64,000 bases of DNA from Kitasatospora sp. NBC_00315 (GTDB taxonomy: Bacteria; Actinomycetota; Actinomycetes; Streptomycetales; Streptomycetaceae): positions 5,642,001 to 5,706,000 of the forward strand of contig NZ_CP108025.1 in the NCBI RefSeq assembly GCF_041435095.1, read 5' to 3'. The notes beneath the pieces were generated by a model. It was not told the DNA's origin, made no database searches, and saw nothing but the letters and a program-made list of their open reading frames with translations. Position 1 is the first letter of the stretch. Each line of letters begins with the position of its first letter. Shown piece after piece: positions 1 through 64,000 of this stretch. A program made the position numbers and the translations under genes.

Positions 1-1218
1 TCCCGGGAGGTCAACCTGGCGCTGCCGGCCGGCCTGGCGATCAGCTCCACCGCCCCGTACAAGTGGCGCGATCGCGGCATGGTGCCGCGGGCCCCGCACG
101 ACCAGACCGTCTGCGAGGTGCTCAGCCGCACCCTGGGCATCGCCGTCACCTACGAACAGCTCTGGGGCCGGATGGGAGGCAACCGGGGTGCCAAGATCCT
201 CTCCCCGCGCCTGCTGACCGACCCCTGGACCGCCGACACCGCGCAGACCGCGCTGCACGAGGCGGGCACCGACGCGGGCCCCGTCCGCCTCACCGACCTC
301 TTCCGCGGCGCCGAACTCGAACAGGCCACCGGGCACTGGGCGTCGCCGCCGCCCGCCGTCACCGGCGGCGAGGGCGCCCTGCGGATCGCCCCCGAGCAGC
401 TCGCCGACCTCCGGCGCTCCCACGACGGCAAGCGCCGGCTCGAACGGGCCTGCGGCGGCGGGCTGGTCCTCGACCCCGCCAAGGCCGAGCTTGCGATGGT
501 CGGCAAGCTGCTCGAACTCGGCTCGTACGGGGAGCCGTTGGGACGTGAGCTGTACGCCGCCGCGGCCAGGCTCGCCCGGCTGGTCGGCTGGGCCAACTAC
601 GACATGGGCAACGACGCCGCCGCGCAACGCGCCTTCGTGGCCGCCCTGCGCGCCGCGCACGTCTGTGGCGATCCTCGGCTCGGGGTGAGCGTGGTCGGCT
701 GTCTCGCGGTGCAGGCCACCCAGACCTCCGGCGGGCGTGGACTCGACGCGGTGGCGATGCTCTCGGGTGCGCTGCTGGCCGCCGGCGACGTCCTGACGCC
801 GCGCGAGCGGGCCCTCCAGCTCGGGCGGATCGCCCGGGCGTACGGCCGCAAGGGCGAGCGCAGCGGCGTCGAGGAGGCCGCGGCGCGCGCGGTCCGGGCG
901 CTGGAGGGCGAGCCGGACAGCCGTCAGGAGCGGGCCGACCTGGACGGCATGGTGGGGGAGGGCTATCTCTTCCTCGACGAGCACGAGCGCGCCCGGGCGC
1001 TGCTGTCCGGCGCGGTCGGCGTCCTGGGGCCGGCCCGCGCCCGGGCCAAGGCCCTGCTGATGGTCCGGCTGGCCGACTCCTACCGGCGGACGGGCGACCG
1101 GGCCTCGGCCGCCCGCAGCGCCGACGAGGCCAGGCGGCTGGCCGCCGGCATGCAGTCGGCCCGGGTCGCCCGGGCGCTGCGCGACTTCGACGCGGCGGCC
1201 AGGACGGGCCTCGGGTAG
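1..1218 (+). CDS. NsdA-like regulatory protein with tetratricopeptide-type C-terminus, 5' end outside window
   Basis: The reading frame is open from base 1, so the gene starts before the window; at least 405 codons are present. The first visible residues (REVNLALPAG, then YKWRDRG and VPRAPHDQ) have the look of the helix-turn-helix-like segment of a large Streptomyces family of regulators that includes NsdA. It is followed by a long alpha-helical, Ala/Leu/Arg-rich region (roughly the last 250 residues) with repeated helix pairs of tetratricopeptide character (for example AAARLARLVGWANYDMG and ALLMVRLADSYRRTGDR). The likely role is a cytoplasmic regulator of development or antibiotic production, inferred from family resemblance only. 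It lies just upstream of the leuS leader on the same strand, but the leuS leader has its own promoter-like element. Confidence 0.7.
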   Translation, partial: SREVNLALPAGLAISSTAPYKWRDRGMVPRAPHDQTVCEVLSRTLGIAVTYEQLWGRMGGNRGAKILSPRLLTDPWTADTAQTALHEAGTDAGPVRLTDLFRGAELEQATGHWASPPPAVTGGEGALRIAPEQLADLRRSHDGKRRLERACGGGLVLDPAKAELAMVGKLLELGSYGEPLGRELYAAAARLARLVGWANYDMGNDAAAQRAFVAALRAAHVCGDPRLGVSVVGCLAVQATQTSGGRGLDAVAMLSGALLAAGDVLTPRERALQLGRIARAYGRKGERSGVEEAAARAVRALEGEPDSRQERADLDGMVGEGYLFLDEHERARALLSGAVGVLGPARARAKALLMVRLADSYRRTGDRASAARSADEARRLAAGMQSARVARALRDFDAAARTGLG

Positions 1219-1331
1219 GCGGTCGGGCGGGCCTGGCCGGCCCTCCGTTCGAGGCGTCCGGCCGGCTCCGCGGCGGGCCGGGGCGCGGCCCCGCCCGTGG
1301 AACGGGAGCGAGGGCGCTCGTGGGCTTGCGG

Positions 1332-1337
1332 TACCCT
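1332..1337 (+). promoter_or_regulatory. Candidate -10 element of leuS leader transcript
   Basis: TACCCT lies 6 bases before the ATG of the leader peptide at 1344, so transcription would start at or within a base or two of that ATG and the leader peptide would be translated from a leaderless mRNA. No good -35 match is visible 16-18 bases upstream, so this is a weak call supported mainly by the same arrangement in front of the leuA leader. Confidence 0.35.
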
Positions 1338-1343
1338 GAGCCC

Positions 1344-1382
1344 ATGCGAACCGCGCGCCTGCTCCTTAGCCGGCCGCGCTGA
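1344..1382 (+). CDS. leuS leader peptide (12 aa, three consecutive Leu codons)
   Basis: The short frame reads MRTARLLLSRPR followed by TGA. It contains three adjacent leucine codons (CTG CTC CTT), the last being a codon that is rare in this GC-rich genome, followed by AGC. The same CTT-AGC junction after three Leu codons occurs in the leuA leader at 43632. A U-tailed terminator hairpin follows 44 bases downstream, and leuS begins about 160 bases after the peptide. This is the layout of ribosome-mediated attenuation: slow decoding of Leu codons when charged tRNA-Leu is scarce would change folding of the downstream RNA. There is no Shine-Dalgarno sequence, which fits leaderless translation. Function is inferred; the peptide itself needs no activity. 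Confidence 0.6.
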   Translation: MRTARLLLSRPR

Positions 1383-1426
1383 CAAGAACCGGCCGTGCTC
1401 GGAAGGCGCCGGAGTCGGCGTGGCGT

Positions 1427-1454
1427 CCCCTCCTGCGAGGGGCTTTTTTGTTTT
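1427..1454 (+). terminator. Attenuator-type intrinsic terminator in leuS leader
   Basis: A perfect 6-bp stem CCCCTC / GAGGGG (1427-1432 with 1437-1442) closes a CTGC loop and is followed directly by CTTTTTTGTTTT. A T-run of this kind is very rare in such GC-rich DNA, and it lies between the leader peptide and leuS rather than after a gene, so it most likely works as a conditional terminator. Upstream, two copies of the self-complementary CGGCCG (1371-1376, inside the leader codons, and 1390-1395) could pair with each other, giving alternative folds. No T-box consensus is seen. Confidence 0.65.
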
Positions 1455-1540
1455 CCGGCGCTGTTCAGCCGGATCCAGCCGGACCGCCGACGGACTTCTC
1501 CGCCGGTTCGCACTCTGACACCGATGGAGCCTGAAGGACC

Positions 1541-4468
<2,928 letters not shown>

Positions 4469-4481
4469 CCGCAGGGCAACT

Positions 4482-4522
4482 CCGGGGCCGGGCCACGCCG
4501 TTGCGGCGGGGTCCGGCCCCGG
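4482..4522 (+). terminator. Hairpin terminator after leuS
   Basis: CCGGGGCCGG (4482-4491) is followed by its exact reverse complement CCGGCCCCGG (4513-4522), 14 bases after the leuS stop. The 21-base loop contains a second small hairpin (CGCCG ttg CGGCG). There is no U-tract, as is usual for Streptomyces terminators. Confidence 0.6.
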
Positions 4523-4911
4523 TGCCGTCGGCCCCGGCCAGTTCTGCTCGGCTCGGCTCGGCCCGGGCCTGCTGGGCCCGGGCCTGCTGGGGTCTGCTCG
4601 GCCCGGGGCCGTCCGAGCCGGGGCCGTCCGGGCGCGGGGGAGCCCGTCTCGGACGTGGGACGGTCCGCGGCGCCGTCCGTGGTGCGGTGGGGCACACCGG
4701 CCGCCCGGGTGCCGGGTCCTGTGAGGGTGATCCCCGATCTGTCCCTGATCTCGGCCCCGGTGTCCGGTTTGACCCGGCCGCCGGCCGGTCGGGGCGGCTA
4801 CGGTGGAATCCTCGGCGACTGCGGTCCGGCCCGTGCACCCGTACGGTGCGGCCCGCGCCACGCGGTCCGGCGCGCCCGGTCCGGTGTACCCGCTCCGGTG
4901 GAAGGTGGCTC
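4523..4911. other. Low-complexity intergenic region without a gene
   Basis: About 390 bases of extremely GC-rich, low-complexity sequence. The first half (4545-4640) is made of degenerate copies of GGGCCCGGGCCTGCTG- and CCGGGGCCGTCCG-like units. Frames that stay open here are by-products of composition and lack start signals. A TTGACC at 4769-4774 resembles a -35 box, but no -10 box lies at the right distance. I see no gene in it. Confidence 0.6.
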
Positions 4912-4914
4912 GTG

Positions 4915-5670
4915 ATGGACGCACTCGGAGTGCTGCTGGCCCTGGTGCTGCTGTTCGGCCTCGGGCTGCTGACCCTGGCGGTGGTCGGCACGGTCAAGGC
5001 CGCGAAGGCGGTGGCGGTGAAGGTCGAGCGGCACGAGGCCAACGCCAGACGGGCCGTGGAGAACGTCACCCTGAAGGCGAAGACGTACACCAGGCCCGGC
5101 GCCCAGGGGAGGATCTCGGCCACCCGGCTCGCCCTGCGCTCCTCGCTCGACGGCACCCGCCAGGTCCTGGAGGGCGCTGTCGCCGAGGACGGCCAGCTGA
5201 CGGAGTCCCTGCAACTGCTGGCCCGGCTCGACGTCCACGCGGCGGAGTTGGACGGCGAGCTGCGGACGCTGGAGCGAGAGCCGGACTCCGGGCGGATCGC
5301 GGCCAGACTGCCCGAACTGCGCGAGCGCGCCGACCGGATCACCCGCTCCGCCGAGACGATGCGCTGGGCGGCCCAGGACCGCATGCACCGCTTCGCCGAG
5401 GACGAACTGACCCGGCTGGGGCAGGAGTGCGAGAGCGAGGCGGGCGCGCTGCGGCACTGGGACTCCGCCGCTGCGCAGGGCGGTGGCGTGGACGCGGGCT
5501 CGACTGCGGCCGGGGTGACCGACCCGGCTCCGGCGGGGCAGGCACCGCGACCCGGGCTGACCTCCGGCGGCCGCCGGCCGGGCGCGGAGGAGGCACTCGG
5601 CCTCGCCGACCCGCTGGCCCGCCTCGCCCAGCGCCTGCGCAAGCCCTCGGCGGGACCTTCGGGAGGCTGA
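4915..5670 (+). CDS. Conserved hypothetical membrane-anchored coiled-coil protein
   Basis: A 251-residue protein of unknown function. Residues 3-24 form one hydrophobic membrane segment (ALGVLLALVLLFGLGLLTLAVV) with a very short N-terminal side, followed by a basic stretch (VKAAKAVAVKVERHE) and a long charged helical region to about residue 180 with heptad character (LDVHAAELDGELRTLEREP, LPELRERADRITRSAETM), so an anchored cytoplasmic coiled coil is likely. The C-terminal 60 residues are Gly/Pro/Ala-rich and disordered. The ATG at 4915 follows GGAAGGTGG (4900-4908). An in-frame GTG directly before the ATG is an alternative start. The gene sits in the leuS to degV interval on the same strand; the context gives no firm clue to its job. 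Confidence 0.8.
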   Translation: MDALGVLLALVLLFGLGLLTLAVVGTVKAAKAVAVKVERHEANARRAVENVTLKAKTYTRPGAQGRISATRLALRSSLDGTRQVLEGAVAEDGQLTESLQLLARLDVHAAELDGELRTLEREPDSGRIAARLPELRERADRITRSAETMRWAAQDRMHRFAEDELTRLGQECESEAGALRHWDSAAAQGGGVDAGSTAAGVTDPAPAGQAPRPGLTSGGRRPGAEEALGLADPLARLAQRLRKPSAGPSGG

Positions 5671-5767
5671 CCACCGCCCGCCCGCGGCCGCGCCCCCGGG
5701 GCGGGAGCGCACGTCATCGCGTGTCCGGCGCTGTCCTCGGGGCCGTACGGGGAGTAACCTCCGGCTC

Positions 5768-6613
5768 ATGCCCGCCGACCTCGCCATCGTCACCGACTCC
5801 ACGGCCTACCTGCCGCAGGACGCCGTCGACCGTCACGGGATCACCGTGGTGCCACTGAGCGTCGCGGTCGGCGACGAGGTGCTGGCGGACGGCGTGGAGA
5901 TCACCCCCAAGGAGCTTGCCGAGGCGCTGCGCGCCAAGCACCGGGTGACGACCTCCCGTCCCAACCCCGAGACCTTCGCCGCGGCGTATCGCGGCGCCGC
6001 CGAGGCCGGTGCCCGGGGTGTCGTCTCGGTGCACCTGTCGGGGGAGCTGTCCGGCACCTGCGAGGCCGCCCGGCTCGCCGCGGCCGAAGCGCCGATTCCG
6101 GTACGGGTGGTCGACAGCAGGCTGGTGGGCATGGCCCTCGGCTACAGCGTGCTGACGGCCGCGCGGAGTGCCGCCGACGGCCTGGGACTGGACGAGGTGG
6201 CCGCCGCCGCGGTGCGGCGGGCCGCGCACACCAGTGGCTTCTTCTACGTCGACACCCTCGAACACCTGCGCAGGGGCGGTCGGATCGGTGCGGCCCGGGC
6301 CCTGCTCGGCTCGGCGCTGGCGGTCAAGCCGCTGCTCCATCTCTCCGGTGGCAGGATCGAACCGCTGGAGAAGGTCCGCACGGCCTCCCGCGCGATCGCC
6401 AGGCTTGAGGAGATCGCCGTCGAGCGGGCCGGCGACCGCCGGGTCGACCTCACCGTCCACCATCTCGCCGCCGAGGACCGTGCCGAGCTCCTCGCCGAGC
6501 GCCTGCGCGAACGGATCCCCGGGCTGTGCGAGCTGTACGTCGGTGAGGTGGGCGCCGTGATCGGCGCCCACGTCGGTACGGGGCTGCTCGCGGTGGTGCT
6601 CTCACCCCGCTGA
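5768..6613 (+). CDS. DegV family fatty-acid-binding protein
   Basis: A 281-residue cytoplasmic protein of the DegV/FakB family, which binds a single fatty-acid molecule between two domains and in Firmicutes presents it to fatty-acid kinase. Visible signatures are the N-terminal IVTDSTAYLP (residues 7-16), TSRPNP (62-67), the VHLSGELSGT loop (88-97) that contacts the carboxylate in the family, and VDTLEHLRRGGRIG (161-174). Length is typical. In actinobacteria the family is widespread but its kinase partner is often absent, and none is seen here. It lies about 100 bases downstream of the coiled-coil protein and before comEA, on the same strand. Confidence 0.92.
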   Translation: MPADLAIVTDSTAYLPQDAVDRHGITVVPLSVAVGDEVLADGVEITPKELAEALRAKHRVTTSRPNPETFAAAYRGAAEAGARGVVSVHLSGELSGTCEAARLAAAEAPIPVRVVDSRLVGMALGYSVLTAARSAADGLGLDEVAAAAVRRAAHTSGFFYVDTLEHLRRGGRIGAARALLGSALAVKPLLHLSGGRIEPLEKVRTASRAIARLEEIAVERAGDRRVDLTVHHLAAEDRAELLAERLRERIPGLCELYVGEVGAVIGAHVGTGLLAVVLSPR

Positions 6614-6800
6614 CCCTGTGCGCTGCCGGACGGGGTCTCCGGCGGGTGCCCGGCAGTATGCCCGCTGTGCCGGGCCCGTGACGGCCGGCGGGGGCAGGTT
6701 CACTCCTGCGGGCGACCCCGGTTATCCACAGGCCGGACTTTTCCCCAGGCAATCGGTCGTCCTCCCACGGCCGCCGGTGCGGCCCGTACCGTCCTGCGCC

Positions 6801-7904
6801 ATGAGAACCCTGACACCGGGCGCTGCCCGCCGCCGTGCGACCACCGAGACCGTCCGGGAGCGGATGGCCACCCTGCTGGCCGCCGATCCCCCGGCACGGC
6901 CGCCCGCCGACGGGCACGACGCCGGCGGGCACGGGGGCGGCGGGCACGACGCCGATGGGCCCGGTGGCGGCGGGTTTGGCAGCGACGGGAACGACCGGGA
7001 CGGGTACCGCGTCGATGGCCACGGCAGCGACGGGCACGATCGCGACGGACGTTCCGACGAACCCGGTGGTGACGGCGGTCCTCCCGAGGAGAGCCTTGTC
7101 GGTACGCCCCTCGCGGAGTGGGATCCCGGCAGTTCCCTGCCTCCCGGGGGCCCGCCGCCGCCCGCCGCCGGAGCACGGCCGCACCAGCGGATCCACGAGC
7201 CCGACCACCGACCGCCGCGATCCGCGTTCACCTCCCTGCTGCGCCCGGCGCTCGCCCTCGACCGGCGGGCGGTGATGGGGCTCGCCGTCCTGCTCCTGCT
7301 CGCCGTCGCGTACGCGGTGCAGCACTTCTGGCTCGGCCGCCCGCAGCCGGTCCAGGTGCCGGTCGCCGCGGCATCGACGGCGAGGGCGGGGCCGGACGAG
7401 CCCGTCCCGGCCGGCCCGGAGAGCAGTGGCGCCGCAGGTCCGGAGACCAGTGGCGTCGCGGGCCCGGAGAGCACCGGTGCCGCCGTCGTCGTGGTGGACA
7501 TCGCGGGCCGGGTACGGATTCCCGGCCTGCGCGAACTCCCCGGCGGCTCCCGGGTCGCGGACGCGCTCCGGGCCGCCGGTGGCGCCCTTCCCGACACCGA
7601 CACCACGGCACTGAACCTGGCCCGCGTTCTGGCGGACGGGGAGCAGATCCTGGTCGGCGCGCCCGAGAGCGGGATCCCGCTCGCGCCGCCGGGCGCGGCG
7701 GGCCCGACGAGCGGGCCGGTCAGTCTCAACCGCGCGACCCCCGAACAGCTGGACGCCCTCCCCGGCGTCGGTCCCACCCTCGCCCGACGAATCATCACCT
7801 TCCGCCAGGCGCACGGCCCGTTCCGATCCCTGGACCAGCTCCGGCAGGTGAGCGGCATCGGTGAACGGACCTTGGCGGAGATGAAACCGCTGCTCACCCT
7901 CTGA
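6801..7904 (+). CDS. comEA: ComEA-like DNA-binding competence protein
   Basis: A 367-residue membrane protein related to the DNA receptor ComEA, which binds double-stranded DNA outside the membrane during uptake. It has a long cytoplasmic N-terminus, a transmembrane helix at about 157-175 (AVMGLAVLLLLAVAYAV), a linker with three GPE(S/T) repeats around 203-224, an SLBB-type domain (VVVVDIAGRVRIPGLRELPGG onward) and a C-terminal helix-hairpin-helix pair (SLNRATPEQLDALPGVGPTLARRI and LRQVSGIGERTLAEM) that contacts DNA. An unusual His/Gly/Asp-rich tract occupies residues 38-93. I chose the ATG at 6801 because the frame upstream is non-coding in character. comEC follows. Natural transformation is not established for streptomycetes, so a role in DNA uptake is inferred from the family. 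Confidence 0.9.
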   Translation: MRTLTPGAARRRATTETVRERMATLLAADPPARPPADGHDAGGHGGGGHDADGPGGGGFGSDGNDRDGYRVDGHGSDGHDRDGRSDEPGGDGGPPEESLVGTPLAEWDPGSSLPPGGPPPPAAGARPHQRIHEPDHRPPRSAFTSLLRPALALDRRAVMGLAVLLLLAVAYAVQHFWLGRPQPVQVPVAAASTARAGPDEPVPAGPESSGAAGPETSGVAGPESTGAAVVVVDIAGRVRIPGLRELPGGSRVADALRAAGGALPDTDTTALNLARVLADGEQILVGAPESGIPLAPPGAAGPTSGPVSLNRATPEQLDALPGVGPTLARRIITFRQAHGPFRSLDQLRQVSGIGERTLAEMKPLLTL

Positions 7905-8013
7905 ACCGCGCTCGGCGCTCCGACCCCTGCGGCCCGCACGGCCGGTCGGTGCCCGACCCACCGGGCCGCGGCCGCGCCACCAGGAGGTGACCCCATCACC
8001 GCGTACACCGTTC

Positions 8014-8115
8014 GACCAGGACCAGGACCAGGACCAGGGCCAGGGCCAGGACCAGGACCAGGACCAGGACCAGGACCAGGGCCAGGACCAGGACCAGGGC
8101 CAGGACCAGGGCCAG
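8014..8115. repeat. GRCCAG hexamer minisatellite, 17 copies
   Basis: Seventeen uninterrupted 6-base units, each GACCAG or GGCCAG (11 and 6 copies), lie immediately upstream of the called comEC start. In the comEC frame the array encodes a Pro-Gly dipeptide repeat, PG seventeen times; in the +1 frame it encodes Asp-Gln/Gly-Gln repeats. Because the unit is a multiple of three, changes in copy number would not shift the reading frame. Confidence 0.95.
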
Positions 8116-8126
8116 GGTCACGGCCG

Positions 8127-10862
8127 GTGAGCTCCGCCGGGCCCGGCGGAGCTCACCCGGGCGCCGCCGCCGATCTCCGTCTGCTGCTGCCCACCGTCGC
8201 GGCCTGGGCGGTCACCTCGCTGCTGCTCGGCCTCGGCCCGGCCCACCGCCAGGCATCGGTCGTCGCCGCCGGTGCCGCCACCGTGGCCGCCGCACTGCTG
8301 CTGGTCGGGCCCGGTCGGCGGCGGCGCACCGTGGTGACCCTGGCAGCCGTGCTCCTCACGGGCGCGGCGGCGGCCGCCGCCACGCTCCTGCACACCGCCG
8401 ACCTCCAGCGCGGCCCGCTGGTCGCACTCGCGCACGGTGGGCCGTCACCCGACAGCCCACCCGACAGCCCACCCGCACAGTTGTCCGCCGAGCCGCCCCG
8501 TGAGCGTGACGGCACCGACCCGCCCCGCCCGGGGGAGGCCGCCGCGTCGGCCCCTCCCCAGCTGCTGGTCGAGCTGGTCGTCGCGGGCGATCCCAAGGCC
8601 CGGATCTCGCGTGCCCGGGGGACGGCTCCCGGGCAGGCGCTGCTGACGGTCGCCGCCGTCGTCGAACGCGTCACCGTCCCCGAGGGGGTGCGGCCGGCGG
8701 CCACCACCCGGACCAGGACACCCGTCACCGTCATGGTGCGGGCCCAGGACGCCGCCCGGTGGCAGCCGCTGCTGCCCTCCACGCGGGTGGCCGCCGACGT
8801 CCTGGTCCTGCCGGCGGGGGAGGGCCGCGACGACAGCGCGGCCGTGCTGCTGGCCCACGGTCCGCCCCGGCCGATCGCGCCGCCGAGCCTTCCGCAACGC
8901 GTCGCCGGGGGCCTGCGGGCCGGGCTCCGCGCCGCCTGCGACGGGCTGCCCGCCGATGCCCGCGGCCTACTGCCCGGCCTCGTGGTGGGCGACACCTCCA
9001 GGCTGCCGGAGGACCTCGGAGAGGCCTTCCGGGCGACCGACCTCGCGCATCTCTGCGCCGTCAGCGGCGCCAACCTCGCCATCGTCCTGACCGTCCTGAT
9101 CGGCGCACCCGGCCGCGCGGGCACTGCGGAACGCGGCGGCCTCGCCGCTCGCCTGGGCCTCTCGCTGCGGACCACCGCGCTGCTGGGTACGGCCCTGACG
9201 CTGGCCTTCGTCACGGTCTGCCGCCCCGATCCCAGCGTCCTGCGGGCCGCCGCGACCGGACTGATCGGCCTGCTCGCCCTGGCCGCCGGCCGGCCACGTC
9301 ACGCTCTGCCGGCCCTCTCGGGCGCCGTCCTCGTGCTCGTCCTGCTCGATCCCTACCTCGCCCGCTCCTACGGCTTCCTGCTGTCCGTCCTGGCGACCAC
9401 CGGTCTGCTGGTCCTCGGGCCGCGCTGGGCGGCGGCGCTGCGCGCCCGGGGCTGCCCGGGCCACCTCGCCGCGGCGCTGGCCGCGGCCGGCGCGGCCCAG
9501 GTGCTCTGCGCGCCGGCCACCGTCCTGCTGGCACCCCGGGTCAGCCTGGTCGCGGTGCCCTGCAACCTACTGGCCGAACTGGCCGTCGCCCCGGCCACCC
9601 TGCTGGGATTCGCCGCGCTCCTCGTCGCACCGGTGTCGGGCGCGCTCGCACACCTGCCCGCCGAGCTCGCCGCCCTCCCGGCCGGCTGGCTGGCGGCGGT
9701 CGCCAGGCACGGCGCGGCCCTGCCCGGCGCCGAGCTGTCCTGGCCGGGCGGCCCGGTCGGAGCGGGGGTGCTCGCCATCGCCACGGTGGCCGCGTGCCTG
9801 GCAGTGCCGCTCCTGCTGCCACCACCGTCACGCCCCGCCGACCCGGGCGGTGGCCGGCCGACGGGCAGGGGCCGCTCCGGTCGGCTCCGGGCCCTCGTGG
9901 CGGTTGCGCTGGCCTGTGCGCTGCTGGTGATCCTTCTGCGGCCACCGTCCCTCGCCAGGATCGCGACCGGTTGGCCGCCTCCCGGATGGCGGCTCGCCAT
10001 GTGCGACATCGGCCAGGGCGACATGCTGGTCCTGCCGATCCTCCCCGCCGTCCACCCGGACGCCGCCGTTCCCGACAGCGCGGTGGTGATCGACGCCGGT
10101 CCGGATCCGGACAGCGCGGACAGCTGCCTGCGCAGTCTCGGCATCACCAGGGTCGCCCTGTTGCTCCTGACGCATTTTCACGCCGACCACGTCGAGGGCG
10201 TCCCCGGTGTGCTGCGCGGGCGCGAGGTCGGAGCCGTCGAGGGCACCACGCTGGACGAACCGGCCGCCGAGGCGGCGCGCGTGCGGCGCTGGGCGGCGGC
10301 CGCCGGTGTCCCGCTGCTGCGGGCCGCCCGGGGCGAACACCGTACGGCGGGGCCACTGCTCTCCTGGGACGTGCTCTGGCCCGACGCGGCTCCCGGCGGC
10401 CCTGCGGGCACGGGCCTGGCCGCTCCCGGGGCGCCGGGGCCGAACAACGCCAGTGTCGCCCTGCTCGCCACCGTCGGTGCCCCGGGTGGCGCGCCGGGTA
10501 CCGCTGCCGGACGGCCGCTGCGCGTCGCCCTGCTGGGAGACCTGGAACCACCGGCCCAGGCCGTTCTGCTCGGCCGTCTCGCGGCCGCCCGGGTGGACGT
10601 CCTCAAGGTGGCCCACCACGGATCCGCCCACCAGGACTGGGATCTCACCGCCGCGCTGCACCCCCGGCTCGCCCTGATCTCCTGCGGCCGGGACAACCCG
10701 TACGGTCACCCGGCGCCCCGTACGGTCGACCGGCTCCGGGCGCTCGGTGCGACCGTCCTGCGCACGGACCAACAGGGTGACATCGCCGTCCTGGGCGACA
10801 CCCCCGACGCCCTCGGCGCGGCCACCCATCCGCACGACCGACCCGAGGGCCGGCGCCGATGA
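8127..10862 (+). CDS. comEC: ComEC/Rec2 family DNA-uptake channel protein
   Basis: A large polytopic membrane protein of the ComEC/Rec2 family, the putative inner-membrane channel for single-stranded DNA. The 911 residues carry N-terminal membrane helices, a periplasmic-type DUF4131 region, the competence core with LAHLCAVSGANLAIV (about 304-318) and many helices, then a C-terminal metallo-beta-lactamase domain with HFHADH at 683-688, a GD-L-E motif and AHHGS that complete a metal site. The start is uncertain: the annotated GTG at 8127 has no clear ribosome site. The frame stays open upstream through a PG-encoding repeat to a perfect AGGAGGTGA (7982-7990) whose spacing points to a non-standard ATC codon at 7995. 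It follows comEA. Confidence 0.92.
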   Translation: MSSAGPGGAHPGAAADLRLLLPTVAAWAVTSLLLGLGPAHRQASVVAAGAATVAAALLLVGPGRRRRTVVTLAAVLLTGAAAAAATLLHTADLQRGPLVALAHGGPSPDSPPDSPPAQLSAEPPRERDGTDPPRPGEAAASAPPQLLVELVVAGDPKARISRARGTAPGQALLTVAAVVERVTVPEGVRPAATTRTRTPVTVMVRAQDAARWQPLLPSTRVAADVLVLPAGEGRDDSAAVLLAHGPPRPIAPPSLPQRVAGGLRAGLRAACDGLPADARGLLPGLVVGDTSRLPEDLGEAFRATDLAHLCAVSGANLAIVLTVLIGAPGRAGTAERGGLAARLGLSLRTTALLGTALTLAFVTVCRPDPSVLRAAATGLIGLLALAAGRPRHALPALSGAVLVLVLLDPYLARSYGFLLSVLATTGLLVLGPRWAAALRARGCPGHLAAALAAAGAAQVLCAPATVLLAPRVSLVAVPCNLLAELAVAPATLLGFAALLVAPVSGALAHLPAELAALPAGWLAAVARHGAALPGAELSWPGGPVGAGVLAIATVAACLAVPLLLPPPSRPADPGGGRPTGRGRSGRLRALVAVALACALLVILLRPPSLARIATGWPPPGWRLAMCDIGQGDMLVLPILPAVHPDAAVPDSAVVIDAGPDPDSADSCLRSLGITRVALLLLTHFHADHVEGVPGVLRGREVGAVEGTTLDEPAAEAARVRRWAAAAGVPLLRAARGEHRTAGPLLSWDVLWPDAAPGGPAGTGLAAPGAPGPNNASVALLATVGAPGGAPGTAAGRPLRVALLGDLEPPAQAVLLGRLAAARVDVLKVAHHGSAHQDWDLTAALHPRLALISCGRDNPYGHPAPRTVDRLRALGATVLRTDQQGDIAVLGDTPDALGAATHPHDRPEGRRR

Positions 10863-10987
10863 CGGCCCGCCGCCTCAGCCAGCGATCGCCGCCCCGCAGG
10901 AGGCCCGCCCCGCAGGACCCGCCCCCACCGGCGACACCGTCCCCTGGGGCCGCCGCCGCCCCCGTCCCCCCGTCGTCGGCGCGCGCC

Positions 10988-11266
10988 CTACCCCTCCTCG
11001 CGCCAGCCCTCGTACTCGGACGCGAGGGCTTCCAGCTCGGCGAGCAGCTCCGCCGTCCATCCCGCCTCCGGCGGCTCCACGACCACCAGCCACTGCGCGT
11101 CCTCCGCGTCGTCCTCCCCGGCGAGCGCGTCCCGGACGACCTCGGGCTCGGTCAGACCCGCCCGGCGCAGGGTCAGCTCCCGCGCCGCCTCCTGCGCGGC
11201 GTCGCGGTCGGGCAGGACGAGGAGCTGTCGCGCGTGGAGGTCCTGGACGTCGTGGTTCTCGTTCAC
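10988..11266 (-). CDS. Small conserved acidic hypothetical protein
   Basis: A 92-residue acidic soluble protein on the minus strand between comEC and holA, which are on the plus strand. It starts at a GTG (11264-11266 complement) with GGGAGAA upstream, and ends in an acidic, aromatic C-terminus (SEYEGWREEG). The middle reads as an alpha/beta fold (LLVLPDRDAAQEAARELTLRRA, QWLVVVEPPEAG). No known enzymatic motif is visible. The good ribosome site, normal amino-acid composition and position suggest a real gene; function is unknown. Confidence 0.65.
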   Translation of the reverse strand: MNENHDVQDLHARQLLVLPDRDAAQEAARELTLRRAGLTEPEVVRDALAGEDDAEDAQWLVVVEPPEAGWTAELLAELEALASEYEGWREEG

Positions 11267-11497
11267 GGCGCCATTCTCCCGTCCCGGTGCGGCTCTCCCG
11301 CCCGGGGCCCCGTACCTGCCCGCCCGACCCCCGCCCGATCCCCGCCCGATCCCCGCTCGGCCGCGCCCGCTCCCAGCGCTCCGGCTCCGGCCCGTCCTGC
11401 CCGATACCTGCCCTACCTGCCCTGCCTGCTCTGCCCGGCGCGGCCCGGGTGCAGCGCCGCGCCGGGGTGTCGGGCCCCCGTGGGATGCTGGTACGCG

Positions 11498-12493
11498 ATG
11501 GCCAGGAAGAGTGCACCCGACGACCTGCTCGCCCCGCTGACCCTGGTGGTCGGCCAGGAGGAGCTGCTGCTCGACCGCGCGGTCGCGCAGGTGGTGGCGG
11601 CGGCGAAGGCGGCCGACCCCGACACCGACGTGCGCGACATCCCGCCCGGCGGTCTGCAGCCCGGCAGCCTCGCGGAGCTCACCACGCCCTCGCTGTTCGC
11701 CGAGCGCAAGGTGATCGTGGTCCGGGCCGCCCAGGATCTCTCCGCCGACTCCGTGAAGGAGGTCAAGGCGTACATCGAGGACCCGGCCGAAGAGGTGATC
11801 ATGGTTCTGGTGCACGCCGGCGGGGTGAAGGGCAAGGGCCTGCTGGACGCCGGCCGCAAGGCGGGCGGCCGTGAGGTCGCCTGCCCGAAGCTGACCAAGG
11901 CGGGCGACCGTCTCGCCTTCGTCCGCGGTGAGTTCCGCACCCTCGGACGGTCCGCGAGCCAGGAGGCCTGCCAGGCCCTGCTGGACGCGCTCGGCAGTGA
12001 TCTGCGCGAACTCGCCGCCGCCTGCAACCAGCTGACGGCGGACGTCGAGGGAACCATCGACGAGACGGTGGTCGCCCGGTACTACAGCGGCCGGGCCGAG
12101 GCCACCGGCTTCGAGGTGGCCGACCTCGCCGTGACCGGCCGGGCGGCCGAGGCACTGGAGCGGTTGCGCTGGGCCCTCGCGGTGGGCCAACCGCCCACGG
12201 GCATCACCTACGCGCTGGCCTCGGGCGTCCGCAGCATCGGCCGCCTCGCCACCACCGGCCGCAACATGCGCCCCGCCGACCTGGCCCGCGAGCTGGGCAT
12301 GCCGCCCTGGAAGGTCGACCGGGTCCGCCAGCAGATGCGCGGCTGGACGGGGGACGCGGTCGCCACCGCCCTCACCGCCATCGCGCAGGCCGACGCCGCG
12401 GTCAAGGGCGGTTCCGACGACCCGGCCTACGCACTGGAGCGCGCCGTGGTCGCGGTCGCCCGCGCGGCCCGCTCCGGCGCCCGCTCGTACTGA
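11498..12493 (+). CDS. holA: DNA polymerase III subunit delta
   Basis: This 331-residue protein is the delta subunit of the clamp-loader complex, which opens the beta sliding clamp and loads it onto DNA. It shows the family pattern: an N-terminal degenerate AAA+ domain (LTLVVGQEELLLDRAVAQVV, then ELTTPSLFAERKVIVVRAAQDL), a middle lid domain (LGSDLRELAAACNQLTADV) and a C-terminal collar domain (GQPPTGITYALASGVRSIGRL, LGMPPWKVDRVRQQMRGW). The ATG at 11498 starts MARKSAPDD. No strong ribosome site precedes it. An in-frame open stretch upstream has no coding character. Expression level is expected to be low and constitutive. Confidence 0.93.
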   Translation: MARKSAPDDLLAPLTLVVGQEELLLDRAVAQVVAAAKAADPDTDVRDIPPGGLQPGSLAELTTPSLFAERKVIVVRAAQDLSADSVKEVKAYIEDPAEEVIMVLVHAGGVKGKGLLDAGRKAGGREVACPKLTKAGDRLAFVRGEFRTLGRSASQEACQALLDALGSDLRELAAACNQLTADVEGTIDETVVARYYSGRAEATGFEVADLAVTGRAAEALERLRWALAVGQPPTGITYALASGVRSIGRLATTGRNMRPADLARELGMPPWKVDRVRQQMRGWTGDAVATALTAIAQADAAVKGGSDDPAYALERAVVAVARAARSGARSY

Positions 12494-12571
12494 CCGCCGC
12501 CCGGGCTCACTGCCCACTCGCGCGTCCCGCTGCCCGCGTCCCGCTGCCCGCTCCCGCGTCCCGCCGCCCGG

Positions 12572-12598
12572 TCGGTGCGGTCGGTGCGGTCGGTGCAG
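12572..12598. repeat. Short tandem repeat GTCGGTGCG, three copies
   Basis: Three nine-base units lie between the convergent ends of holA and the next minus-strand gene, in a stretch also containing two CGTCCCGCTGCCCG copies. No function is apparent. Confidence 0.6.
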
Positions 12599-12625
12599 GC
12601 CATGCGGCCCATGGGGGCGGTCCCG

Positions 12626-13495
12626 TCACGGCCCGCCGAGTTCCTTCAGCAGATCCCGGCTGTCGGCGAGCAGTGACTGACGGATCGTCTCCCGGTCCGG
12701 TGCCGTGCTCTTGCCGTCCTGATAACTGCCCGACCAGGACAGGTAGTACGTCATGCCGCCGTCCCGGATCTGCAGCTCCTGCGAGACGCTGTGCCAGGCC
12801 CCGTCCGAGCCGCTCACCCCGTCGCGAAAGGCGATGTACGCCTCCTCGCCGAGTCCGGGCACGTCGGTGATCTCGTACCGCTGCTGCTGCATCCCGGCCT
12901 TCTCGGCGTCGAACTCCAGGCCGGCGTTCACGGCCTTGTGCAGTTTGACCTGGGCGTAGAGCGAGGCGTATTCGGTGTCGCCACTGTCGCCGCTGTCGCC
13001 GGTGTTCCGCTCCAGCGACAGGATGCAGGACATCGAGTCGAGCGCCGGGTCCAGATCCGTGTGGTGGGAGGGGGTGGCGTCCGGCTGGGGGTAGAGCTGG
13101 GTGAACCTGACCAGCCTGGCCGCCCGGCACAGGTCGTCGACGGTGTGATAGCCGTGCAGACCCTGCGGCGCGGTCGGCACGCTGACCATGCCGGGTACGG
13201 TCAGCACCACCGCCGTCCAGACGACGGAGGCCAGCAGCGCCCCCGTGAAGCCCCACCCCGCCGCGCGGCGCAGGGCGCGCCGCCCGTCGCCCCGCCTCTC
13301 GCCGCTGTCCCCGCCGGAGGCCGAGGCGCCGACCGCAGCAGACCCGCCCGCAGCAGACCCACCGGCAGCAGACCCACCGGTGGGCGACCCGGGTGGGTGG
13401 TGGCCGGCGGTCGCGTACTGCTGGAACGGCGGGCCCTGGGGCGGCGCCGTCGGGTGGTTCCCGTACCCGTGACCGGCCTGTGGTGGCGTTGCCAT
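12626..13495 (-). CDS. Single-pass membrane protein with extracytoplasmic domain, hypothetical
   Basis: A 289-residue protein of unknown function starting at ATG 13493-13495 (complement), MATPPQAGHGYGNHP. The N-terminal 90 residues are Pro/Gly/Ala-rich and disordered and include a GGSAA repeat encoded by 15-base DNA repeats around 13339-13384. A transmembrane helix (GFTGALLASVVWTAVVLTVPG) follows, then an extracellular domain of about 170 residues with two cysteines (DDLCRAARLVRF and SMSCILSLERN) that may form a disulfide, and a sequence resembling secreted lipid- or solute-binding actinobacterial domains (VPGLGEEAYIAFRD). The cytoplasmic-repeat/TM/outer-domain plan resembles the divergent gene at 13939 but is a different family. 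Confidence 0.75.
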   Translation of the reverse strand: MATPPQAGHGYGNHPTAPPQGPPFQQYATAGHHPPGSPTGGSAAGGSAAGGSAAVGASASGGDSGERRGDGRRALRRAAGWGFTGALLASVVWTAVVLTVPGMVSVPTAPQGLHGYHTVDDLCRAARLVRFTQLYPQPDATPSHHTDLDPALDSMSCILSLERNTGDSGDSGDTEYASLYAQVKLHKAVNAGLEFDAEKAGMQQQRYEITDVPGLGEEAYIAFRDGVSGSDGAWHSVSQELQIRDGGMTYYLSWSGSYQDGKSTAPDRETIRQSLLADSRDLLKELGGP

Positions 13496-13938
13496 CTCCG
13501 CGTCCCCCTGTGAAGTGCTCTGCGCACCGGCCCCGACGGCCGCCGCGTTCACCCCTGCCCCGCCTCGCGGGACCCCGATCGCCGCAGCCGCCTCGCGGGG
13601 CCCGATCGCCGCAGCCGCGACGCCGGGAGCGACCCCCGAACCCCCGCTGCGGCCGGTGCTGTCGGGATCGCTCGCGCGGGTCCGCTCGACGACGATAGCG
13701 GCCCCGCCCTCCCGTCCGGCAGGGAAGCCCGCAGTCGCCGGGGCGGGGGCGGCCCACGGCGCCCGGGCACACCTGACCGCGCCTGCGCGGGCGGGGCCCC
13801 GAACCGTGCCGGGCCCGATCCGCACCGTCCGGGGCCGGATCCGGGCAGGCCGATAACGCTTCCGCAAACAGCTGATGTACCCACAAGTACACCTGTAGAC
13901 CTGCCTCCTGACACCCTTCGCCCACAGAGGACAAGCGC
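13496..13938. other. Divergent intergenic region with tandem 28-bp repeat and small inverted repeat
   Basis: This 443-base gap separates two divergent membrane-protein genes. A 28-base unit containing GATCGCCGCAGCC is repeated in tandem (13562-13589 and 13590-13616, one base shorter, one substitution). Near the plus-strand gene an inverted repeat TGTAC-CCACAA-GTACA lies at 13876-13891, in a locally AT-richer stretch (GATAACGCTTCCGCAAACAG, 13851-13870) that looks like the promoter region. I see no gene in the gap. Confidence 0.5.
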
Positions 13939-14547
13939 ATGAGCAGCCCCGACCAGCAGTCCCCGTCCGGTCCCTCCTGGGGGCCGCCGAACCCCGTGCC
14001 GCCACCGGGCTGGACGCAGCCTCCGGCCCCCCGGGCCGGTCTGCCGAAGGCCGCGAAGATCACCCTGGGCATCATCGGCGGCCTGGTGATCATCGGTGGC
14101 TGCAGCGCCGTCGTCGCGGGCCCGAACGGCACCGGCGGCGCGACGGCGGCAGCCGGTGGGTCGTCGCCGGCACCCGGCCCCACGGTGACCGTCACCCGGA
14201 CGGTGACGGCGCCGCCGGCCCCCGCGGTCACGGCCACGGTGACCGCCACCGTCACCGAGCCCGCCGCCGTCCAGGCCCCGGCCCAGCAGCCCGCTGCCGC
14301 TCCCGGCGACACCGTCGCGGGCAGTGGGACGTACCTGGTCGGGGACGACATCCAGCCCGGTACCTACAAGACCGCCGGACCGGGAAGTCTCGGTATGTGT
14401 TACTGGGAGCGGGCCAAGGACAGCAGCGGCGGCTTCGAGTCGATCATCGCGAACGACAACCTGACCGGGCAGGGAGTCGTCACGATCAAGAGTTCGGACA
14501 AGGTCTTCAAGACGGAGGGCTGCCAGGCCTGGGTCAAATCCAAGTGA
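13939..14547 (+). CDS. Membrane-anchored hypothetical protein with PGTY-type C-terminal domain
   Basis: A 202-residue protein with a Pro-rich cytoplasmic N-terminus (to about 32), one membrane helix (ITLGIIGGLVIIGGCSAVVAG, about 41-61), a Thr/Val/Pro linker (repeated TVTVTRTVTAP and TATVTATVTEP) and a compact C-terminal domain beginning GSGTYLVGDDIQPGTYKT, with CYWERAKDSSGGFESIIANDN and a second Cys near the end. This C-terminal domain is common in Streptomyces membrane and lipoproteins of unknown role; its two cysteines (CYWER and GCQAW) probably pair outside the cell. The start ATG follows AGAGGA. Transcription ends at the strong hairpin 14653-14685. Confidence 0.8.
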   Translation: MSSPDQQSPSGPSWGPPNPVPPPGWTQPPAPRAGLPKAAKITLGIIGGLVIIGGCSAVVAGPNGTGGATAAAGGSSPAPGPTVTVTRTVTAPPAPAVTATVTATVTEPAAVQAPAQQPAAAPGDTVAGSGTYLVGDDIQPGTYKTAGPGSLGMCYWERAKDSSGGFESIIANDNLTGQGVVTIKSSDKVFKTEGCQAWVKSK

Positions 14548-14652
14548 GGTAGCGAACGTCCGACCTGGCAGTGGCGGTGGCGGTGGCGGTGGCGGGCCCG
14601 GGAGCGGGGCGCGGCCACTGGCGCCCCGCCCGGAAGAGCCCGCGCAAAAGCG

Positions 14653-14685
14653 CACTGCCCGCCAGGAGTCCCCTGGCGGGCAGTG
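14653..14685. terminator. Bidirectional hairpin terminator between 13939 gene and rpsT
   Basis: A perfect 14-bp stem, CACTGCCCGCCAGG (14653-14666) with its reverse complement (14672-14685), closes a 5-base loop. It lies between convergent genes and can serve both. Just upstream (about 14572-14596) a GGCGGT/GGTGGC run is repeated about four times. Confidence 0.85.
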
Positions 14686-14841
14686 GGCGAACGGCCTGTC
14701 GCCAGGCGGTTCGCGGTAAGTCCGTGCACCGCACCCGCGTGGCGAACGCAGGCCGCGTGCGGTACGAGTCTGTGCGTCTCAGGGTTCCGGGTAGAGGGCC
14801 GGTTCGACCTGAGAGAGTGGGGCCGCGACGGCCCCGGGGCG

Positions 14842-15111
14842 TCAGGCCTGGACGGCCGAGTTGACGCGCTTGGTGATGGCCGACTTCTTGTTGGCGGCCT
14901 GGTTGGCGTGGATGACGCCCTTGCTGACGGCCTTGTCGAGGGCCTTGGAGGCCTCGCGGGCCAGCACGGTGGCCTTCTCGGTCTCGCCGGCGGCAGCGGC
15001 CTCACGGGCCTTGCGCAGGGCGGTCTTGAGCGAGGACTTGACGGCCTTGTTGCGCAGGCGCGCCTTCTCGTTGGTCTTGATGCGCTTGATCTGGGACTTG
15101 ATGTTCGCCAC
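14842..15111 (-). CDS. rpsT: 30S ribosomal protein S20 (bS20)
   Basis: An 89-residue, highly basic, all-helical protein that binds 16S rRNA near the 5' domain and helix 44 during early 30S assembly. The sequence is diagnostic: N-terminal [23 protein letters not shown], then [22 protein letters not shown] and a C-terminal KRVNSAVQA. The start is GTG (15109-15111 complement) with GAGG eight bases upstream. A promoter candidate TTGGGC-N18-TAGCGT (15237-15208) would give a leader of about 90 bases, long enough for translational autoregulation as known for S20 in E. coli, though nothing in the sequence proves it. Confidence 0.98.
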
Positions 15112-15207
15112 GAAGGAGCCTCAGTCTTGTTCGTAATGGTTTGAACAGAGTGCACCGGACGGCGCCGGTCTGCTGAGAGGGCATGCCGGTGCCAGGTGCA
15201 GCGGCCA

Positions 15208-15237
15208 ACGCTACCAGGGGCCGGGGGCCGTGCCCAA
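15208..15237 (-). promoter_or_regulatory. Candidate rpsT promoter
   Basis: On the minus strand TTGGGC (15237-15232) and TAGCGT (15213-15208) are 18 bases apart, matching the pattern of HrdB-type housekeeping promoters in Streptomyces. Transcription would start near 15201. It overlaps the end of the 15243 gene's downstream region, so rpsT is likely transcribed on its own. Confidence 0.5.
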
Positions 15238-15242
15238 ACCGG

Positions 15243-15548
15243 CTACGCCGTGAGCAGCGCCTCGCCGTAGTGCTCGACCTCGGGGAACGGTGCGTAGAAG
15301 GGGTGCAGCAGGGCCCGCCACCGCTGGTACTCGGCCGATCGGCGGAACCCCTCGGTGTGGTCCGCCGGTGTCTCCCACTCCACCTGGAGCAGGAAGCGCG
15401 AGCGGCGTCCCTCGTCGAGGCAGCGGCGCAGCTCCAGCGAGCGGAAGCCCGCCTGCACCGCGATCAGCGGTCTGGCCTCGCCGAACGCGGCGAGGAAGTC
15501 GTCCTCGCGGCCGGGCCGGACGTCGAGCAGCGCGCTTTCGAGGATCAT
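15243..15548 (-). CDS. Antibiotic biosynthesis monooxygenase (ABM) domain protein
   Basis: A 101-residue single-domain protein with a ferredoxin-like dimeric alpha+beta barrel fold: N-terminal [25 protein letters not shown], a middle [22 protein letters not shown], and [22 protein letters not shown]. The WE(T/S)-xxxHxxxFR pattern is typical of the ABM family, which includes heme-degrading IsdG-type enzymes, quinol monooxygenases and many uncharacterised stand-alone members. The true substrate cannot be told from sequence. It lies upstream of rpsT on the minus strand and divergently from lepA. Confidence 0.85.
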
Positions 15549-15766
15549 GGGCAGTCACTCCAGGCACCGGCCGGGACCGCCGGCCCGAGCTGGACGGCGA
15601 GCCGCCGCGCGCTCGTGGGAGGATGGTCGGAGCCATATCGATCGGACGAGACCGTCCGGTCCCCGGGAAGCGGCTCCTTCGGTTGACGACGAGTACGACG
15701 AGTACGACGTCGAGCGGTCGAGGGGGCGAGTACCCGGCCCCCGGACCAACGGAGAATCGGACCAAG

Positions 15767-17638
15767 GTGCCCGCGACCCCCAGCAATGTGCCAGAGCCCA
15801 GCCGTACCGACCCGGCGCTGATCCGCAACTTCTGCATCATCGCCCACATCGACCACGGCAAGTCGACGCTCGCCGACCGGATGCTGCAGATCACCGGCGT
15901 CGTCGACCCCCGGCAGATGCGTGCCCAGTACCTCGACCGCATGGACATCGAGCGCGAGCGCGGTATCACCATCAAGTCGCAGGCGGTCCGCCTCCCCTGG
16001 GCGCCGACGGTCGGCCAGGGTGCGGGGAAGACCCACATCCTCAACATGATCGACACCCCGGGCCACGTGGACTTCACGTACGAGGTGTCCCGTTCGCTCG
16101 CCGCCTGCGAGGGCACCGTCCTCGTGGTGGACGCCGCCCAGGGCATCGAGGCGCAGACCCTCGCCAACCTGTACCTGGCGCTGGAGAACAACCTCACGAT
16201 CGTCCCGGTGCTGAACAAGATCGACCTGCCGGCCGCCCAGCCGGAGAAGTACGCCGCCGAGATCGCGCACATCATCGGCTGCGACCCGGAGGACGTCCTC
16301 AAGGTCAGCGCGAAGAGCGGCCTCGGTGTGCCGGAGCTGCTCGACCACGTGGTCGAGAAGATCCCGGCCCCGGTCGGCGTGAAGAACGCCCCGGCCCGCG
16401 CGATGATCTTCGACTCGGTCTACGACACCTACCGCGGCGTGGTCACCTACGTCCGGGTGGTCGACGGCGAGCTCACCAAGCGCGAGCGGATCCAGATGAT
16501 GTCCACCGGCGCGACCCACGAGCTGCTGGAGATCGGCGTCATCTCGCCCGAGCCCAAGGTCGCGGACGGCCTCGGCGTCGGCGAGGTGGGCTACATCATC
16601 ACCGGTGTGAAGGACGTCCGGCAGTCCAAGGTCGGCGACACGATCACCTCGATGCACAAGGGCGCGACCGAGGCGCTGGGCGGCTACAAGGAGCCCCGCC
16701 CGATGGTGTTCTCCGGCCTCTACCCGCTGGACGGCAGCGACTACCCGCTGCTGCGCGACGCCCTCGACAAGCTCCAGCTCAACGACGCCGCCCTGGTGTA
16801 CGAGCCGGAGACGTCGGTCGCGCTGGGCTTCGGCTTCCGCTGCGGCTTCCTGGGCCTGCTGCACCTGGAGATCGTCCGGGAGCGGCTGGAGCGCGAGTTC
16901 AACCTCGACCTGATCTCCACCGCCCCCAACGTGGTCTACCGGGTGGTGATGGAGGACGGTACCGAGCACACCGTCACCAACCCGAGCGAGTTCCCGACCG
17001 GCAAGATCTCCGAGGTGCACGAGCCGGTGGTCCGCGGCTCCATCCTGGTGCCGAACGAGTTCGTCGGCGCCGTCATGGAGCTCTGCCAGAGCCGCCGCGG
17101 CAACATGCAGGGGATGGACTACCTGTCCGAGGACCGGGTGGAACTGCGCTACACCCTCCCGCTGGCCGAGATCGTCTTCGACTTCTTCGACATCCTGAAG
17201 TCCAAGACCCGCGGCTACGGCTCCTTCGACTACGAGCCGATCGGCGAGCAGACGGCCGACCTGGTCAAGGTCGACATCCTGCTGCACGGCGACGCGGTCG
17301 ACGCGTTCTCCGCGATCGTGCACAAGGACAAGGCGTACAACTACGGCATCATGATGGCCGGCAAGCTCCAGAAGCTCATCCCGCGCCAGCAGTTCGAGGT
17401 GCCGATCCAGGCCGCCATCGGCTCGCGGGTGATCGCCCGTGAGACCGTGCGCGCGATCCGCAAGGACGTTCTCGCCAAGTGCTACGGCGGTGACATCTCG
17501 CGTAAGCGCAAGCTGCTGGAGAAGCAGAAGGAGGGCAAGAAGCGGATGAAGATGGTCGGCCGTGTGGAGGTCCCGCAGGAGGCCTTCATCGCCGCGCTGT
17601 CCACCGACGCGGACGCCCCCAAGGGTGAGAAGAAGTAA
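15767..17638 (+). CDS. lepA: Elongation factor 4 (back-translocating GTPase LepA)
   Basis: A 623-residue translational GTPase that binds the ribosome and can move it backward or aid 30S biogenesis. The G domain shows AHIDHGKST (residues 26-34), [14 protein letters not shown] (96-100) and NKID (150-153). EF-G-like domains II, III and V follow, and the LepA-specific C-terminal domain ends in [16 protein letters not shown]. The GTG at 15767 ([21 protein letters not shown]) agrees with the usual actinobacterial N-terminus; GGAG lies at 15751-15754. Upstream open frame is not coding. A perfect 16-bp hairpin terminates the gene. Confidence 0.97.
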
Positions 17639-17652
17639 CCCGAGCGGTATCG

Positions 17653-17688
17653 CCGATGGGCCCGGGGCAGCAGCCCCGGGCCCATCGG
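17653..17688 (+). terminator. Terminator after lepA
   Basis: A perfect 16-bp stem (17653-17668 with 17673-17688, core GATGGGCCCGGGGC) and AGCA loop begin 15 bases after the lepA stop codon. There is no U-tract. Confidence 0.88.
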
Positions 17689-17758
17689 GCTCTCGGACGG
17701 CGTTCGGCGCCGGTCCGTCCGGGCAGGTCCGGCCGCAGCGCCGTCCGGCCCGCGACGC

Positions 17759-17795
17759 AGGAGGGGGAGGCCGCGGCGAGCGGCCTCCCCCTCCT
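17759..17795 (-). terminator. Terminator of the ABC exporter pair
   Basis: A second perfect 16-bp stem (17759-17774 with 17780-17795, core GAGGGGGAGGCCGC) with a 5-base loop lies 33 bases beyond the minus-strand ABC gene's stop. With the lepA hairpin it insulates the convergent units. Confidence 0.85.
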
Positions 17796-17827
17796 CGTAC
17801 CCGAACTCTCGTGCCCGAGCGCGCCGG

Positions 17828-19858
17828 TCAGTCGACCTCGGCGACGGCCTCGGCGAACTGCGCCTGGTACAGGCGGGCGTACGCGCCGCCGGTGGCGATC
17901 AGGTCGTCGTGCGAGCCCTGCTCGACGATCGCGCCGTTCTCCATCACCAGGATCACGTCCGCGTCCCGGATGGTGGAGAGCCGGTGGGCGATCACGAAGC
18001 TGGTCCGGCCGGCCCGCAGCCGGGCCATGGCCCGCTGGATGAGGACCTCGGTGCGGGTGTCGACGGAGCTGGTCGCCTCGTCCAGGACGAGGATGCTCGG
18101 CCGGGCCAGGAACGCCCGGGCGATGGTGATCAGCTGCTTCTCGCCCGCGCTGACGCCGGTGCCCTCGTCGTCGATCCGGGTGTCGTAGCCCTCGGGCAGG
18201 GTGCGGACGAAGCGGTCGACGTGCGCGGCCCTCGCGGCCTCGACCACCTGGTCGCGGGTGGGGCTGCCGTCGGCCCCGTACGCGATGTTCTCGGCGATGG
18301 TGCCGCCGAACAGCCAGGTGTCCTGGAGCACCATGCCGATGCCGGCCCGCAGCTCCTCACGGGACATCGCGGCGATGTCCACGCCGTCCAGGGTGATCCG
18401 GCCGCCGCTGACCTCGTAGAACCGCATCAGCAGGTTGACCAGGGTGGTCTTGCCGGCGCCGGTCGGACCGACGATGGCCACCGTGTGGCCGGGTTCGACC
18501 TTCAGCGAGAGGTCCTCGATCAGCGGCTTGTCCGGGTCGTACCGGAAGGCGACGTCCTCGAAGGCGACCCGCCCGCGCAGCTCGGCCGGGCGCTCGGGCA
18601 TGGCCGGCTCGGCCGACTGCTCCGGGGCGTCCAGCAGCTCGAAGACCCGCTCCGCCGAGGCGACGCCGGACTGCACCAGGTTGGCCATGCTGGCGACCTG
18701 CGTCAGCGGCTGGCTGAACTGCCGCGAGTACTGGATGAAGGCCTGCACGTCGCCGATCGACAGCGCGCCGCTGGCGACCCGCAGACCGCCGACCACGGCG
18801 ACCAGGACGTAGTTCAGGTTGCCGATCAGCATCATCGCGGGCTGGATGATCCCGGAGATGAACTGGGCCCGGAAGCTGGAGGCGTACAGCGCCTCGTTGT
18901 GCTCCCGGAAGGTCGCGGCGGACTCCGCCTGGCGGCCGAACACCTTGACCAGCGCGTGGCCGGTGTACATCTCCTCGATGTGGCCGTTGAGCTCGCCGGT
19001 GGTCTTCCACTGCCGGACGAACTGCGGCTGGGCCCGCTTGCCGACCCTGGTCGCCACCACCACCGAGAGCGGCACCGAGATCAGCGCGATCAGGGCCAGC
19101 AGCGGTGAGATCCAGAACATCATCGCCAGCACGCCGACGACGGTGAGCAGCGAGTTGACCACCTGGCCGGTGGTCTGCTGCATGGACTGGCCGATGTTGT
19201 CGATGTCGTTGGTGACCCGGCTCAGCACCTCGCCGCGCGGCTGCTTGTCGAAGTAGCTGAGCGGCAGCCGGGTGAGCTTGGCGTCGACGGACTCGCGCAG
19301 TCGGAAGACCGTGCGCTGGATGACCGAGGTGGCGATCCGGCCCTGCACGATGCCGAACAGCGCGGACGCGACGTAGATGGCCAGCACCCAGAGCAGCACG
19401 GTGCCGATGGCGCCGAAGTCCATCCCCTGGCCGGGCGTGAAGTCGACCGAGTTGAGCAGGTCGGCGACGCCGCCCTGGCCGTGTGCGCGCAGGTTGTCGA
19501 TCACCTGTGCCTTGCTGACCCCGGCCGGGCTCTGCCGGCCGACCACGCCGGCGAAGATCAGGTCGGTGGCGTTGCCGAGGATCTTCGGTCCGACCACCGC
19601 GCAGCCGACACTGAGCACACCGAGTGCGAGCACCCCCGTGAGGGCCGCCCGCTCGGGGCGCAGCAGGCCGAGCAGCCGCTTGCCGGAGCGCTTGAAGTCC
19701 ATCGACTTCTCGGCGCCCTGGCCGCCCATGAACCGGCCGGGGCCGGCCGGGCCGCGCCGGGCGGCGGCGCTCTGCGAGTCGCCGGCGGGAGCCGCCGGGG
19801 CCTCGCCCCGGCCGCGCTTGCCGCCGGGGCCTCTGCTGTCCTTCTCGGGCGTGGTCAC
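17828..19858 (-). CDS. ABC transporter, fused membrane and ATP-binding half-exporter
   Basis: A 676-residue type IV exporter half (ABC_membrane plus ATPase domains). A Gly/Ala/Arg-rich N-terminal extension (about 60 residues) precedes six membrane helices. The ATPase domain has Walker A GPTGAGKTT, Q-loop region MVLQDTWLF, the signature as VSAGEKQL, Walker B ILVLDEATSS and the switch His (IAHRLST). The signature VSAGE and the switch His suggest an active site that differs from canonical LSGGQ. It starts with GTG overlapping the stop of the upstream ABC gene (GTGA, 19855-19858), so the two are translationally coupled and most likely form a heterodimer exporting a drug, lipid or peptide. The substrate is unknown. 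Confidence 0.93.
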   Translation of the reverse strand: MTTPEKDSRGPGGKRGRGEAPAAPAGDSQSAAARRGPAGPGRFMGGQGAEKSMDFKRSGKRLLGLLRPERAALTGVLALGVLSVGCAVVGPKILGNATDLIFAGVVGRQSPAGVSKAQVIDNLRAHGQGGVADLLNSVDFTPGQGMDFGAIGTVLLWVLAIYVASALFGIVQGRIATSVIQRTVFRLRESVDAKLTRLPLSYFDKQPRGEVLSRVTNDIDNIGQSMQQTTGQVVNSLLTVVGVLAMMFWISPLLALIALISVPLSVVVATRVGKRAQPQFVRQWKTTGELNGHIEEMYTGHALVKVFGRQAESAATFREHNEALYASSFRAQFISGIIQPAMMLIGNLNYVLVAVVGGLRVASGALSIGDVQAFIQYSRQFSQPLTQVASMANLVQSGVASAERVFELLDAPEQSAEPAMPERPAELRGRVAFEDVAFRYDPDKPLIEDLSLKVEPGHTVAIVGPTGAGKTTLVNLLMRFYEVSGGRITLDGVDIAAMSREELRAGIGMVLQDTWLFGGTIAENIAYGADGSPTRDQVVEAARAAHVDRFVRTLPEGYDTRIDDEGTGVSAGEKQLITIARAFLARPSILVLDEATSSVDTRTEVLIQRAMARLRAGRTSFVIAHRLSTIRDADVILVMENGAIVEQGSHDDLIATGGAYARLYQAQFAEAVAEVD

Positions 19859-21603
19859 GCCGCCTCCTGCTCGGTGAGCTGGGAGAGCACGATCTCCCGG
19901 TATGTCGGGTTGTCGGCCATCAGTTCGTGGTGCGTTCCGGTGCCGACCACGGCGCCCTCGTCCAGGACGATGATCCGATGGGCGTCCCGGATGGTGCTCA
20001 CCCGCTGGGCGACGATCAGCACCGTCGCGTCGGCGGTCTCCTGGGAGAGGGCCTTGCGCAGTCTGGCGTCGGTGGCGTAGTCGAGCGCCGAGAACGAGTC
20101 GTCGAAGAGGTAGACGCCGGGCTTGCCGACCAGGGCCCGGGCGATCGCCAGGCGCTGGCGCTGGCCGCCCGAGACGTTGCCGCCGCCCTGCGAGATGGGG
20201 GCGTCCAGGCCCTCGGGGAACTTCTCCACGAACTCCTTGGCCTGGGCGACCTCCAGCGCGTGCCAGAGTTCCTCGTCGGTGGCGTCCGGGCGGCCGTAGC
20301 GGAGGTTCCCGGCCACCGTGCCGGAGAACAGGTAGGGCTTCTGCGGGACGAGTCCGACGGTGCGGGCGAGCAGGTCGGGCGCCAGCCTGCGCACGTCCAC
20401 GCCGTCCAGCAGGACGGAACCGCCGGTGGCGTCGAACAGCCGGGGGACGAGTCCGAGCAGCGTGGACTTGCCGCTGCCGGTGGAGCCGATCACGGCGGTG
20501 GTCTCGCCGGGCCGGGCCAGGATGTCGATCCCGCGCAGGACGGGTGCCTCGGCGCCCGGGTAGCGGAACTCGACGTCACGCAGCTCCAGGTTGCCCCGGC
20601 GCAGCAGCTCGGTGACCGGATCCGAGGGCGGGACGACGCTGGACTCGGTGGCCAGCACCTCCTGGATCCGCTCGGCGCAGACCTCGGCGCGCGGCACCAT
20701 CATGAACATGAAGGTGGCCATCATGACGCTCATCAGGATCTGCATCAGGTAGGAGAGGAACGCGGTCAGCGCGCCGATCTGCATCCCCCCGCTGTCGATC
20801 CGGTGCGCGCCGAACCACATCACGGCGACGCTGGAGAGGTTCACCACGAACATCACGCTGGGGAACATGAAGGCCATCAGCCGGCCCACCCGCAGCGAGA
20901 CGGCGGTCAGCTCCTGGTTGGCCCCGCCGAAGCGCTGCTGCTCGTGGCCGTCCTTGACGAAGGCGCGGATCACCCGGATGCCGGTGATCTGCTCGCGCAG
21001 CACCCGGTTCACCGTGTCGATCTTCGTCTGCATGCTGCGGAACTGCGGTCGCAGCCGGCGCACCAGCAGGGTCACCACGGTGCCCAGCAGGGGGATCACC
21101 ACCAGCAGCAGCGCGGAGAGCGGCACGTCCTGGTTCAGCGCCATGATCACGCCGCCGAGGCACATGATCGGGGCCGCGACCATCAGGGTGAAGCCCATCA
21201 GCACCAGCATCTGGACCTGCTGGACGTCGTTGGTGGTGCGGGTGATCAGCGACGGCGCGCCGAACTGGCCGAGCTCGCGCGCCGAGAAACTCTGCACCCG
21301 GTCGAAGACCGAGGCGCGGATGTCGCGGCCGACGGCCATCGCGGTGCGCGCGCCGAAGTAGACGGCGCCGACCGAGCAGGCCGCCTGGGCCAGCGTGACG
21401 ACGATCATCAGCGCGCCGATCCGCAGGATGTAGCCGGTGTTCCCCTTCACCACACCCTCGTCGATGATGTCGGCGTTGAGAGTGGGGAGGTAGAGCGCTG
21501 CGATGGTGGCGACCAGCTGGAGCAGCACCAGCAGGGAGATCGGTCGGGAGTAGGGCTTCAGATGAGCCCTGAGCAGTCTGATCAGCACTGGCAACACTCT
21601 CAT
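19855..21603 (-). CDS. ABC transporter, fused membrane and ATP-binding half-exporter (partner)
   Basis: About 582 residues from the chosen ATG (21601-21603 complement, MRVLPVLIRLL). Six helices and an ATPase domain with Walker A GSTGSGKST, signature VSGGQRQR, Walker B VYLFDDSFSALD and an H-loop occupied by Gln (VAQRVSTIRDA). Here the residue after Walker B is Asp/Ser (DDSFS) rather than Glu, so this subunit has a degenerate catalytic site while the partner has DEATS; that asymmetry is typical of heterodimeric exporters such as TM287/288 and BmrCD. A GTG 75 bases further upstream (21678), with GGAG before it, is an alternative start that would add an Arg-rich tail. Confidence 0.9.
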   Translation of the reverse strand: MRVLPVLIRLLRAHLKPYSRPISLLVLLQLVATIAALYLPTLNADIIDEGVVKGNTGYILRIGALMIVVTLAQAACSVGAVYFGARTAMAVGRDIRASVFDRVQSFSARELGQFGAPSLITRTTNDVQQVQMLVLMGFTLMVAAPIMCLGGVIMALNQDVPLSALLLVVIPLLGTVVTLLVRRLRPQFRSMQTKIDTVNRVLREQITGIRVIRAFVKDGHEQQRFGGANQELTAVSLRVGRLMAFMFPSVMFVVNLSSVAVMWFGAHRIDSGGMQIGALTAFLSYLMQILMSVMMATFMFMMVPRAEVCAERIQEVLATESSVVPPSDPVTELLRRGNLELRDVEFRYPGAEAPVLRGIDILARPGETTAVIGSTGSGKSTLLGLVPRLFDATGGSVLLDGVDVRRLAPDLLARTVGLVPQKPYLFSGTVAGNLRYGRPDATDEELWHALEVAQAKEFVEKFPEGLDAPISQGGGNVSGGQRQRLAIARALVGKPGVYLFDDSFSALDYATDARLRKALSQETADATVLIVAQRVSTIRDAHRIIVLDEGAVVGTGTHHELMADNPTYREIVLSQLTEQEAA

Positions 21604-21925
21604 GCTCGACAGCGGGATTCGCATCCCAATTTTCGGCCCTCTGCGGAGTCGCGTACGGCCCTTCCGGAATGACTTCACCGTGCTCCGACCCTGAGACTAC
21701 TGAGGTCCTGTGCACTCGCGACGCGCCGGTGTGCCAGGTGGCGTCACCCTCTTACGGAACGGCTGGTTTCCCCCTAGGCTGCTGCTACCCCCTTGTTACT
21801 CGTCGGTTAACAACCCGGCCGGTGACAAGCAGCAGGTCAATTGAGTCCCGTACCAAGCCGGCCCGGCGGCCGCCCCCACGGCCACCGGCACCGCCCACCC
21901 TCGGCCACCCGCCCCGGAGGTCTCG
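21604..21925. other. Divergent regulatory region between ABC pair and acyl-CoA synthetase
   Basis: This 320-base gap holds the control region for genes on both sides. It is less GC-rich than its surroundings around 21745-21815. A promoter candidate and an inverted repeat for the plus-strand gene are listed separately. I see no additional gene. Confidence 0.5.
21752..21811 (+). promoter_or_regulatory. Candidate promoter and operator of the acyl-CoA synthetase gene
   Basis: TTACGG (21752-21757) and TAGGCT (21775-21780) are 17 bases apart; TAGGCT is a common Streptomyces -10. An imperfect palindrome GTTA-NN-CG-N-CG-NN-TAAC occupies 21795-21811, just downstream of the predicted start point near 21787, the position expected for a repressor site. 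TetR-family regulators of fatty-acid genes use palindromes of this size, but the regulator is not in this window. Confidence 0.4.
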
Positions 21926-23848
21926 TTGAGTTCCGCGCAGTCCCTGATCGGCTCCGGCAGTGTCGACATCGTCGCCGGGCGCCCCGCCTCCGTCGCACAC
22001 CTCTTCCTCGACCGGGTGGCGGCGACGCCGAACGGCGAGGCCTACCGTTACCCCGTCCCGGTGGACGAGCACGCGGCGGACGGCGCACCGGGCGCCGAGC
22101 AGTGGCGTTCGCTGACCTGGGCGCAGACGGCCGTCCGGGTCCGGGCGGTGGCCGCCGGTCTGATGTCCCTGGGCATCCGGGCCGAGGACCGGATCGCGCT
22201 GTCCTCCTCCACCCGGGTCGAGTGGATCATCGCCGACCTCGGCAACATGTGCGCGGGAGCCGCGACCACCACCGTCTACCCGAGCACCAACGCCGACGAG
22301 ACGGCGTTCATCCTCGCGAACTCGGGCTCCAAGGCGCTGTTCGCGGAGAACACGGCCCAGCTCGACAAGGCCGTCTCCCAGCTGGAGCAGCTGCCCGAGC
22401 TGAAGACGGTCGTCCTCTTCGACGCCCCCGCCGAGCTGCCGGAGCCGGCCGGGGTTGCCGTGCTCTCGCTCGCGGAGCTGGAGCGGCTCGGCGCCGAGTA
22501 CCTGCTGGAGCACCCCGACGCGGTCGAGAAGGCCGTCGCCGAGCTCGACAAGGAGCAGCTGGCGACCCTCATCTACACCTCCGGCACCACCGGCCGCCCC
22601 AAGGGCGTGCGGCTGGTGCACGACTGCTGGTCGTACGAGGGCCGGGCCCAGGAGGCCAGCGGGCTGCTGCGCGCCGACGACGTGCAGTTCATGTGGCTGC
22701 CGCTGTCGCACGTCTTCGGCAAGACGCTGATCTCCGGCCAGATCGCCACCGGGCACGTGATGGCCGTGGACGGCCGGGTCGACCGGATCATCCACAACCT
22801 GCCGGTGATCCGCCCGACCATGATGGCCTCCGCCCCGCGGATCTTCGAGAAGGTCTACAACGGCATCGCCGGCAAGGCCAGGGCCGAGGGCGGCGCCAAG
22901 TACAAGATCTTCCTCTGGGCGGCGAAGGTCGCCCGGGAGCACGCCCGTACCTCCCAGGCGAGCCGGATCGCCACCGGCCGCGCCTCGGTGCCGTTCGCGC
23001 TCGGCCTGCAGCACGCGCTGGCCGACAAGCTCGTCTACGCCAAGATCCGGGCCGCCTTCGGCGGGCGGATGCGCGGGTCGGTCTCCGGCAGCGCCGCGCT
23101 GGCGCCCGAGATCGGCTTCTTCTTCGCGGGAGCCGGCGTCCCCGTGCTGGAGGGCTACGGCCTCACCGAGACCAGCGCCGGGTCCACCGTCAACCGCGAG
23201 GACGACTTCCGGGTCGGCACGGTCGGCCGGCCGCTGCCGGGCACCGAGGTCCGGATCGCGGAGGACGGCGAGATCATGCTGCGCGGCCCGGGCGTCATGC
23301 GCGGCTACCACGACCTCCCGGAGAAGACCGCCGAGGTGCTGGAGCCGGACGGCTGGTTCCACACCGAGGACATCGGCGAGCTCTCCGAGGACGGCTTCCT
23401 GCGGATCACCGACCGCAAGAAGGACATGTTCAAGACCTCGGGTGGCAAGTACGTCGCGCCCAGCGAGGTCGAGGGCAAGTTCAAGGCGATCTGCCCGTTC
23501 GTGAGCAACATCCTGGTGATCGGCAACTCCAGGAACTTCTGCACCGCGCTGATCGGCCTGGACGAGGCGGTGATCATGCCGTGGGCCGCCGAGCACGGGC
23601 TGGCCGGCAGCCCGTACGCCGAGGTGGTCGCCTCGCCGCAGGTGCGCGAGCTGATCGACGGCTTCGTGCAGCGGCTCAACACCGACCTCCAGCGCTGGCA
23701 GACGATCAAGAAGTACACCCTGCTCCCGCGCGACCTGGACATCGAGCACGGCGAGCTGACGCCGAGCCTCAAGATCAAGCGCCCGGTCGTCGAGCGGACG
23801 TACGCGGACGCCGTCGCCGAGATGTACGCCGGGACCGTCGAGGCATGA
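21926..23848 (+). CDS. Long-chain fatty acid--CoA ligase (AMP-binding)
   Basis: A 640-residue adenylate-forming enzyme of the FadD15/ACSL type that activates fatty acids to acyl-CoA via acyl-AMP. Motif A3 YTSGTTGRPKG (217-227), the GYGLTETSAGS motif, GWFHTEDIGEL (A7-like) and the ligase linker ITDRKKDMFKTSGGKYVAPSEVE are all present. The C-terminal catalytic Lys region reads PSLKIKRPVV. The start is TTG with GGAGG five bases upstream (21916-21920), which decides it. The enzyme probably associates with the inner membrane face. Regulation by the promoter/operator at 21752-21811 is likely. A GC-rich tandem repeat follows before hemW. Confidence 0.95.
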   Translation: MSSAQSLIGSGSVDIVAGRPASVAHLFLDRVAATPNGEAYRYPVPVDEHAADGAPGAEQWRSLTWAQTAVRVRAVAAGLMSLGIRAEDRIALSSSTRVEWIIADLGNMCAGAATTTVYPSTNADETAFILANSGSKALFAENTAQLDKAVSQLEQLPELKTVVLFDAPAELPEPAGVAVLSLAELERLGAEYLLEHPDAVEKAVAELDKEQLATLIYTSGTTGRPKGVRLVHDCWSYEGRAQEASGLLRADDVQFMWLPLSHVFGKTLISGQIATGHVMAVDGRVDRIIHNLPVIRPTMMASAPRIFEKVYNGIAGKARAEGGAKYKIFLWAAKVAREHARTSQASRIATGRASVPFALGLQHALADKLVYAKIRAAFGGRMRGSVSGSAALAPEIGFFFAGAGVPVLEGYGLTETSAGSTVNREDDFRVGTVGRPLPGTEVRIAEDGEIMLRGPGVMRGYHDLPEKTAEVLEPDGWFHTEDIGELSEDGFLRITDRKKDMFKTSGGKYVAPSEVEGKFKAICPFVSNILVIGNSRNFCTALIGLDEAVIMPWAAEHGLAGSPYAEVVASPQVRELIDGFVQRLNTDLQRWQTIKKYTLLPRDLDIEHGELTPSLKIKRPVVERTYADAVAEMYAGTVEA

Positions 23849-23865
23849 CCCCCGGCTGCCCGGCA

Positions 23866-23938
23866 GCCCGGCGCACTTGGCGCACCCGGCAGCCCGGCAG
23901 CCCGGCACCCGGCAGCCCGGCACCCGGCACGCCCGGCG
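23866..23938. repeat. CCCGGCA-type short tandem repeats before hemW
   Basis: Repeated GGCAGCCCGGCA and CCCGGCACCCGGCA units fill the gap between the acyl-CoA synthetase and hemW. This looks like slippage-generated GC-rich filler; no coding frame is supported. Confidence 0.7.
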
Positions 23939-23953
23939 CCGCCCGCCCACCCG

Positions 23954-23983
23954 TCCGGTACGGCCCACCCGGGCCGTACCGGA
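23954..23983 (+). promoter_or_regulatory. Strong hairpin immediately upstream of the hemW start
   Basis: A perfect 13-bp stem (TCCGGTACGGCCC, 23954-23966, with 23971-23983) and ACCC loop ends only 10 bases before the hemW ATG, where the ribosome-binding site should be. It may be the terminator of the upstream gene, a site that controls access of ribosomes to hemW, or part of a promoter palindrome. Confidence 0.6.
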
Positions 23984-23993
23984 CAATGGACGC

Positions 23994-25223
23994 ATGCCCT
24001 CCGCACTCCCCGACGGCGAACCCGTGCCGTCCGACGGTTCCCTGCCCGCCCACGCCCTCTCGGGGCTCGGAGAGCGGCCCTTCGGCTTCTACGTGCACGT
24101 GCCGTACTGCGCCACCCGCTGCGGCTACTGCGACTTCAACACGTACACCGCCACCGAACTGCGCTCCTCCGGCGCGGTGGCCTCGCAGGAGACGTACGCC
24201 GACAACCTGGTCACGGAGATCCGGCTCGCCCGGACGGTGCTCGGCGAGGCCGACCTGCCGGTGCGGACCGTCTTCCTCGGCGGCGGCACGCCCACCCTGC
24301 TGCCGGCCCGCGACCTGGTGCGGATGCTCGGCGCGATCCGGGAGGAGTTCGGCCTCGCGCCCGGCGCCGAGGTCACCACCGAGGCCAACCCGGAGTCGGT
24401 CGACCCGGCGTACCTCGACGAGCTGCGCGAGGGCGGCTTCAACCGGATCTCCTTCGGCATGCAGAGCGCCCGTCCGCACGTCCTGGAGCTGCTCGACCGC
24501 CACCACACCCCGGGCCGCCCCGAGGCCTGCGTCGCCGAGGCCCGCGCGGCCGGTTTCGACCACGTCAACCTGGATCTGATCTACGGCACCCCCGGCGAGT
24601 CCGACGACGACTGGCGGGCCTCGCTGGACGCCGCCATCGGCGCCGGTCCGGACCACGTCTCCGCGTACTCGCTGATCGTCGAGGACGGCACCAGGCTCGC
24701 CGCCCGGGTCAAGCGCGGTGAGCTGCCGATGATCGACGACGACGTGCACGCGGACCGCTACCTGATCGCCGACGAGGCGCTCGGCAAGGCCGGCTTCGCC
24801 TGGTACGAGGTCTCCAACTGGGCCACCGACGAGGCGGCGCGCTGCCGCCACAACGAGCTGTACTGGACCGGCGCCGACTGGTGGGGCGCCGGCCCCGGCG
24901 CCCACAGCCACGTCGGCGGCGTCCGCTGGTGGAACGCCAAGCACCCGGCCGCCTACGCCCAGGCCCTGGCCGAGGGCCGTACACCCGGCCAGGGCCGGGA
25001 GGTGCTCCCGGCGGCGGACCGCCGGGTCGAGCGGATCCTGCTGGAGCTGCGCCTGGTCGCCGGCTGCCCGCTCGACCTGCTCGCCCCGGCGGGCCTGGAG
25101 GCCGCCGACCGGGCCCTGGCCGACGGCCTGCTCGACCCGGACGCCTTCGCGGCCGGGCGCGCCGTGCTGACCCTGCGGGGGCGGCTGCTGGCCGACGGCG
25201 TCGTGCGAGACCTGGTCGACTGA
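23994..25223 (+). CDS. hemW: Radical SAM heme chaperone HemW (coproporphyrinogen III oxidase-like)
   Basis: A 409-residue radical SAM protein. The cluster motif CATRCGYC places cysteines at 39, 43 and 46 (CxxxCxxC), followed by Phe as in the HemN/HemW family; GGGTPTLL and the NPESVDP stretch match the SAM-binding region. HemW inserts heme into target proteins; true HemN oxidases usually carry an N-terminal extension that this protein lacks, so HemW is the better call. The ATG at 23994 gives MPSALPDGEPV. No clear Shine-Dalgarno is visible, and a strong hairpin occupies its expected place. Convergent with the DUF3097 gene. Confidence 0.9.
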   Translation: MPSALPDGEPVPSDGSLPAHALSGLGERPFGFYVHVPYCATRCGYCDFNTYTATELRSSGAVASQETYADNLVTEIRLARTVLGEADLPVRTVFLGGGTPTLLPARDLVRMLGAIREEFGLAPGAEVTTEANPESVDPAYLDELREGGFNRISFGMQSARPHVLELLDRHHTPGRPEACVAEARAAGFDHVNLDLIYGTPGESDDDWRASLDAAIGAGPDHVSAYSLIVEDGTRLAARVKRGELPMIDDDVHADRYLIADEALGKAGFAWYEVSNWATDEAARCRHNELYWTGADWWGAGPGAHSHVGGVRWWNAKHPAAYAQALAEGRTPGQGREVLPAADRRVERILLELRLVAGCPLDLLAPAGLEAADRALADGLLDPDAFAAGRAVLTLRGRLLADGVVRDLVD

Positions 25224-25326
25224 CCGCCGGCCACGTGGCGGGAGCCGTCCGAGGGAGTCCGGGCAGGACCGGAGCCCCGCGGTCGTCGGCACCGGCTCCC
25301 GGCCTAAGCCCGGGCCCTGAGCCGCC

Positions 25327-26160
25327 TCACTCCGGCGACGTCACGAAGTCGATCAGCTCCTCGACCCGGCCGAGCAGCGCCGGGTCGAGGTCCCGGTAGG
25401 AGTTCACCGAGGCGAGGATCCGCTTCCACGCGGCCGGGGTGTCCACCGGCCAGCCGAGCCGGCGGCAGACGCCCTCCTTCCAGGACTCGCCGCGCGGCAC
25501 CTGCGGCCACCCGGGGATGCCGACACTGGCCGGCTTCACGGCCTCCCAGACGTCGATGTACGGGTGGCCGACGACCAGCACCGAGGAGCCGGTCACCCGG
25601 CCGGCGATCCGGTGCTCCTTGGTGCCCGGCAGCAGGTGGTCGACCAGCACGCCGAGGCGCCGTCCCGGGCCGGGACCGAACTCGGCGACGATCGCGGGCA
25701 GGTCGTCGATGCCCTCCAGGTACTCCACCACCACGCCCTCGATCCGCAGGTCGTCGCCCCAGACCCGCTCGACCAGTTCGGCGTCGTGCCGGCCCTCCAC
25801 GTAGATCCGCGACTCACGGGCCACCCGCGCGCGGGCGCCGGGGACGGCCACCGATCCGGAGGCGGTCCGGCCGGGCCCCTTCCCGGCCGCGGGAGCCGCG
25901 CCGGCGGGCCGGACCAGCGTGACCACCCTGCCCTCCAGCAGGAAGCCGCGCGGGCCCATCGGGAACACCCGGTGCTTGCCGAAGCGGTCCTCCAGCGTGA
26001 CGGTCGGCCCCTCGGCCGTCTTCTCGCAGCGCACGACGGCCCCGCAGAAGCCGGTGGCCGCCTCCTCCACCACGAGATCCCGCTCGGCGGGCACCTCGGG
26101 CGCGGGTTGCTGCCGCTTCCAGGGCGGGGTGAGGTCGGGGCCGTAACTCCTGCTGCGCAT
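25327..26160 (-). CDS. DUF3097 family protein
   Basis: A 277-residue protein of an actinobacterial family of unknown function. It begins MRSRSYGPDLTPPWKRQQPAPEV. The C-terminal half contains a Toprim-like pattern with acidic residues (YVEGRHDAELVERVWGDDLRIEGVVVEYLEGIDDL, LGVLVDHLLPGTKE), suggesting a nucleic-acid or phosphotransfer fold; this is only a resemblance. The ATG is unusual: upstream there is no ribosome site, but TATAGT (26172-26167) sits 6 bases before it, which would make the mRNA leaderless. It precedes a PspAB-like/htpX pair on the same strand. Confidence 0.85.
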   Translation of the reverse strand: MRSRSYGPDLTPPWKRQQPAPEVPAERDLVVEEAATGFCGAVVRCEKTAEGPTVTLEDRFGKHRVFPMGPRGFLLEGRVVTLVRPAGAAPAAGKGPGRTASGSVAVPGARARVARESRIYVEGRHDAELVERVWGDDLRIEGVVVEYLEGIDDLPAIVAEFGPGPGRRLGVLVDHLLPGTKEHRIAGRVTGSSVLVVGHPYIDVWEAVKPASVGIPGWPQVPRGESWKEGVCRRLGWPVDTPAAWKRILASVNSYRDLDPALLGRVEELIDFVTSPE

Positions 26161-26166
26161 AGGAGG

Positions 26167-26172
26167 ACTATA
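26167..26172 (-). promoter_or_regulatory. -10 element giving a leaderless DUF3097 mRNA
   Basis: TATAGT on the minus strand ends 6 bases before the ATG, so the initiating A would be about +1. Between them the mRNA-sense sequence is CCTCCT, the opposite of a Shine-Dalgarno sequence. A weak TCTGAC lies 16 bases upstream as a possible -35. Confidence 0.5.
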
Positions 26173-26189
26173 GGAAATCCGACGGCAGG

Positions 26190-26774
26190 TCAGAGCCCGG
26201 GCGCGCCCCAGACCGGGAACCAGCGGGAAAGGTCCGACTCCACCCGCAGGTCGTCGCCGAGCATCGCCTTCACCTGCAGCTCCAGCGGGCTGTTGCGGCG
26301 CTCGCCCCCGCCGGGCATCGGCGCGAACGGGTAGAAGGTGCCGCGCTTGTACAGGTACACCAGCGCCAGCGGCTGCCCGGCCTCGTTGCGGAACGCCACC
26401 AGGGAGCAGAGCAGCTGCGGGCCGAAGCCGTTCGCCTCCAGCTCGCTGTTGACCGCGTGCAGGTCGTTGACCAGTTCCGGCAGCTCCTCGGGGGAGTGCC
26501 GGGCCAGCAGCCAGGAGTAGCCGTAGCCGTCCCGGCTCGCCTCGACGGGGACGCCGCCGCGCTCGGTGTCGGCGTCGAGCAGGGCCCGCACCTGGCGCTC
26601 GACCTCGCCGAAGGCCCCGCCCTCGACGGCCGCGAAGCAGACCGAGCCGAGGCCGGTGGCCCGGAAGCCGGCGGCGGCCTCCAGGGTGAGTGCCGCCGAG
26701 GGCACCCCGAAGAGCTGGTCGAGGTCGGGCCGGACCGGCTTGCTGCGGCCGAACAGGGTGTCCAGGAATCCCAC
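26190..26774 (-). CDS. PspA-associated protein PspAB-like
   Basis: A 194-residue soluble protein starting with GTG (26772-26774 complement) after GGAGGG at a good distance: MGFLDTLFGRSKPVRPDLDQLFGVPSAALTL. The N-terminal sequence, length and position next to htpX match the actinobacterial PspAB family, named for association with phage-shock protein PspA. A GFxDTLFGRSKP start and the DLDQLFGVPSAA stretch are recognisable. Role presumed to be in envelope stress response, inferred from neighbours only. It ends 29 bases from the DUF3097 start and lies 22 bases downstream of htpX, so co-transcription with htpX is likely. Confidence 0.8.
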   Translation of the reverse strand: MGFLDTLFGRSKPVRPDLDQLFGVPSAALTLEAAAGFRATGLGSVCFAAVEGGAFGEVERQVRALLDADTERGGVPVEASRDGYGYSWLLARHSPEELPELVNDLHAVNSELEANGFGPQLLCSLVAFRNEAGQPLALVYLYKRGTFYPFAPMPGGGERRNSPLELQVKAMLGDDLRVESDLSRWFPVWGAPGL

Positions 26775-26796
26775 GGGTGTCCCTCCGGAACGGGAG

Positions 26797-27720
26797 TCAG
26801 CGGCTGAGGTCGGTGGAGATCCTGGCGAGCTGCTCCAGCCGCTTCTCCAACGACGGGTGGGTGGACAGCAGCTGGGAGGCGGCGTCCCGCGCACTCAGCG
26901 CCGGGGCGAAGTAGAAGGCGTTGTAGGGCTGCGCCTGGCGCAGGTCCTTGGACGGGATCGCGGCGATCTGGCCGGTGACCTTGGTCAGGGCCGAGGCCAG
27001 CGCGCTGGGGCGCCCGGTGAGCTGGGCGGCGGCCCGGTCGGCCGCCAGCTCGCGGTAGCGTGAGAGCAGCCGGGTGAGCAGGAAGCTGATGGCGTACACC
27101 ACCATCGACACCAGCGGGATGATCAGCATCGCGATGGCGGCGTTCTGGTCGTTGCTGTTGCGGTTGCCGCCGCCCATCAGGCCGCCGTACATCGCCATCC
27201 GGGTCATCGCCCCGGCGAGCACCCCGAGGAAACCGGCCACCGTCATCACCGCGACGTCGCGGTGGGCGACGTGCGAGAGCTCGTGGGCGAGGACGCCCTC
27301 CAGCTCCTCCGGCTCCAGGCGGCGCAGCAGGCCCGTGGTGACGCAGACCACGGACTTCTCCGGCTTGCGGCCGGTGGCGAAGGCGTTCGGCATGTCGTTG
27401 TCGGCGACCGCGACCCGGGGTTTGGGCATGTCGGCCAGCGCGCAGAGCCGGTCGATGGTGCCGTGCAGCTGCGGATACTGCTCGGGGGTGACCTCGTGGG
27501 CGCCCATCGCCCGCTCGGTGATCTTGTCGCTGAACCAGAACTGCGCGACGAACAGCCCGCCCGAGATCAGGACGATCAACGGCCAGGCTCCGCGCAGCAG
27601 CACGATGAGCACACCGGTGAACCCCACGTACAGCAGGCCGATCACGAACATCGTCGCGACCATCCGACCGGTGAGTCCACGGTCCGGTGCGAAACGGGTG
27701 TGCGGGCCCGAGGCTGACAT
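26797..27720 (-). CDS. htpX: Zinc metalloprotease HtpX
   Basis: A 307-residue integral membrane M48 protease involved in quality control of membrane proteins. Two N-terminal helices (about 19-41 and 47-63) precede the active-site HELSH (146-150), and further helices plus the glutamate region (SRYRELAADRAAAQLTG) complete the zinc site. The ATG (27718-27720 complement) is preceded by GGAGGAGC. It faces the CIRCE-controlled hrcA promoter but is transcribed the other way. Typical length is 280-310 residues. Confidence 0.95.
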   Translation of the reverse strand: MSASGPHTRFAPDRGLTGRMVATMFVIGLLYVGFTGVLIVLLRGAWPLIVLISGGLFVAQFWFSDKITERAMGAHEVTPEQYPQLHGTIDRLCALADMPKPRVAVADNDMPNAFATGRKPEKSVVCVTTGLLRRLEPEELEGVLAHELSHVAHRDVAVMTVAGFLGVLAGAMTRMAMYGGLMGGGNRNSNDQNAAIAMLIIPLVSMVVYAISFLLTRLLSRYRELAADRAAAQLTGRPSALASALTKVTGQIAAIPSKDLRQAQPYNAFYFAPALSARDAASQLLSTHPSLEKRLEQLARISTDLSR

Positions 27721-27836
27721 TGCTGCTCCTCCGATTCGCCGGTTGCTTCCGATGCTGCCACCTGGCCGGCCCGCGAGCATCACCCCGCGCGGGGGCGATG
27801 CGTGCAGGATCACCCCGGATCCGCCCGGGCGGCCCG

Positions 27837-27865
27837 TTCCTGCCGTCGGGCCCGGGCCTTACACT
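27837..27865 (+). promoter_or_regulatory. Promoter of hrcA-dnaJ
   Basis: TTCCTG (27837-27842) and TACACT (27860-27865) are 17 bases apart, a good HrdB-type match. The start point near 27872 is directly followed by the CIRCE operator, the usual geometry for HrcA repression. Confidence 0.6.
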
Positions 27866-27878
27866 GGCAGGTACGGTT

Positions 27879-27905
27879 TTGGCACTCGCCTGTCGTGAGT
27901 GCCAG
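27879..27905 (+). promoter_or_regulatory. CIRCE operator (HrcA-binding site)
   Basis: TTGGCACTC-N9-GAGTGCCAG matches the CIRCE consensus TTAGCACTC-N9-GAGTGCTAA with compensating changes on both arms, so the palindrome is perfect except for the outermost pair. It lies just downstream of the predicted start point of hrcA. Known family role: HrcA binds it and represses chaperone genes until heat shock. Thus hrcA and dnaJ are autoregulated here. Confidence 0.93.
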
Positions 27906-27973
27906 GTGATCCACCGCAAGTGATCCACATCGAGTCATATCGGACAACGTTCGAAGTCGGAGGTGAGTGCCCC

Positions 27974-29080
27974 ATGGTCAGCGAACGCAGGTCCGAGGAC
28001 CGCAAGTCCGACCCTCGCCAGGGCGAGAACCGGCCGTTCGAGGGCCGCCGGCTCGACGTCCGTCCGCTGGACGACCGCAAGCTGGCGGTGCTGCGCGCGA
28101 TCGTCCAGGACTACGTGGGCACCGAGGAGCCGGTCGGGTCGAAGGCGCTGGTCGAGCGCCACAGCCTCGGGGTCTCGCCGGCCACCGTCCGCAACGACAT
28201 GGCGGCACTGGAGGAGGACGGCTACATCCAGCAGCCGCACACCAGCGCCGGCCGGATCCCGACCGACAAGGGCTACCGGCTGTTCGTCGACCGGCTCGCC
28301 GAGGTCAAACCCATGACCGCGCCCGAGCGCCGGGCCATCCGGCACTTCCTGGACGGCGCCGTCGACCTGGACGACGTGGTCGCCCGGACGGTGCGGCTGC
28401 TCGCGCAGCTGACCCGGCAGGTGGCCGTGGTGCAGTACCCCTCGCTCTCGCGTTCGACCGTGCGGCACATCGAACTGGTCGCGCTCGCACCCGCCAAGGT
28501 GATGCTGGTCCTGATCACCAACACCGGCCGGGTCGAGCAGCGCATGGTGGACTGTCCCGGCACGGTCGGCGAGACGGTGCTGGGGGACCTGCGGGCCCGG
28601 GTCAACGCCCGGGCCGTCGGCCAGCGCCTGCCGGACGTCCCGGAGCTGCTGGAGAACCTTCCGGCCGCCTTCGAGGCCGCCGACCGCCCTACCGTCACCA
28701 CCGTGCTGGCCACCCTCTTCGAGGCGCTCGCCGAGCAGAACGAGGAGCGGATCATGCTGGCCGGCACGGCCAACCTGACCCGCTTCGGACACGACTTCCC
28801 ACTCACCATCCAGCCGGTGCTGGAGGCGCTGGAGGAGCAGGTCGTCCTGCTCCGCCTGCTCGGCGAGAGCGGTGACGCGTCGATGATGGTCCGGATCGGC
28901 CGGGAGAACGCGTACGAAGGGCTCAATTCCACCTCGGTGGTCTCGGTCGGTTACGGTTCGGGCGACGAGAGTGTGGCGAAGCTGGGTGTGATCGGTCCGA
29001 CCCGGATGGACTATCCGGGCACAATGGGGGCGGTGCGAGCGGTGGCACGGTACGTGGGCCAGATCCTGGCCGAGTCATAG
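27974..29080 (+). CDS. hrcA: Heat-inducible transcription repressor HrcA
   Basis: A 368-residue winged-helix repressor of chaperone genes. The DNA-binding domain reads [75 protein letters not shown]-like order (key parts VRNDM and [12 protein letters not shown] are diagnostic). The ATG at 27974 follows GGAGGTGAG. Compared with usual HrcA there is an additional, strongly charged segment of about 30 residues ([20 protein letters not shown]) between the start and the winged helix. The gene is preceded by its own CIRCE and followed by dnaJ, a common operon in actinobacteria. Confidence 0.96.
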
Positions 29081-29086
29081 AGCACA

Positions 29087-29109
29087 CCACCGCCGTACAT
29101 CGGCGGTGG
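29087..29109 (+). other. Hairpin between hrcA and dnaJ
   Basis: CCACCGCCG (29087-29095) pairs perfectly with 29101-29109 around a TACAT loop. It begins 7 bases after the hrcA stop and could attenuate or stabilise the bicistronic mRNA, giving different levels of repressor and chaperone. Confidence 0.6.
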
Positions 29110-29155
29110 CAACCCAGTCGCAGCACTTCTAGAGGCGGAACAAGCGGAGCATTTG

Positions 29156-30295
29156 GTGGCCACGGACTACTACGCGGTACTCGGCGTCCGACGGGATGCG
29201 GGGCAGGACGAGATCAAGAAGGCGTTCCGGCGCCTCGCGCGCGAACTGCACCCGGACGTCAACCCGGACCCGAAGACGCAGGAGCGGTTCAAGGAGATCA
29301 ACGCCGCCTACGAGGTGCTCTCCGACCCGGCCAAGCGCCAGGTCTACGACCTCGGTGGCGACCCCCTCTCCCCGAACGGCGGCGGCGCGGGCGGCTTCGG
29401 CGCGGGAGCGGCCGGTTTCGGCTTCTCCGACATCATGGACGCGTTCTTCGGCGCGGCCTCCGGTCAGCGCGGGCCCCGCTCGCGCACCCGGCGCGGCCAG
29501 GACGCCATGATCCGGCTGGAGATCACCCTGGAGGAGGCCGCTTTCGGCACCACCAAGGAACTCCAGGTCGACACGGCCGTCACCTGTACGACCTGCTCCG
29601 GCGAGGGCGCGGCGCCGGGCACCTCGGCCCAGACCTGTGACATGTGTCGCGGCAAGGGCGAGGTCTCCCAGGTCACCCGGTCCTTCCTGGGCCAGGTCAT
29701 GACCTCCCGCCCCTGCCCGCAGTGCCAGGGCTTCGGCACCGTCGTGCCGACCCCGTGCCCCGAGTGCGCCGGCGACGGCCGGGTGCGGGCCCGCCGTACG
29801 CTCACCGTCAAGATCCCGGCCGGTGTCGACAACGGCACCAGGATCCAGCTGGCCGGCGAGGGCGAGGTCGGCCCCGGTGGCGGCCCGGCCGGCGACCTGT
29901 ACGTCGAGATCGCGGAGAGCGCGCACCCGACGTTCCAGCGGCGCGGGGACGACCTGCACTGCACGGTGACCATCCCGATGACCGCGGCCTCGCTCGGCAC
30001 CCAGGTGCCGCTGCAGACGCTGGACGGGCTGGAGGAGGTCGACATCCGGCCGGGCACCCAGTCCGGCCAGTCGATCCCGCTGCACGGCCGGGGCATCACC
30101 CACCTCCGCGGCGGCGGCCGGGGCGACTTGATAGTGCATGTCGAGGTGCAGACGCCCACCAAGCTCGACCCCGAGCAGGAGGATCTGCTGCGCCGGCTCG
30201 CAGTGCTGCGCGGCGAGGAGCGTCCCTCCGGGACCTTCGCGCCCGGCCAGCAGGGCCTGTTCTCCCGCCTGAAGGACGCCTTCAACGGCCGCTGA
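29156..30295 (+). CDS. dnaJ: Chaperone protein DnaJ (DnaJ2)
   Basis: A 379-residue co-chaperone of DnaK. J domain (1-70) with HPD at 32-34; Gly/Phe-rich linker (GGGAGGFGAGAAGFGF); four CxxCxGxG zinc motifs starting near 144 (CTTCSGEG, CDMCRGKG, CPQCQGFG, CPECAGDG); C-terminal substrate-binding domain (GDLYVEIAESAHPTFQRRGDDL). The GTG at 29156 is chosen over an adjacent TTG because GGAG at 29146-29149 is at the right distance and it yields the usual MATDYYAVLGV. This is the hrcA-linked copy, so the genome most likely has a second dnaJ beside dnaK. Under HrcA/CIRCE control with hrcA. Confidence 0.96.
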   Translation: MATDYYAVLGVRRDAGQDEIKKAFRRLARELHPDVNPDPKTQERFKEINAAYEVLSDPAKRQVYDLGGDPLSPNGGGAGGFGAGAAGFGFSDIMDAFFGAASGQRGPRSRTRRGQDAMIRLEITLEEAAFGTTKELQVDTAVTCTTCSGEGAAPGTSAQTCDMCRGKGEVSQVTRSFLGQVMTSRPCPQCQGFGTVVPTPCPECAGDGRVRARRTLTVKIPAGVDNGTRIQLAGEGEVGPGGGPAGDLYVEIAESAHPTFQRRGDDLHCTVTIPMTAASLGTQVPLQTLDGLEEVDIRPGTQSGQSIPLHGRGITHLRGGGRGDLIVHVEVQTPTKLDPEQEDLLRRLAVLRGEERPSGTFAPGQQGLFSRLKDAFNGR

Positions 30296-30442
30296 GCCGT
30301 CCACCGGCCGTCCACCGGCCCGACGCCGCCGGGCCGCCCACCGGCCCGACGGCCACCCCCGTGCCCCCGAGCCGATCCGGCCCGGGGGCACGGGCCGCTC
30401 CCACCCGTTCGTCCACGCCCGCACCACCCGGAGGCAGACCCG

Positions 30443-31192
30443 ATGACCGCACCCGTGTTCGTCACCGACACCGCGCGGCTCGTCGGAGCGGCCCCGGGGG
30501 CGCTGGTCCGCCTGGACGGCCCCGAGGGCCGGCACGCGGCCGCCGTGAAGCGACTGGAACCGGGGGAGGCGGTGACCCTCGCCGACGGCCTGGGTCTCGG
30601 CGTCGACGGCACGGTCGCCGCCGTGCACGGCAAGGACGCGATCGAGGTCCTCGTCGGGGCGGTCCGCCGGGAGCCCGAGCCGGCGCCGCGGGTGATCGTC
30701 GTCCAGGCGCTGCCCAAGGGTGACCGGGGCGAGCTGGCCGTCGAGACCATGACCGAGGTCGGCGTGGACGTGGTGATCCCCTGGCCGGCCTCCCGCTGCA
30801 TCACCCAGTGGAAGGGCGAGCGCGGGGCCAAGGCCCTCGCCAAGTGGCGGGCCACCGCGAGGGAGGCGGGCAAGCAGTCCCGCCGGCTGCGGTTCCCCGA
30901 CATCCGGGAGCCGATGACCACCCGTCAGCTGGCACCGCTGCTGGCCGGCGCCGCGTTCGCCGCCGTGCTGCACGAGGAGGGCGCGCAGCCGCTGGCCACC
31001 GCCGCGCTGCCCGCCGCCGGTGACCTGGTGCTGATCGTCGGCCCCGAGGGCGGGGTCTCCCCGGACGAGCTGGCCGCCTTCGCCGGGGCCGGGGCCCTGC
31101 CCCACCGGCTCGGGCCGTCCGTGCTGCGCACCTCGACGGCCGGGGTGGCCGGCGGCGCGCTGCTGCTCGGCCGCACCGGCCGCTGGTCCTGA
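30443..31192 (+). CDS. rsmE: 16S rRNA (uracil(1498)-N(3))-methyltransferase
   Basis: A 249-residue SPOUT-superfamily enzyme that methylates N3 of U1498 in helix 44 of 16S rRNA using SAM. It has an N-terminal PUA-like domain and the C-terminal trefoil-knot region: VIVVQALPKGDRGELAVETMTEVGVD, LVLIVGPEGGVSPDEL and LGPSVLRTSTAGVAGG are diagnostic for RsmE. ATG at 30443 has GGAGG upstream at 30430. It lies 147 bases after dnaJ, a conserved neighbour in many bacteria (dnaJ-rsmE). Confidence 0.96.
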   Translation: MTAPVFVTDTARLVGAAPGALVRLDGPEGRHAAAVKRLEPGEAVTLADGLGLGVDGTVAAVHGKDAIEVLVGAVRREPEPAPRVIVVQALPKGDRGELAVETMTEVGVDVVIPWPASRCITQWKGERGAKALAKWRATAREAGKQSRRLRFPDIREPMTTRQLAPLLAGAAFAAVLHEEGAQPLATAALPAAGDLVLIVGPEGGVSPDELAAFAGAGALPHRLGPSVLRTSTAGVAGGALLLGRTGRWS

Positions 31193-31260
31193 CGGCCCGG
31201 GTCCCGGCGGCCCGGCCCTGACGGCCCGGGGTCCCGGCGGGTCGGGACCGACGACCGGCC
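31191..31260. repeat. Imperfect direct repeat after rsmE
   Basis: A unit of about 30 bases starting GACGGCCCGG and containing GTCCCGGCGG occurs twice in tandem with small differences. It lies in the 260-base gap between rsmE and the tricorn protease gene, which otherwise holds no recognizable gene. Confidence 0.5.
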
Positions 31261-31439
31261 TCGCGGGGATGCCCCGAAGGGCCGCTCCGCGCCGTTGCGA
31301 TCCGCCGTCGGCCCCGGGGGAGCCGCTCCCGGGGGCCGTCCGGCCGGGGCCCCGGCCGCCCGACCGGACCGCCCCGGCCGCCGTCGCCCGCGCGGGTCCG
31401 GCTGTCCGGAAAGGGCTTCGCGTTGTCCGTGCACCTGCA

Positions 31440-31445
31440 TAAAGT
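31440..31445 (+). promoter_or_regulatory. Candidate -10 element giving a leaderless tricorn protease mRNA
   Basis: TAAAGT ends 6 bases before the GTG start at 31452, in a small AT-richer patch. No Shine-Dalgarno sequence precedes the GTG, which supports leaderless translation. The -35 box is not convincing (TTCGCG about 17 bases upstream). Confidence 0.35.
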
Positions 31446-31451
31446 GACGCT

Positions 31452-34400
31452 GTGACCGATCTCCAGAGCACCCTCGCAGGCGCTTACCTGCGCCACCCCC
31501 ACCTGCACGGTGACCACCTCACCTTCGTGGCCGAGAACGACATCTGGCTCGCCCCGCTCGGCGGTGGCCGGGCCTGGCGGCTGACCGCCGACCAGACCCC
31601 GGTCCGACACCCGAGGTTCTCGCCGGACGGCCGGCACATCGCCTGGACCTCCACCCGTGACGGCGCCCCCGAGATCCACCTGGCGCCCGCCGAGGGCGGC
31701 CCCTCGCGGCGGCTGACGTACTGGGGCAGCGCCCAGACCCGGCTGCGCGGCTGGACGGCCGACGGCCGCCCGCTCGCCACCACCACGGCCGGCCAGGCCA
31801 CCCTGCGCCGCAGCTGGGCGTTCGCCGTCCCGCTGGACGGCGGGGAGCCGACCAGGCTGCCGTACGGGCCGATCGGCGGCCTGGCGCAGCAGCCCGACGG
31901 CGCCGGTGTGCTGCTGCTCTCCGCCGGGAGCCGGGAGCCCGCGTGGTGGAAGCGCTACCGCGGCGGTACGGCCGGCAAGCTCTGGATCGGCGAGCAGGAG
32001 TTCGAGCGGGTGCACGCCGGGCTCGACGGCAACATCGAGTCCCCGCTCTGGGTGGGTGACCGGATCGCCTTCCTCTCCGACCACGAGGGCTACGGCCGGG
32101 TCTACTCCAGCCTTCCGGACGGCAGCGACCTGCGGGTCCACAGCAGCTCCCCGGACGCCTTCTACGCCCGGAACGCCAGCACCGACGGCACCCGGGTGGT
32201 CTGGCACAGCGCCGGCGACGTCTGGATCCTGGACGACCTGGACACCGCCGAGCCGCGGCGCCTGGACATCCGGCCGGCCGGTCCGGCGACCGGCCGCCGC
32301 CCCCGCCCGGTCGACGCCGCGCACTGGCTGGAGACGGCCGTGCCGGACCGCACCGGCCGGGCCGGCGCCGTGGTGGTCCGAGGCGGCGTGCACTGGCTGA
32401 CGCACCGTGAGGGCCCGGCCCGGGTGCTGGACGACACCCCCGGCGTCCGCGGCCGCCTAGCCCAGGTGGTGCCCGGCGAGGACGGCGCGCAGGGCGCGCT
32501 CTGGGTGACCGACGCCGAGGGCGACGACGCGATCGAGTACGCCCCCGCGGTGCTCGGCGCCGAGCGCCGCCGGCTGGCCGCCGGGCAGCTGGGCCGGGTG
32601 CTGGACCTCGCCGTCTCGCCGGACGGCAAGCAGCTCGCCCTCGCCTCGCACGACGGCCGGGTGCTGCTGCTCACCCTGGCCGACGGCGCCCTGCACGAGC
32701 TGGCCCGCAGTCAGGACGGCGAGGTCAGCGGGCTGGTGTTCAGCCCCGACGCCACCTGGCTGGCCTGGTCGCAGCCCGCGCTCGGCCCCTGGTCGGCGCG
32801 TCAGATCGTGCTGGCCAACCTCGCCACCCGGACGGTCGGCGAGGCCACTCCGCAGCGCTTCGTCGACACCTCGCCCGCCTTCACGGCGGACGGCAAGCAC
32901 CTCGCCTTCCTCTCCGTGCGCAACTTCGACCCGGTCTACGACGCGCACGTCTTCGACCTGTCGTTCCCCAACGGCTGCCGGCCGTACCTGATCACGCTGG
33001 CGGCCGACACGCCCTCCCCGTTCGGACCGCTGCGCGCCGGGCGGCCGTTCGGCGGTGAGGACGACGAGCCGAAGGGCAAGAAGGCGGACGCCGACGAGGG
33101 CGCCGACACCCCGCCCGCCACCCGGGTGGACCTGGACGGCATCGCCGACCGGATCATCCCCTTCCCGGTCGAGGGCGGCCGGTTCGGCAGCCTGCGCGCA
33201 GCCAAGGACGGCGTGCTCTGGACGCGACAGCCGCTGCTCGGCGAACTCGGCGACGAGGCGGCCTCGCTGGAGGACGAGCGGCCGCGCCCGGTGCTGGAGC
33301 GCTTCGACTTCAAGAAGCTCCGGGCCGAGGAGCTCATCGCGGGCCTGGACGACTTCGCCGTCACCGGTGACGGCGCCCGCCTGGCCGTCCTGGACGAGGG
33401 CCGGCTGCGCATCGTCCCGGCCGACCACAAGGCCACCGGGGAGGACGACGAGACCGAGGTGGACCTCGCCCGGCTCCGGGGCGTCGTCGACCCGGCCGCC
33501 GAGTGGCGGCAGATGTTCGACGAGAACGGCCGCATCATGCGCGACAACTTCTGGCGCGCGGACATGGGCGGCGTGGACTGGGCGGGCGTGCTGGCCCGCT
33601 ACCGCCCGCTGGTGGAGCGCCTCGGCTCGCACGACGACCTGGTGGACCTGCTCTGGGAGGTCCAGGGCGAGCTGGGCACCTCGCACGCGTACGTGACCGC
33701 GCCCGGGGCCGGCACCGAGGCCGCCCGGCGCCAGGGCCTGCTCGGCGCGGATCTCGCCAAGGACGGCGAGGTCTGGCGGATCGAGCGGATCCTTCCCGGC
33801 GAGTCCTCCGACCCGCGTGCCCGCTCCCCGCTGGCCGCGCCCGGCGCCGCCGTCCGGCCCGGGGACGCGGTGCTGGCCGTCAACGGCCGGCCGGTGGACC
33901 CGGTCACCGGTCCCGCCCCGTTGCTGGCCGGTACGGCGGGCCAGCCGGTGGAGCTGACGGTGGCGGGCAAGGACGGCACCGACCGGCGGTACCCGGTGGT
34001 CGTCCCGCTGGCCGACGAGGAGCCGCTGCGCTACCACGACTGGGTGGCCGGGCGGCGGGCCGCCGTCCGGGAGCTGTCGGCCGGCCGGCTGGGCTACCTG
34101 CACGTCCCGGACATGGTCAGCGCCGGCTGGGCGCAGCTGCACCGCGACCTGCGGGTCGAGATGGCCAAGGAGGGCGTGATCGTCGACCTTCGGGAGAACC
34201 GCGGCGGCCACACCTCCCAGCTGGTGATCGAGAAGCTCAACCGCCGGATCGTCGGCTGGGACACCGCCCGCGACATCGCCGGCGCGGTCTCCTACCCGGG
34301 GGACGCCCCGCGCGGCCCGGTGGTGGCGCTGGCCAACGAGTTCTCCGGATCGGACGGCGACATCGTCAACGCCGCCATCCAGGCGCTGGGCATCGGCCCG

Positions 34401-34679
34401 GTGGTCGGCACCCGCACCTGGGGCGGTGTGATCGGCATCGACGGGAAGTACAGCCTGGTCGACGGCACCCGGGTGACCCAGCCCAAGTACGCCTTCTGGC
34501 TGGAGGGCTACGGCTGGGGGGTGGAGAACCACGGCGTCGACCCGGACGTCGAGGTGCCGATCGCCCCGCACCAGTACGCGGCCGGGGAGGACCCGCAGCT
34601 CGCCGAGGGCGTGCGCCTCGCACTCGCCGCCCTGGACGAGAACCCGGCGAAGACCCCGCCGCCGCTGCCCGCGCTCTAG
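31452..34679 (+). CDS. Tricorn-type S41 serine protease
   Basis: A 1075-residue cytoplasmic protease that degrades peptides released by other proteases such as the proteasome. The order is a beta-propeller (WD40/PD40-like repeats, e.g. PRFSPDGRHIAWTS and LDLAVSPDGKQLALAS), a second propeller, a helical C1 domain, a PDZ domain (APGAAVRPGDAVLAVNGRPV) and the C2 catalytic domain. Ser744-His745 (GTSHAY) and nucleophile Ser967-Asp968 (SGSDGD) match Thermoplasma tricorn (His746, Ser965) in position. An acidic low-complexity linker (DDEPKGKKADADEGADTP) lies between the propellers. GTG start without ribosome site; strong terminator follows. Confidence 0.93.
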   Translation: MTDLQSTLAGAYLRHPHLHGDHLTFVAENDIWLAPLGGGRAWRLTADQTPVRHPRFSPDGRHIAWTSTRDGAPEIHLAPAEGGPSRRLTYWGSAQTRLRGWTADGRPLATTTAGQATLRRSWAFAVPLDGGEPTRLPYGPIGGLAQQPDGAGVLLLSAGSREPAWWKRYRGGTAGKLWIGEQEFERVHAGLDGNIESPLWVGDRIAFLSDHEGYGRVYSSLPDGSDLRVHSSSPDAFYARNASTDGTRVVWHSAGDVWILDDLDTAEPRRLDIRPAGPATGRRPRPVDAAHWLETAVPDRTGRAGAVVVRGGVHWLTHREGPARVLDDTPGVRGRLAQVVPGEDGAQGALWVTDAEGDDAIEYAPAVLGAERRRLAAGQLGRVLDLAVSPDGKQLALASHDGRVLLLTLADGALHELARSQDGEVSGLVFSPDATWLAWSQPALGPWSARQIVLANLATRTVGEATPQRFVDTSPAFTADGKHLAFLSVRNFDPVYDAHVFDLSFPNGCRPYLITLAADTPSPFGPLRAGRPFGGEDDEPKGKKADADEGADTPPATRVDLDGIADRIIPFPVEGGRFGSLRAAKDGVLWTRQPLLGELGDEAASLEDERPRPVLERFDFKKLRAEELIAGLDDFAVTGDGARLAVLDEGRLRIVPADHKATGEDDETEVDLARLRGVVDPAAEWRQMFDENGRIMRDNFWRADMGGVDWAGVLARYRPLVERLGSHDDLVDLLWEVQGELGTSHAYVTAPGAGTEAARRQGLLGADLAKDGEVWRIERILPGESSDPRARSPLAAPGAAVRPGDAVLAVNGRPVDPVTGPAPLLAGTAGQPVELTVAGKDGTDRRYPVVVPLADEEPLRYHDWVAGRRAAVRELSAGRLGYLHVPDMVSAGWAQLHRDLRVEMAKEGVIVDLRENRGGHTSQLVIEKLNRRIVGWDTARDIAGAVSYPGDAPRGPVVALANEFSGSDGDIVNAAIQALGIGPVVGTRTWGGVIGIDGKYSLVDGTRVTQPKYAFWLEGYGWGVENHGVDPDVEVPIAPHQYAAGEDPQLAEGVRLALAALDENPAKTPPPLPAL

Positions 34680-34692
34680 GAGTTGCCGCCGG

Positions 34693-34723
34693 CCCGGGGC
34701 GGGAGCCCGGCTCCCGCCCCGGG
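34693..34723 (+). terminator. Terminator after tricorn protease
   Basis: A 14-bp perfect stem CCCGGGGCGGGAGC (34693-34706) with 34710-34723, tight loop, 13 bases after the stop. Confidence 0.8.
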
Positions 34724-34937
34724 GCGCGCGGCCCCGGCGCGCCGCCGTGGCCGGCCCGTCGCCGGCCGCTCGGTTTCGTGGGGGTGACCGGCCCGGTGAC
34801 CGACGAGTCCCGGAGTCCGTGGAGGACTGCGGGGTGCGGACGGTGCGGTGGCGGTCCCCCGCAGGCCGCGCGGCTCGGCTAGCATGCGGCCCGTAGCCAC
34901 GACGTAGTCCTGACCCACGCATCGCGAGGAGACCCCG

Positions 34938-35297
34938 ATGGCCGGCGAGCCGCAGCCCGACTGCCTGTTCTGCAAGATCGTGGCGGGTGCGATCCCGGCG
35001 ACGGTGGTCCGCCAGAACGAGCGCACGATCGCCTTCCGGGACATCAACCCGCAGGCGCCGACGCACGTCCTGGTGATTCCCAGGGCGCACTACCCGGACG
35101 CCGCCGCGCTCGCGGCCGCCGAACCGGCGCTGGCCGCCGAGCTGCTGTCCGAGGCCGGCGAGGTGGCCGCCGACGAGAAGATCGCGGACTCCGGCTACCG
35201 GCTGATCTTCAACACCGGCGCCGGCGCCGGCCAGACCGTCTTCCACGCGCACGTCCACGTGCTCGGCGGCACCCCGCTGCGCGAGGGCCTGGTCTGA
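34938..35297 (+). CDS. HIT domain protein (histidine triad nucleotide-binding)
   Basis: A 119-residue nucleotide hydrolase of the HINT/HIT family that cleaves purine nucleoside phosphoramidates such as AMP-lysine. The triad [10 protein letters not shown] puts histidines at 103, 105 and 107. An N-terminal CLFC pair (9 and 12) and HYPD at 51 form the zinc site found in this subfamily. ATG at 34938 follows GAGGAG. The next gene begins 4 bases after its stop, so co-translation with RNase Z is likely. Confidence 0.95.
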
Positions 35298-35301
35298 CAC
35301 C

Positions 35302-36222
35302 GTGTCGCAACGCGAACTCGTCGTCCTCGGCACCGCCAGCCAGGTGCCCACCCGGCACCGCAACCACAACGGCTATCTGCTGCGCTGGGACGGCGAGGGG
35401 CTGCTGTTCGACCCGGGGGAGGGCACCCAGCGGCAGATGCTGCACGCCGGGGTCTCCGCCACCCAGATCACCAGGATCGCCGTCACGCACTTCCACGGCG
35501 ACCACTGCCTGGGCCTGGCCGGGGTGATCCAGCGGATCAACCTCGACCGCGTGCCGCACCCGGTGGACGTGTACTTCCCGGCCTCCGGCGAGGTGTTCTT
35601 CCAGCGGCTGCGGCACGCCACCGCCTTCCACGAGACGGCGGTGCTGCGCCCGCGTCCGATCGAGGAGGCGGGCCCGCTGCCCGTCCCCGGCGCCCGCTTC
35701 ACCCTGGACGCCGTCCGGCTCTCGCACCCCGTCGAGTCCTTCGGCTACCGGCTGGCCGAGCCGGACGGCCGCCGCCTGGTGCCCGAGCGGCTCGCCGCGC
35801 TGGGCATCGCCGGCCCCGCGGTCGGCCGGCTCCAGCACCAGGGCTCGATCGAGCTGGCGGACGGCCGGCGGGTCACCCTGGAGGAGGTCAGCGAGCCGCG
35901 CCCCGGCCAGCGCTTCGCCTTCGTGATGGACACCCGGCTGTGCGACGGGGTCGGCGAGCTCGCCGAGGGGGCCGACCTGCTGGTCATCGAGGCCACCTTC
36001 GTGGACGCGGACGCCCACCTGGCCCGGGAGCACGGCCACCTCACCGCCGCCCAGGCCGCCCGGGTGGCCGCCGAGGCGGGGGCGCGGACCCTGGTCCTCA
36101 CCCACTTCTCGCAGCGCTACCCGGATCTCGGCCAGCACCTCGCGGAGGCCCGCCGGCACTTCGACGGCGAGATCGTCGTCGCCGAGGACCTGGCCCGGGT
36201 CCCGGTGCCGCCGCGCCGTTGA
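35302..36222 (+). CDS. rnz: Ribonuclease Z-like MBL-fold hydrolase
   Basis: A 306-residue metallo-beta-lactamase protein. The N-terminal [39 protein letters not shown] pattern (in short: GTASQ, DPGEGTQ) and HFHGDHCLG (63-71) are typical of tRNase Z, which removes the 3' trailer of pre-tRNA. The second metal-binding half shows [17 protein letters not shown] and LTHFSQRY. Start is GTG 4 bases after the HIT stop. Proteins of this subgroup have also been annotated as generic MBL hydrolases, so tRNA processing is the most likely but not the only possibility. Confidence 0.85.
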
Positions 36223-36434
36223 CCGCCACCGAGGTCCGGCGGCGGTCCGGAAAACCACTCGCGCCGCCCCCGGAACTGCCGGAGCATCGACCGGGCGGCG
36301 ATTCCTCCGCCGAGAGGCTGCGCCGCACCGCCGCGGCGATCACGCGCGCGGCGTACCCTGGTGACCCCGGACCGACCGAGCGGCACCACGAGACCACGGA
36401 TTGGGATGAGGCAGGCCTCAGCGCCGACCTATGA
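36219..36434 (+). CDS. Possible small protein coupled to phoH
   Basis: A 71-residue frame begins at a TTG overlapping the rnz stop codon (TTGA) and ends in the TGA that overlaps the phoH ATG (ATGA). Composition is plausible ([35 protein letters not shown]), with hydrophilic and basic character, but third-position GC is about 80 percent, lower than in neighbouring genes. It could be a real coupled gene or a chance frame; the double stop/start overlap argues for coupling. No family is recognised. Confidence 0.35.
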
Positions 36435-37567
36435 GTGACACATCGCATACCCGGACGAACGGACAGTCGCGACCCGAGGCAGCCGGCGCCGAGCGCGCCA
36501 CCAGCGCCAGGATCGTCATCCCCGAGAAGCACCCGATGGTCACCCTGCTCGGTGCCACCGACTCCCTGCTGCGCGTCATCGAGGCGTCCTTCCCGGCCGC
36601 CGACATCCACGTGCGCGGCAACGAGGTCACCGCGACCGGTGCGCCGGCCGAGGTCGCCCTCGTCCAGCGGCTGTTCAGCGAGATGATGCTGGTGCTGCGC
36701 GCCGGCCAACCCCTGACGGAGGACTCCGTGGAGCGCTCCATCGCGATGCTGCGCAGTGCCGGGGACCATCCGGACGACCCGTCGCCGTCCCAGGTGTTCA
36801 CCGCGAACATCCTCTCCAACCGCGGCCGCACCATCCGCCCCAAGACCCTCAACCAGCAGCGCTACGTCGACGCGATCGACAAGCACACGATCGTCTTCGG
36901 CCTCGGCCCGGCCGGGACCGGCAAGACCTACCTGGCGATGGCCAAGGCCGTCCAGGCCCTGCAGGCCAAGGAGGTCAACCGGATCATCCTGACCCGGCCC
37001 GCCGTCGAGGCGGGGGAGCGGCTGGGCTTCCTGCCCGGCACCCTCTACGAGAAGATCGACCCGTACCTGCGCCCGCTCTACGACGCGCTGCACGACATGA
37101 TGGACCCGGACTCCATCCCGCGTCTGATGGCGGCCGGCACCATCGAGGTCGCGCCGCTGGCCTACATGCGCGGCCGCACCCTCAACGACGCCTTCATCAT
37201 CCTGGACGAGGCCCAGAACACCTCGCCCGCGCAGATGAAGATGTTCCTCACCCGCCTGGGCTTCAACTCCCGGGTGGTGGTCACCGGCGACACCAGCCAG
37301 GTCGACCTCCCGGGCGGTACCCGCAGCGGCCTCAAGGTCGTCCAGGAGATCCTCGCGGACGTGGCCGACATCCACTTCTCCGTCCTCACCAGCACCGACG
37401 TGGTCCGCCACAAGCTGGTCGGCCGGATCGTGGACGCGTACGAGGCCTGGGACGCCCGCCAGGAGGCCGAGCAGGCCGCCCCGCCCGCCCGCAAGCCCGC
37501 CCAGCGCCGCAGCGTCAAGGCGCCGTCGGCCCGGGCACCCCACCAGTCCCATCGCACCGAAAGCTGA
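36431..37567 (+). CDS. PhoH family ATPase
   Basis: A 378-residue cytoplasmic P-loop ATPase of the PhoH/YbeZ type, thought to act with YbeY in 16S rRNA maturation. An N-terminal KH-like region ([27 protein letters not shown]) precedes Walker A GPAGTGKT (159-166), the conserved [15 protein letters not shown] and [20 protein letters not shown] (Walker B DEAQNT). The C-terminal tail is basic and low-complexity. The ATG overlaps the stop of a possible upstream small ORF. ybeY follows 14 bases after the stop. Confidence 0.95.
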
Positions 37568-37581
37568 GTGACAGCCCCTCC

Positions 37582-38076
37582 ATGTCGATCGACATCGCCA
37601 ACGAGTCCGGTTGGGACGCCGACGAGGACTCGCTCCTCGACATCGCCCGCTACGCCCTCGACAAGATGCGGATCCACCCGCAGTCCGAACTGTCCGTGAT
37701 CCTGGTGGACAGCGCGGCGATGGAGGAGCTCCACATCCAGTGGATGGACCTCCCGGGACCCACCGACGTGATGTCCTTCCCGATGGACGAGCTGCGCCCC
37801 GGCAAGGAGGGCGAGGAACTGCCGCAGGGCCTGCTCGGCGACATCGTGCTCTGCCCCGAGGTGGCCAAGGAGCAGGGCCTGGCGGCGCCCTCGAAGCACT
37901 CCATGGACGAGGAGCTCCAGCTGCTCACCGTCCACGGGGTGCTGCACGTCCTCGGCTACGACCACGAGGAGCCGGACGAGGAGCGGGCGATGTTCGCGCT
38001 CCAGAAGCGGATCCTGGACGACTGGCGCACCGGCCGGGGCCTGGAGGGCATCTCTCCGGCCCCCACCACCCACTGA
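37582..38076 (+). CDS. ybeY: Endoribonuclease YbeY
   Basis: A 164-residue metal-dependent single-strand RNase needed for 16S rRNA 3'-end maturation and ribosome quality control. The signature [14 protein letters not shown] gives histidines 118, 122 and 128. The N-terminal half has the usual [33 protein letters not shown]. Follows phoH closely, a conserved pair, and probably shares its transcript with the CorC-like gene 19 bases downstream. Confidence 0.96.
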
Positions 38077-38095
38077 GCGCGGGGTCCGGTCCGCT

Positions 38096-39436
38096 GTGAG
38101 TGGCGAGAGTACGAGCTTCATCCTGGGCGCCGTCCTGCTCACCGGCCTCGGCTGGCTGGCGGCCTGCGCCGAGGCGGGCATCTCCCGGGTCTCCCGGTTC
38201 CGGGCGGAGGAGGCGGTCCGGGCCGGGCGGCGCGGCGCGGACCGGATGCTGACGCTGGCCTCCGACCCGATCCGGTACCTCAACCTGGCCACCCTGATCC
38301 GGGTGGCCAGCGAGATGGCGGCGGCCGTCATGGTCACCGTGGTCTGTGTGCGCAACGTCGAGCCGACCTGGCAGGCCGTGCTGCTGGCGTTCGGGGTGAT
38401 GGTGCTGGTCTCGTTCGTCGCGGTCGGCGTCTCGCCGCGCACGATCGGCCGCCAGCACCCGCTCAGCACCGTCACGGCGGCCGCCTTCGTGCTGCTGCCG
38501 CTGGCCCGGATCCTCGGGCCGATCCCGCGGCTGCTGATCCTCACCGGCAACGCGCTCACCCCCGGCAAGGGGTACCGCGAGGGCCCGTTCGCCTCCGAGG
38601 CGGAGCTGCGGGCCCTGGTCGACCTCGCCGAGAAGGACGACCTGATCGAGGACGACGAGCGGCGGATGGTGCACTCGGTCTTCGAACTGGGCGACACCAT
38701 CGTGCGCGAGGTGATGGTGCCGCGCACCGACCTGGTGATGATCGAGCGGCACAAGACCGTCCGCCAGGCGCTCACGCTGGCGCTGCGCTCCGGCTTCTCG
38801 CGGATCCCGGTGGTCGGTGACAACGAGGACGACGTGGTCGGCATCGTCTACCTCAAGGACCTCGTCCGCCTCACCCACATCAACCGCGACGCCGAGTCGG
38901 AGCCGGTGGGCGGCGTGATGCGCCCGGCCGTCTTCATTCCCGACAGCAAGCCGGCCGGCGACCTGCTGCGCGAGATGCAGCAGATGCGCTCGCACGTGGC
39001 GATCGTGATCGACGAGTACGGCGGCACGGCCGGTCTGGTCACCATCGAGGACATCCTGGAGGAGATCGTCGGCGAGATCACCGACGAGTACGACCGGGAG
39101 ATCGCCCCGGTCGAGGACCTCGGCGACGGCTCGTACCGGATCACCGCCCGGCTGCTGGTCGAGGACCTCGGGGACCTCTTCGGCATCGAGCTGGAGGACG
39201 AGGACGTCGAGACCGTCGGCGGCCTGCTGGCCAAGCACCTCGGGCGGGTGCCGATCCCCGGGTCCGCCTGCGAGATACCGCTGCCGGAGGACGTGACCGG
39301 CGACCTCACCGCCATCCTGCTGACCGCCGAGAGCTCGGCCGGCCGGCGCAACCGGATCGGTACCGTGGTGGCCTCTCCGGTGCGCGTGCCGGAGCAGGGC
39401 GACGGCGAGGACGGCGACCGGTCCGAGGGGCGCTGA
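38096..39436 (+). CDS. Hemolysin family protein / CorC-type CBS-domain membrane protein
   Basis: A 446-residue integral membrane protein. The N-terminal DUF21 domain has about four helices (FILGAVLLTGLGWLAACAEAGISRVSRF first). A tandem CBS pair begins at VREVMVPRTDLVMIE and continues through the VVGIVYLKDLVRL and AIVIDEYGGTAGLVTIEDILEEIVGEI stretches; a CorC_HlyC domain closes the protein. The family is linked to Mg2+/Co2+ transport or export; the phoH-ybeY-corC linkage suggests translation-related or membrane-stress coupling. GTG start 19 bases after ybeY. Confidence 0.93.
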   Translation: MSGESTSFILGAVLLTGLGWLAACAEAGISRVSRFRAEEAVRAGRRGADRMLTLASDPIRYLNLATLIRVASEMAAAVMVTVVCVRNVEPTWQAVLLAFGVMVLVSFVAVGVSPRTIGRQHPLSTVTAAAFVLLPLARILGPIPRLLILTGNALTPGKGYREGPFASEAELRALVDLAEKDDLIEDDERRMVHSVFELGDTIVREVMVPRTDLVMIERHKTVRQALTLALRSGFSRIPVVGDNEDDVVGIVYLKDLVRLTHINRDAESEPVGGVMRPAVFIPDSKPAGDLLREMQQMRSHVAIVIDEYGGTAGLVTIEDILEEIVGEITDEYDREIAPVEDLGDGSYRITARLLVEDLGDLFGIELEDEDVETVGGLLAKHLGRVPIPGSACEIPLPEDVTGDLTAILLTAESSAGRRNRIGTVVASPVRVPEQGDGEDGDRSEGR

Positions 39437-39497
39437 GCCGCCCCGGAAGGACCAGCCCGACTTGCCCGGCCCGGCGGGGCGTCCCGACCATGTGGTC

Positions 39498-39731
39498 ATG
39501 ACTCATCAGTTGCGCGCTGAGTACGGCCCGCGGGGCCGGTCCGGCGGCGTCAAGACCTGGCACGTCCTGCGGAGCGCGAGCGGGACCGAGGCGATGTGCG
39601 GCCGCACCGTCGACGCGGACGCCGAGGCGCGGTCGGAGACGGAGTGGGGCAGGACCGAGCGGCCGTGCTGCCAGCAGTGCGGCTCGCTCTACCTGCACGA
39701 GGCCCCGCTCACGCCCGGCGACCGGGGCTGA
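39498..39731 (+). CDS. Small cysteine-containing hypothetical protein
   Basis: A 77-residue protein (from ATG 39498) rich in charged residues, with three cysteines near one another in the second half: EAMCGRTVD and ERPCCQQCGSLYLHE. The CCxxC pattern with an upstream Cys and His suggests a small zinc-binding domain. An in-frame TTG at 39462 preceded by GGAAGG would add 12 residues. Function unknown. It sits in the corC-era interval, where several small genes are found. Confidence 0.6.
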   Translation: MTHQLRAEYGPRGRSGGVKTWHVLRSASGTEAMCGRTVDADAEARSETEWGRTERPCCQQCGSLYLHEAPLTPGDRG

Positions 39732-39869
39732 GGCCGGGGCGGGCGGGGTGGTCGGCTCGCCCGCCGTGCGCCCCGGTGGGCGAGGAGTAGCGTGGAACGC
39801 GGTGCGGGCACGCCCGTCCGCGCGGGGAGGGCCGCGTTGTGCGCCGTCACGTCCGTGGTGGAGGTCTCC

Positions 39870-40409
39870 ATGAAACTTCAAGACGAACTGCCCGTCGATC
39901 GCCGGCTCGCCCAGGTGTACCGGATCGGCGCGGGTCTGGGCGGTGTCTTCCTGCTGGTCTTCGGCATTCTCGGGCTGGCCGGCCACCCGGGCTTCCTGTC
40001 CACCGAGGGCGACCACGTGGCCGGGCTGTCCACCAACGGGGCGCTGGCCGTGCTCTCCGTGGTGATGGGCCTGGTGCTGGTGGGCGGAGCGGTGGTGGGC
40101 GGCAACTTCGCCTCGAACCTCAACATGATCGTCGGGCTGCTGTTCGTGCTCTCCGGCTTCTACGGCCTGACGGTGCTCGGCCGTCCCGACGCCAACATCC
40201 TGAACTTCCGGATGTCCAACGTCCTGTTCGCCTTCATCTTCGGCTTCGTCGTGCTCACCTTCGGGATGTACGGCAGAGTCAGCAGCCATCTGCCGCTGGA
40301 CAACCCGTACTGGCAGAAGCGCCACCGCGAGGAGCAGCCGATGCCCTCCGGCCCGCCCGCGTTCGTCAAGGTCATGAAGCCCGGCCCGCCGAACCCGATC
40401 GGTCACTGA
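39870..40409 (+). CDS. DUF4383 family membrane protein
   Basis: A 179-residue polytopic protein with four hydrophobic helices (IGAGLGGVFLLVFGILGLAG, GALAVLSVVMGLVLVGGAVVGG, LNMIVGLLFVLSGFYGLTVLG, MSNVLFAFIFGFVVLTFGMYG) and a short hydrophilic C-terminus. The pattern and NLNMIVGLLFVLSGFYGL match the actinobacterial DUF4383 family. ATG has GGAGG five bases upstream (39860-39864), which decides this start. Biochemical function unknown. Confidence 0.85.
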   Translation: MKLQDELPVDRRLAQVYRIGAGLGGVFLLVFGILGLAGHPGFLSTEGDHVAGLSTNGALAVLSVVMGLVLVGGAVVGGNFASNLNMIVGLLFVLSGFYGLTVLGRPDANILNFRMSNVLFAFIFGFVVLTFGMYGRVSSHLPLDNPYWQKRHREEQPMPSGPPAFVKVMKPGPPNPIGH

Positions 40410-40458
40410 GCCGGACCGCACGGCCGTCCGGCGATCACCTCCGCCTATGCTCTGCGGC

Positions 40459-40812
40459 ATGAGTGATGTCACCGAGCTGGACCCCGAGGACAAGAAGATC
40501 ATCACCCTGGCCCGCTCCGCCCGCGCCCGCAACGGCGTGGCGGAGGGGGCCGCGGTGCGCGACGAGAACGGGCGGACCTACGTCGCCGGGACGGTCGCCC
40601 TGGAGTCGCTGAGGCTCAGCGCGCTCCAGACGGCCGTGGCGATGGCGGTGGCCAGCGGGGCGCGCGGGCTGGAGGCGGCCGCGGTGGTCAGCGAGGCCGC
40701 GCAGCCGGCCGACGCGGACCTGGCCGCCGTGCGCGACCTGGGGGGCGCCGGCACCCCGGTCCTGCTGGCCGGTCCGGACGGCGTGCTGCGGGTGGCGGCC
40801 CAGGCCCGCTGA
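40459..40812 (+). CDS. Cytidine deaminase-like protein lacking the zinc site
   Basis: A 117-residue protein with the cytidine-deaminase fold beginning (LARSARARNGVAEGAAVRDENGRTYVAGTVALESLRLSALQTAVAMAVASGARG), but the catalytic elements are missing: the HAE or CAE motif is replaced by LSALQ and the downstream PCxxC motif is absent, with no cysteine in the protein at all. It is therefore unlikely to deaminate nucleosides and may bind them or serve structurally. ATG at 40459 fits MSDVTELDPEDKKI. It lies 97 bases before the tiny membrane protein and then era, a recurring actinobacterial neighbourhood. Confidence 0.75.
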   Translation: MSDVTELDPEDKKIITLARSARARNGVAEGAAVRDENGRTYVAGTVALESLRLSALQTAVAMAVASGARGLEAAAVVSEAAQPADADLAAVRDLGGAGTPVLLAGPDGVLRVAAQAR

Positions 40813-40909
40813 GCACGGCCCGTGGACGGGACGCCCGCCCCATCCGATCGGCGGATAATCTCAACCTGGAGAGCTCCGGCGGGGCTCCGGACCGGGGGGA
40901 GCCGGGAGG

Positions 40910-41071
40910 ATGGGGCCGTGGGCGTTCTTGGCGGGGCTGCTGCTGAGCGTGATGGGCATGGGCAAGTGGCAGGAGACCGGCTCGCCGTTCTGGCTGGGCG
41001 GCTCGATCGCCCTCTTCGTGGTCGTCCTGGTCAGCGGTCTGGCCTCGCTCGGCGGAGGCGGCAAGGGGTAG
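40910..41071 (+). CDS. Tiny two-helix membrane protein (53 aa)
   Basis: The frame ATG at 40910 to TAG at 41071 encodes MGPWAFLAGLLLSVMGMGK, then a short loop WQETGSPFWLG and a second helix GSIALFVVVLVSGLAS with a Gly-rich end. GGAG at 40898-40901 is 8 bases before the ATG, and codon third positions are GC-rich as in real genes. The position between the cytidine-deaminase-like gene and era, 42 bases before the era start, and the two-helix layout support it. Role unknown. Confidence 0.65.
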   Translation: MGPWAFLAGLLLSVMGMGKWQETGSPFWLGGSIALFVVVLVSGLASLGGGGKG

Positions 41072-41112
41072 TCCGGGCGGCCTGTCCGCCGGGCCCTTGG
41101 TGATCAGGGACA

Positions 41113-42063
41113 ATGGGGCACATGAGCGTTACTTCCCCCTCCCAGGCCGGCACCTACCGATCCGGCTTCGCGTGCTTCGTCGGCCGTCCCAACGCGGGCA
41201 AGTCGACCCTGACCAACGCCCTGGTGGGGACGAAGGTCGCGATCACCTCCGACCGCCCCCAGACCACCCGGCACACCGTACGCGGCATCGTGCACCGCCC
41301 GGACGCCCAGCTGGTGCTGGTCGACACCCCCGGCCTGCACAAGCCCCGGACGCTGCTCGGCGAGCGGCTCAACGACCTCGTCCGCAGCACCTGGGCGGAG
41401 GTCGACGTGATCGGCTTCTGCCTCCCGGCCGATCAGAAGCTCGGCCCCGGCGACAAGTTCATCGCCAAGGAACTCGCCGAGGTCAAGAAGACGCCGAAGG
41501 TGGCCATCGTCACCAAGACCGACCTGGTCGACTCCAAGGCGCTCGCCTCCCAGCTGATCGCCATCCACCAGCTGGGGCTGGAGCTCGGCATCGAGTGGGC
41601 CGAGATCGTCCCGGTCTCGGCCGTCGGCGACACCCAGATCGGACTGCTGGCCGACCTGCTGGCCCCGCTGCTCCCGGCCGGCCCGCCGCTCTACCCGGAC
41701 GGCGACCTCACCGACGAGCCCGAGCTGGTCATGGTCGCCGAGCTGATCCGCGAGGCCGCCCTGGAGGGCGTCCGCGACGAGCTGCCGCACTCGCTCGCCG
41801 TGGTGGTCGAGGAGATGATCCCGCGCGAGGGCCGCCCGGCCGACCGCCCGCTGCTGGACATCCACGCCAACGTCTACATCGAGCGGCAGAGCCAGAAGGC
41901 CATCGTGATCGGGGCCAAGGGGGCCCGGCTGAAGCACGTCGGCACCACCGCCCGCAAGCACATCGAGGCGCTGCTCGGCACGCCGGTCTACCTGGACCTG
42001 CACGTGAAGGTCGCCAAGGACTGGCAGCGCGACCCCAAGCAGCTGCGCAAGCTCGGTTTCTGA
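41113..42063 (+). CDS. era: GTPase Era
   Basis: A 316-residue GTPase that binds 16S rRNA near its 3' end and acts in 30S assembly. G motifs: GRPNAGKS (24-31), DTPGLH in the switch II region, and TKTD (NKxD variant). A C-terminal KH domain (LKHVGTTARKHIEALLGTPVYLDLHVKVAKDWQRD) ends the protein, and IVIGAKGARLK is typical of Era. A second ATG at 41122 (MSVTSPSQA) is equally plausible; the first was kept. Follows a tiny membrane protein; a strong hairpin ends the unit. Confidence 0.97.
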   Translation: MGHMSVTSPSQAGTYRSGFACFVGRPNAGKSTLTNALVGTKVAITSDRPQTTRHTVRGIVHRPDAQLVLVDTPGLHKPRTLLGERLNDLVRSTWAEVDVIGFCLPADQKLGPGDKFIAKELAEVKKTPKVAIVTKTDLVDSKALASQLIAIHQLGLELGIEWAEIVPVSAVGDTQIGLLADLLAPLLPAGPPLYPDGDLTDEPELVMVAELIREAALEGVRDELPHSLAVVVEEMIPREGRPADRPLLDIHANVYIERQSQKAIVIGAKGARLKHVGTTARKHIEALLGTPVYLDLHVKVAKDWQRDPKQLRKLGF

Positions 42064-42080
42064 CCCGGCGACAGACTCCG

Positions 42081-42110
42081 GTCGCGGCGCCCCGCCGGGG
42101 GCGCCGCGAC
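42081..42110. terminator. Terminator between era and the minus-strand protease-inhibitor operon
   Basis: A 13-bp perfect stem GTCGCGGCGCCCC (42081-42093) with 42098-42110, loop GCCG, 17 bases after era. It can serve convergent genes on both strands. Confidence 0.85.
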
Positions 42111-42148
42111 GGACGGACGGGGGTGTCGGCGCTCCCGACGGCCCGGGA

Positions 42149-42415
42149 TCAGCCGCCTTCGCGCAGCACCAGGGAGACCAGCTCGCGCTGGGAGTCCGAC
42201 AGCTTCGGATCGGCGCAGTGCACGGTGCGGCCGTCTACGGTGATGGCGTAGTGGAAGCCGTCCGGTACCCCGTAGGAGGGAGCGCGCAGCCCGCCCACGA
42301 CGGCCTCCCGGGCCAGGGCGTGGACGTGCGGCGCGTCGGTGCGCTCGGCGGTGTCGAGCTCCGCGCGCTGGGGGCGGCCCGCGAAACCGCCGGTCCGGGT
42401 GACCTGAATACGCAT
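42149..42415 (-). CDS. Emfourin-type protease inhibitor
   Basis: An 88-residue protein beginning MRIQVTRTGGFAGRPQRAELDTAE and containing PDGFHYAITVDGRTVH and SDSQRELVSLVLREG. The N-terminal RTGGFAG and the ITVDGRTV-like strand match the emfourin family, named from the cytosolic inhibitor of protealysin-like M4 proteases. The gene lies 68 bases downstream of an M4 protease gene on the same strand, so both are probably co-transcribed and the inhibitor protects the cytoplasm against the protease. The start ATG (42413-42415 complement) is chosen by homology to this family; further ATG codons lie upstream in the same frame. Confidence 0.75.
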   Translation of the reverse strand: MRIQVTRTGGFAGRPQRAELDTAERTDAPHVHALAREAVVGGLRAPSYGVPDGFHYAITVDGRTVHCADPKLSDSQRELVSLVLREGG

Positions 42416-42465
42416 GGTGTCCATGGTGCTACGCAGGGATGGGATTGCGCGCCGGTTTCCCATAG

Positions 42466-45612
<3,147 letters not shown>

Positions 45613-45631
45613 CCCGTACGTCTCGACCGGC

Positions 45632-45663
45632 CGAGTGGGCCGCCCCCGGGGGCGGCCCACTCG
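45632..45663. terminator. Terminator after leuA
   Basis: A 32-base perfect palindrome (arms CGAGTGGGCCGCCCCC and its complement) starts 20 bases after the leuA stop. Because there is no spacer, the RNA would use a small loop of the central bases. Confidence 0.8.
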
Positions 45664-45968
45664 CATGTCCGGCCGGGCCGCCCGGCCCCGTGGGCGGTGA
45701 CCCGGCCCGCCCCGTGGGCGGCGGCCCGCCGCCGCCGGACCGTCCGGCGTGCCGATCCTCTCGGGCCGCCCCGGGGGCGGGCGGGTGAGGCGCTGTGTCC
45801 TGCGCCACATTTTTCTGCGTCCCGAGCCGTTCGGGGTACTGACACGTGCCGGTAACCGTGGCAACATCGACCCACCGGAAATCCGGGGTCGGTGGGACGG
45901 CCACGGGTCCGGTCGCGTGACCTGCCCATTGTTGTGCAGGCCGCCTGCCATGTCTGGGGAGTGGCGCC
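45664..45968. other. Intergenic region between leuA and TerB-like gene
   Basis: About 300 bases. The left half repeats CCCGTGGGCGG-like units; the right half is AT-richer (CACATTTTTCTGCG, 45807-45820) and probably carries the promoter of the TerB-like gene, though I cannot fix the boxes. I see no gene here. Confidence 0.4.
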
Positions 45969-46631
45969 GTGACAGGGTTGTGGGGTGTCCGTCCTCGCTG
46001 GCGGACTGACGTTCTCGGTGACTTCTTCTGCCCAGGGTGCGGCGGGGACCGCAACTACCGCCGGCAGCACGGCCGGCGGTGGCTGCGGGTTCTCGGTACG
46101 CCACTCCTCCCGGTCGGCCCGGTGATCGGCAGCGTGCAGTGCACGTCCTGCCACGGCCGGTACGGCGTGCGGAGCCTGGAGCAGCTCACCAGTGTCCGAC
46201 TCTCCGGCATGCTGCGCGACGCCCAGTACACCGTCGCCCTCGCGCTGCTCGCGGCCGGCGGCACCGGCAGCCGGGCGGCCCGCGAGGCCGCCTGCACGGT
46301 GGTGCGGGACGCCGGCTTCGAGGACTGCGGCGAGGCCCAGGTGCTGGCGGCGCTGGCCGCCCTGTCCGGTCTCGGCGACGAGCTCCAGGAGGCGCACCGC
46401 CCGGCCGAGGCGCTCACCGTCGAGGTCCACGCGGCCCTCGAACCCCTCACTCCGCACCTGGCCCAGCAGGGACGCGAGCGGCTGCTGCTCCAGGGCGCCT
46501 GGATCGCCCTCTCCGACGGCCGCTACCTGCCGCAGGAGCGCGAGGCGCTGGCCGTCGTCGGTCGGTGTCTGGGCCTCGGCGAGGAGCAGGTCGGCACGCT
46601 GCTCGAAGCCGCCACCCGCGCCGCGCACTGA
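45969..46631 (+). CDS. TerB-like protein with N-terminal zinc-binding region
   Basis: A 220-residue protein with two CxxC motifs near the N-terminus (FCPGCGGDRNYRRQ and QCTSCHGRYGV) that probably bind one zinc ion, followed by an all-helical domain of about 130 residues with TerB character (LLLQGAWIALSDGRYLPQEREALAVVGRCLGLGEEQV). TerB-type domains act with tellurite-resistance or membrane-associated stress systems, but a stand-alone protein like this has no known target. GTG start preceded by GGGGAG. Lies between leuA and recO. Confidence 0.8.
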   Translation: MTGLWGVRPRWRTDVLGDFFCPGCGGDRNYRRQHGRRWLRVLGTPLLPVGPVIGSVQCTSCHGRYGVRSLEQLTSVRLSGMLRDAQYTVALALLAAGGTGSRAAREAACTVVRDAGFEDCGEAQVLAALAALSGLGDELQEAHRPAEALTVEVHAALEPLTPHLAQQGRERLLLQGAWIALSDGRYLPQEREALAVVGRCLGLGEEQVGTLLEAATRAAH

Positions 46632-46661
46632 CCGCGAGCCGGCGCTCTCCCCGGGTGCCCC

Positions 46662-46699
46662 GCGCACCCACTCCCGCGCACCCACTCCCGCGCACCCAC
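46662..46699. repeat. Tandem GCGCACCCACTCCC repeat
   Basis: About 2.7 copies of a 14-base unit lie in the 278-base TerB-like to recO gap. No gene is apparent in the gap. Confidence 0.7.
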
Positions 46700-46908
46700 C
46701 CGTCCGCGTCCCGCCCACGAGCCGGGCCCGGTGTCCCCCCTCCGGGCCCGCCACGACCCGCACCGGTGGCCATCCCCCCATGGACCCGGTGCGGGTCCGC
46801 GTTCGCCGGTCCGGCCCGGTCCGCGCCGCGCATGCGCGAGAATGGGGGGATGCCTTCACGGACGCCCGCCCCGCGCCGCCCCGCCCGCACCCCCCGCGAG
46901 GCGTCGGC

Positions 46909-47655
46909 ATGAGCCTGTTCCGGGACGACGGTGTCGTGCTGCGGGCGCAGAAGCTCGGTGAGGCCGACCGGATCATCACCCTGCTCACCCGCCAGCACGG
47001 CAAGGTCCGCGCGGTGGCCCGGGGGGTGCGCAAGACCAAGTCGAAGTTCGGGGCCCGCCTGGAGCCCTTCTCGCACGTCGACGTCCAGTTCTTCAGCCGG
47101 GGCAGCGACCTGATCGGCCGGGGTCTGCCGCTCTGCACCCAGGTGGAGACGATCGCGCCCTACGGCGGTCCGATCGTCGCCGACTACGGCCGCTACACCG
47201 CCGGCACGGCCATGCTGGAGACGGCGGAACGATTCGCCGAGAACGAGGGCGAGCCGGCTGTGCAGCAGTACCTGCTGCTGGTCGGCGCGCTGCGTACGCT
47301 GGCGGGCGGCACCCACGAGTCCCATCTGGTGCTGGACGCCTTCCTGCTGCGCTCGCTCGCGGTGAACGGGTACGGCGCGAGCTTCACCGACTGCGCCAAG
47401 TGCGGGCTGGAGGGGCCGAACCGTTTCTTCTCCCTGCAGGCCGGTGGTGTGCTCTGCGGGGACTGCCGGGTCCCGGGTTGTGCCGTACCCTCCCCTGAGA
47501 CACTGGTACTGCTCGGCTCGCTGCTGTCAGGGGACTGGCAGACGGCCGACGCCTGCGAACCGCGGTACTGGCGGGAGGGCAGCGGCCTGGTTGCGGCCTA
47601 TCTGCAGTGGCACCTGGAGCGGGGAATCCGCTCGATGAGATACGTGGAGAAGTGA
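46909..47655 (+). CDS. recO: DNA repair protein RecO
   Basis: A 248-residue recombination mediator that helps RecA displace SSB, acting with RecR and RecF. N-terminal OB-fold ([42 protein letters not shown]-like) and C-terminal zinc-finger CAKCG and CGDC with HESHL between them. The ATG at 46909 follows GAGG. Upstream frame is open but lacks coding character. uppS begins 3 bases after its stop. Confidence 0.95.
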
Positions 47656-47657
47656 GC

Positions 47658-48506
47658 ATGGCAGCGCGACGGCTCTTCGGCGGCAGCAAGCTGAGGGAGT
47701 ACCTCCCCCCGACCCCGCACCCCAGCGGCGCCCGGCCCCCGAAGATCCCCGGTGAGCTGGTCCCGGCCCACGTCGCGATCGTGATGGACGGCAACGGCCG
47801 CTGGGCCAAGGAGCGCGGGCTGCCCCGCACCGAGGGCCACAAGGTCGGCGAGAGCGTCGTCCTCGACGTGCTCAAGGGCGCGATCGAGCTCGGCGTGAAG
47901 AACATCTCGCTCTACGCCTTCTCGACCGAGAACTGGAAGAGGTCCCCCGAGGAGGTGAAGTTCCTGATGAACTTCAACCGGGACGTCATCCACCGCCGCC
48001 GCGACGAGATGGACGCGATGGGCGTGCGGGTGCGCTGGGCCGGCCGGATGCCCAAGCTCTGGAAGAGCGTGGTCCAGGAACTCCAGGTCGCCGAGGAGCA
48101 GACCAAGGACAACGACGCCGTGACGCTCTACATGTGCGTCAACTACGGTGGCCGGGCCGAGATCGCGGACGCCGCCGCCGCCATGGCGGCCGACGTGGCG
48201 GCCGGGAAGCTCGACCCGAAGAAGGTCACCGAGAAGACCGTCGCCAAGTACATGTACCACCCGGACATGCCGGACGTGGACCTGTTCCTGCGCCCGAGCG
48301 GCGAGCAGCGGACGTCCAACTTCCTGCTCTGGCAGTCCGCGTACGCCGAGATGGTGTTCCAGGACGTGCTGTGGCCCGACTTCGACCGCCGCGACCTGTG
48401 GCGGGCCTGCGAGCAGTACGCCCGCCGCGACCGCCGCTTCGGCGGCGCCCTGCCGAACGACGTCCCGGCCGCCCAGTCGGCCGCCGAGGTGCCCCCGCAG
48501 CGCTGA
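47658..48506 (+). CDS. uppS: Isoprenyl transferase (undecaprenyl pyrophosphate synthase)
   Basis: A 282-residue cis-prenyltransferase that makes the lipid carrier for peptidoglycan and other wall polymers. Substrate-binding loop MDGNGRWA with Asp44; further conserved [23 protein letters not shown] and [22 protein letters not shown]. Start ATG 47658, 2 bases after the recO stop, with GGAG inside the recO end, so the two are translationally coupled. A hairpin terminator follows. Confidence 0.96.
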
Positions 48507-48557
48507 CCCGTGGCCGGCCGCGGCGCCAGGCGCGCGCGGCCGGTCCGGCACGCGGTC

Positions 48558-48586
48558 GCCCCCGCCCGGAGCGTCCGGACGGGGGC
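48558..48586. terminator. Terminator between uppS and zur
   Basis: A 13-bp stem with one mismatch (GCCCCCGCCCGGA 48558-48570 with 48574-48586) and a 3-base loop, between the convergent uppS and zur genes. Confidence 0.7.
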
Positions 48587-48607
48587 CGAGTGGTGCGGTG
48601 GCGCGGC

Positions 48608-49018
48608 TCAGTCCTTCTTCGCGCAGTCCGCGCAGGTGCCGAAGATCTCCAGGGTGTGCGCGACCTCGCTGAAGCCGTGCTCGGCGGCGACCGCGTTCGC
48701 CCAGCGCTCGACGGCGGGGCCCTCCACCTCGACGGTTGCGCCGCAGTGGCGGCAGACCAGGTGGTGGTGGTGCCCGCTGCTGCAGCGGCGGTAGACGGCC
48801 TCACCGTCGGCGGTGCGCAGCACGTCCACCTCGCCGGCGTCGGCGAGCGACTGCAGGGTGCGGTAGACGGTGGTCAGGCCGACCGAGTCTCCCCGGTGCT
48901 TGAGCATGTCGTGGAGTTCCTGGGCGCTGCGGAAGTCCTCGATCTCGTCCAGGGCCGCCGAGACGGCGGCTCGCTGCCGGGTCGATCGGGCGCGCGGCGT
49001 CGGGCCTGCGGTGGTCAC
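48608..49018 (-). CDS. zur: Fur-family transcriptional repressor, probably Zur
   Basis: A 136-residue winged-helix metalloregulator. DNA-binding helix region DSVGLTTVYRTLQSLADAG, the HHHHLVCRHCG zinc cluster (C89, C92) and C-terminal CADC (C129, C132). Association with znuBCA and Zur boxes at 51769-51805 indicates zinc rather than iron as the ligand. It starts at GTG (49016-49018 complement) preceded by AGGAGG at 7 bases. It is the promoter-distal gene of the unit behind znuB; a separate promoter is possible. Confidence 0.93.
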   Translation of the reverse strand: MTTAGPTPRARSTRQRAAVSAALDEIEDFRSAQELHDMLKHRGDSVGLTTVYRTLQSLADAGEVDVLRTADGEAVYRRCSSGHHHHLVCRHCGATVEVEGPAVERWANAVAAEHGFSEVAHTLEIFGTCADCAKKD

Positions 49019-49053
49019 CGTGGGTCCTCCTGGGGGTGGGGGCATGACGCACC

Positions 49054-49989
49054 TCATTGTGCCAGGCCCGCTCCACCGGGCGGGTCGGTCGGGGAAAGGA
49101 CGCTCGGCGCCGGGCCGTTCTGGCCGGGCAGTTGGACGTCGCAGACGTCCGGGCCGTGGTCCGCGGCGCCCCGGTGGCGGCGCCGGGCGAGCGGGGCCGC
49201 GAGCAGGCTGAAGAGCGCGAAGACGGCGATCGCCAGCAGCACGATGGCGGGGCCGGAGGGCACGTCCACCTGGTACGAGCCGGTGACACCCGCCAGCGAG
49301 ACGACGACCCCGAGGGCGATGGCGGCGGCCTGGGTGGCCGCGAAGGACCGGGTGAGCTGCTGCGCGGCCACCACCGGGACCACCATCAGGGCACTCACCA
49401 GCAGCAGCCCGACCACCCGCATGGCGACCGTGACGGTCACGGCGGCCATCACCGCGAGCAGCAGGTTGAGGAAGCGCACCGGCAGACCGGTGACCCGGGC
49501 GAACTCCTCGTCCTGGCAGATCGCGAAGAGCTGGCGGCGCAGGCCCACGGTGACGGCGATGACGACCGCGCCGAGGATCGCGATGGTCGCCAGGTCGGCC
49601 GGGGCGACGGTGAGGATCGATCCCCAGAGGTAGCTCTCCAGGCTTCCGGATCCGGCCTGCGCGGAGAGCGAGACGAGCAGCTTTCCGCAGGCCATGCCGC
49701 CGTAGAAGAGCATCGCGAGGGCGATGTCGCCGCGCTGGTTGCCGCGCGAGCGGACCAGCTCCATGGCGACCGCGCCCAGGACGCACACCAGCACGGCCAT
49801 CCAGACCGGGCTGGTCTGGAACAGGAAGCCGAGGCCGACGCCGGTCATCGCCACGTGGCCCATGCCGTCGCCCATCAGGGCCTGGCGTCGCTGCACCAGG
49901 TAGATCCCGACGGCGGGCGCCGTGACGCCGACCAGGACGGCGGCGAGCAGGGCCCGCTGCATGAAGTCGTAGGAGAGCATCTCGGTCAT
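49054..49989 (-). CDS. znuB: Zinc ABC transporter permease
   Basis: A 311-residue membrane protein with about eight helices, typical of the ABC-3 family: MTEMLSYDFMQRALLAAVLVGVTAPAVG, RQALMGDGMGHVAMTGVGLG, and MRVVGLLLVSALMVVPVVAAQQLT are characteristic. The C-terminal 40 residues are Pro-rich. Its ATG overlaps the znuC stop (ATGA), indicating translational coupling. It forms the membrane channel for zinc uptake with ZnuC and the binding protein ZnuA. Confidence 0.94.
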   Translation of the reverse strand: MTEMLSYDFMQRALLAAVLVGVTAPAVGIYLVQRRQALMGDGMGHVAMTGVGLGFLFQTSPVWMAVLVCVLGAVAMELVRSRGNQRGDIALAMLFYGGMACGKLLVSLSAQAGSGSLESYLWGSILTVAPADLATIAILGAVVIAVTVGLRRQLFAICQDEEFARVTGLPVRFLNLLLAVMAAVTVTVAMRVVGLLLVSALMVVPVVAAQQLTRSFAATQAAAIALGVVVSLAGVTGSYQVDVPSGPAIVLLAIAVFALFSLLAAPLARRRHRGAADHGPDVCDVQLPGQNGPAPSVLSPTDPPGGAGLAQ

Positions 49990-50792
49990 GCCAGCAGCCC
50001 CGGGGTGGTCAGGCCGGCCCGCGTCCGGTGGTCGTCGGCGTGCGGGTGGACGTGGTCGTGTCCGGGCAGCGCGTGCAGCCCGGTGTTGGGAACCGGCGGG
50101 CCGTCGTGGGCCACGCAGCCGTCGCGCAGGACGACGGCGCGGTCGATCAGCGGCTCCAGCGGCCCGAGTTCGTGCAGGACGAGCAGGACGGCGCTGCCGC
50201 GCGCGACCTCGCTGCGCAGGGTGTCGGCCAGCACCTGCTGGCTGGCGGCGTCGACGCCGGCCATCGGCTCGTCCATGATCAGCAGGTCGGGGGAGCCGAC
50301 CAGGGCGCGGGCGATCAGGACCCGCTGCTGCTGGCCGCCGGACAGGTCGGCGACGCCGTCGCCGGCGCGGTCCAGCATGCCGACGGCGGCGAGCGCGCGG
50401 TCCACGGCCTCACGGTCCCTGCGGCGGAAGGGCAGCAGGCCGTGCTGGGGGAGACGGCCGGTGGAGACCACCTCGCGGACGGTCGCCGGGACGCCGCCGG
50501 CGGCGGTGGTGCGCTGCGGGACGTAGCCGATCCGGTGCCAGTGCCGGAACTTCGCGTACGGCGTGCCGAACAGCTCCAGGCCGCCGCGCTCCAGCGGGAC
50601 GGCGCCGATCACGGTCTTGACGGTGGTGGACTTGCCGGAGCCGTTGGCGCCGAGCAGGGCCACCACCTCGCCGGGGCGCACGGTGAGGTCGATGCCGCGC
50701 AGCACCGGCCGTCCGCCGAGCGAGGCGACGGCGTCGGACAGGCGGACGGCCGCGGGTGCGGCCGCTCCGGTGCGGGAGGTCTGGTGGGGCAT
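49986..50792 (-). CDS. znuC: Zinc ABC transporter ATP-binding protein
   Basis: A 268-residue ATPase. Walker A GANGSGKST, signature LSGGQQQR, Walker B LLIMDEPMAGVD, and H-loop ending VLHELGPL. The C-terminal extension carries a His-rich stretch (HALPGHDHVHPHADDH) likely binding zinc. ATG 50790-50792 complement; znuB follows with overlapping stop/start. Confidence 0.94.
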   Translation of the reverse strand: MPHQTSRTGAAAPAAVRLSDAVASLGGRPVLRGIDLTVRPGEVVALLGANGSGKSTTVKTVIGAVPLERGGLELFGTPYAKFRHWHRIGYVPQRTTAAGGVPATVREVVSTGRLPQHGLLPFRRRDREAVDRALAAVGMLDRAGDGVADLSGGQQQRVLIARALVGSPDLLIMDEPMAGVDAASQQVLADTLRSEVARGSAVLLVLHELGPLEPLIDRAVVLRDGCVAHDGPPVPNTGLHALPGHDHVHPHADDHRTRAGLTTPGLLA

Positions 50793-50806
50793 GGTGTGAC
50801 GTCCTG

Positions 50807-51769
50807 TCAGCTGGTGGCGCCGAGCGCGGCCCGCAGGTTGGTGAGGTTCTGCTTCATGACCGTCAGGTAGTCGGCCCCGGGGGCGCCGCCGGCCGACTCC
50901 GGCTTGATGCCCTCGATCGGGTCCAGCACGGCGGTCCTCAGACCGAGGTCCTCGGCGACGGTGCCGGCCAGCTTGGGATTGACCAGCGCCTCGAAGAAGA
51001 TCGTGGTGACGCCGTTGTCCCGGGCCGCCTTCTGCACCTCGGCGAGCCGGGCCGGGGTGGGCTCGGCCTCGGGGTCGACCCCGTTGACGGCCACCTGGGT
51101 GAGGCCGTAGTGGTCGGCGAGGTAGCCGAAAGCGGCGTGGCTGGTGACGAAGGTCCTGGTCCGGGTGTTCTGCAGGCCGTCCTGGAACTCCTGGTCCAGG
51201 ACGCCGAGCTTCTTCACCAGGTCGTCGGTGTTGCGGCGGTAGTCGGCGGCGTGCTCGGGGTCGGCCGCGGCGAACTCGCTGCCGACGCTCGCGGCGATCG
51301 CGGCGTAACGGGTCGGGTCCAGCCAGACGTGCGGGTCGCCGCCGGACTCCGGGTGCCGGTGGCCGTCGGCGCTCTCGGTGCCCTCGTCCAGGTGGTGGTC
51401 GACCAGCGGGCTCGCGGCGGTGGCGTCCACGACGTGCTTCGCGTGGGACTGCGCGACGGCCTGGTCGACGGTGGGCTGCAGACCCTTGAGATAGACCACC
51501 GCGTCGGCCTTCTGGAGCGAGCCGACCTGCTTGGCGGTGAGTTCCAGATCGTGCGGCTCGACGCCCGCCGCCGTCAGGTCGGTGACCTTCACGTGCTCGC
51601 CGCCGATCTGCGCGGCGAGGAACTCCAGGGGATAGAAGGACGCGACGACGTGCAGCCTGCCGTCCGAGCCGCCGGCGCTGCTGCTCCCGCCGCAGGCGGA
51701 CAGCGCCAGGGCACCGACCGTGGCGGCGGCCAGGGCTATGGAGCGGGGAGCGCGTCGGGTCATCGTCAT
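50807..51769 (-). CDS. znuA: Zinc ABC transporter substrate-binding lipoprotein
   Basis: A 320-residue extracellular lipoprotein starting at ATG 51767-51769 (complement), MTMTRRAPRS. The signal peptide ends in the lipobox LSACGG. The mature protein has VASFYPLEFLAAQIGGEH, the metal ligands VEPHDLELTAK and AAFGYLADHYGL, and a central His/acidic loop (DHHLDEGTESADGHRHPESGGDPH) typical of ZnuA. Zinc supply by high affinity uptake, controlled by the Zur boxes at its promoter. Upstream ATG codons (51784 and 51778) lie within the promoter/Zur box and are less likely starts. First gene of znuACB. Confidence 0.93.
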   Translation of the reverse strand: MTMTRRAPRSIALAAATVGALALSACGGSSSAGGSDGRLHVVASFYPLEFLAAQIGGEHVKVTDLTAAGVEPHDLELTAKQVGSLQKADAVVYLKGLQPTVDQAVAQSHAKHVVDATAASPLVDHHLDEGTESADGHRHPESGGDPHVWLDPTRYAAIAASVGSEFAAADPEHAADYRRNTDDLVKKLGVLDQEFQDGLQNTRTRTFVTSHAAFGYLADHYGLTQVAVNGVDPEAEPTPARLAEVQKAARDNGVTTIFFEALVNPKLAGTVAEDLGLRTAVLDPIEGIKPESAGGAPGADYLTVMKQNLTNLRAALGATS

Positions 51770-51783
51770 GACAACCATTCTCA
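51769..51783. promoter_or_regulatory. Zur box 2 (promoter-proximal)
   Basis: The 15-base site (minus strand TGAGAATGGTTGTCA) matches the Streptomyces Zur consensus TGAAAATGATTTTCA at 12 of 15 positions. It lies over the -10 element and the start point of znuA. Its centre is 22 bases from box 1. Confidence 0.8.
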
Positions 51784-51806
51784 TCTTATGTGGAAATGAT
51801 TGTCAA
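51777..51806 (-). promoter_or_regulatory. znuA promoter, probably leaderless
   Basis: TTGACA (51806-51801) and GAGAAT (51782-51777) are 18 bases apart on the minus strand. The start point predicted 7 bases after the -10 falls on the A of the ATG at 51769, so znuA mRNA is probably leaderless. Both Zur boxes overlap this promoter. Confidence 0.7.
51791..51805. promoter_or_regulatory. Zur box 1 (promoter -35 region)
   Basis: TGGAAATGATTGTCA matches the Zur consensus TGAAAATGATTTTCA at 13 of 15 positions and overlaps the -35 of the znuA promoter. With zinc, Zur dimers on both boxes should block RNA polymerase. Confidence 0.9.
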
Positions 51807-52009
51807 CTCACTCGTTCGGGTCAATCGGACGGGTCCGTCGGGCGTCGCGCGGCCCCCGTCGTCCGCCCGGCATCCACCGGCCACCGGCCGGGTGCCCCCC
51901 GGCCGATACCGATTTGAACCCGGTACCCGTATGGCCGGTAACCTCTGAGGTATTCGGGTACGAGCAACCAGCCGTGCCCTGACCGTGCCGTCGTTATGAA
52001 GAGAGCACT

Positions 52010-53392
<1,383 letters not shown>

Positions 53393-53396
53393 CCGC

Positions 53397-53450
53397 ACGC
53401 CCCGAAGGCCCCCGCCCGCCGTCACGGCGGGCGGGGGCCTTCGCCGTGGC
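53397..53450. repeat. First copy of 54-bp terminator repeat
   Basis: Identical over 54 bases to 55183-55236. It contains an 18-bp perfect hairpin, 53403-53420 with 53426-53443, loop GTCAC, ending the glyS transcript. Confidence 0.95.
53403..53443 (+). terminator. Terminator after glyS
   Basis: Eighteen-pair perfect stem starting CGAAGGCCCCC, GC-rich, 5-base loop, 10 bases after the glyS stop. Confidence 0.9.
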
Positions 53451-53472
53451 CGGTCCACCGCCGGAAAACGCG

Positions 53473-53502
53473 TTGTCCCGCCAGGGGGTGCTCCGACATG
53501 AT
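53473..53502 (+). promoter_or_regulatory. Candidate promoter of the secreted repeat-protein gene
   Basis: TTGTCC (53473-53478) and CATGAT (53497-53502) are 18 bases apart, with GCTCCG/CGGAGC arms flanking the -10. The transcript would start near 53509, giving a leader of about 45 bases with GGGGGAG before the ATG. Confidence 0.4.
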
Positions 53503-53552
53503 CCGGAGCGGCGAGATCGATCGCACAGCTGTTTCCATCAAGGGGGAGTCAC

Positions 53553-55151
53553 ATGAGTCGTACCGCAACCGGGTTGCCGGGCCTCGCCGCGGCAGCCGCG
53601 TTCGCGCTGGCCGCCGGACTGCTCGCCGCACCGGCCGCCGCCGCGGCGGACGGTGCTCCGGTGAGCGGCCCGAGGACGCTGCCGAGCCCCGGCTTCGCCG
53701 CCACCGGAGTGCACAGCGGCTGCGGCGACGCGGGCGAGCCCGGATGGATCAACACCGCGGCTCCGACGCTCACGGTCACCTCGACCGTCCCGGACGTCCG
53801 CTTCACCGTCCGCGACGACGCCACCTCCGCCCACACCAAGGTGTTCGACGCCACCGCGCAGACCTCCGCCGGCAGCGCCCAGGTCGCCGTGACCGGGCTG
53901 ACGGACGGCCACGCGTACAGCTGGCGCGCCAAGGGCGTGCAGGCGGACGGCCCGACCGACGCCTGCCGCTTCCGGGTCGACGCCACGGCCCCCGCGCAGC
54001 CCACCGTGGAGTCCACCGACTTCCCGTCCGCCGGCACTCCGGCGAAGTACGCGGGGCAGAGCGGCCTGTTCACGTTCCGGGCGACGGACGCGGCCTCGGG
54101 TGTGGCGTGCTACCACTACACCCTCGGCCTGTACCCCGACCGGGGGAACGACTGCACGGCCCGGGGCAGCGTCCTGGCCGGTCCCGACGGACTCGTGACG
54201 GTGCCGATCCGGCCGACCTCCTGGGGCACCAACACCCTCACCCTCACCGCTGTCGACAACGCGGGCAACGTGACCTGGCCGACGAGCTACACGTTCTACG
54301 CGCCGTCGAACCCGAGCCCGCCGGCCGTCCCCGGGGACGTCGACGGAGACGGAGTCCCGGACATCCCGCTGCCCGACTCGGCCGGGAACCTCCAGATCAT
54401 CAGCGCGGCCGCGTCCAGCGCCCGGCCGACCTCCACCGTCGCGGCCGGCTACGCGCCGAACCGGCAGAGCTGGGCGGGCTACCAGCTCGCCCACCGGGGC
54501 TGGGGCCAGTGGCACGCACCGATGGACGACCTGATCGCGTTCGCGCCCGGGACCTACGCTCCCTCGTTCTACCGGAACAGCGACTACGGGACCTTCGCCG
54601 CCGGCAGCATCAGGCTGACGCGCCCGGCCGACGACCCCTTTGCCGAGGAGCCGACCTTCCCGGCCGACTTCCCGGCCGACTGGTCGAAGACCGACCAGCT
54701 GGTCGCCCTCGGCGCGCTGGGCCAGGACCAGCAGTCCTCGCTGCTGACGGTCGAGGCCGGTGACCTCTGGCTGCTCACCGACCCGTCGAACTACTCCTTC
54801 TCGACGGTGCGCAAGCTCGGCGCGGGCTCCTGGACCGGCTACGAGCTGATCGCTCCCGGCAAGGCCGCCGACGGCTCGCTGGCCCTGTGGTCCCGGGAGA
54901 AGGCGTCCGGCACCCTGCGCAGCTACCCCATCGCCCACAACGCGGACGGCAGCTGGGACTTCGCCGCCCTGGCCGATCCGGCGTCCGGCACCGTGATCGG
55001 GAACTTCCCGCTCGCCGACTACCCGGTTCTGGGCAGCTCCGGTGACGGCAACGGCGACGGAAGGCCGGATCTGTACGCCGTCACCGCCACCCGTCACCTG
55101 CTCACCTTCGACGGCGTCAGCACGCCCAGGGATCTCGGTCCGCTGGCCTGA
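53553..55151 (+). CDS. Secreted FG-GAP/VCBS-like repeat protein
   Basis: A 532-residue exported protein. The first 31 residues form a signal peptide (RTATGLPGLAAAAAFALAAGLLAAPAAAAA split by positively charged start and Ala-rich cleavage zone). An N-terminal fibronectin/Ig-like segment carries several Cys (HSGCGDAGEPG, DACRFRVDA, GVACYHYTL). The C-terminal half contains FG-GAP-like repeats with calcium-loop motifs GDVDGDGVPDI and GDGNGDGRPDLY. Likely surface or matrix adhesin or glycan-binding; function unknown. It lies between two identical 54-bp terminator copies, suggesting recent insertion beside glyS. Confidence 0.85.
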   Translation: MSRTATGLPGLAAAAAFALAAGLLAAPAAAAADGAPVSGPRTLPSPGFAATGVHSGCGDAGEPGWINTAAPTLTVTSTVPDVRFTVRDDATSAHTKVFDATAQTSAGSAQVAVTGLTDGHAYSWRAKGVQADGPTDACRFRVDATAPAQPTVESTDFPSAGTPAKYAGQSGLFTFRATDAASGVACYHYTLGLYPDRGNDCTARGSVLAGPDGLVTVPIRPTSWGTNTLTLTAVDNAGNVTWPTSYTFYAPSNPSPPAVPGDVDGDGVPDIPLPDSAGNLQIISAAASSARPTSTVAAGYAPNRQSWAGYQLAHRGWGQWHAPMDDLIAFAPGTYAPSFYRNSDYGTFAAGSIRLTRPADDPFAEEPTFPADFPADWSKTDQLVALGALGQDQQSSLLTVEAGDLWLLTDPSNYSFSTVRKLGAGSWTGYELIAPGKAADGSLALWSREKASGTLRSYPIAHNADGSWDFAALADPASGTVIGNFPLADYPVLGSSGDGNGDGRPDLYAVTATRHLLTFDGVSTPRDLGPLA

Positions 55152-55182
55152 CGTCAGTACCGTCGGCGCCATCAGGACCTCG

Positions 55183-55236
55183 ACGCCCCGAAGGCCCCCG
55201 CCCGCCGTCACGGCGGGCGGGGGCCTTCGCCGTGGC
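55183..55236. repeat. Second copy of 54-bp terminator repeat
   Basis: Identical to 53397-53450 (54 of 54 bases). Its hairpin (55189-55229) ends the secreted-protein gene and can also terminate the convergent gene 55246. Confidence 0.95.
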
Positions 55237-55245
55237 GCGCCGGCG

Positions 55246-56598
55246 TCAGCGTCGGCCGCGGCGGGCCCGGGTGGGCTCGGCGGGGACGGTCGGCAGGCCG
55301 GCCGCGCGCAGGGCGGCCACGGCGTCCCGGCGGCGGCCCTCCTCGGCCTCGCCGAGGGCCGCCAGCAGTGCGCCGTACAGGGCCGGGGTGGTGGCGAGGG
55401 CCGCGCCGACCTGGGCCAGGTCGGCGGGCCGGCGCAGCGTCACCAGTTCGCGCAGCAGGGCGACCGCCAGTGGTCCGTCCAGGGCCGTGACCAGGGCGGA
55501 CGCCTCCGGGACCGACCGGGCGGCGGCCTGGTGCAGCAGGGTGCGGGTGTCGGCCGGACGACCGGCCGCGTGCAGGTGGTCGGCCAGCGCCGCCAGGTCG
55601 GCGGGCGGCGCCGACCCCCACTCCCAGAGCAGGGTCTGCCCGTCGGCGCCCTGGCCGCAGCGCTCCAGCGCGGCCAGCAGCTCGGGCAGGGCGGCCGCCG
55701 GATAGCCCCACAGGGCGTGGAACAGCTCCGCGGCCTCGCCGACCAGAGCGGCCCGCCGCAGCTCGGCGAGGGTGGCGGCCGCGTGGTCGGGCGAGCCGTG
55801 GGCGACGGCGCGGGCGAGGTAGGCCGCGGCGCCCGCCGGGCCACCGGAGCGCAGCAGGCCCGCCAGCCGGGCGACGTCCGCCGGGGCGAGGGTGACGGCG
55901 CCCTGGGCGACCAGGGCGGCCGACTCGTGCGCGGAGCCGCGTCCGTGCAGTGCGGTGATCCGTTCGGCGAGGGCGTTGAGTTCGGCGGCGGTGCGCGGGC
56001 GCGGGGCGGGTGGCCGCGCGCGCTCCGTCGTCGCCGTCCGGTCCGGTTGGCCGGCCGGCGGAGGGGTGTCCGGGCCGGTGCCGGTGGCGCCTCGGGCGCC
56101 GCCGAACCGCGCGCCCGTGACGTGCGGCGTGCTGGGCACCGGCGGAGCGGGCGCCTGGACGGGCGGCGCGGCGGGCTCCTGCTCGTACACGCCGCCGAAG
56201 CGGGCCCCGGTCGGGCGCTTGCGGGTGGGCCCGGCGGCGGGCGCGGGCGCGGGGGCGGCCGCGGGCGCCGGCGAGGGCGCGGGGGATTGGTGCAGGCGCA
56301 GCTCGTCCTCGACGGCCAGCAGGCGTTCGCTCAGCTCCAGGCAGCGTGCTCCGAGCCCCTCCCGCAGGTTCCGCGCCTGGTCGAGCCGCCGCAGCAGCTC
56401 CGGGTCCGGCTGCCCCTGCGGCTGCGCGTACCGGTGGTCGGTGCCCGGCAGGCCCGCGTCCCGTACCGCGTCGGCCAGCCGCCGTTCGCGCTGGGTTGCG
56501 TACTGCCGTGCGCGCAGCAGTTCGTCGAGCTCCGCCCGCAGCGCCTGGGCGTCCTGCTCCACCGATGGGCGGAGGTTGTTCTCCTGGTGCACCGTCAC
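55246..56598 (-). CDS. Pro/Ala-rich coiled-coil hypothetical protein
   Basis: A 450-residue cytoplasmic protein starting MTVHQENNLRPSVEQDAQALRAEL. Residues 10-95 form a coiled coil (LDELLRARQYATQRERRLADAVRD, LDQARNLREGLGARCLELSERLLAVEDEL). A Pro/Ala linker with two TGARFGG repeats follows, and the C-terminal half is a helical solenoid (LNALAERITALHGRG, VALAGLLRSGGPAGAAAYLARAVAHGSP) with repeated amphipathic helices. No catalytic motif. The GTG at 56596-56598 (complement) is chosen after GGAGAGG; another GTG precedes it directly. It lies downstream of a polytopic membrane protein gene, 116 bases away. Confidence 0.75.
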   Translation of the reverse strand: MTVHQENNLRPSVEQDAQALRAELDELLRARQYATQRERRLADAVRDAGLPGTDHRYAQPQGQPDPELLRRLDQARNLREGLGARCLELSERLLAVEDELRLHQSPAPSPAPAAAPAPAPAAGPTRKRPTGARFGGVYEQEPAAPPVQAPAPPVPSTPHVTGARFGGARGATGTGPDTPPPAGQPDRTATTERARPPAPRPRTAAELNALAERITALHGRGSAHESAALVAQGAVTLAPADVARLAGLLRSGGPAGAAAYLARAVAHGSPDHAAATLAELRRAALVGEAAELFHALWGYPAAALPELLAALERCGQGADGQTLLWEWGSAPPADLAALADHLHAAGRPADTRTLLHQAAARSVPEASALVTALDGPLAVALLRELVTLRRPADLAQVGAALATTPALYGALLAALGEAEEGRRRDAVAALRAAGLPTVPAEPTRARRGRR

Positions 56599-56714
56599 CA
56601 CGTCGTCCGACCTCTCCACCGCGCCCCGGGCCCTACTGCTCCACCCCGACCGCCCCACTCCGACTGCCCCACCCTGACTGCCGGTCATCCTCGCGGGGCG
56701 ATACGGCGGTCGTG

Positions 56715-57935
56715 TTACGGCGGTGAGTCGGCTTGTTTTCGGAGCGCGTCGGCGCCCGCGTCGGCGAGTGCGCAGACGCCGATCACCGTCAGCAGGAAGG
56801 CTGTTGCGGCGCGGAGCAGGCCGGCCTCGTAGTACGCGTCGGTGGTCCACCGGGCGGCCGCCCAGCCGGCTGCCGCCGCGGCCGGGAGGGCCGCGGCGAG
56901 CCCGATCCAGGCTCCTGCGCCGGCCCGTTCCCCCCGGGCGCCCGCCGCCGCCCGCAGCACGACCAGCAGGCCGGCGCCCGCGGCGAGTGCGGGGCCGGCG
57001 AAGGAGCCGCCGTATCGGATCGCCAGCGCCGGGACGAGGAACAGGACCAGGGCGCGGCCCAGCCCGGCGGCCACCGTGGCCACGGCCGGCCCGGCGGGCG
57101 CCCCGGCCCGGCCGTACGAGGCGGCGTACCGGGCGCCCGCCAGTACCGCCAGCGCCAGGGCCGCGTCCGGCAGCCGTCCGCCGAGGCGGGAGAGGTTGTA
57201 GAGCAGCGCGGTGTCGTACACGACCAGCACCAGCGAGCCCAGCGCCCACAGCGAGACGCCGAACAGCAGCAGACCCCTGGCCGAGACCGGCCGCAGCGGC
57301 CCGCGTTCGCGCCCTGCCAGCACCCGGATCAGCACCGGGGTGACCAGGGCGGAGAGCACCCGCAGGGCAATGTCGTCCACCGTGTACGGGTTGCGCAGAT
57401 CCCACTCGACCAGGCAGAACGCCGCCGTGTAGGAGGCCGCGGCGAGCGGCACCAGCGCGGAGCGCGCCACCCGCCGGTACAGCCCGGCGTCCAGCCAGCG
57501 CAGCACGGTGGCGAACGCCAGCAGCACGAAGGGGAGTTCCAGGAACGCCTGGACGCGCAGCACCGAGGGCGCCAGCAGTTCGGGCACGGGCATGTGCGCG
57601 GCGAGCCGTCGGACGAGGCCGCCGTCGGCCGTGGCGAACCAGCCGGGCGGCAGGTAGCGGGCGACGAAGGAGGTGTCCCCGCCGTGCACCCGCAGGACGT
57701 ACACCGCGAACAGCAGCTGGTTGAGGTAGATCAGCGCCACCACCGCCGCCAGCGCCGCCCCCGGGCCGAAGACCCTTCGGTCGGTGGCGGGCCCGGGTGT
57801 CGCCCGCGGGGCGGACGCCCCCGCGGCGGCGGGGCGTTCGGGCGTCGGCCCGCGCAGGACGCGCGGCGCCGCGACCACCGCCGCGACGGCCGACACCACC
57901 ACGGTGACGTTCAGGCCCGGGGCCAGGAGCGACAT
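56715..57935 (-). CDS. Polytopic membrane protein, unknown
   Basis: A 406-residue protein with about ten hydrophobic helices, starting MSLLAPGLNVTVVVSAVAAVV at ATG 57933-57935 (complement) after GAGGGGG. Soluble outer loops include HGGDTSFVARYLPPGWFATADGGLVRRL between the second and third helices; conserved-looking charged sites include VEWDLRNPYTVDD. No transporter or enzyme motif recognised. The start overlaps nothing but lies 11 bases from the NADAR stop, suggesting one operon NADAR, membrane protein, coiled-coil protein. Confidence 0.75.
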   Translation of the reverse strand: MSLLAPGLNVTVVVSAVAAVVAAPRVLRGPTPERPAAAGASAPRATPGPATDRRVFGPGAALAAVVALIYLNQLLFAVYVLRVHGGDTSFVARYLPPGWFATADGGLVRRLAAHMPVPELLAPSVLRVQAFLELPFVLLAFATVLRWLDAGLYRRVARSALVPLAAASYTAAFCLVEWDLRNPYTVDDIALRVLSALVTPVLIRVLAGRERGPLRPVSARGLLLFGVSLWALGSLVLVVYDTALLYNLSRLGGRLPDAALALAVLAGARYAASYGRAGAPAGPAVATVAAGLGRALVLFLVPALAIRYGGSFAGPALAAGAGLLVVLRAAAGARGERAGAGAWIGLAAALPAAAAAGWAAARWTTDAYYEAGLLRAATAFLLTVIGVCALADAGADALRKQADSPP

Positions 57936-57946
57936 CCGGGCCCCCC

Positions 57947-58561
57947 TCAGCCACTCAGCCGGGTACGGGCCTCCATCAGCGCGAAGCCGAGCAGGTTCAG
58001 CCCCCGCCACTGCGCCGGCCGGACGGCGTTCTCGTGGTCGGCCGCGAGCCCGATGCCCCAGATCCGGTCCATCGGGCTGGCCTCCACCAGCACCCGCTGC
58101 GAGGTACCCAGCAGATACGTCCGCAGCGCCTCGTCCTGCCCGAACTTGGCGACGCTGCCCGCCACCACCAGTTCGAACCGACCGGCCACCCAGCGCTCCT
58201 CGTCGAAGCCCGCCACCTGCCGCCCGAGCGCCTTGGCCTCGGCGGGGGTGCGGGCCCGGAGGATGCGCGGGACGATCCGCTCGTCGCCGAACATCCGGGC
58301 CTTGCCCGCCATCATCCAGTGCTCGGCCGTCGGGTACTCGACCCCGTCGACCACGAAGCGCGAGGGCCACCACTGGCTCAGCGCCCCCGGGCCGACCTGC
58401 CCGTCGCGCTGCGGCCGGTGGCCCCAGAACAGCAGGTACTTCGGGTGCCCGCCGGCTGCCACCAGGGCGGTGAGTTCCTCCCGGGTACGGGCTTCAGCGG
58501 GCTTGCCGGGAGTGGTGGCCGTGCTGGGCGTGGTGGGAGTGGTGGGACGGGCGGTCGTCAT
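57947..58561 (-). CDS. NADAR family protein (YbiA-like)
   Basis: A 204-residue protein with the NADAR fold: YLLFWGHRPQ, LSQWWPSRFVVDGVEYPTAEHWMMAGKARMFGD, LGRQVAGFDEERWVAGRFELVVAGSVAKFGQ and DRIWGIGLAADH are the family blocks. Family members hydrolyse N-glycosidic bonds, including in riboflavin intermediates (YbiA) and ADP-ribosyl-guanine in nucleic acids. The first 25 residues are Thr/Pro-rich. ATG 58559-58561 (complement) follows GAGGA. Downstream genes encode membrane and coiled-coil proteins of unknown role. Confidence 0.88.
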   Translation of the reverse strand: MTTARPTTPTTPSTATTPGKPAEARTREELTALVAAGGHPKYLLFWGHRPQRDGQVGPGALSQWWPSRFVVDGVEYPTAEHWMMAGKARMFGDERIVPRILRARTPAEAKALGRQVAGFDEERWVAGRFELVVAGSVAKFGQDEALRTYLLGTSQRVLVEASPMDRIWGIGLAADHENAVRPAQWRGLNLLGFALMEARTRLSG

Positions 58562-58636
58562 GGGGGCATCCTCGCACCGCCGGCTGGAGTCGGGCGCGGG
58601 CTTTTCCGCAGCCCGGGCGCCGTCCGCCGTCCGCCG

Positions 58637-58712
58637 CCCGCAGCCCGCCGCCGTCCGCTGCCGTCCGCCGCCGCCCGCCCGCAGCCCGCCGCCGTCCGCT
58701 GCCGTCCGCCGC
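58637..58712. repeat. 35-bp direct repeat, period 41
   Basis: A 35-base unit beginning CCCGCAGCCCGCCG occurs at 58637-58671 and 58678-58712, separated by 6 bases, in the gap between the NADAR gene start and the next gene. Confidence 0.85.
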
Positions 58713-58743
58713 TGCCACCCCGCCCCGCGCGGCGGCCGGTGCG

Positions 58744-59943
58744 CTAGCTCACCGGGACCGTGCCGTCGTACACGTGGTCCGGGGTCACGATCCCGGTGAT
58801 CGCCCGGGCGAGGAGCGTGCTCGGCTCCTGGCCCTGGTAGCTGATGTCGGTGTTGATCAGGAGCACCAGGGTGGCCTTCTCCACGGGCAGGTGGACGGTC
58901 ACGCTCTCGTAGCCCGGTAGCGAGCCGTTGTGCCCGATCCATCCGCCGGTCTCGAAGATGCCGAGGCCGTAGGCGGTGCCGGGGAAGCCGGTCGGCAGCA
59001 CCCTGAGCCGCTCCGCCTGGGTCCTCGGGCTGAGCAGCGTGCCGGTGGCGACGATCTCCGCCCAGCGACGCAGGTCGTGCAGATCGGAGATCATCGCCCC
59101 GGCCGCCCAGGCCCAGCTGGGGTTCCAGTCCGTGGCGTCCTCGACCGCGCCGCTCAGCGTCTGGTCGGTGTAGCCGTGCGCGTGCGGCTCGGGGTACCCG
59201 GCCCCGTTCGGGAACAGCGTGCGGCGCAGCCGGGCCGGGCGCAGCACCCGCTGACGGATGAAGTCCGCGAGGCCGAGGCCGCCGACCTTCTCGATCACCA
59301 GGCCGAGCAGGACGAGGTTGGAGTTGCAGTACTGGAACGTCTCGCCCGGCTCGGCGGTGTTCGGGTGCCTGAAGCCGTACGCGAGCAGCTCCCTCGGGGT
59401 GAACGAGCGGGCCGGGTCGCTCAACAGCGCCTGCGCGAAGTCCGGGTCCGCGCTGTACGAGAAGAGGCCGCTGCGCATCTCGGCGAGCTGACGCAGCGTG
59501 ATCCGGTCACCGCACGGCACGCCGTCGACGTAGGCGGAGATCGGGTCGTCCAGCCGGATCCGACGTTCGTCGACGAGCTGGAGCAGCGCGGTGACCGTGA
59601 AGGTCTTGGTCTCGCTGCCGATCCGCATGAGGAGGTCGGTGGTCATCGGCGCGCCGGTGGCGGTGTCGGCGACACCGGTCGCGCGCACGTAGCTCCCCCT
59701 GCCCGGCAGCCAGAGCCCGGTGATGACACCCGGGATGCCGGCCTGCCGGCGGATGTCCTCGACGGCCTGGTCCAGCCGGGCCGTCAGCTCGGGGTCGAGG
59801 CCGTCCGGTGGGCACTCGTCCTCCTCGTACGGACCGGTGGCGAGCGCCCGGGCGGCCGCGGCCGGGGTGGCCGCGATCACGGCCGGCACGGACGCCGCGA
59901 GCAGCGTCGCGGCGAACATACGGCGGGAGAGGATACGGCTCAC
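58744..59943 (-). CDS. Secreted serine hydrolase, beta-lactamase/D-Ala-D-Ala carboxypeptidase fold
   Basis: A 399-residue exported protein with signal peptide (RILSRRMFAATLLAASVPAVIAA followed by Ala-rich cleavage zone). The active-site SETK has nucleophile Ser110 and Lys113; the second motif is YCNSN (Tyr-x-Asn) and the third HNGSLPG. The arrangement fits serine beta-lactamase class C / DD-carboxypeptidase fold, closest in type to Streptomyces R61-like peptidases. The GTG at 59941-59943 (complement) begins MSRILSRR. Role: cell-wall peptide hydrolysis, esterase or beta-lactam cleavage; not resolved. Confidence 0.87.
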   Translation of the reverse strand: MSRILSRRMFAATLLAASVPAVIAATPAAAARALATGPYEEDECPPDGLDPELTARLDQAVEDIRRQAGIPGVITGLWLPGRGSYVRATGVADTATGAPMTTDLLMRIGSETKTFTVTALLQLVDERRIRLDDPISAYVDGVPCGDRITLRQLAEMRSGLFSYSADPDFAQALLSDPARSFTPRELLAYGFRHPNTAEPGETFQYCNSNLVLLGLVIEKVGGLGLADFIRQRVLRPARLRRTLFPNGAGYPEPHAHGYTDQTLSGAVEDATDWNPSWAWAAGAMISDLHDLRRWAEIVATGTLLSPRTQAERLRVLPTGFPGTAYGLGIFETGGWIGHNGSLPGYESVTVHLPVEKATLVLLINTDISYQGQEPSTLLARAITGIVTPDHVYDGTVPVS

Positions 59944-60148
59944 GTCGGGGCGCCTCTTTCGGATCGGGGGCTCGGACGGCAACGTCACCACCCGGCCCCC
60001 CCGCCGGGGCGTCCGTCCGGTACGAGCTCCGGCGAGTCCACTCGTTCGGAGCCACCCGCGTACCGCGTCGGCCCCGGCCCCTTCCGGCCCGAGGCGGCCG
60101 CCCGGGGTGGCGCGGCGCTCCCGCCGCACCGGCTCGGCGGCCCGCAGC

Positions 60149-61633
60149 TCACCCCACCGCGCGCGGCAGTCGCAGGCTCAGGGCCAGGATGGTGAACGAG
60201 CCCAGCAGCTGGACGCCGAGGACCAGCGCCAGCGCGTGCGCCATGCCGAGGACGGGGGAGAGGGCGAGGTAGAGCGTGCCCAGGGTGGCCACGCCCAGCG
60301 CCAGGCTGGACTGCTGGCCGGTCGCCAGGACCCCGCTGCCGACACCGGCCCGGTCCGCCGGGATCTTGGAGAGCACCACCCGGAAGAGCGGAGTGCCGAT
60401 CAGGCCCTGGCCGATGCCGGCCAGCGCGACCCCGGGGGCCATCCGCAGCGGCGAGAAGTGCGTCCAGTCGGTGAGCACGGTCGCGGCCAGGACGGCCAGG
60501 CCGAGGGCCTGGACCACGGCGCCGGCGGTGAGCACCCGGCTGCCGAAGCGGCCGATCAGCCGCGGGCCGGCCAGCGAGGCGCAGAAGTAGCCGACCGCCA
60601 TCGGGACGAGTGCCCAGCCGGCCGCGACCGGCCCCAGGTGCAGCCCCTGCTGGAGGGCGACGGCGACCACGAACATGAAGCCGCCGAACCCGGCGAAGTA
60701 CGGCACCGCGATGCCGAGTCCGCGCCGCATCTCGGGGATGCGCAGCAGCGACGGCGGCACCAGCGGCATCCCGCCGGTGCGCTCGGAGCGCCGCTCGACG
60801 GCGACGAACGCGGCCACCAGGAAGGGGAACAGGGCGAGCAGCAGCCAGGTCCAGAGCGGCCAGCCCGCCGCGCGGCCCTCCATCAGCGGGACCAGCAGCG
60901 CCAGCAGGGAGGCGGTCAGCAGGGCGGTGCCGGGCACGTCGACCCGGGCGGCCTGCGGGGCGCGGCTCTCCGGCACGTACCGGACCGCGAGCACCAGGGT
61001 GACCAGCGCGAACGGGACGTTGAGGAGGAAGACCGAGCGCCAGCCGGTGCCGAAGAGGTCGGCGGCGACCAACATGCCGCCGAGCACCTGTCCGATCACC
61101 ACCGAGAGTCCGCCGACCGCGCCGTAGACGCTCAGGGCCCGCGCCCGGCGGGCGCCGCCGGTGGCGGCGGTGATGGTGCCGAGCACCTGGGGGATCAGCA
61201 GCGCGGCCGAGGCGCCCTGGGCCGCGCGGGCGGCGACCAGGGTCCAGGCGCCGGGGGCGAGGCCGCAGGCGAGCGAGGTCAGGGCGAAGGTGGCGGCGCC
61301 GACGACGAACAGCCGGCGGCGGCCGAAGATGTCCCCGAGCCGCCCACCGAGGACGAGCAGCACCGCGAAGGCGATGCCGTACCCGGCGGCGACCAGCTCC
61401 AGGACGGCGGGGCCGGCCGCGAGGTCGCGGTCGATGGTGGGCAGCGCGACGTTGACGATGAAGAAGTCGAGCATCGGCAGGAACGCGCCGAGCAGGACGG
61501 TGACGAGGCCCGCCGTGCCGAGGGTGGTCGCGGACGCGGGTGCGGGCAGGGCTGCGGGGCCGGCACCGGGGGTGGCGGTGGGCCCGAGGAGCGGGGCGGC
61601 GGTGGCCTGGACGGCTTCGAGTTGCTGGGTCAC
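60149..61633 (-). CDS. MFS transporter (DHA2-like exporter)
   Basis: A 494-residue 14-helix exporter of the DHA2 type. Motif A GGRLGDIFGRRRLF, and NVALPTIDRDL in the first helix region, are typical. GTG at 61631-61633 (complement) was chosen; another GTG three codons earlier is possible. A promoter TTGCCA-N17-GATAAC (61705-61677) lies upstream. The divergent MmyB-type regulator and the palindromes between the genes suggest regulated drug export. Confidence 0.92.
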   Translation of the reverse strand: MTQQLEAVQATAAPLLGPTATPGAGPAALPAPASATTLGTAGLVTVLLGAFLPMLDFFIVNVALPTIDRDLAAGPAVLELVAAGYGIAFAVLLVLGGRLGDIFGRRRLFVVGAATFALTSLACGLAPGAWTLVAARAAQGASAALLIPQVLGTITAATGGARRARALSVYGAVGGLSVVIGQVLGGMLVAADLFGTGWRSVFLLNVPFALVTLVLAVRYVPESRAPQAARVDVPGTALLTASLLALLVPLMEGRAAGWPLWTWLLLALFPFLVAAFVAVERRSERTGGMPLVPPSLLRIPEMRRGLGIAVPYFAGFGGFMFVVAVALQQGLHLGPVAAGWALVPMAVGYFCASLAGPRLIGRFGSRVLTAGAVVQALGLAVLAATVLTDWTHFSPLRMAPGVALAGIGQGLIGTPLFRVVLSKIPADRAGVGSGVLATGQQSSLALGVATLGTLYLALSPVLGMAHALALVLGVQLLGSFTILALSLRLPRAVG

Positions 61634-61660
61634 GGGTACCACGATGGGCTTCGCGTTAGC

Positions 61661-61705
61661 CTGGTACCAGAGTGTGGTTATCCAGGTATGAGAAGTACCT
61701 GGCAA
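61661..61705. promoter_or_regulatory. Divergent operator/promoter region of MFS exporter and regulator
   Basis: Two palindromes share half-sites: CTGGTACCAG (61661-61670, perfect) and CCAGGTA-N7-TACCTGG (61682-61702, 7-bp arms). The MFS promoter (minus strand TTGCCA at 61705-61700, GATAAC at 61682-61677, 17-base spacer) lies over the second site and its start point near 61669 over the first, so binding would repress the exporter. The regulator at 61736 is the likely binder. Confidence 0.6.
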
Positions 61706-61735
61706 CCGGCTGCGTTCAGGCGCATGCTTGGTGCC

Positions 61736-62596
61736 ATGAGCCTGAGCACCACGACCGGCAGGACCTCCGGCAGCGCGGCCGACTCCCGTCGCCACGACCT
61801 CGCCGCCTTCCTGCGCAGCCGCCGCGAGCGGATCTCACCCGAGCAGGTCGGCCTGCCCGCCACGGGCCGTCGGCGGACCCCGGGCCTGCGCCGCGAGGAG
61901 GTCGCGCAGCTCGCCGCCGTCGGCGTCACCTGGTACACCTGGCTGGAGCAGGGCCGCGACATCCAGGTGTCCGCCCAGGTGCTGGACGCGGTCGCCCGCT
62001 CGCTGATGCTCGACCCCAGTGAGCGGGCCCACCTCTTCGCCCTCGCCCAGGCGGACGACCCGTCACCGGTGCTCGACTGCCCGACGGTGAACCCCGCCTT
62101 CCGCGCGATGCTCGACCAGATGGGCCCGCTGCCCGCCGCCGTCCTCAACAGCCGCTACGACGTGCTGGCGCACAATCGCGCGTACGGTCATCTGGTGGGC
62201 GACCTGGAGGCGCTGCCGTTCGAGGACCGCAACCTGATGTGGCTGGCCTTCACCGAATCCCGCTTCCACGACGTGCTGGTGGACGTGGAGACCGAGCGCG
62301 AGGGCATGGTCGCGCGGTTCCGCTCCGCGATGGCCGACCACGGCGCGGAGCCGGTCTGGAAGACCCTGGTGGCCCGACTCGGCCAGGTCTCACCGGACTT
62401 CGCGGCCTCCTGGGAGCGCCACGAGGTGGAGCGGCCCGGCAGTGGCATCAAGCGCTTCCAGGTCCCCGGGGTGGGCCTGCTCAGCTGCGACTACACCAGC
62501 CTGTGGCTGGGGCCGCGCCCGGGCGCCCGGATGGTCGTCTACACCCCCCGCTGCCAGGAGACCCGGGCCCGGCTGGAGCTGCTCGCGGAGCGGTGA
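61736..62596 (+). CDS. XRE-family regulator with MmyB-like ligand-binding domain
   Basis: A 286-residue regulator. HTH: LAAFLRSRRERISPEQVG, RRTPGLRREEVAQLAAVGVTWYTWLEQGRDIQVSAQVLDAVARSL, the diagnostic arrangement of this family. The C-terminal MmyB-like PAS-type domain (VLNSRYDVLAHNRAYG) binds a fatty-acid-like or small ligand. It lies divergently from an MFS exporter and probably controls it and itself. ATG at 61736. Confidence 0.92.
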   Translation: MSLSTTTGRTSGSAADSRRHDLAAFLRSRRERISPEQVGLPATGRRRTPGLRREEVAQLAAVGVTWYTWLEQGRDIQVSAQVLDAVARSLMLDPSERAHLFALAQADDPSPVLDCPTVNPAFRAMLDQMGPLPAAVLNSRYDVLAHNRAYGHLVGDLEALPFEDRNLMWLAFTESRFHDVLVDVETEREGMVARFRSAMADHGAEPVWKTLVARLGQVSPDFAASWERHEVERPGSGIKRFQVPGVGLLSCDYTSLWLGPRPGARMVVYTPRCQETRARLELLAER

Positions 62597-62705
62597 CCGC
62601 GTCGGGCCGCCGGCTCCGTCCGCCGCCGGGTCGCAGCCCGAACTCCTTCCGGCGGTAGGGGTCGTGTCCACGCGGGTCCGCTCGCAGGGGGGCCGTGGCG
62701 GGGCG

Positions 62706-64000
62706 TCAGACCTCGGCGGGGAGCGCCGCGCCGACGGGTGTGGCGGCCGGGTCGTCCGCGAGGCGCCGCGTGCGCAGGATCCCGTGGCCGACGAGCGCGG
62801 CGGCCGCTCCGGTGAGCGTGAGGCCCGCGATCGTGACCGCCTGCTGGAACTGCGCGGTCTGCTGCGCGCTCCAGTGCGACGTGGCGATGTCGCCGGTGAA
62901 CAGGGCCGCGAGGACGGTGCCGGTGACGGCGATGCCGATGCCGGAGGTGACCTCGGTCGCGGTGTCGACGAGGGCCGCGCCGATCGTGGTCCGGTTCTTC
63001 GGCAGGCCGCGGAGCACGTTGACCCCCGCGACGACGCCGACCACCCGCATTCCGGCGGCCACGAGCACGAGCGCGACCGCGACCCACCCGTAGCCGAAGC
63101 CGCCGAGCAGGCTGTAGACGGCGAGCCCGCACACGACCGCAGCCGCACTGAGCCACGCGGCCCGGTCCAGGCCGACCCTCTTCACGAACGGACCGATCAA
63201 TGGCCCGGCTGCGACGAGGACGACGACCTGCGGCAGCATGCCGACGGCGGCGAGCGCGGGCGGCCAGCCCCAGTCGAGCTGGAGCTGCAGCGTCACCAGG
63301 TAGCCGAGCCCGGCGGTGGCCAGCCCGGCGGCGGCCTTGAACGCCAGGCCGCTGGACACCCGGGGGTGAGCGACGAGCCCGAGGTCGAGGAGCGGGTAGC
63401 GCGCCGAACGCTCGCGGAGCACGAAGAGCACCGCCGCCACGAGGGCCGCCGCGGTGGCCGCCCACGGGATCCACGCTCCGGCGCCCTCGTCCACGAACAG
63501 CGTCGGCACGACGAGTGCGAGCACGATCGTCGCCGTGCCCAGCACCGCCCCCGCGATGTCCACCGGATCGCGGTGAAGATCGGCCGCGACGTCCGCCGCG
63601 ATGCCGAACCGCACACCGATCGCCGCGAGCACGGCGATCGGCACGTTCGCCAGCAGCAGCACCTGCCACGGCGCGATCGCGAGCACGAGGCCGCCCACGG
63701 TCGGGCCGATCGCGAGCCCGACCAGGCCCACGGTCGTGATGAGGGTCGTCGCGCGGATGCGCAGGCCGTCCTCGTCGAACAGCCGGAAGGCCAGCGCCAT
63801 CGATCCCGGCGTGGTCATCGCGGCGGCGACCCCCATCGCCACCCGGACCGCGATCAGCTGTTCCGCGCTGGTGACGAAGGCGGTCGCCAGGCTCGCCACG
63901 CCGAGCAGGATCAGCCCGACGAGCATGATCCGTCGGCGGCCGAACCGGTCGGAGATCGCGCCGAACGCCAGCATGAGCCCGCCGAACACGACCGAGTACG
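62706..64000 (-). CDS. MFS transporter, EmrB/QacA type, 5' end outside window
   Basis: At least 431 codons of a DHA2-type drug exporter continuing past the window edge; the visible part starts in the second helix (YSVVFGGLMLAFGAISDRFGRRR, which contains motif A) and includes the remaining helices, ending with PVGAALPAEV. The protein would be about 480-500 residues. It lies after the MmyB-type regulator but on the opposite strand, convergent with it. Substrate unknown. The 110-base gap between it and the regulator has no evident gene. Confidence 0.9.
   Translation of the reverse strand, partial: YSVVFGGLMLAFGAISDRFGRRRIMLVGLILLGVASLATAFVTSAEQLIAVRVAMGVAAAMTTPGSMALAFRLFDEDGLRIRATTLITTVGLVGLAIGPTVGGLVLAIAPWQVLLLANVPIAVLAAIGVRFGIAADVAADLHRDPVDIAGAVLGTATIVLALVVPTLFVDEGAGAWIPWAATAAALVAAVLFVLRERSARYPLLDLGLVAHPRVSSGLAFKAAAGLATAGLGYLVTLQLQLDWGWPPALAAVGMLPQVVVLVAAGPLIGPFVKRVGLDRAAWLSAAAVVCGLAVYSLLGGFGYGWVAVALVLVAAGMRVVGVVAGVNVLRGLPKNRTTIGAALVDTATEVTSGIGIAVTGTVLAALFTGDIATSHWSAQQTAQFQQAVTIAGLTLTGAAAALVGHGILRTRRLADDPAATPVGAALPAEV

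Follow-up and report, generated by a model that had tools for sequence, protein, structure and literature searches.

Bacterial insertion sequences are known to target REP palindromes (PMC1525189), and the uptake-sequence terminators of the Neisseriae are hairpin terminators tied to DNA acquisition (PMC2397512). In Streptomyces, breaks introduced with I-SceI were repaired by Ku-dependent end joining with a fill-in of 1–4 nt and took up inserts that measured between 30 bp and 18.8 kb (PMC5869714); ku-like genes were reported across 38 Streptomyces genomes (PMC5124664). In E. coli in the absence of SbcCD and RecA, an interrupted palindrome gave rise to hairpin-capped ends and inverted duplications, which the authors attribute to degradation followed by the formation of hairpins rather than to cleavage of a cruciform (PMC3315005). 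Among the papers found in searches for terminators as insertion sites, none was seen to describe a terminator present in duplicate on the two sides of an acquired gene.

The locus described here is located in a window of 64,000 nt from the genome of Kitasatospora sp. NBC_00315 and contains a gene framed by two identical hairpins, T1 and T2, next to glyS (Table 1). As in the case of the REP-targeting insertion sequences, an intergenic palindrome appears to have served as the insertion site; unlike them, the insert carries neither a transposase nor terminal inverted repeats and is accompanied by a 54-bp duplication (PMC1525189). The Neisserial terminators offer a likeness in that a hairpin is associated with acquired DNA, whereas Neisserial uptake motifs occur every ~1.5 kb on average (PMC2397512) and the 54-mer was found here in two copies.

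The essential gene glyS was present in 70/70 genus genomes, and the name given to it in the preliminary description agrees with its Pfam matches. The insert has a length of 1732 nt and is filled by one gene, before the start of which a ribosome-binding-like AAGGGGGAG was noticed by eye. For the convergent gene, no Pfam family was found up to E 0.1. No transposase was detected among the Pfam and NCBIfam matches of the one gene of the insert, and a comparison of the 60-nt insert ends for terminal inverted repeats gave a score of 15, which was reached by 375 of 500 random pairs (random mean 17.5). A duplication of 54 bp is longer than usual target duplications, and the arrangement resembles an extended target-site duplication from which both the transposase and the terminal repeats are missing.

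Table 1. Features of the glyS locus (positions in the window)
Feature	Position	Strand	Basis or remark
glyS, glycyl-tRNA synthetase, conserved left neighbour	52010..53392	+	Pfam HGTP_anticodon and tRNA-synt_2b
T1, first 54-bp hairpin copy	53397..53450	.	hairpin 53403–53443; position agrees with the post-glyS hairpin of relatives
Leader of the inserted gene	53451..53552	+	sequence
Inserted gene, 532 aa	53553..55151	+	probable FN3/Ig-like part ~35–255; probable beta-propeller ~266–532
3' spacer of the inserted gene, short	55152..55182	+	no homology assigned
T2, second 54-bp hairpin copy	55183..55236	.	separates the inserted gene from the convergent gene; right flank aligns with relatives
Convergent gene, open frame; true start may lie further in	55246..57954	-	located immediately past the hairpin in the closest relatives

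In the window sequence, T1 and T2 are identical in all 54 bases with a spacing of 1786 nt, which confirms the earlier observation that the two copies match over 54 bases; no such pair appeared, even at ≤3 mismatches, when the window was shuffled by dinucleotides (n = 100). The 54-mer folds into a single stable, G+C-rich hairpin with pairing that spans bases 2–52 (−50.4 kcal/mol, z −6.7), and each copy consists of perfect 20-nt arms plus short flanks. The T1 hairpin begins 10 nt past the glyS stop codon. No site with a T tract after the stem was found in 53000–55600, the tail being CCGTGGC, and the label "terminator" for the 54-mer therefore rests on its shape and place. Both suggest that the 54-bp hairpins may act as terminators, and the earlier wording, which calls them terminators outright, is to be corrected in this respect.

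A search for the 41-base core with ≤3 mismatches revealed two places in the 8.33-Mb genome, namely T1 and T2. The spaced 54-mer (≤3 mismatches) was found in 1/297 sampled family genomes, which was the source of the window itself, and in none of the remaining 296. A search of the GTDB contigs, a collection from which the source's own record may be absent, gave no exact match to the hairpin core. Direct repeats (exact, at least 28 nt long and at least 200 nt apart) were then compared with hairpins of score at least 20. In the window plus 40 pieces of the same genome (864 kb, ~10% of the genome, 58 strong hairpins), 51 exact direct repeats were found, and the T1/T2 pair overlaps a strong hairpin while the other 50 do not; in 787 kb of relatives (78 strong hairpins), 0/3 direct repeats overlap a hairpin. 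The locus is thus a single case, with no second twin hairpin in either data set. The idea that the element marks other cargo genes is contradicted by the genome count of two, both at this locus, and by its absence from the 296 other family genomes; the 54-mer was rejected as a genome-wide cargo mark, no second hairpin-bearing repeat and no occurrence in the family or GTDB collections having been found.

In order to evaluate the state of this site in relatives, as the preliminary description had proposed, the region downstream of glyS was compared in all 69 other genus genomes of the sample (one genome per species). For 63/69 loci the sequence past glyS extends over 6.9 kb or more, and the other six end at contig ends (L072, L105, L108, L109, L131 and L132). 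The gene was found directly after glyS at none of the 69 congeneric loci. A hairpin is located ≤300 nt from the glyS stop in 65/69 loci, four loci have a second, different hairpin within this distance (L066, L072, L083 and L098), and no hairpin at the threshold was found in four (L075, L077, L125 and L132, the last with 18 nt only).

The three nearest genomes, G025, G033 and G080, encode GlyS proteins 98.5–98.7% identical to that of the window and show the order glyS, one intergenic hairpin and a homologue of the convergent gene of the window, the aligned end of which lies 161–195 nt past the glyS stop. A second hairpin call in G080 (L066, 165–239) falls where this homologue aligns. The window flanks joined at T (the shared 54-mer) gave alignment scores of 271, 247.5 and 253 with G025, G033 and G080, and the left flank plus insert gave 139, 142 and 123. 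The insert with T2 and the right flank gave 264, 240.5 and 249, barely under the joined-flank scores, so the alignment does not show which hairpin copy is the original one. The single hairpin of these relatives, against two identical ones in the window, differs in sequence from T, and hence there is no true pre-insertion allele among the relatives sampled. All this agrees with the earlier proposal of an insertion of the gene next to glyS, and such an event at this place in this lineage is considered highly probable. The associated claim of insertion with duplication of the terminator needs to be widened: the hairpin was duplicated during insertion, or the copies were made identical later.

Identical G+C-rich hairpins are difficult for assembly, and an artefact of assembly or contamination could be imagined for this reason. 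We regard it as extremely unlikely, since the assembly has 4 contigs and the locus is in the interior of the main one (8.24 Mb), the GC content of the inserted gene (0.72–0.75) is in line with the region, and both outer flanks match relatives.

The product of the inserted gene had been described as VCBS-like. No VCBS model was present among the Pfam matches up to E 0.1, which were sub-threshold FG-GAP and Ig-like matches only (FG-GAP_3 scored 25.5 bits, the cut-off being 26.9); the one NCBIfam match, of OmpL47 type, was also below threshold. The AlphaFold2 model of the 532-aa protein (mean pLDDT 87.4, residues 1–32 below 50) is almost entirely beta. Residues 266–532, cut from the whole-protein model, aligned with tachylectin-2 (1tl2; Z 13.5, rmsd 3.1, 203 aligned), and residues ~35–255 aligned with fibronectin-type modules (Z ~9–11). 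A second-look structural alignment gave Z 11.1 for the UmbA4 chain (9oee) and Z 9.5 for the lectin PLL5; the top ranks of Foldseek itself were mainly Ig- and FN3-type chains with a low TM-score. The C-terminal part shares its fold with tachylectin-2 and with UmbA4, a lectin of the umbrella particles (PMC13274773). The PDB sequence profile search matched neither 1tl2 nor 9oee; its best match was a titin stretch at E 0.0064, and no clear relative emerged. UmbA4 is described with a trypsin-like domain (PMC13274773), whereas the Pfam matches of the inserted protein name none. According to the model, the protein probably consists of two FN3-like domains followed by a propeller of the tachylectin kind. 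The look of its N-terminus suggests that it is probably secreted, and a secreted sugar-binding role is likely. The window genome also contains a 1482-aa open frame (G000:C1:2598520-2600157) in which most of the module (query 34–524) recurs at 37% identity.

With family copies counted at E 1e-70 or better, 36 stand-alone copies were found in the genus; a match in G013 (1450-aa frame, 41%) was excluded because of its different architecture. Besides the window copy, 33/35 copies adjoin sdhB in convergent orientation. This placement was taken from sequence for 31 copies (with sdhB itself by coordinates for L153 and L155) and from coordinates only for G067 and G073. A strong hairpin lies ≤400 nt 3' of the stop in 26/31 sdhB-side copies, and no family copy except that of the window has a strong hairpin upstream of the gene. 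In 7/31 copies sdhB is located ~1.5–1.7 kb further along; in the three of these that were translated (L162, L167 and L173), the lectin-like gene is separated from sdhB by an extra frame of ~445–470 aa that looks by eye like a membrane protein. In G024, G064 and G026, without the lectin-like gene, a small membrane-protein gene lies 1.7–2.7 kb from sdhB, leaving room for a frame of ~445–470 aa.

The sdhB site of the window genome contains no copy of the gene. The sdhB-side hairpin of this genome (L161, C1, ~5059493–5060966), adjacent to the position of the lectin-like gene in relatives, contains an IS30-family element of ~1.5 kb; three genome copies of the element were found by its end, of which L161 and, by eye, L243 lie inside inverted repeats. 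No copy was found at the sdhB side of the 20 relatives fetched (18 of the 34 genomes without a family match, plus G008 and G013), L230 having ~1.7 kb of downstream sequence only. A stretch resembling the leader of G033 remains at the sdhB side of G025 and G080, which suggests that a resident copy was lost there.

Two displaced copies, the second copy of G019 and that of G008, are located outside the sdhB site. They are 87.8% identical to each other from ~104 nt before the gene to ~32 nt after it, and as this identity spans the leader, the gene travelled together with its leader. No flanking direct repeat of at least 10 nt was found within 350 nt of either copy. Upstream of the G008 copy, a 25-aa stretch matches at 48% the small membrane-protein gene found near sdhB, and the sdhB site of G008 is empty; these two displaced copies (L169 and L170) form a separate pair in the tree.

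The presence and absence of the family among species, mostly adjoining a hairpin, might point to a modular mobile cassette for which the hairpin is a recognised site of repeated gene gain and loss, as the preliminary description had suggested; loss through recombination between the 54-bp repeats is also conceivable. Such a cassette is very improbable, given that the element has its two genome copies at the glyS locus, that the insert is this gene alone and its ends score below the random mean for inverted repeats, and that the displaced copies lack flanking repeats. The part of the earlier proposal on modular, terminator-linked gain and loss is consequently not supported, while the gene might be deleted by recombination between T1 and T2.

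A phylogenetic tree was built from 34 of the 36 stand-alone copies (G067 and G073 were left out). The window copy pairs with the sdhB-side copy of G075 (95/92) inside a nine-row set (95/93), and its end branch is long (0.47). By contrast with this position, the glyS DNA of G033 is 97.3% identical to that of the window, and its GlyS is among the most similar. When the window copy was forced together with the sdhB-side copy of G033, a pair picked after the tree had been seen, the grouping was rejected in the AU test (66.6 log units, p 1.4e-6), which makes acquisition likelier than a relocation of the resident copy. A simple shift of the sdhB-side resident to glyS is accordingly disfavoured, with allelic replacement in G033 remaining as an alternative. 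To judge from the tree, the window copy was most likely acquired from another lineage of the genus, and we infer both the donor and the direction of this transfer.

The gene could also have come from a donor, such as an unsampled strain, a plasmid or a circle, that carried it beside T: a single crossover at T yields exactly T-gene-T, and members of the gene family have apparently passed between lineages. We consider this unlikely. The exact core is missing from the GTDB contigs and the 54-mer from the 296 other sampled family genomes, all 23 plasmid records of relatives of the protein are <60% identical, and no relative was found in the phage collection. A protein search of the GTDB contigs gave no relative, against many among the genus genomes. 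For several of the similar proteins, encoded on plasmids of Streptomyces, the annotation reads ricin-type beta-trefoil lectin domain protein.

As to the hairpin itself, the T 54-mer was compared with the hairpins of both sites using local alignment scores. The glyS hairpins of G033, G025 and G080 scored 57, 50 and 34, and the sdhB-side hairpins of the gene's own clade scored 30 (L163), 26 (L164) and 29 (L165), with group means of ~30. The best glyS score, 59, belongs to a more distant species (L098), and the sdhB-side hairpins of L015 (56, reverse strand) and L008 (55) are level with the glyS hairpin of G033. Derivation of T from the glyS hairpin by duplication of the target is therefore probable and not proven, in view of the high scores of L098, L015 and L008 and the low score of G080.

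These scores also bear on a plain insertion of the gene with its own terminator, after which gene conversion overwrote one hairpin with the other. The strong 3' hairpins of the usual-site copies fit such a course, and homology confined to the hairpin would likewise put the boundary at the hairpin. On the other hand, the three same-clade sdhB-side hairpins, at 26–30, score about the mean against T and offer little for recombination to use, and the identity of T1 and T2 extends 6–7 nt outside the perfect arms on both sides. We judge later conversion to be rather unlikely. An insertion at the hairpin, with target-like duplication of it and with a gene from another lineage, is the explanation we favour, with moderate confidence.

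According to this explanation, a 1.7-kb segment comprising the leader and the probably secreted lectin-like gene would have entered precisely at the hairpin that separates glyS from the convergent gene (X), and the hairpin would have been duplicated like a target-site duplication, from glyS-T-X to glyS-T-gene-T-X. We infer tentatively, at a level below even confidence, that the palindrome was extruded or broken, so that each side of the break was left with a hairpin or a long overhang, that opening and fill-in rebuilt the full hairpin at both ends, and that Ku-type end joining caught the incoming fragment. Each of the three genes would have retained a terminator-like hairpin, and the insertion would have been tolerated for this reason. 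The duplicated unit corresponds approximately to the foldable hairpin (bases 2–52 of 54), and a Ku protein is encoded in the genome (PF02735, E 8.9e-47). The proposed steps resemble break healing in Streptomyces in the fill-in at the ends and in the insertion at the healed break (PMC5869714). They differ in that the reported breaks were made by I-SceI and took up endogenous inserts, whereas here a palindromic hairpin, a 54-bp duplication, a whole gene and a presumed break are involved. The reported fill-in of 1–4 nt is far below 54 nt (PMC5869714) and counts against the proposed mechanism, as do the E. coli palindromes, which led to inverted duplications with cruciform cleavage disfavoured (PMC3315005).

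Thus, the locus represents one unusual insertion, and on this one case recurrent modular gain and loss are not supported. It is a single-gene gain in which the empty site in relatives, the usual locus of the family and the duplicated hairpin are all visible. The gene itself, previously labelled VCBS-like, can be relabelled as a probable beta-propeller lectin, the distribution of which is patchy and out of step with the species. A wider proposal, namely that palindromic terminators are self-duplicating landing sites at which a captured gene is insulated on both sides on arrival because each end of a broken hairpin retains the hairpin of one strand and is recopied into a complete terminator, appears doubtful; if true, it would mean transposase-free gene gain with the termination of every neighbour kept, potentially reversible by recombination between the copies. 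If palindromic terminators do duplicate around captured DNA, this would help to explain how transposase-less single genes enter tight convergent pairs in actinobacteria, and such entry would leave a neighbour like glyS unharmed.
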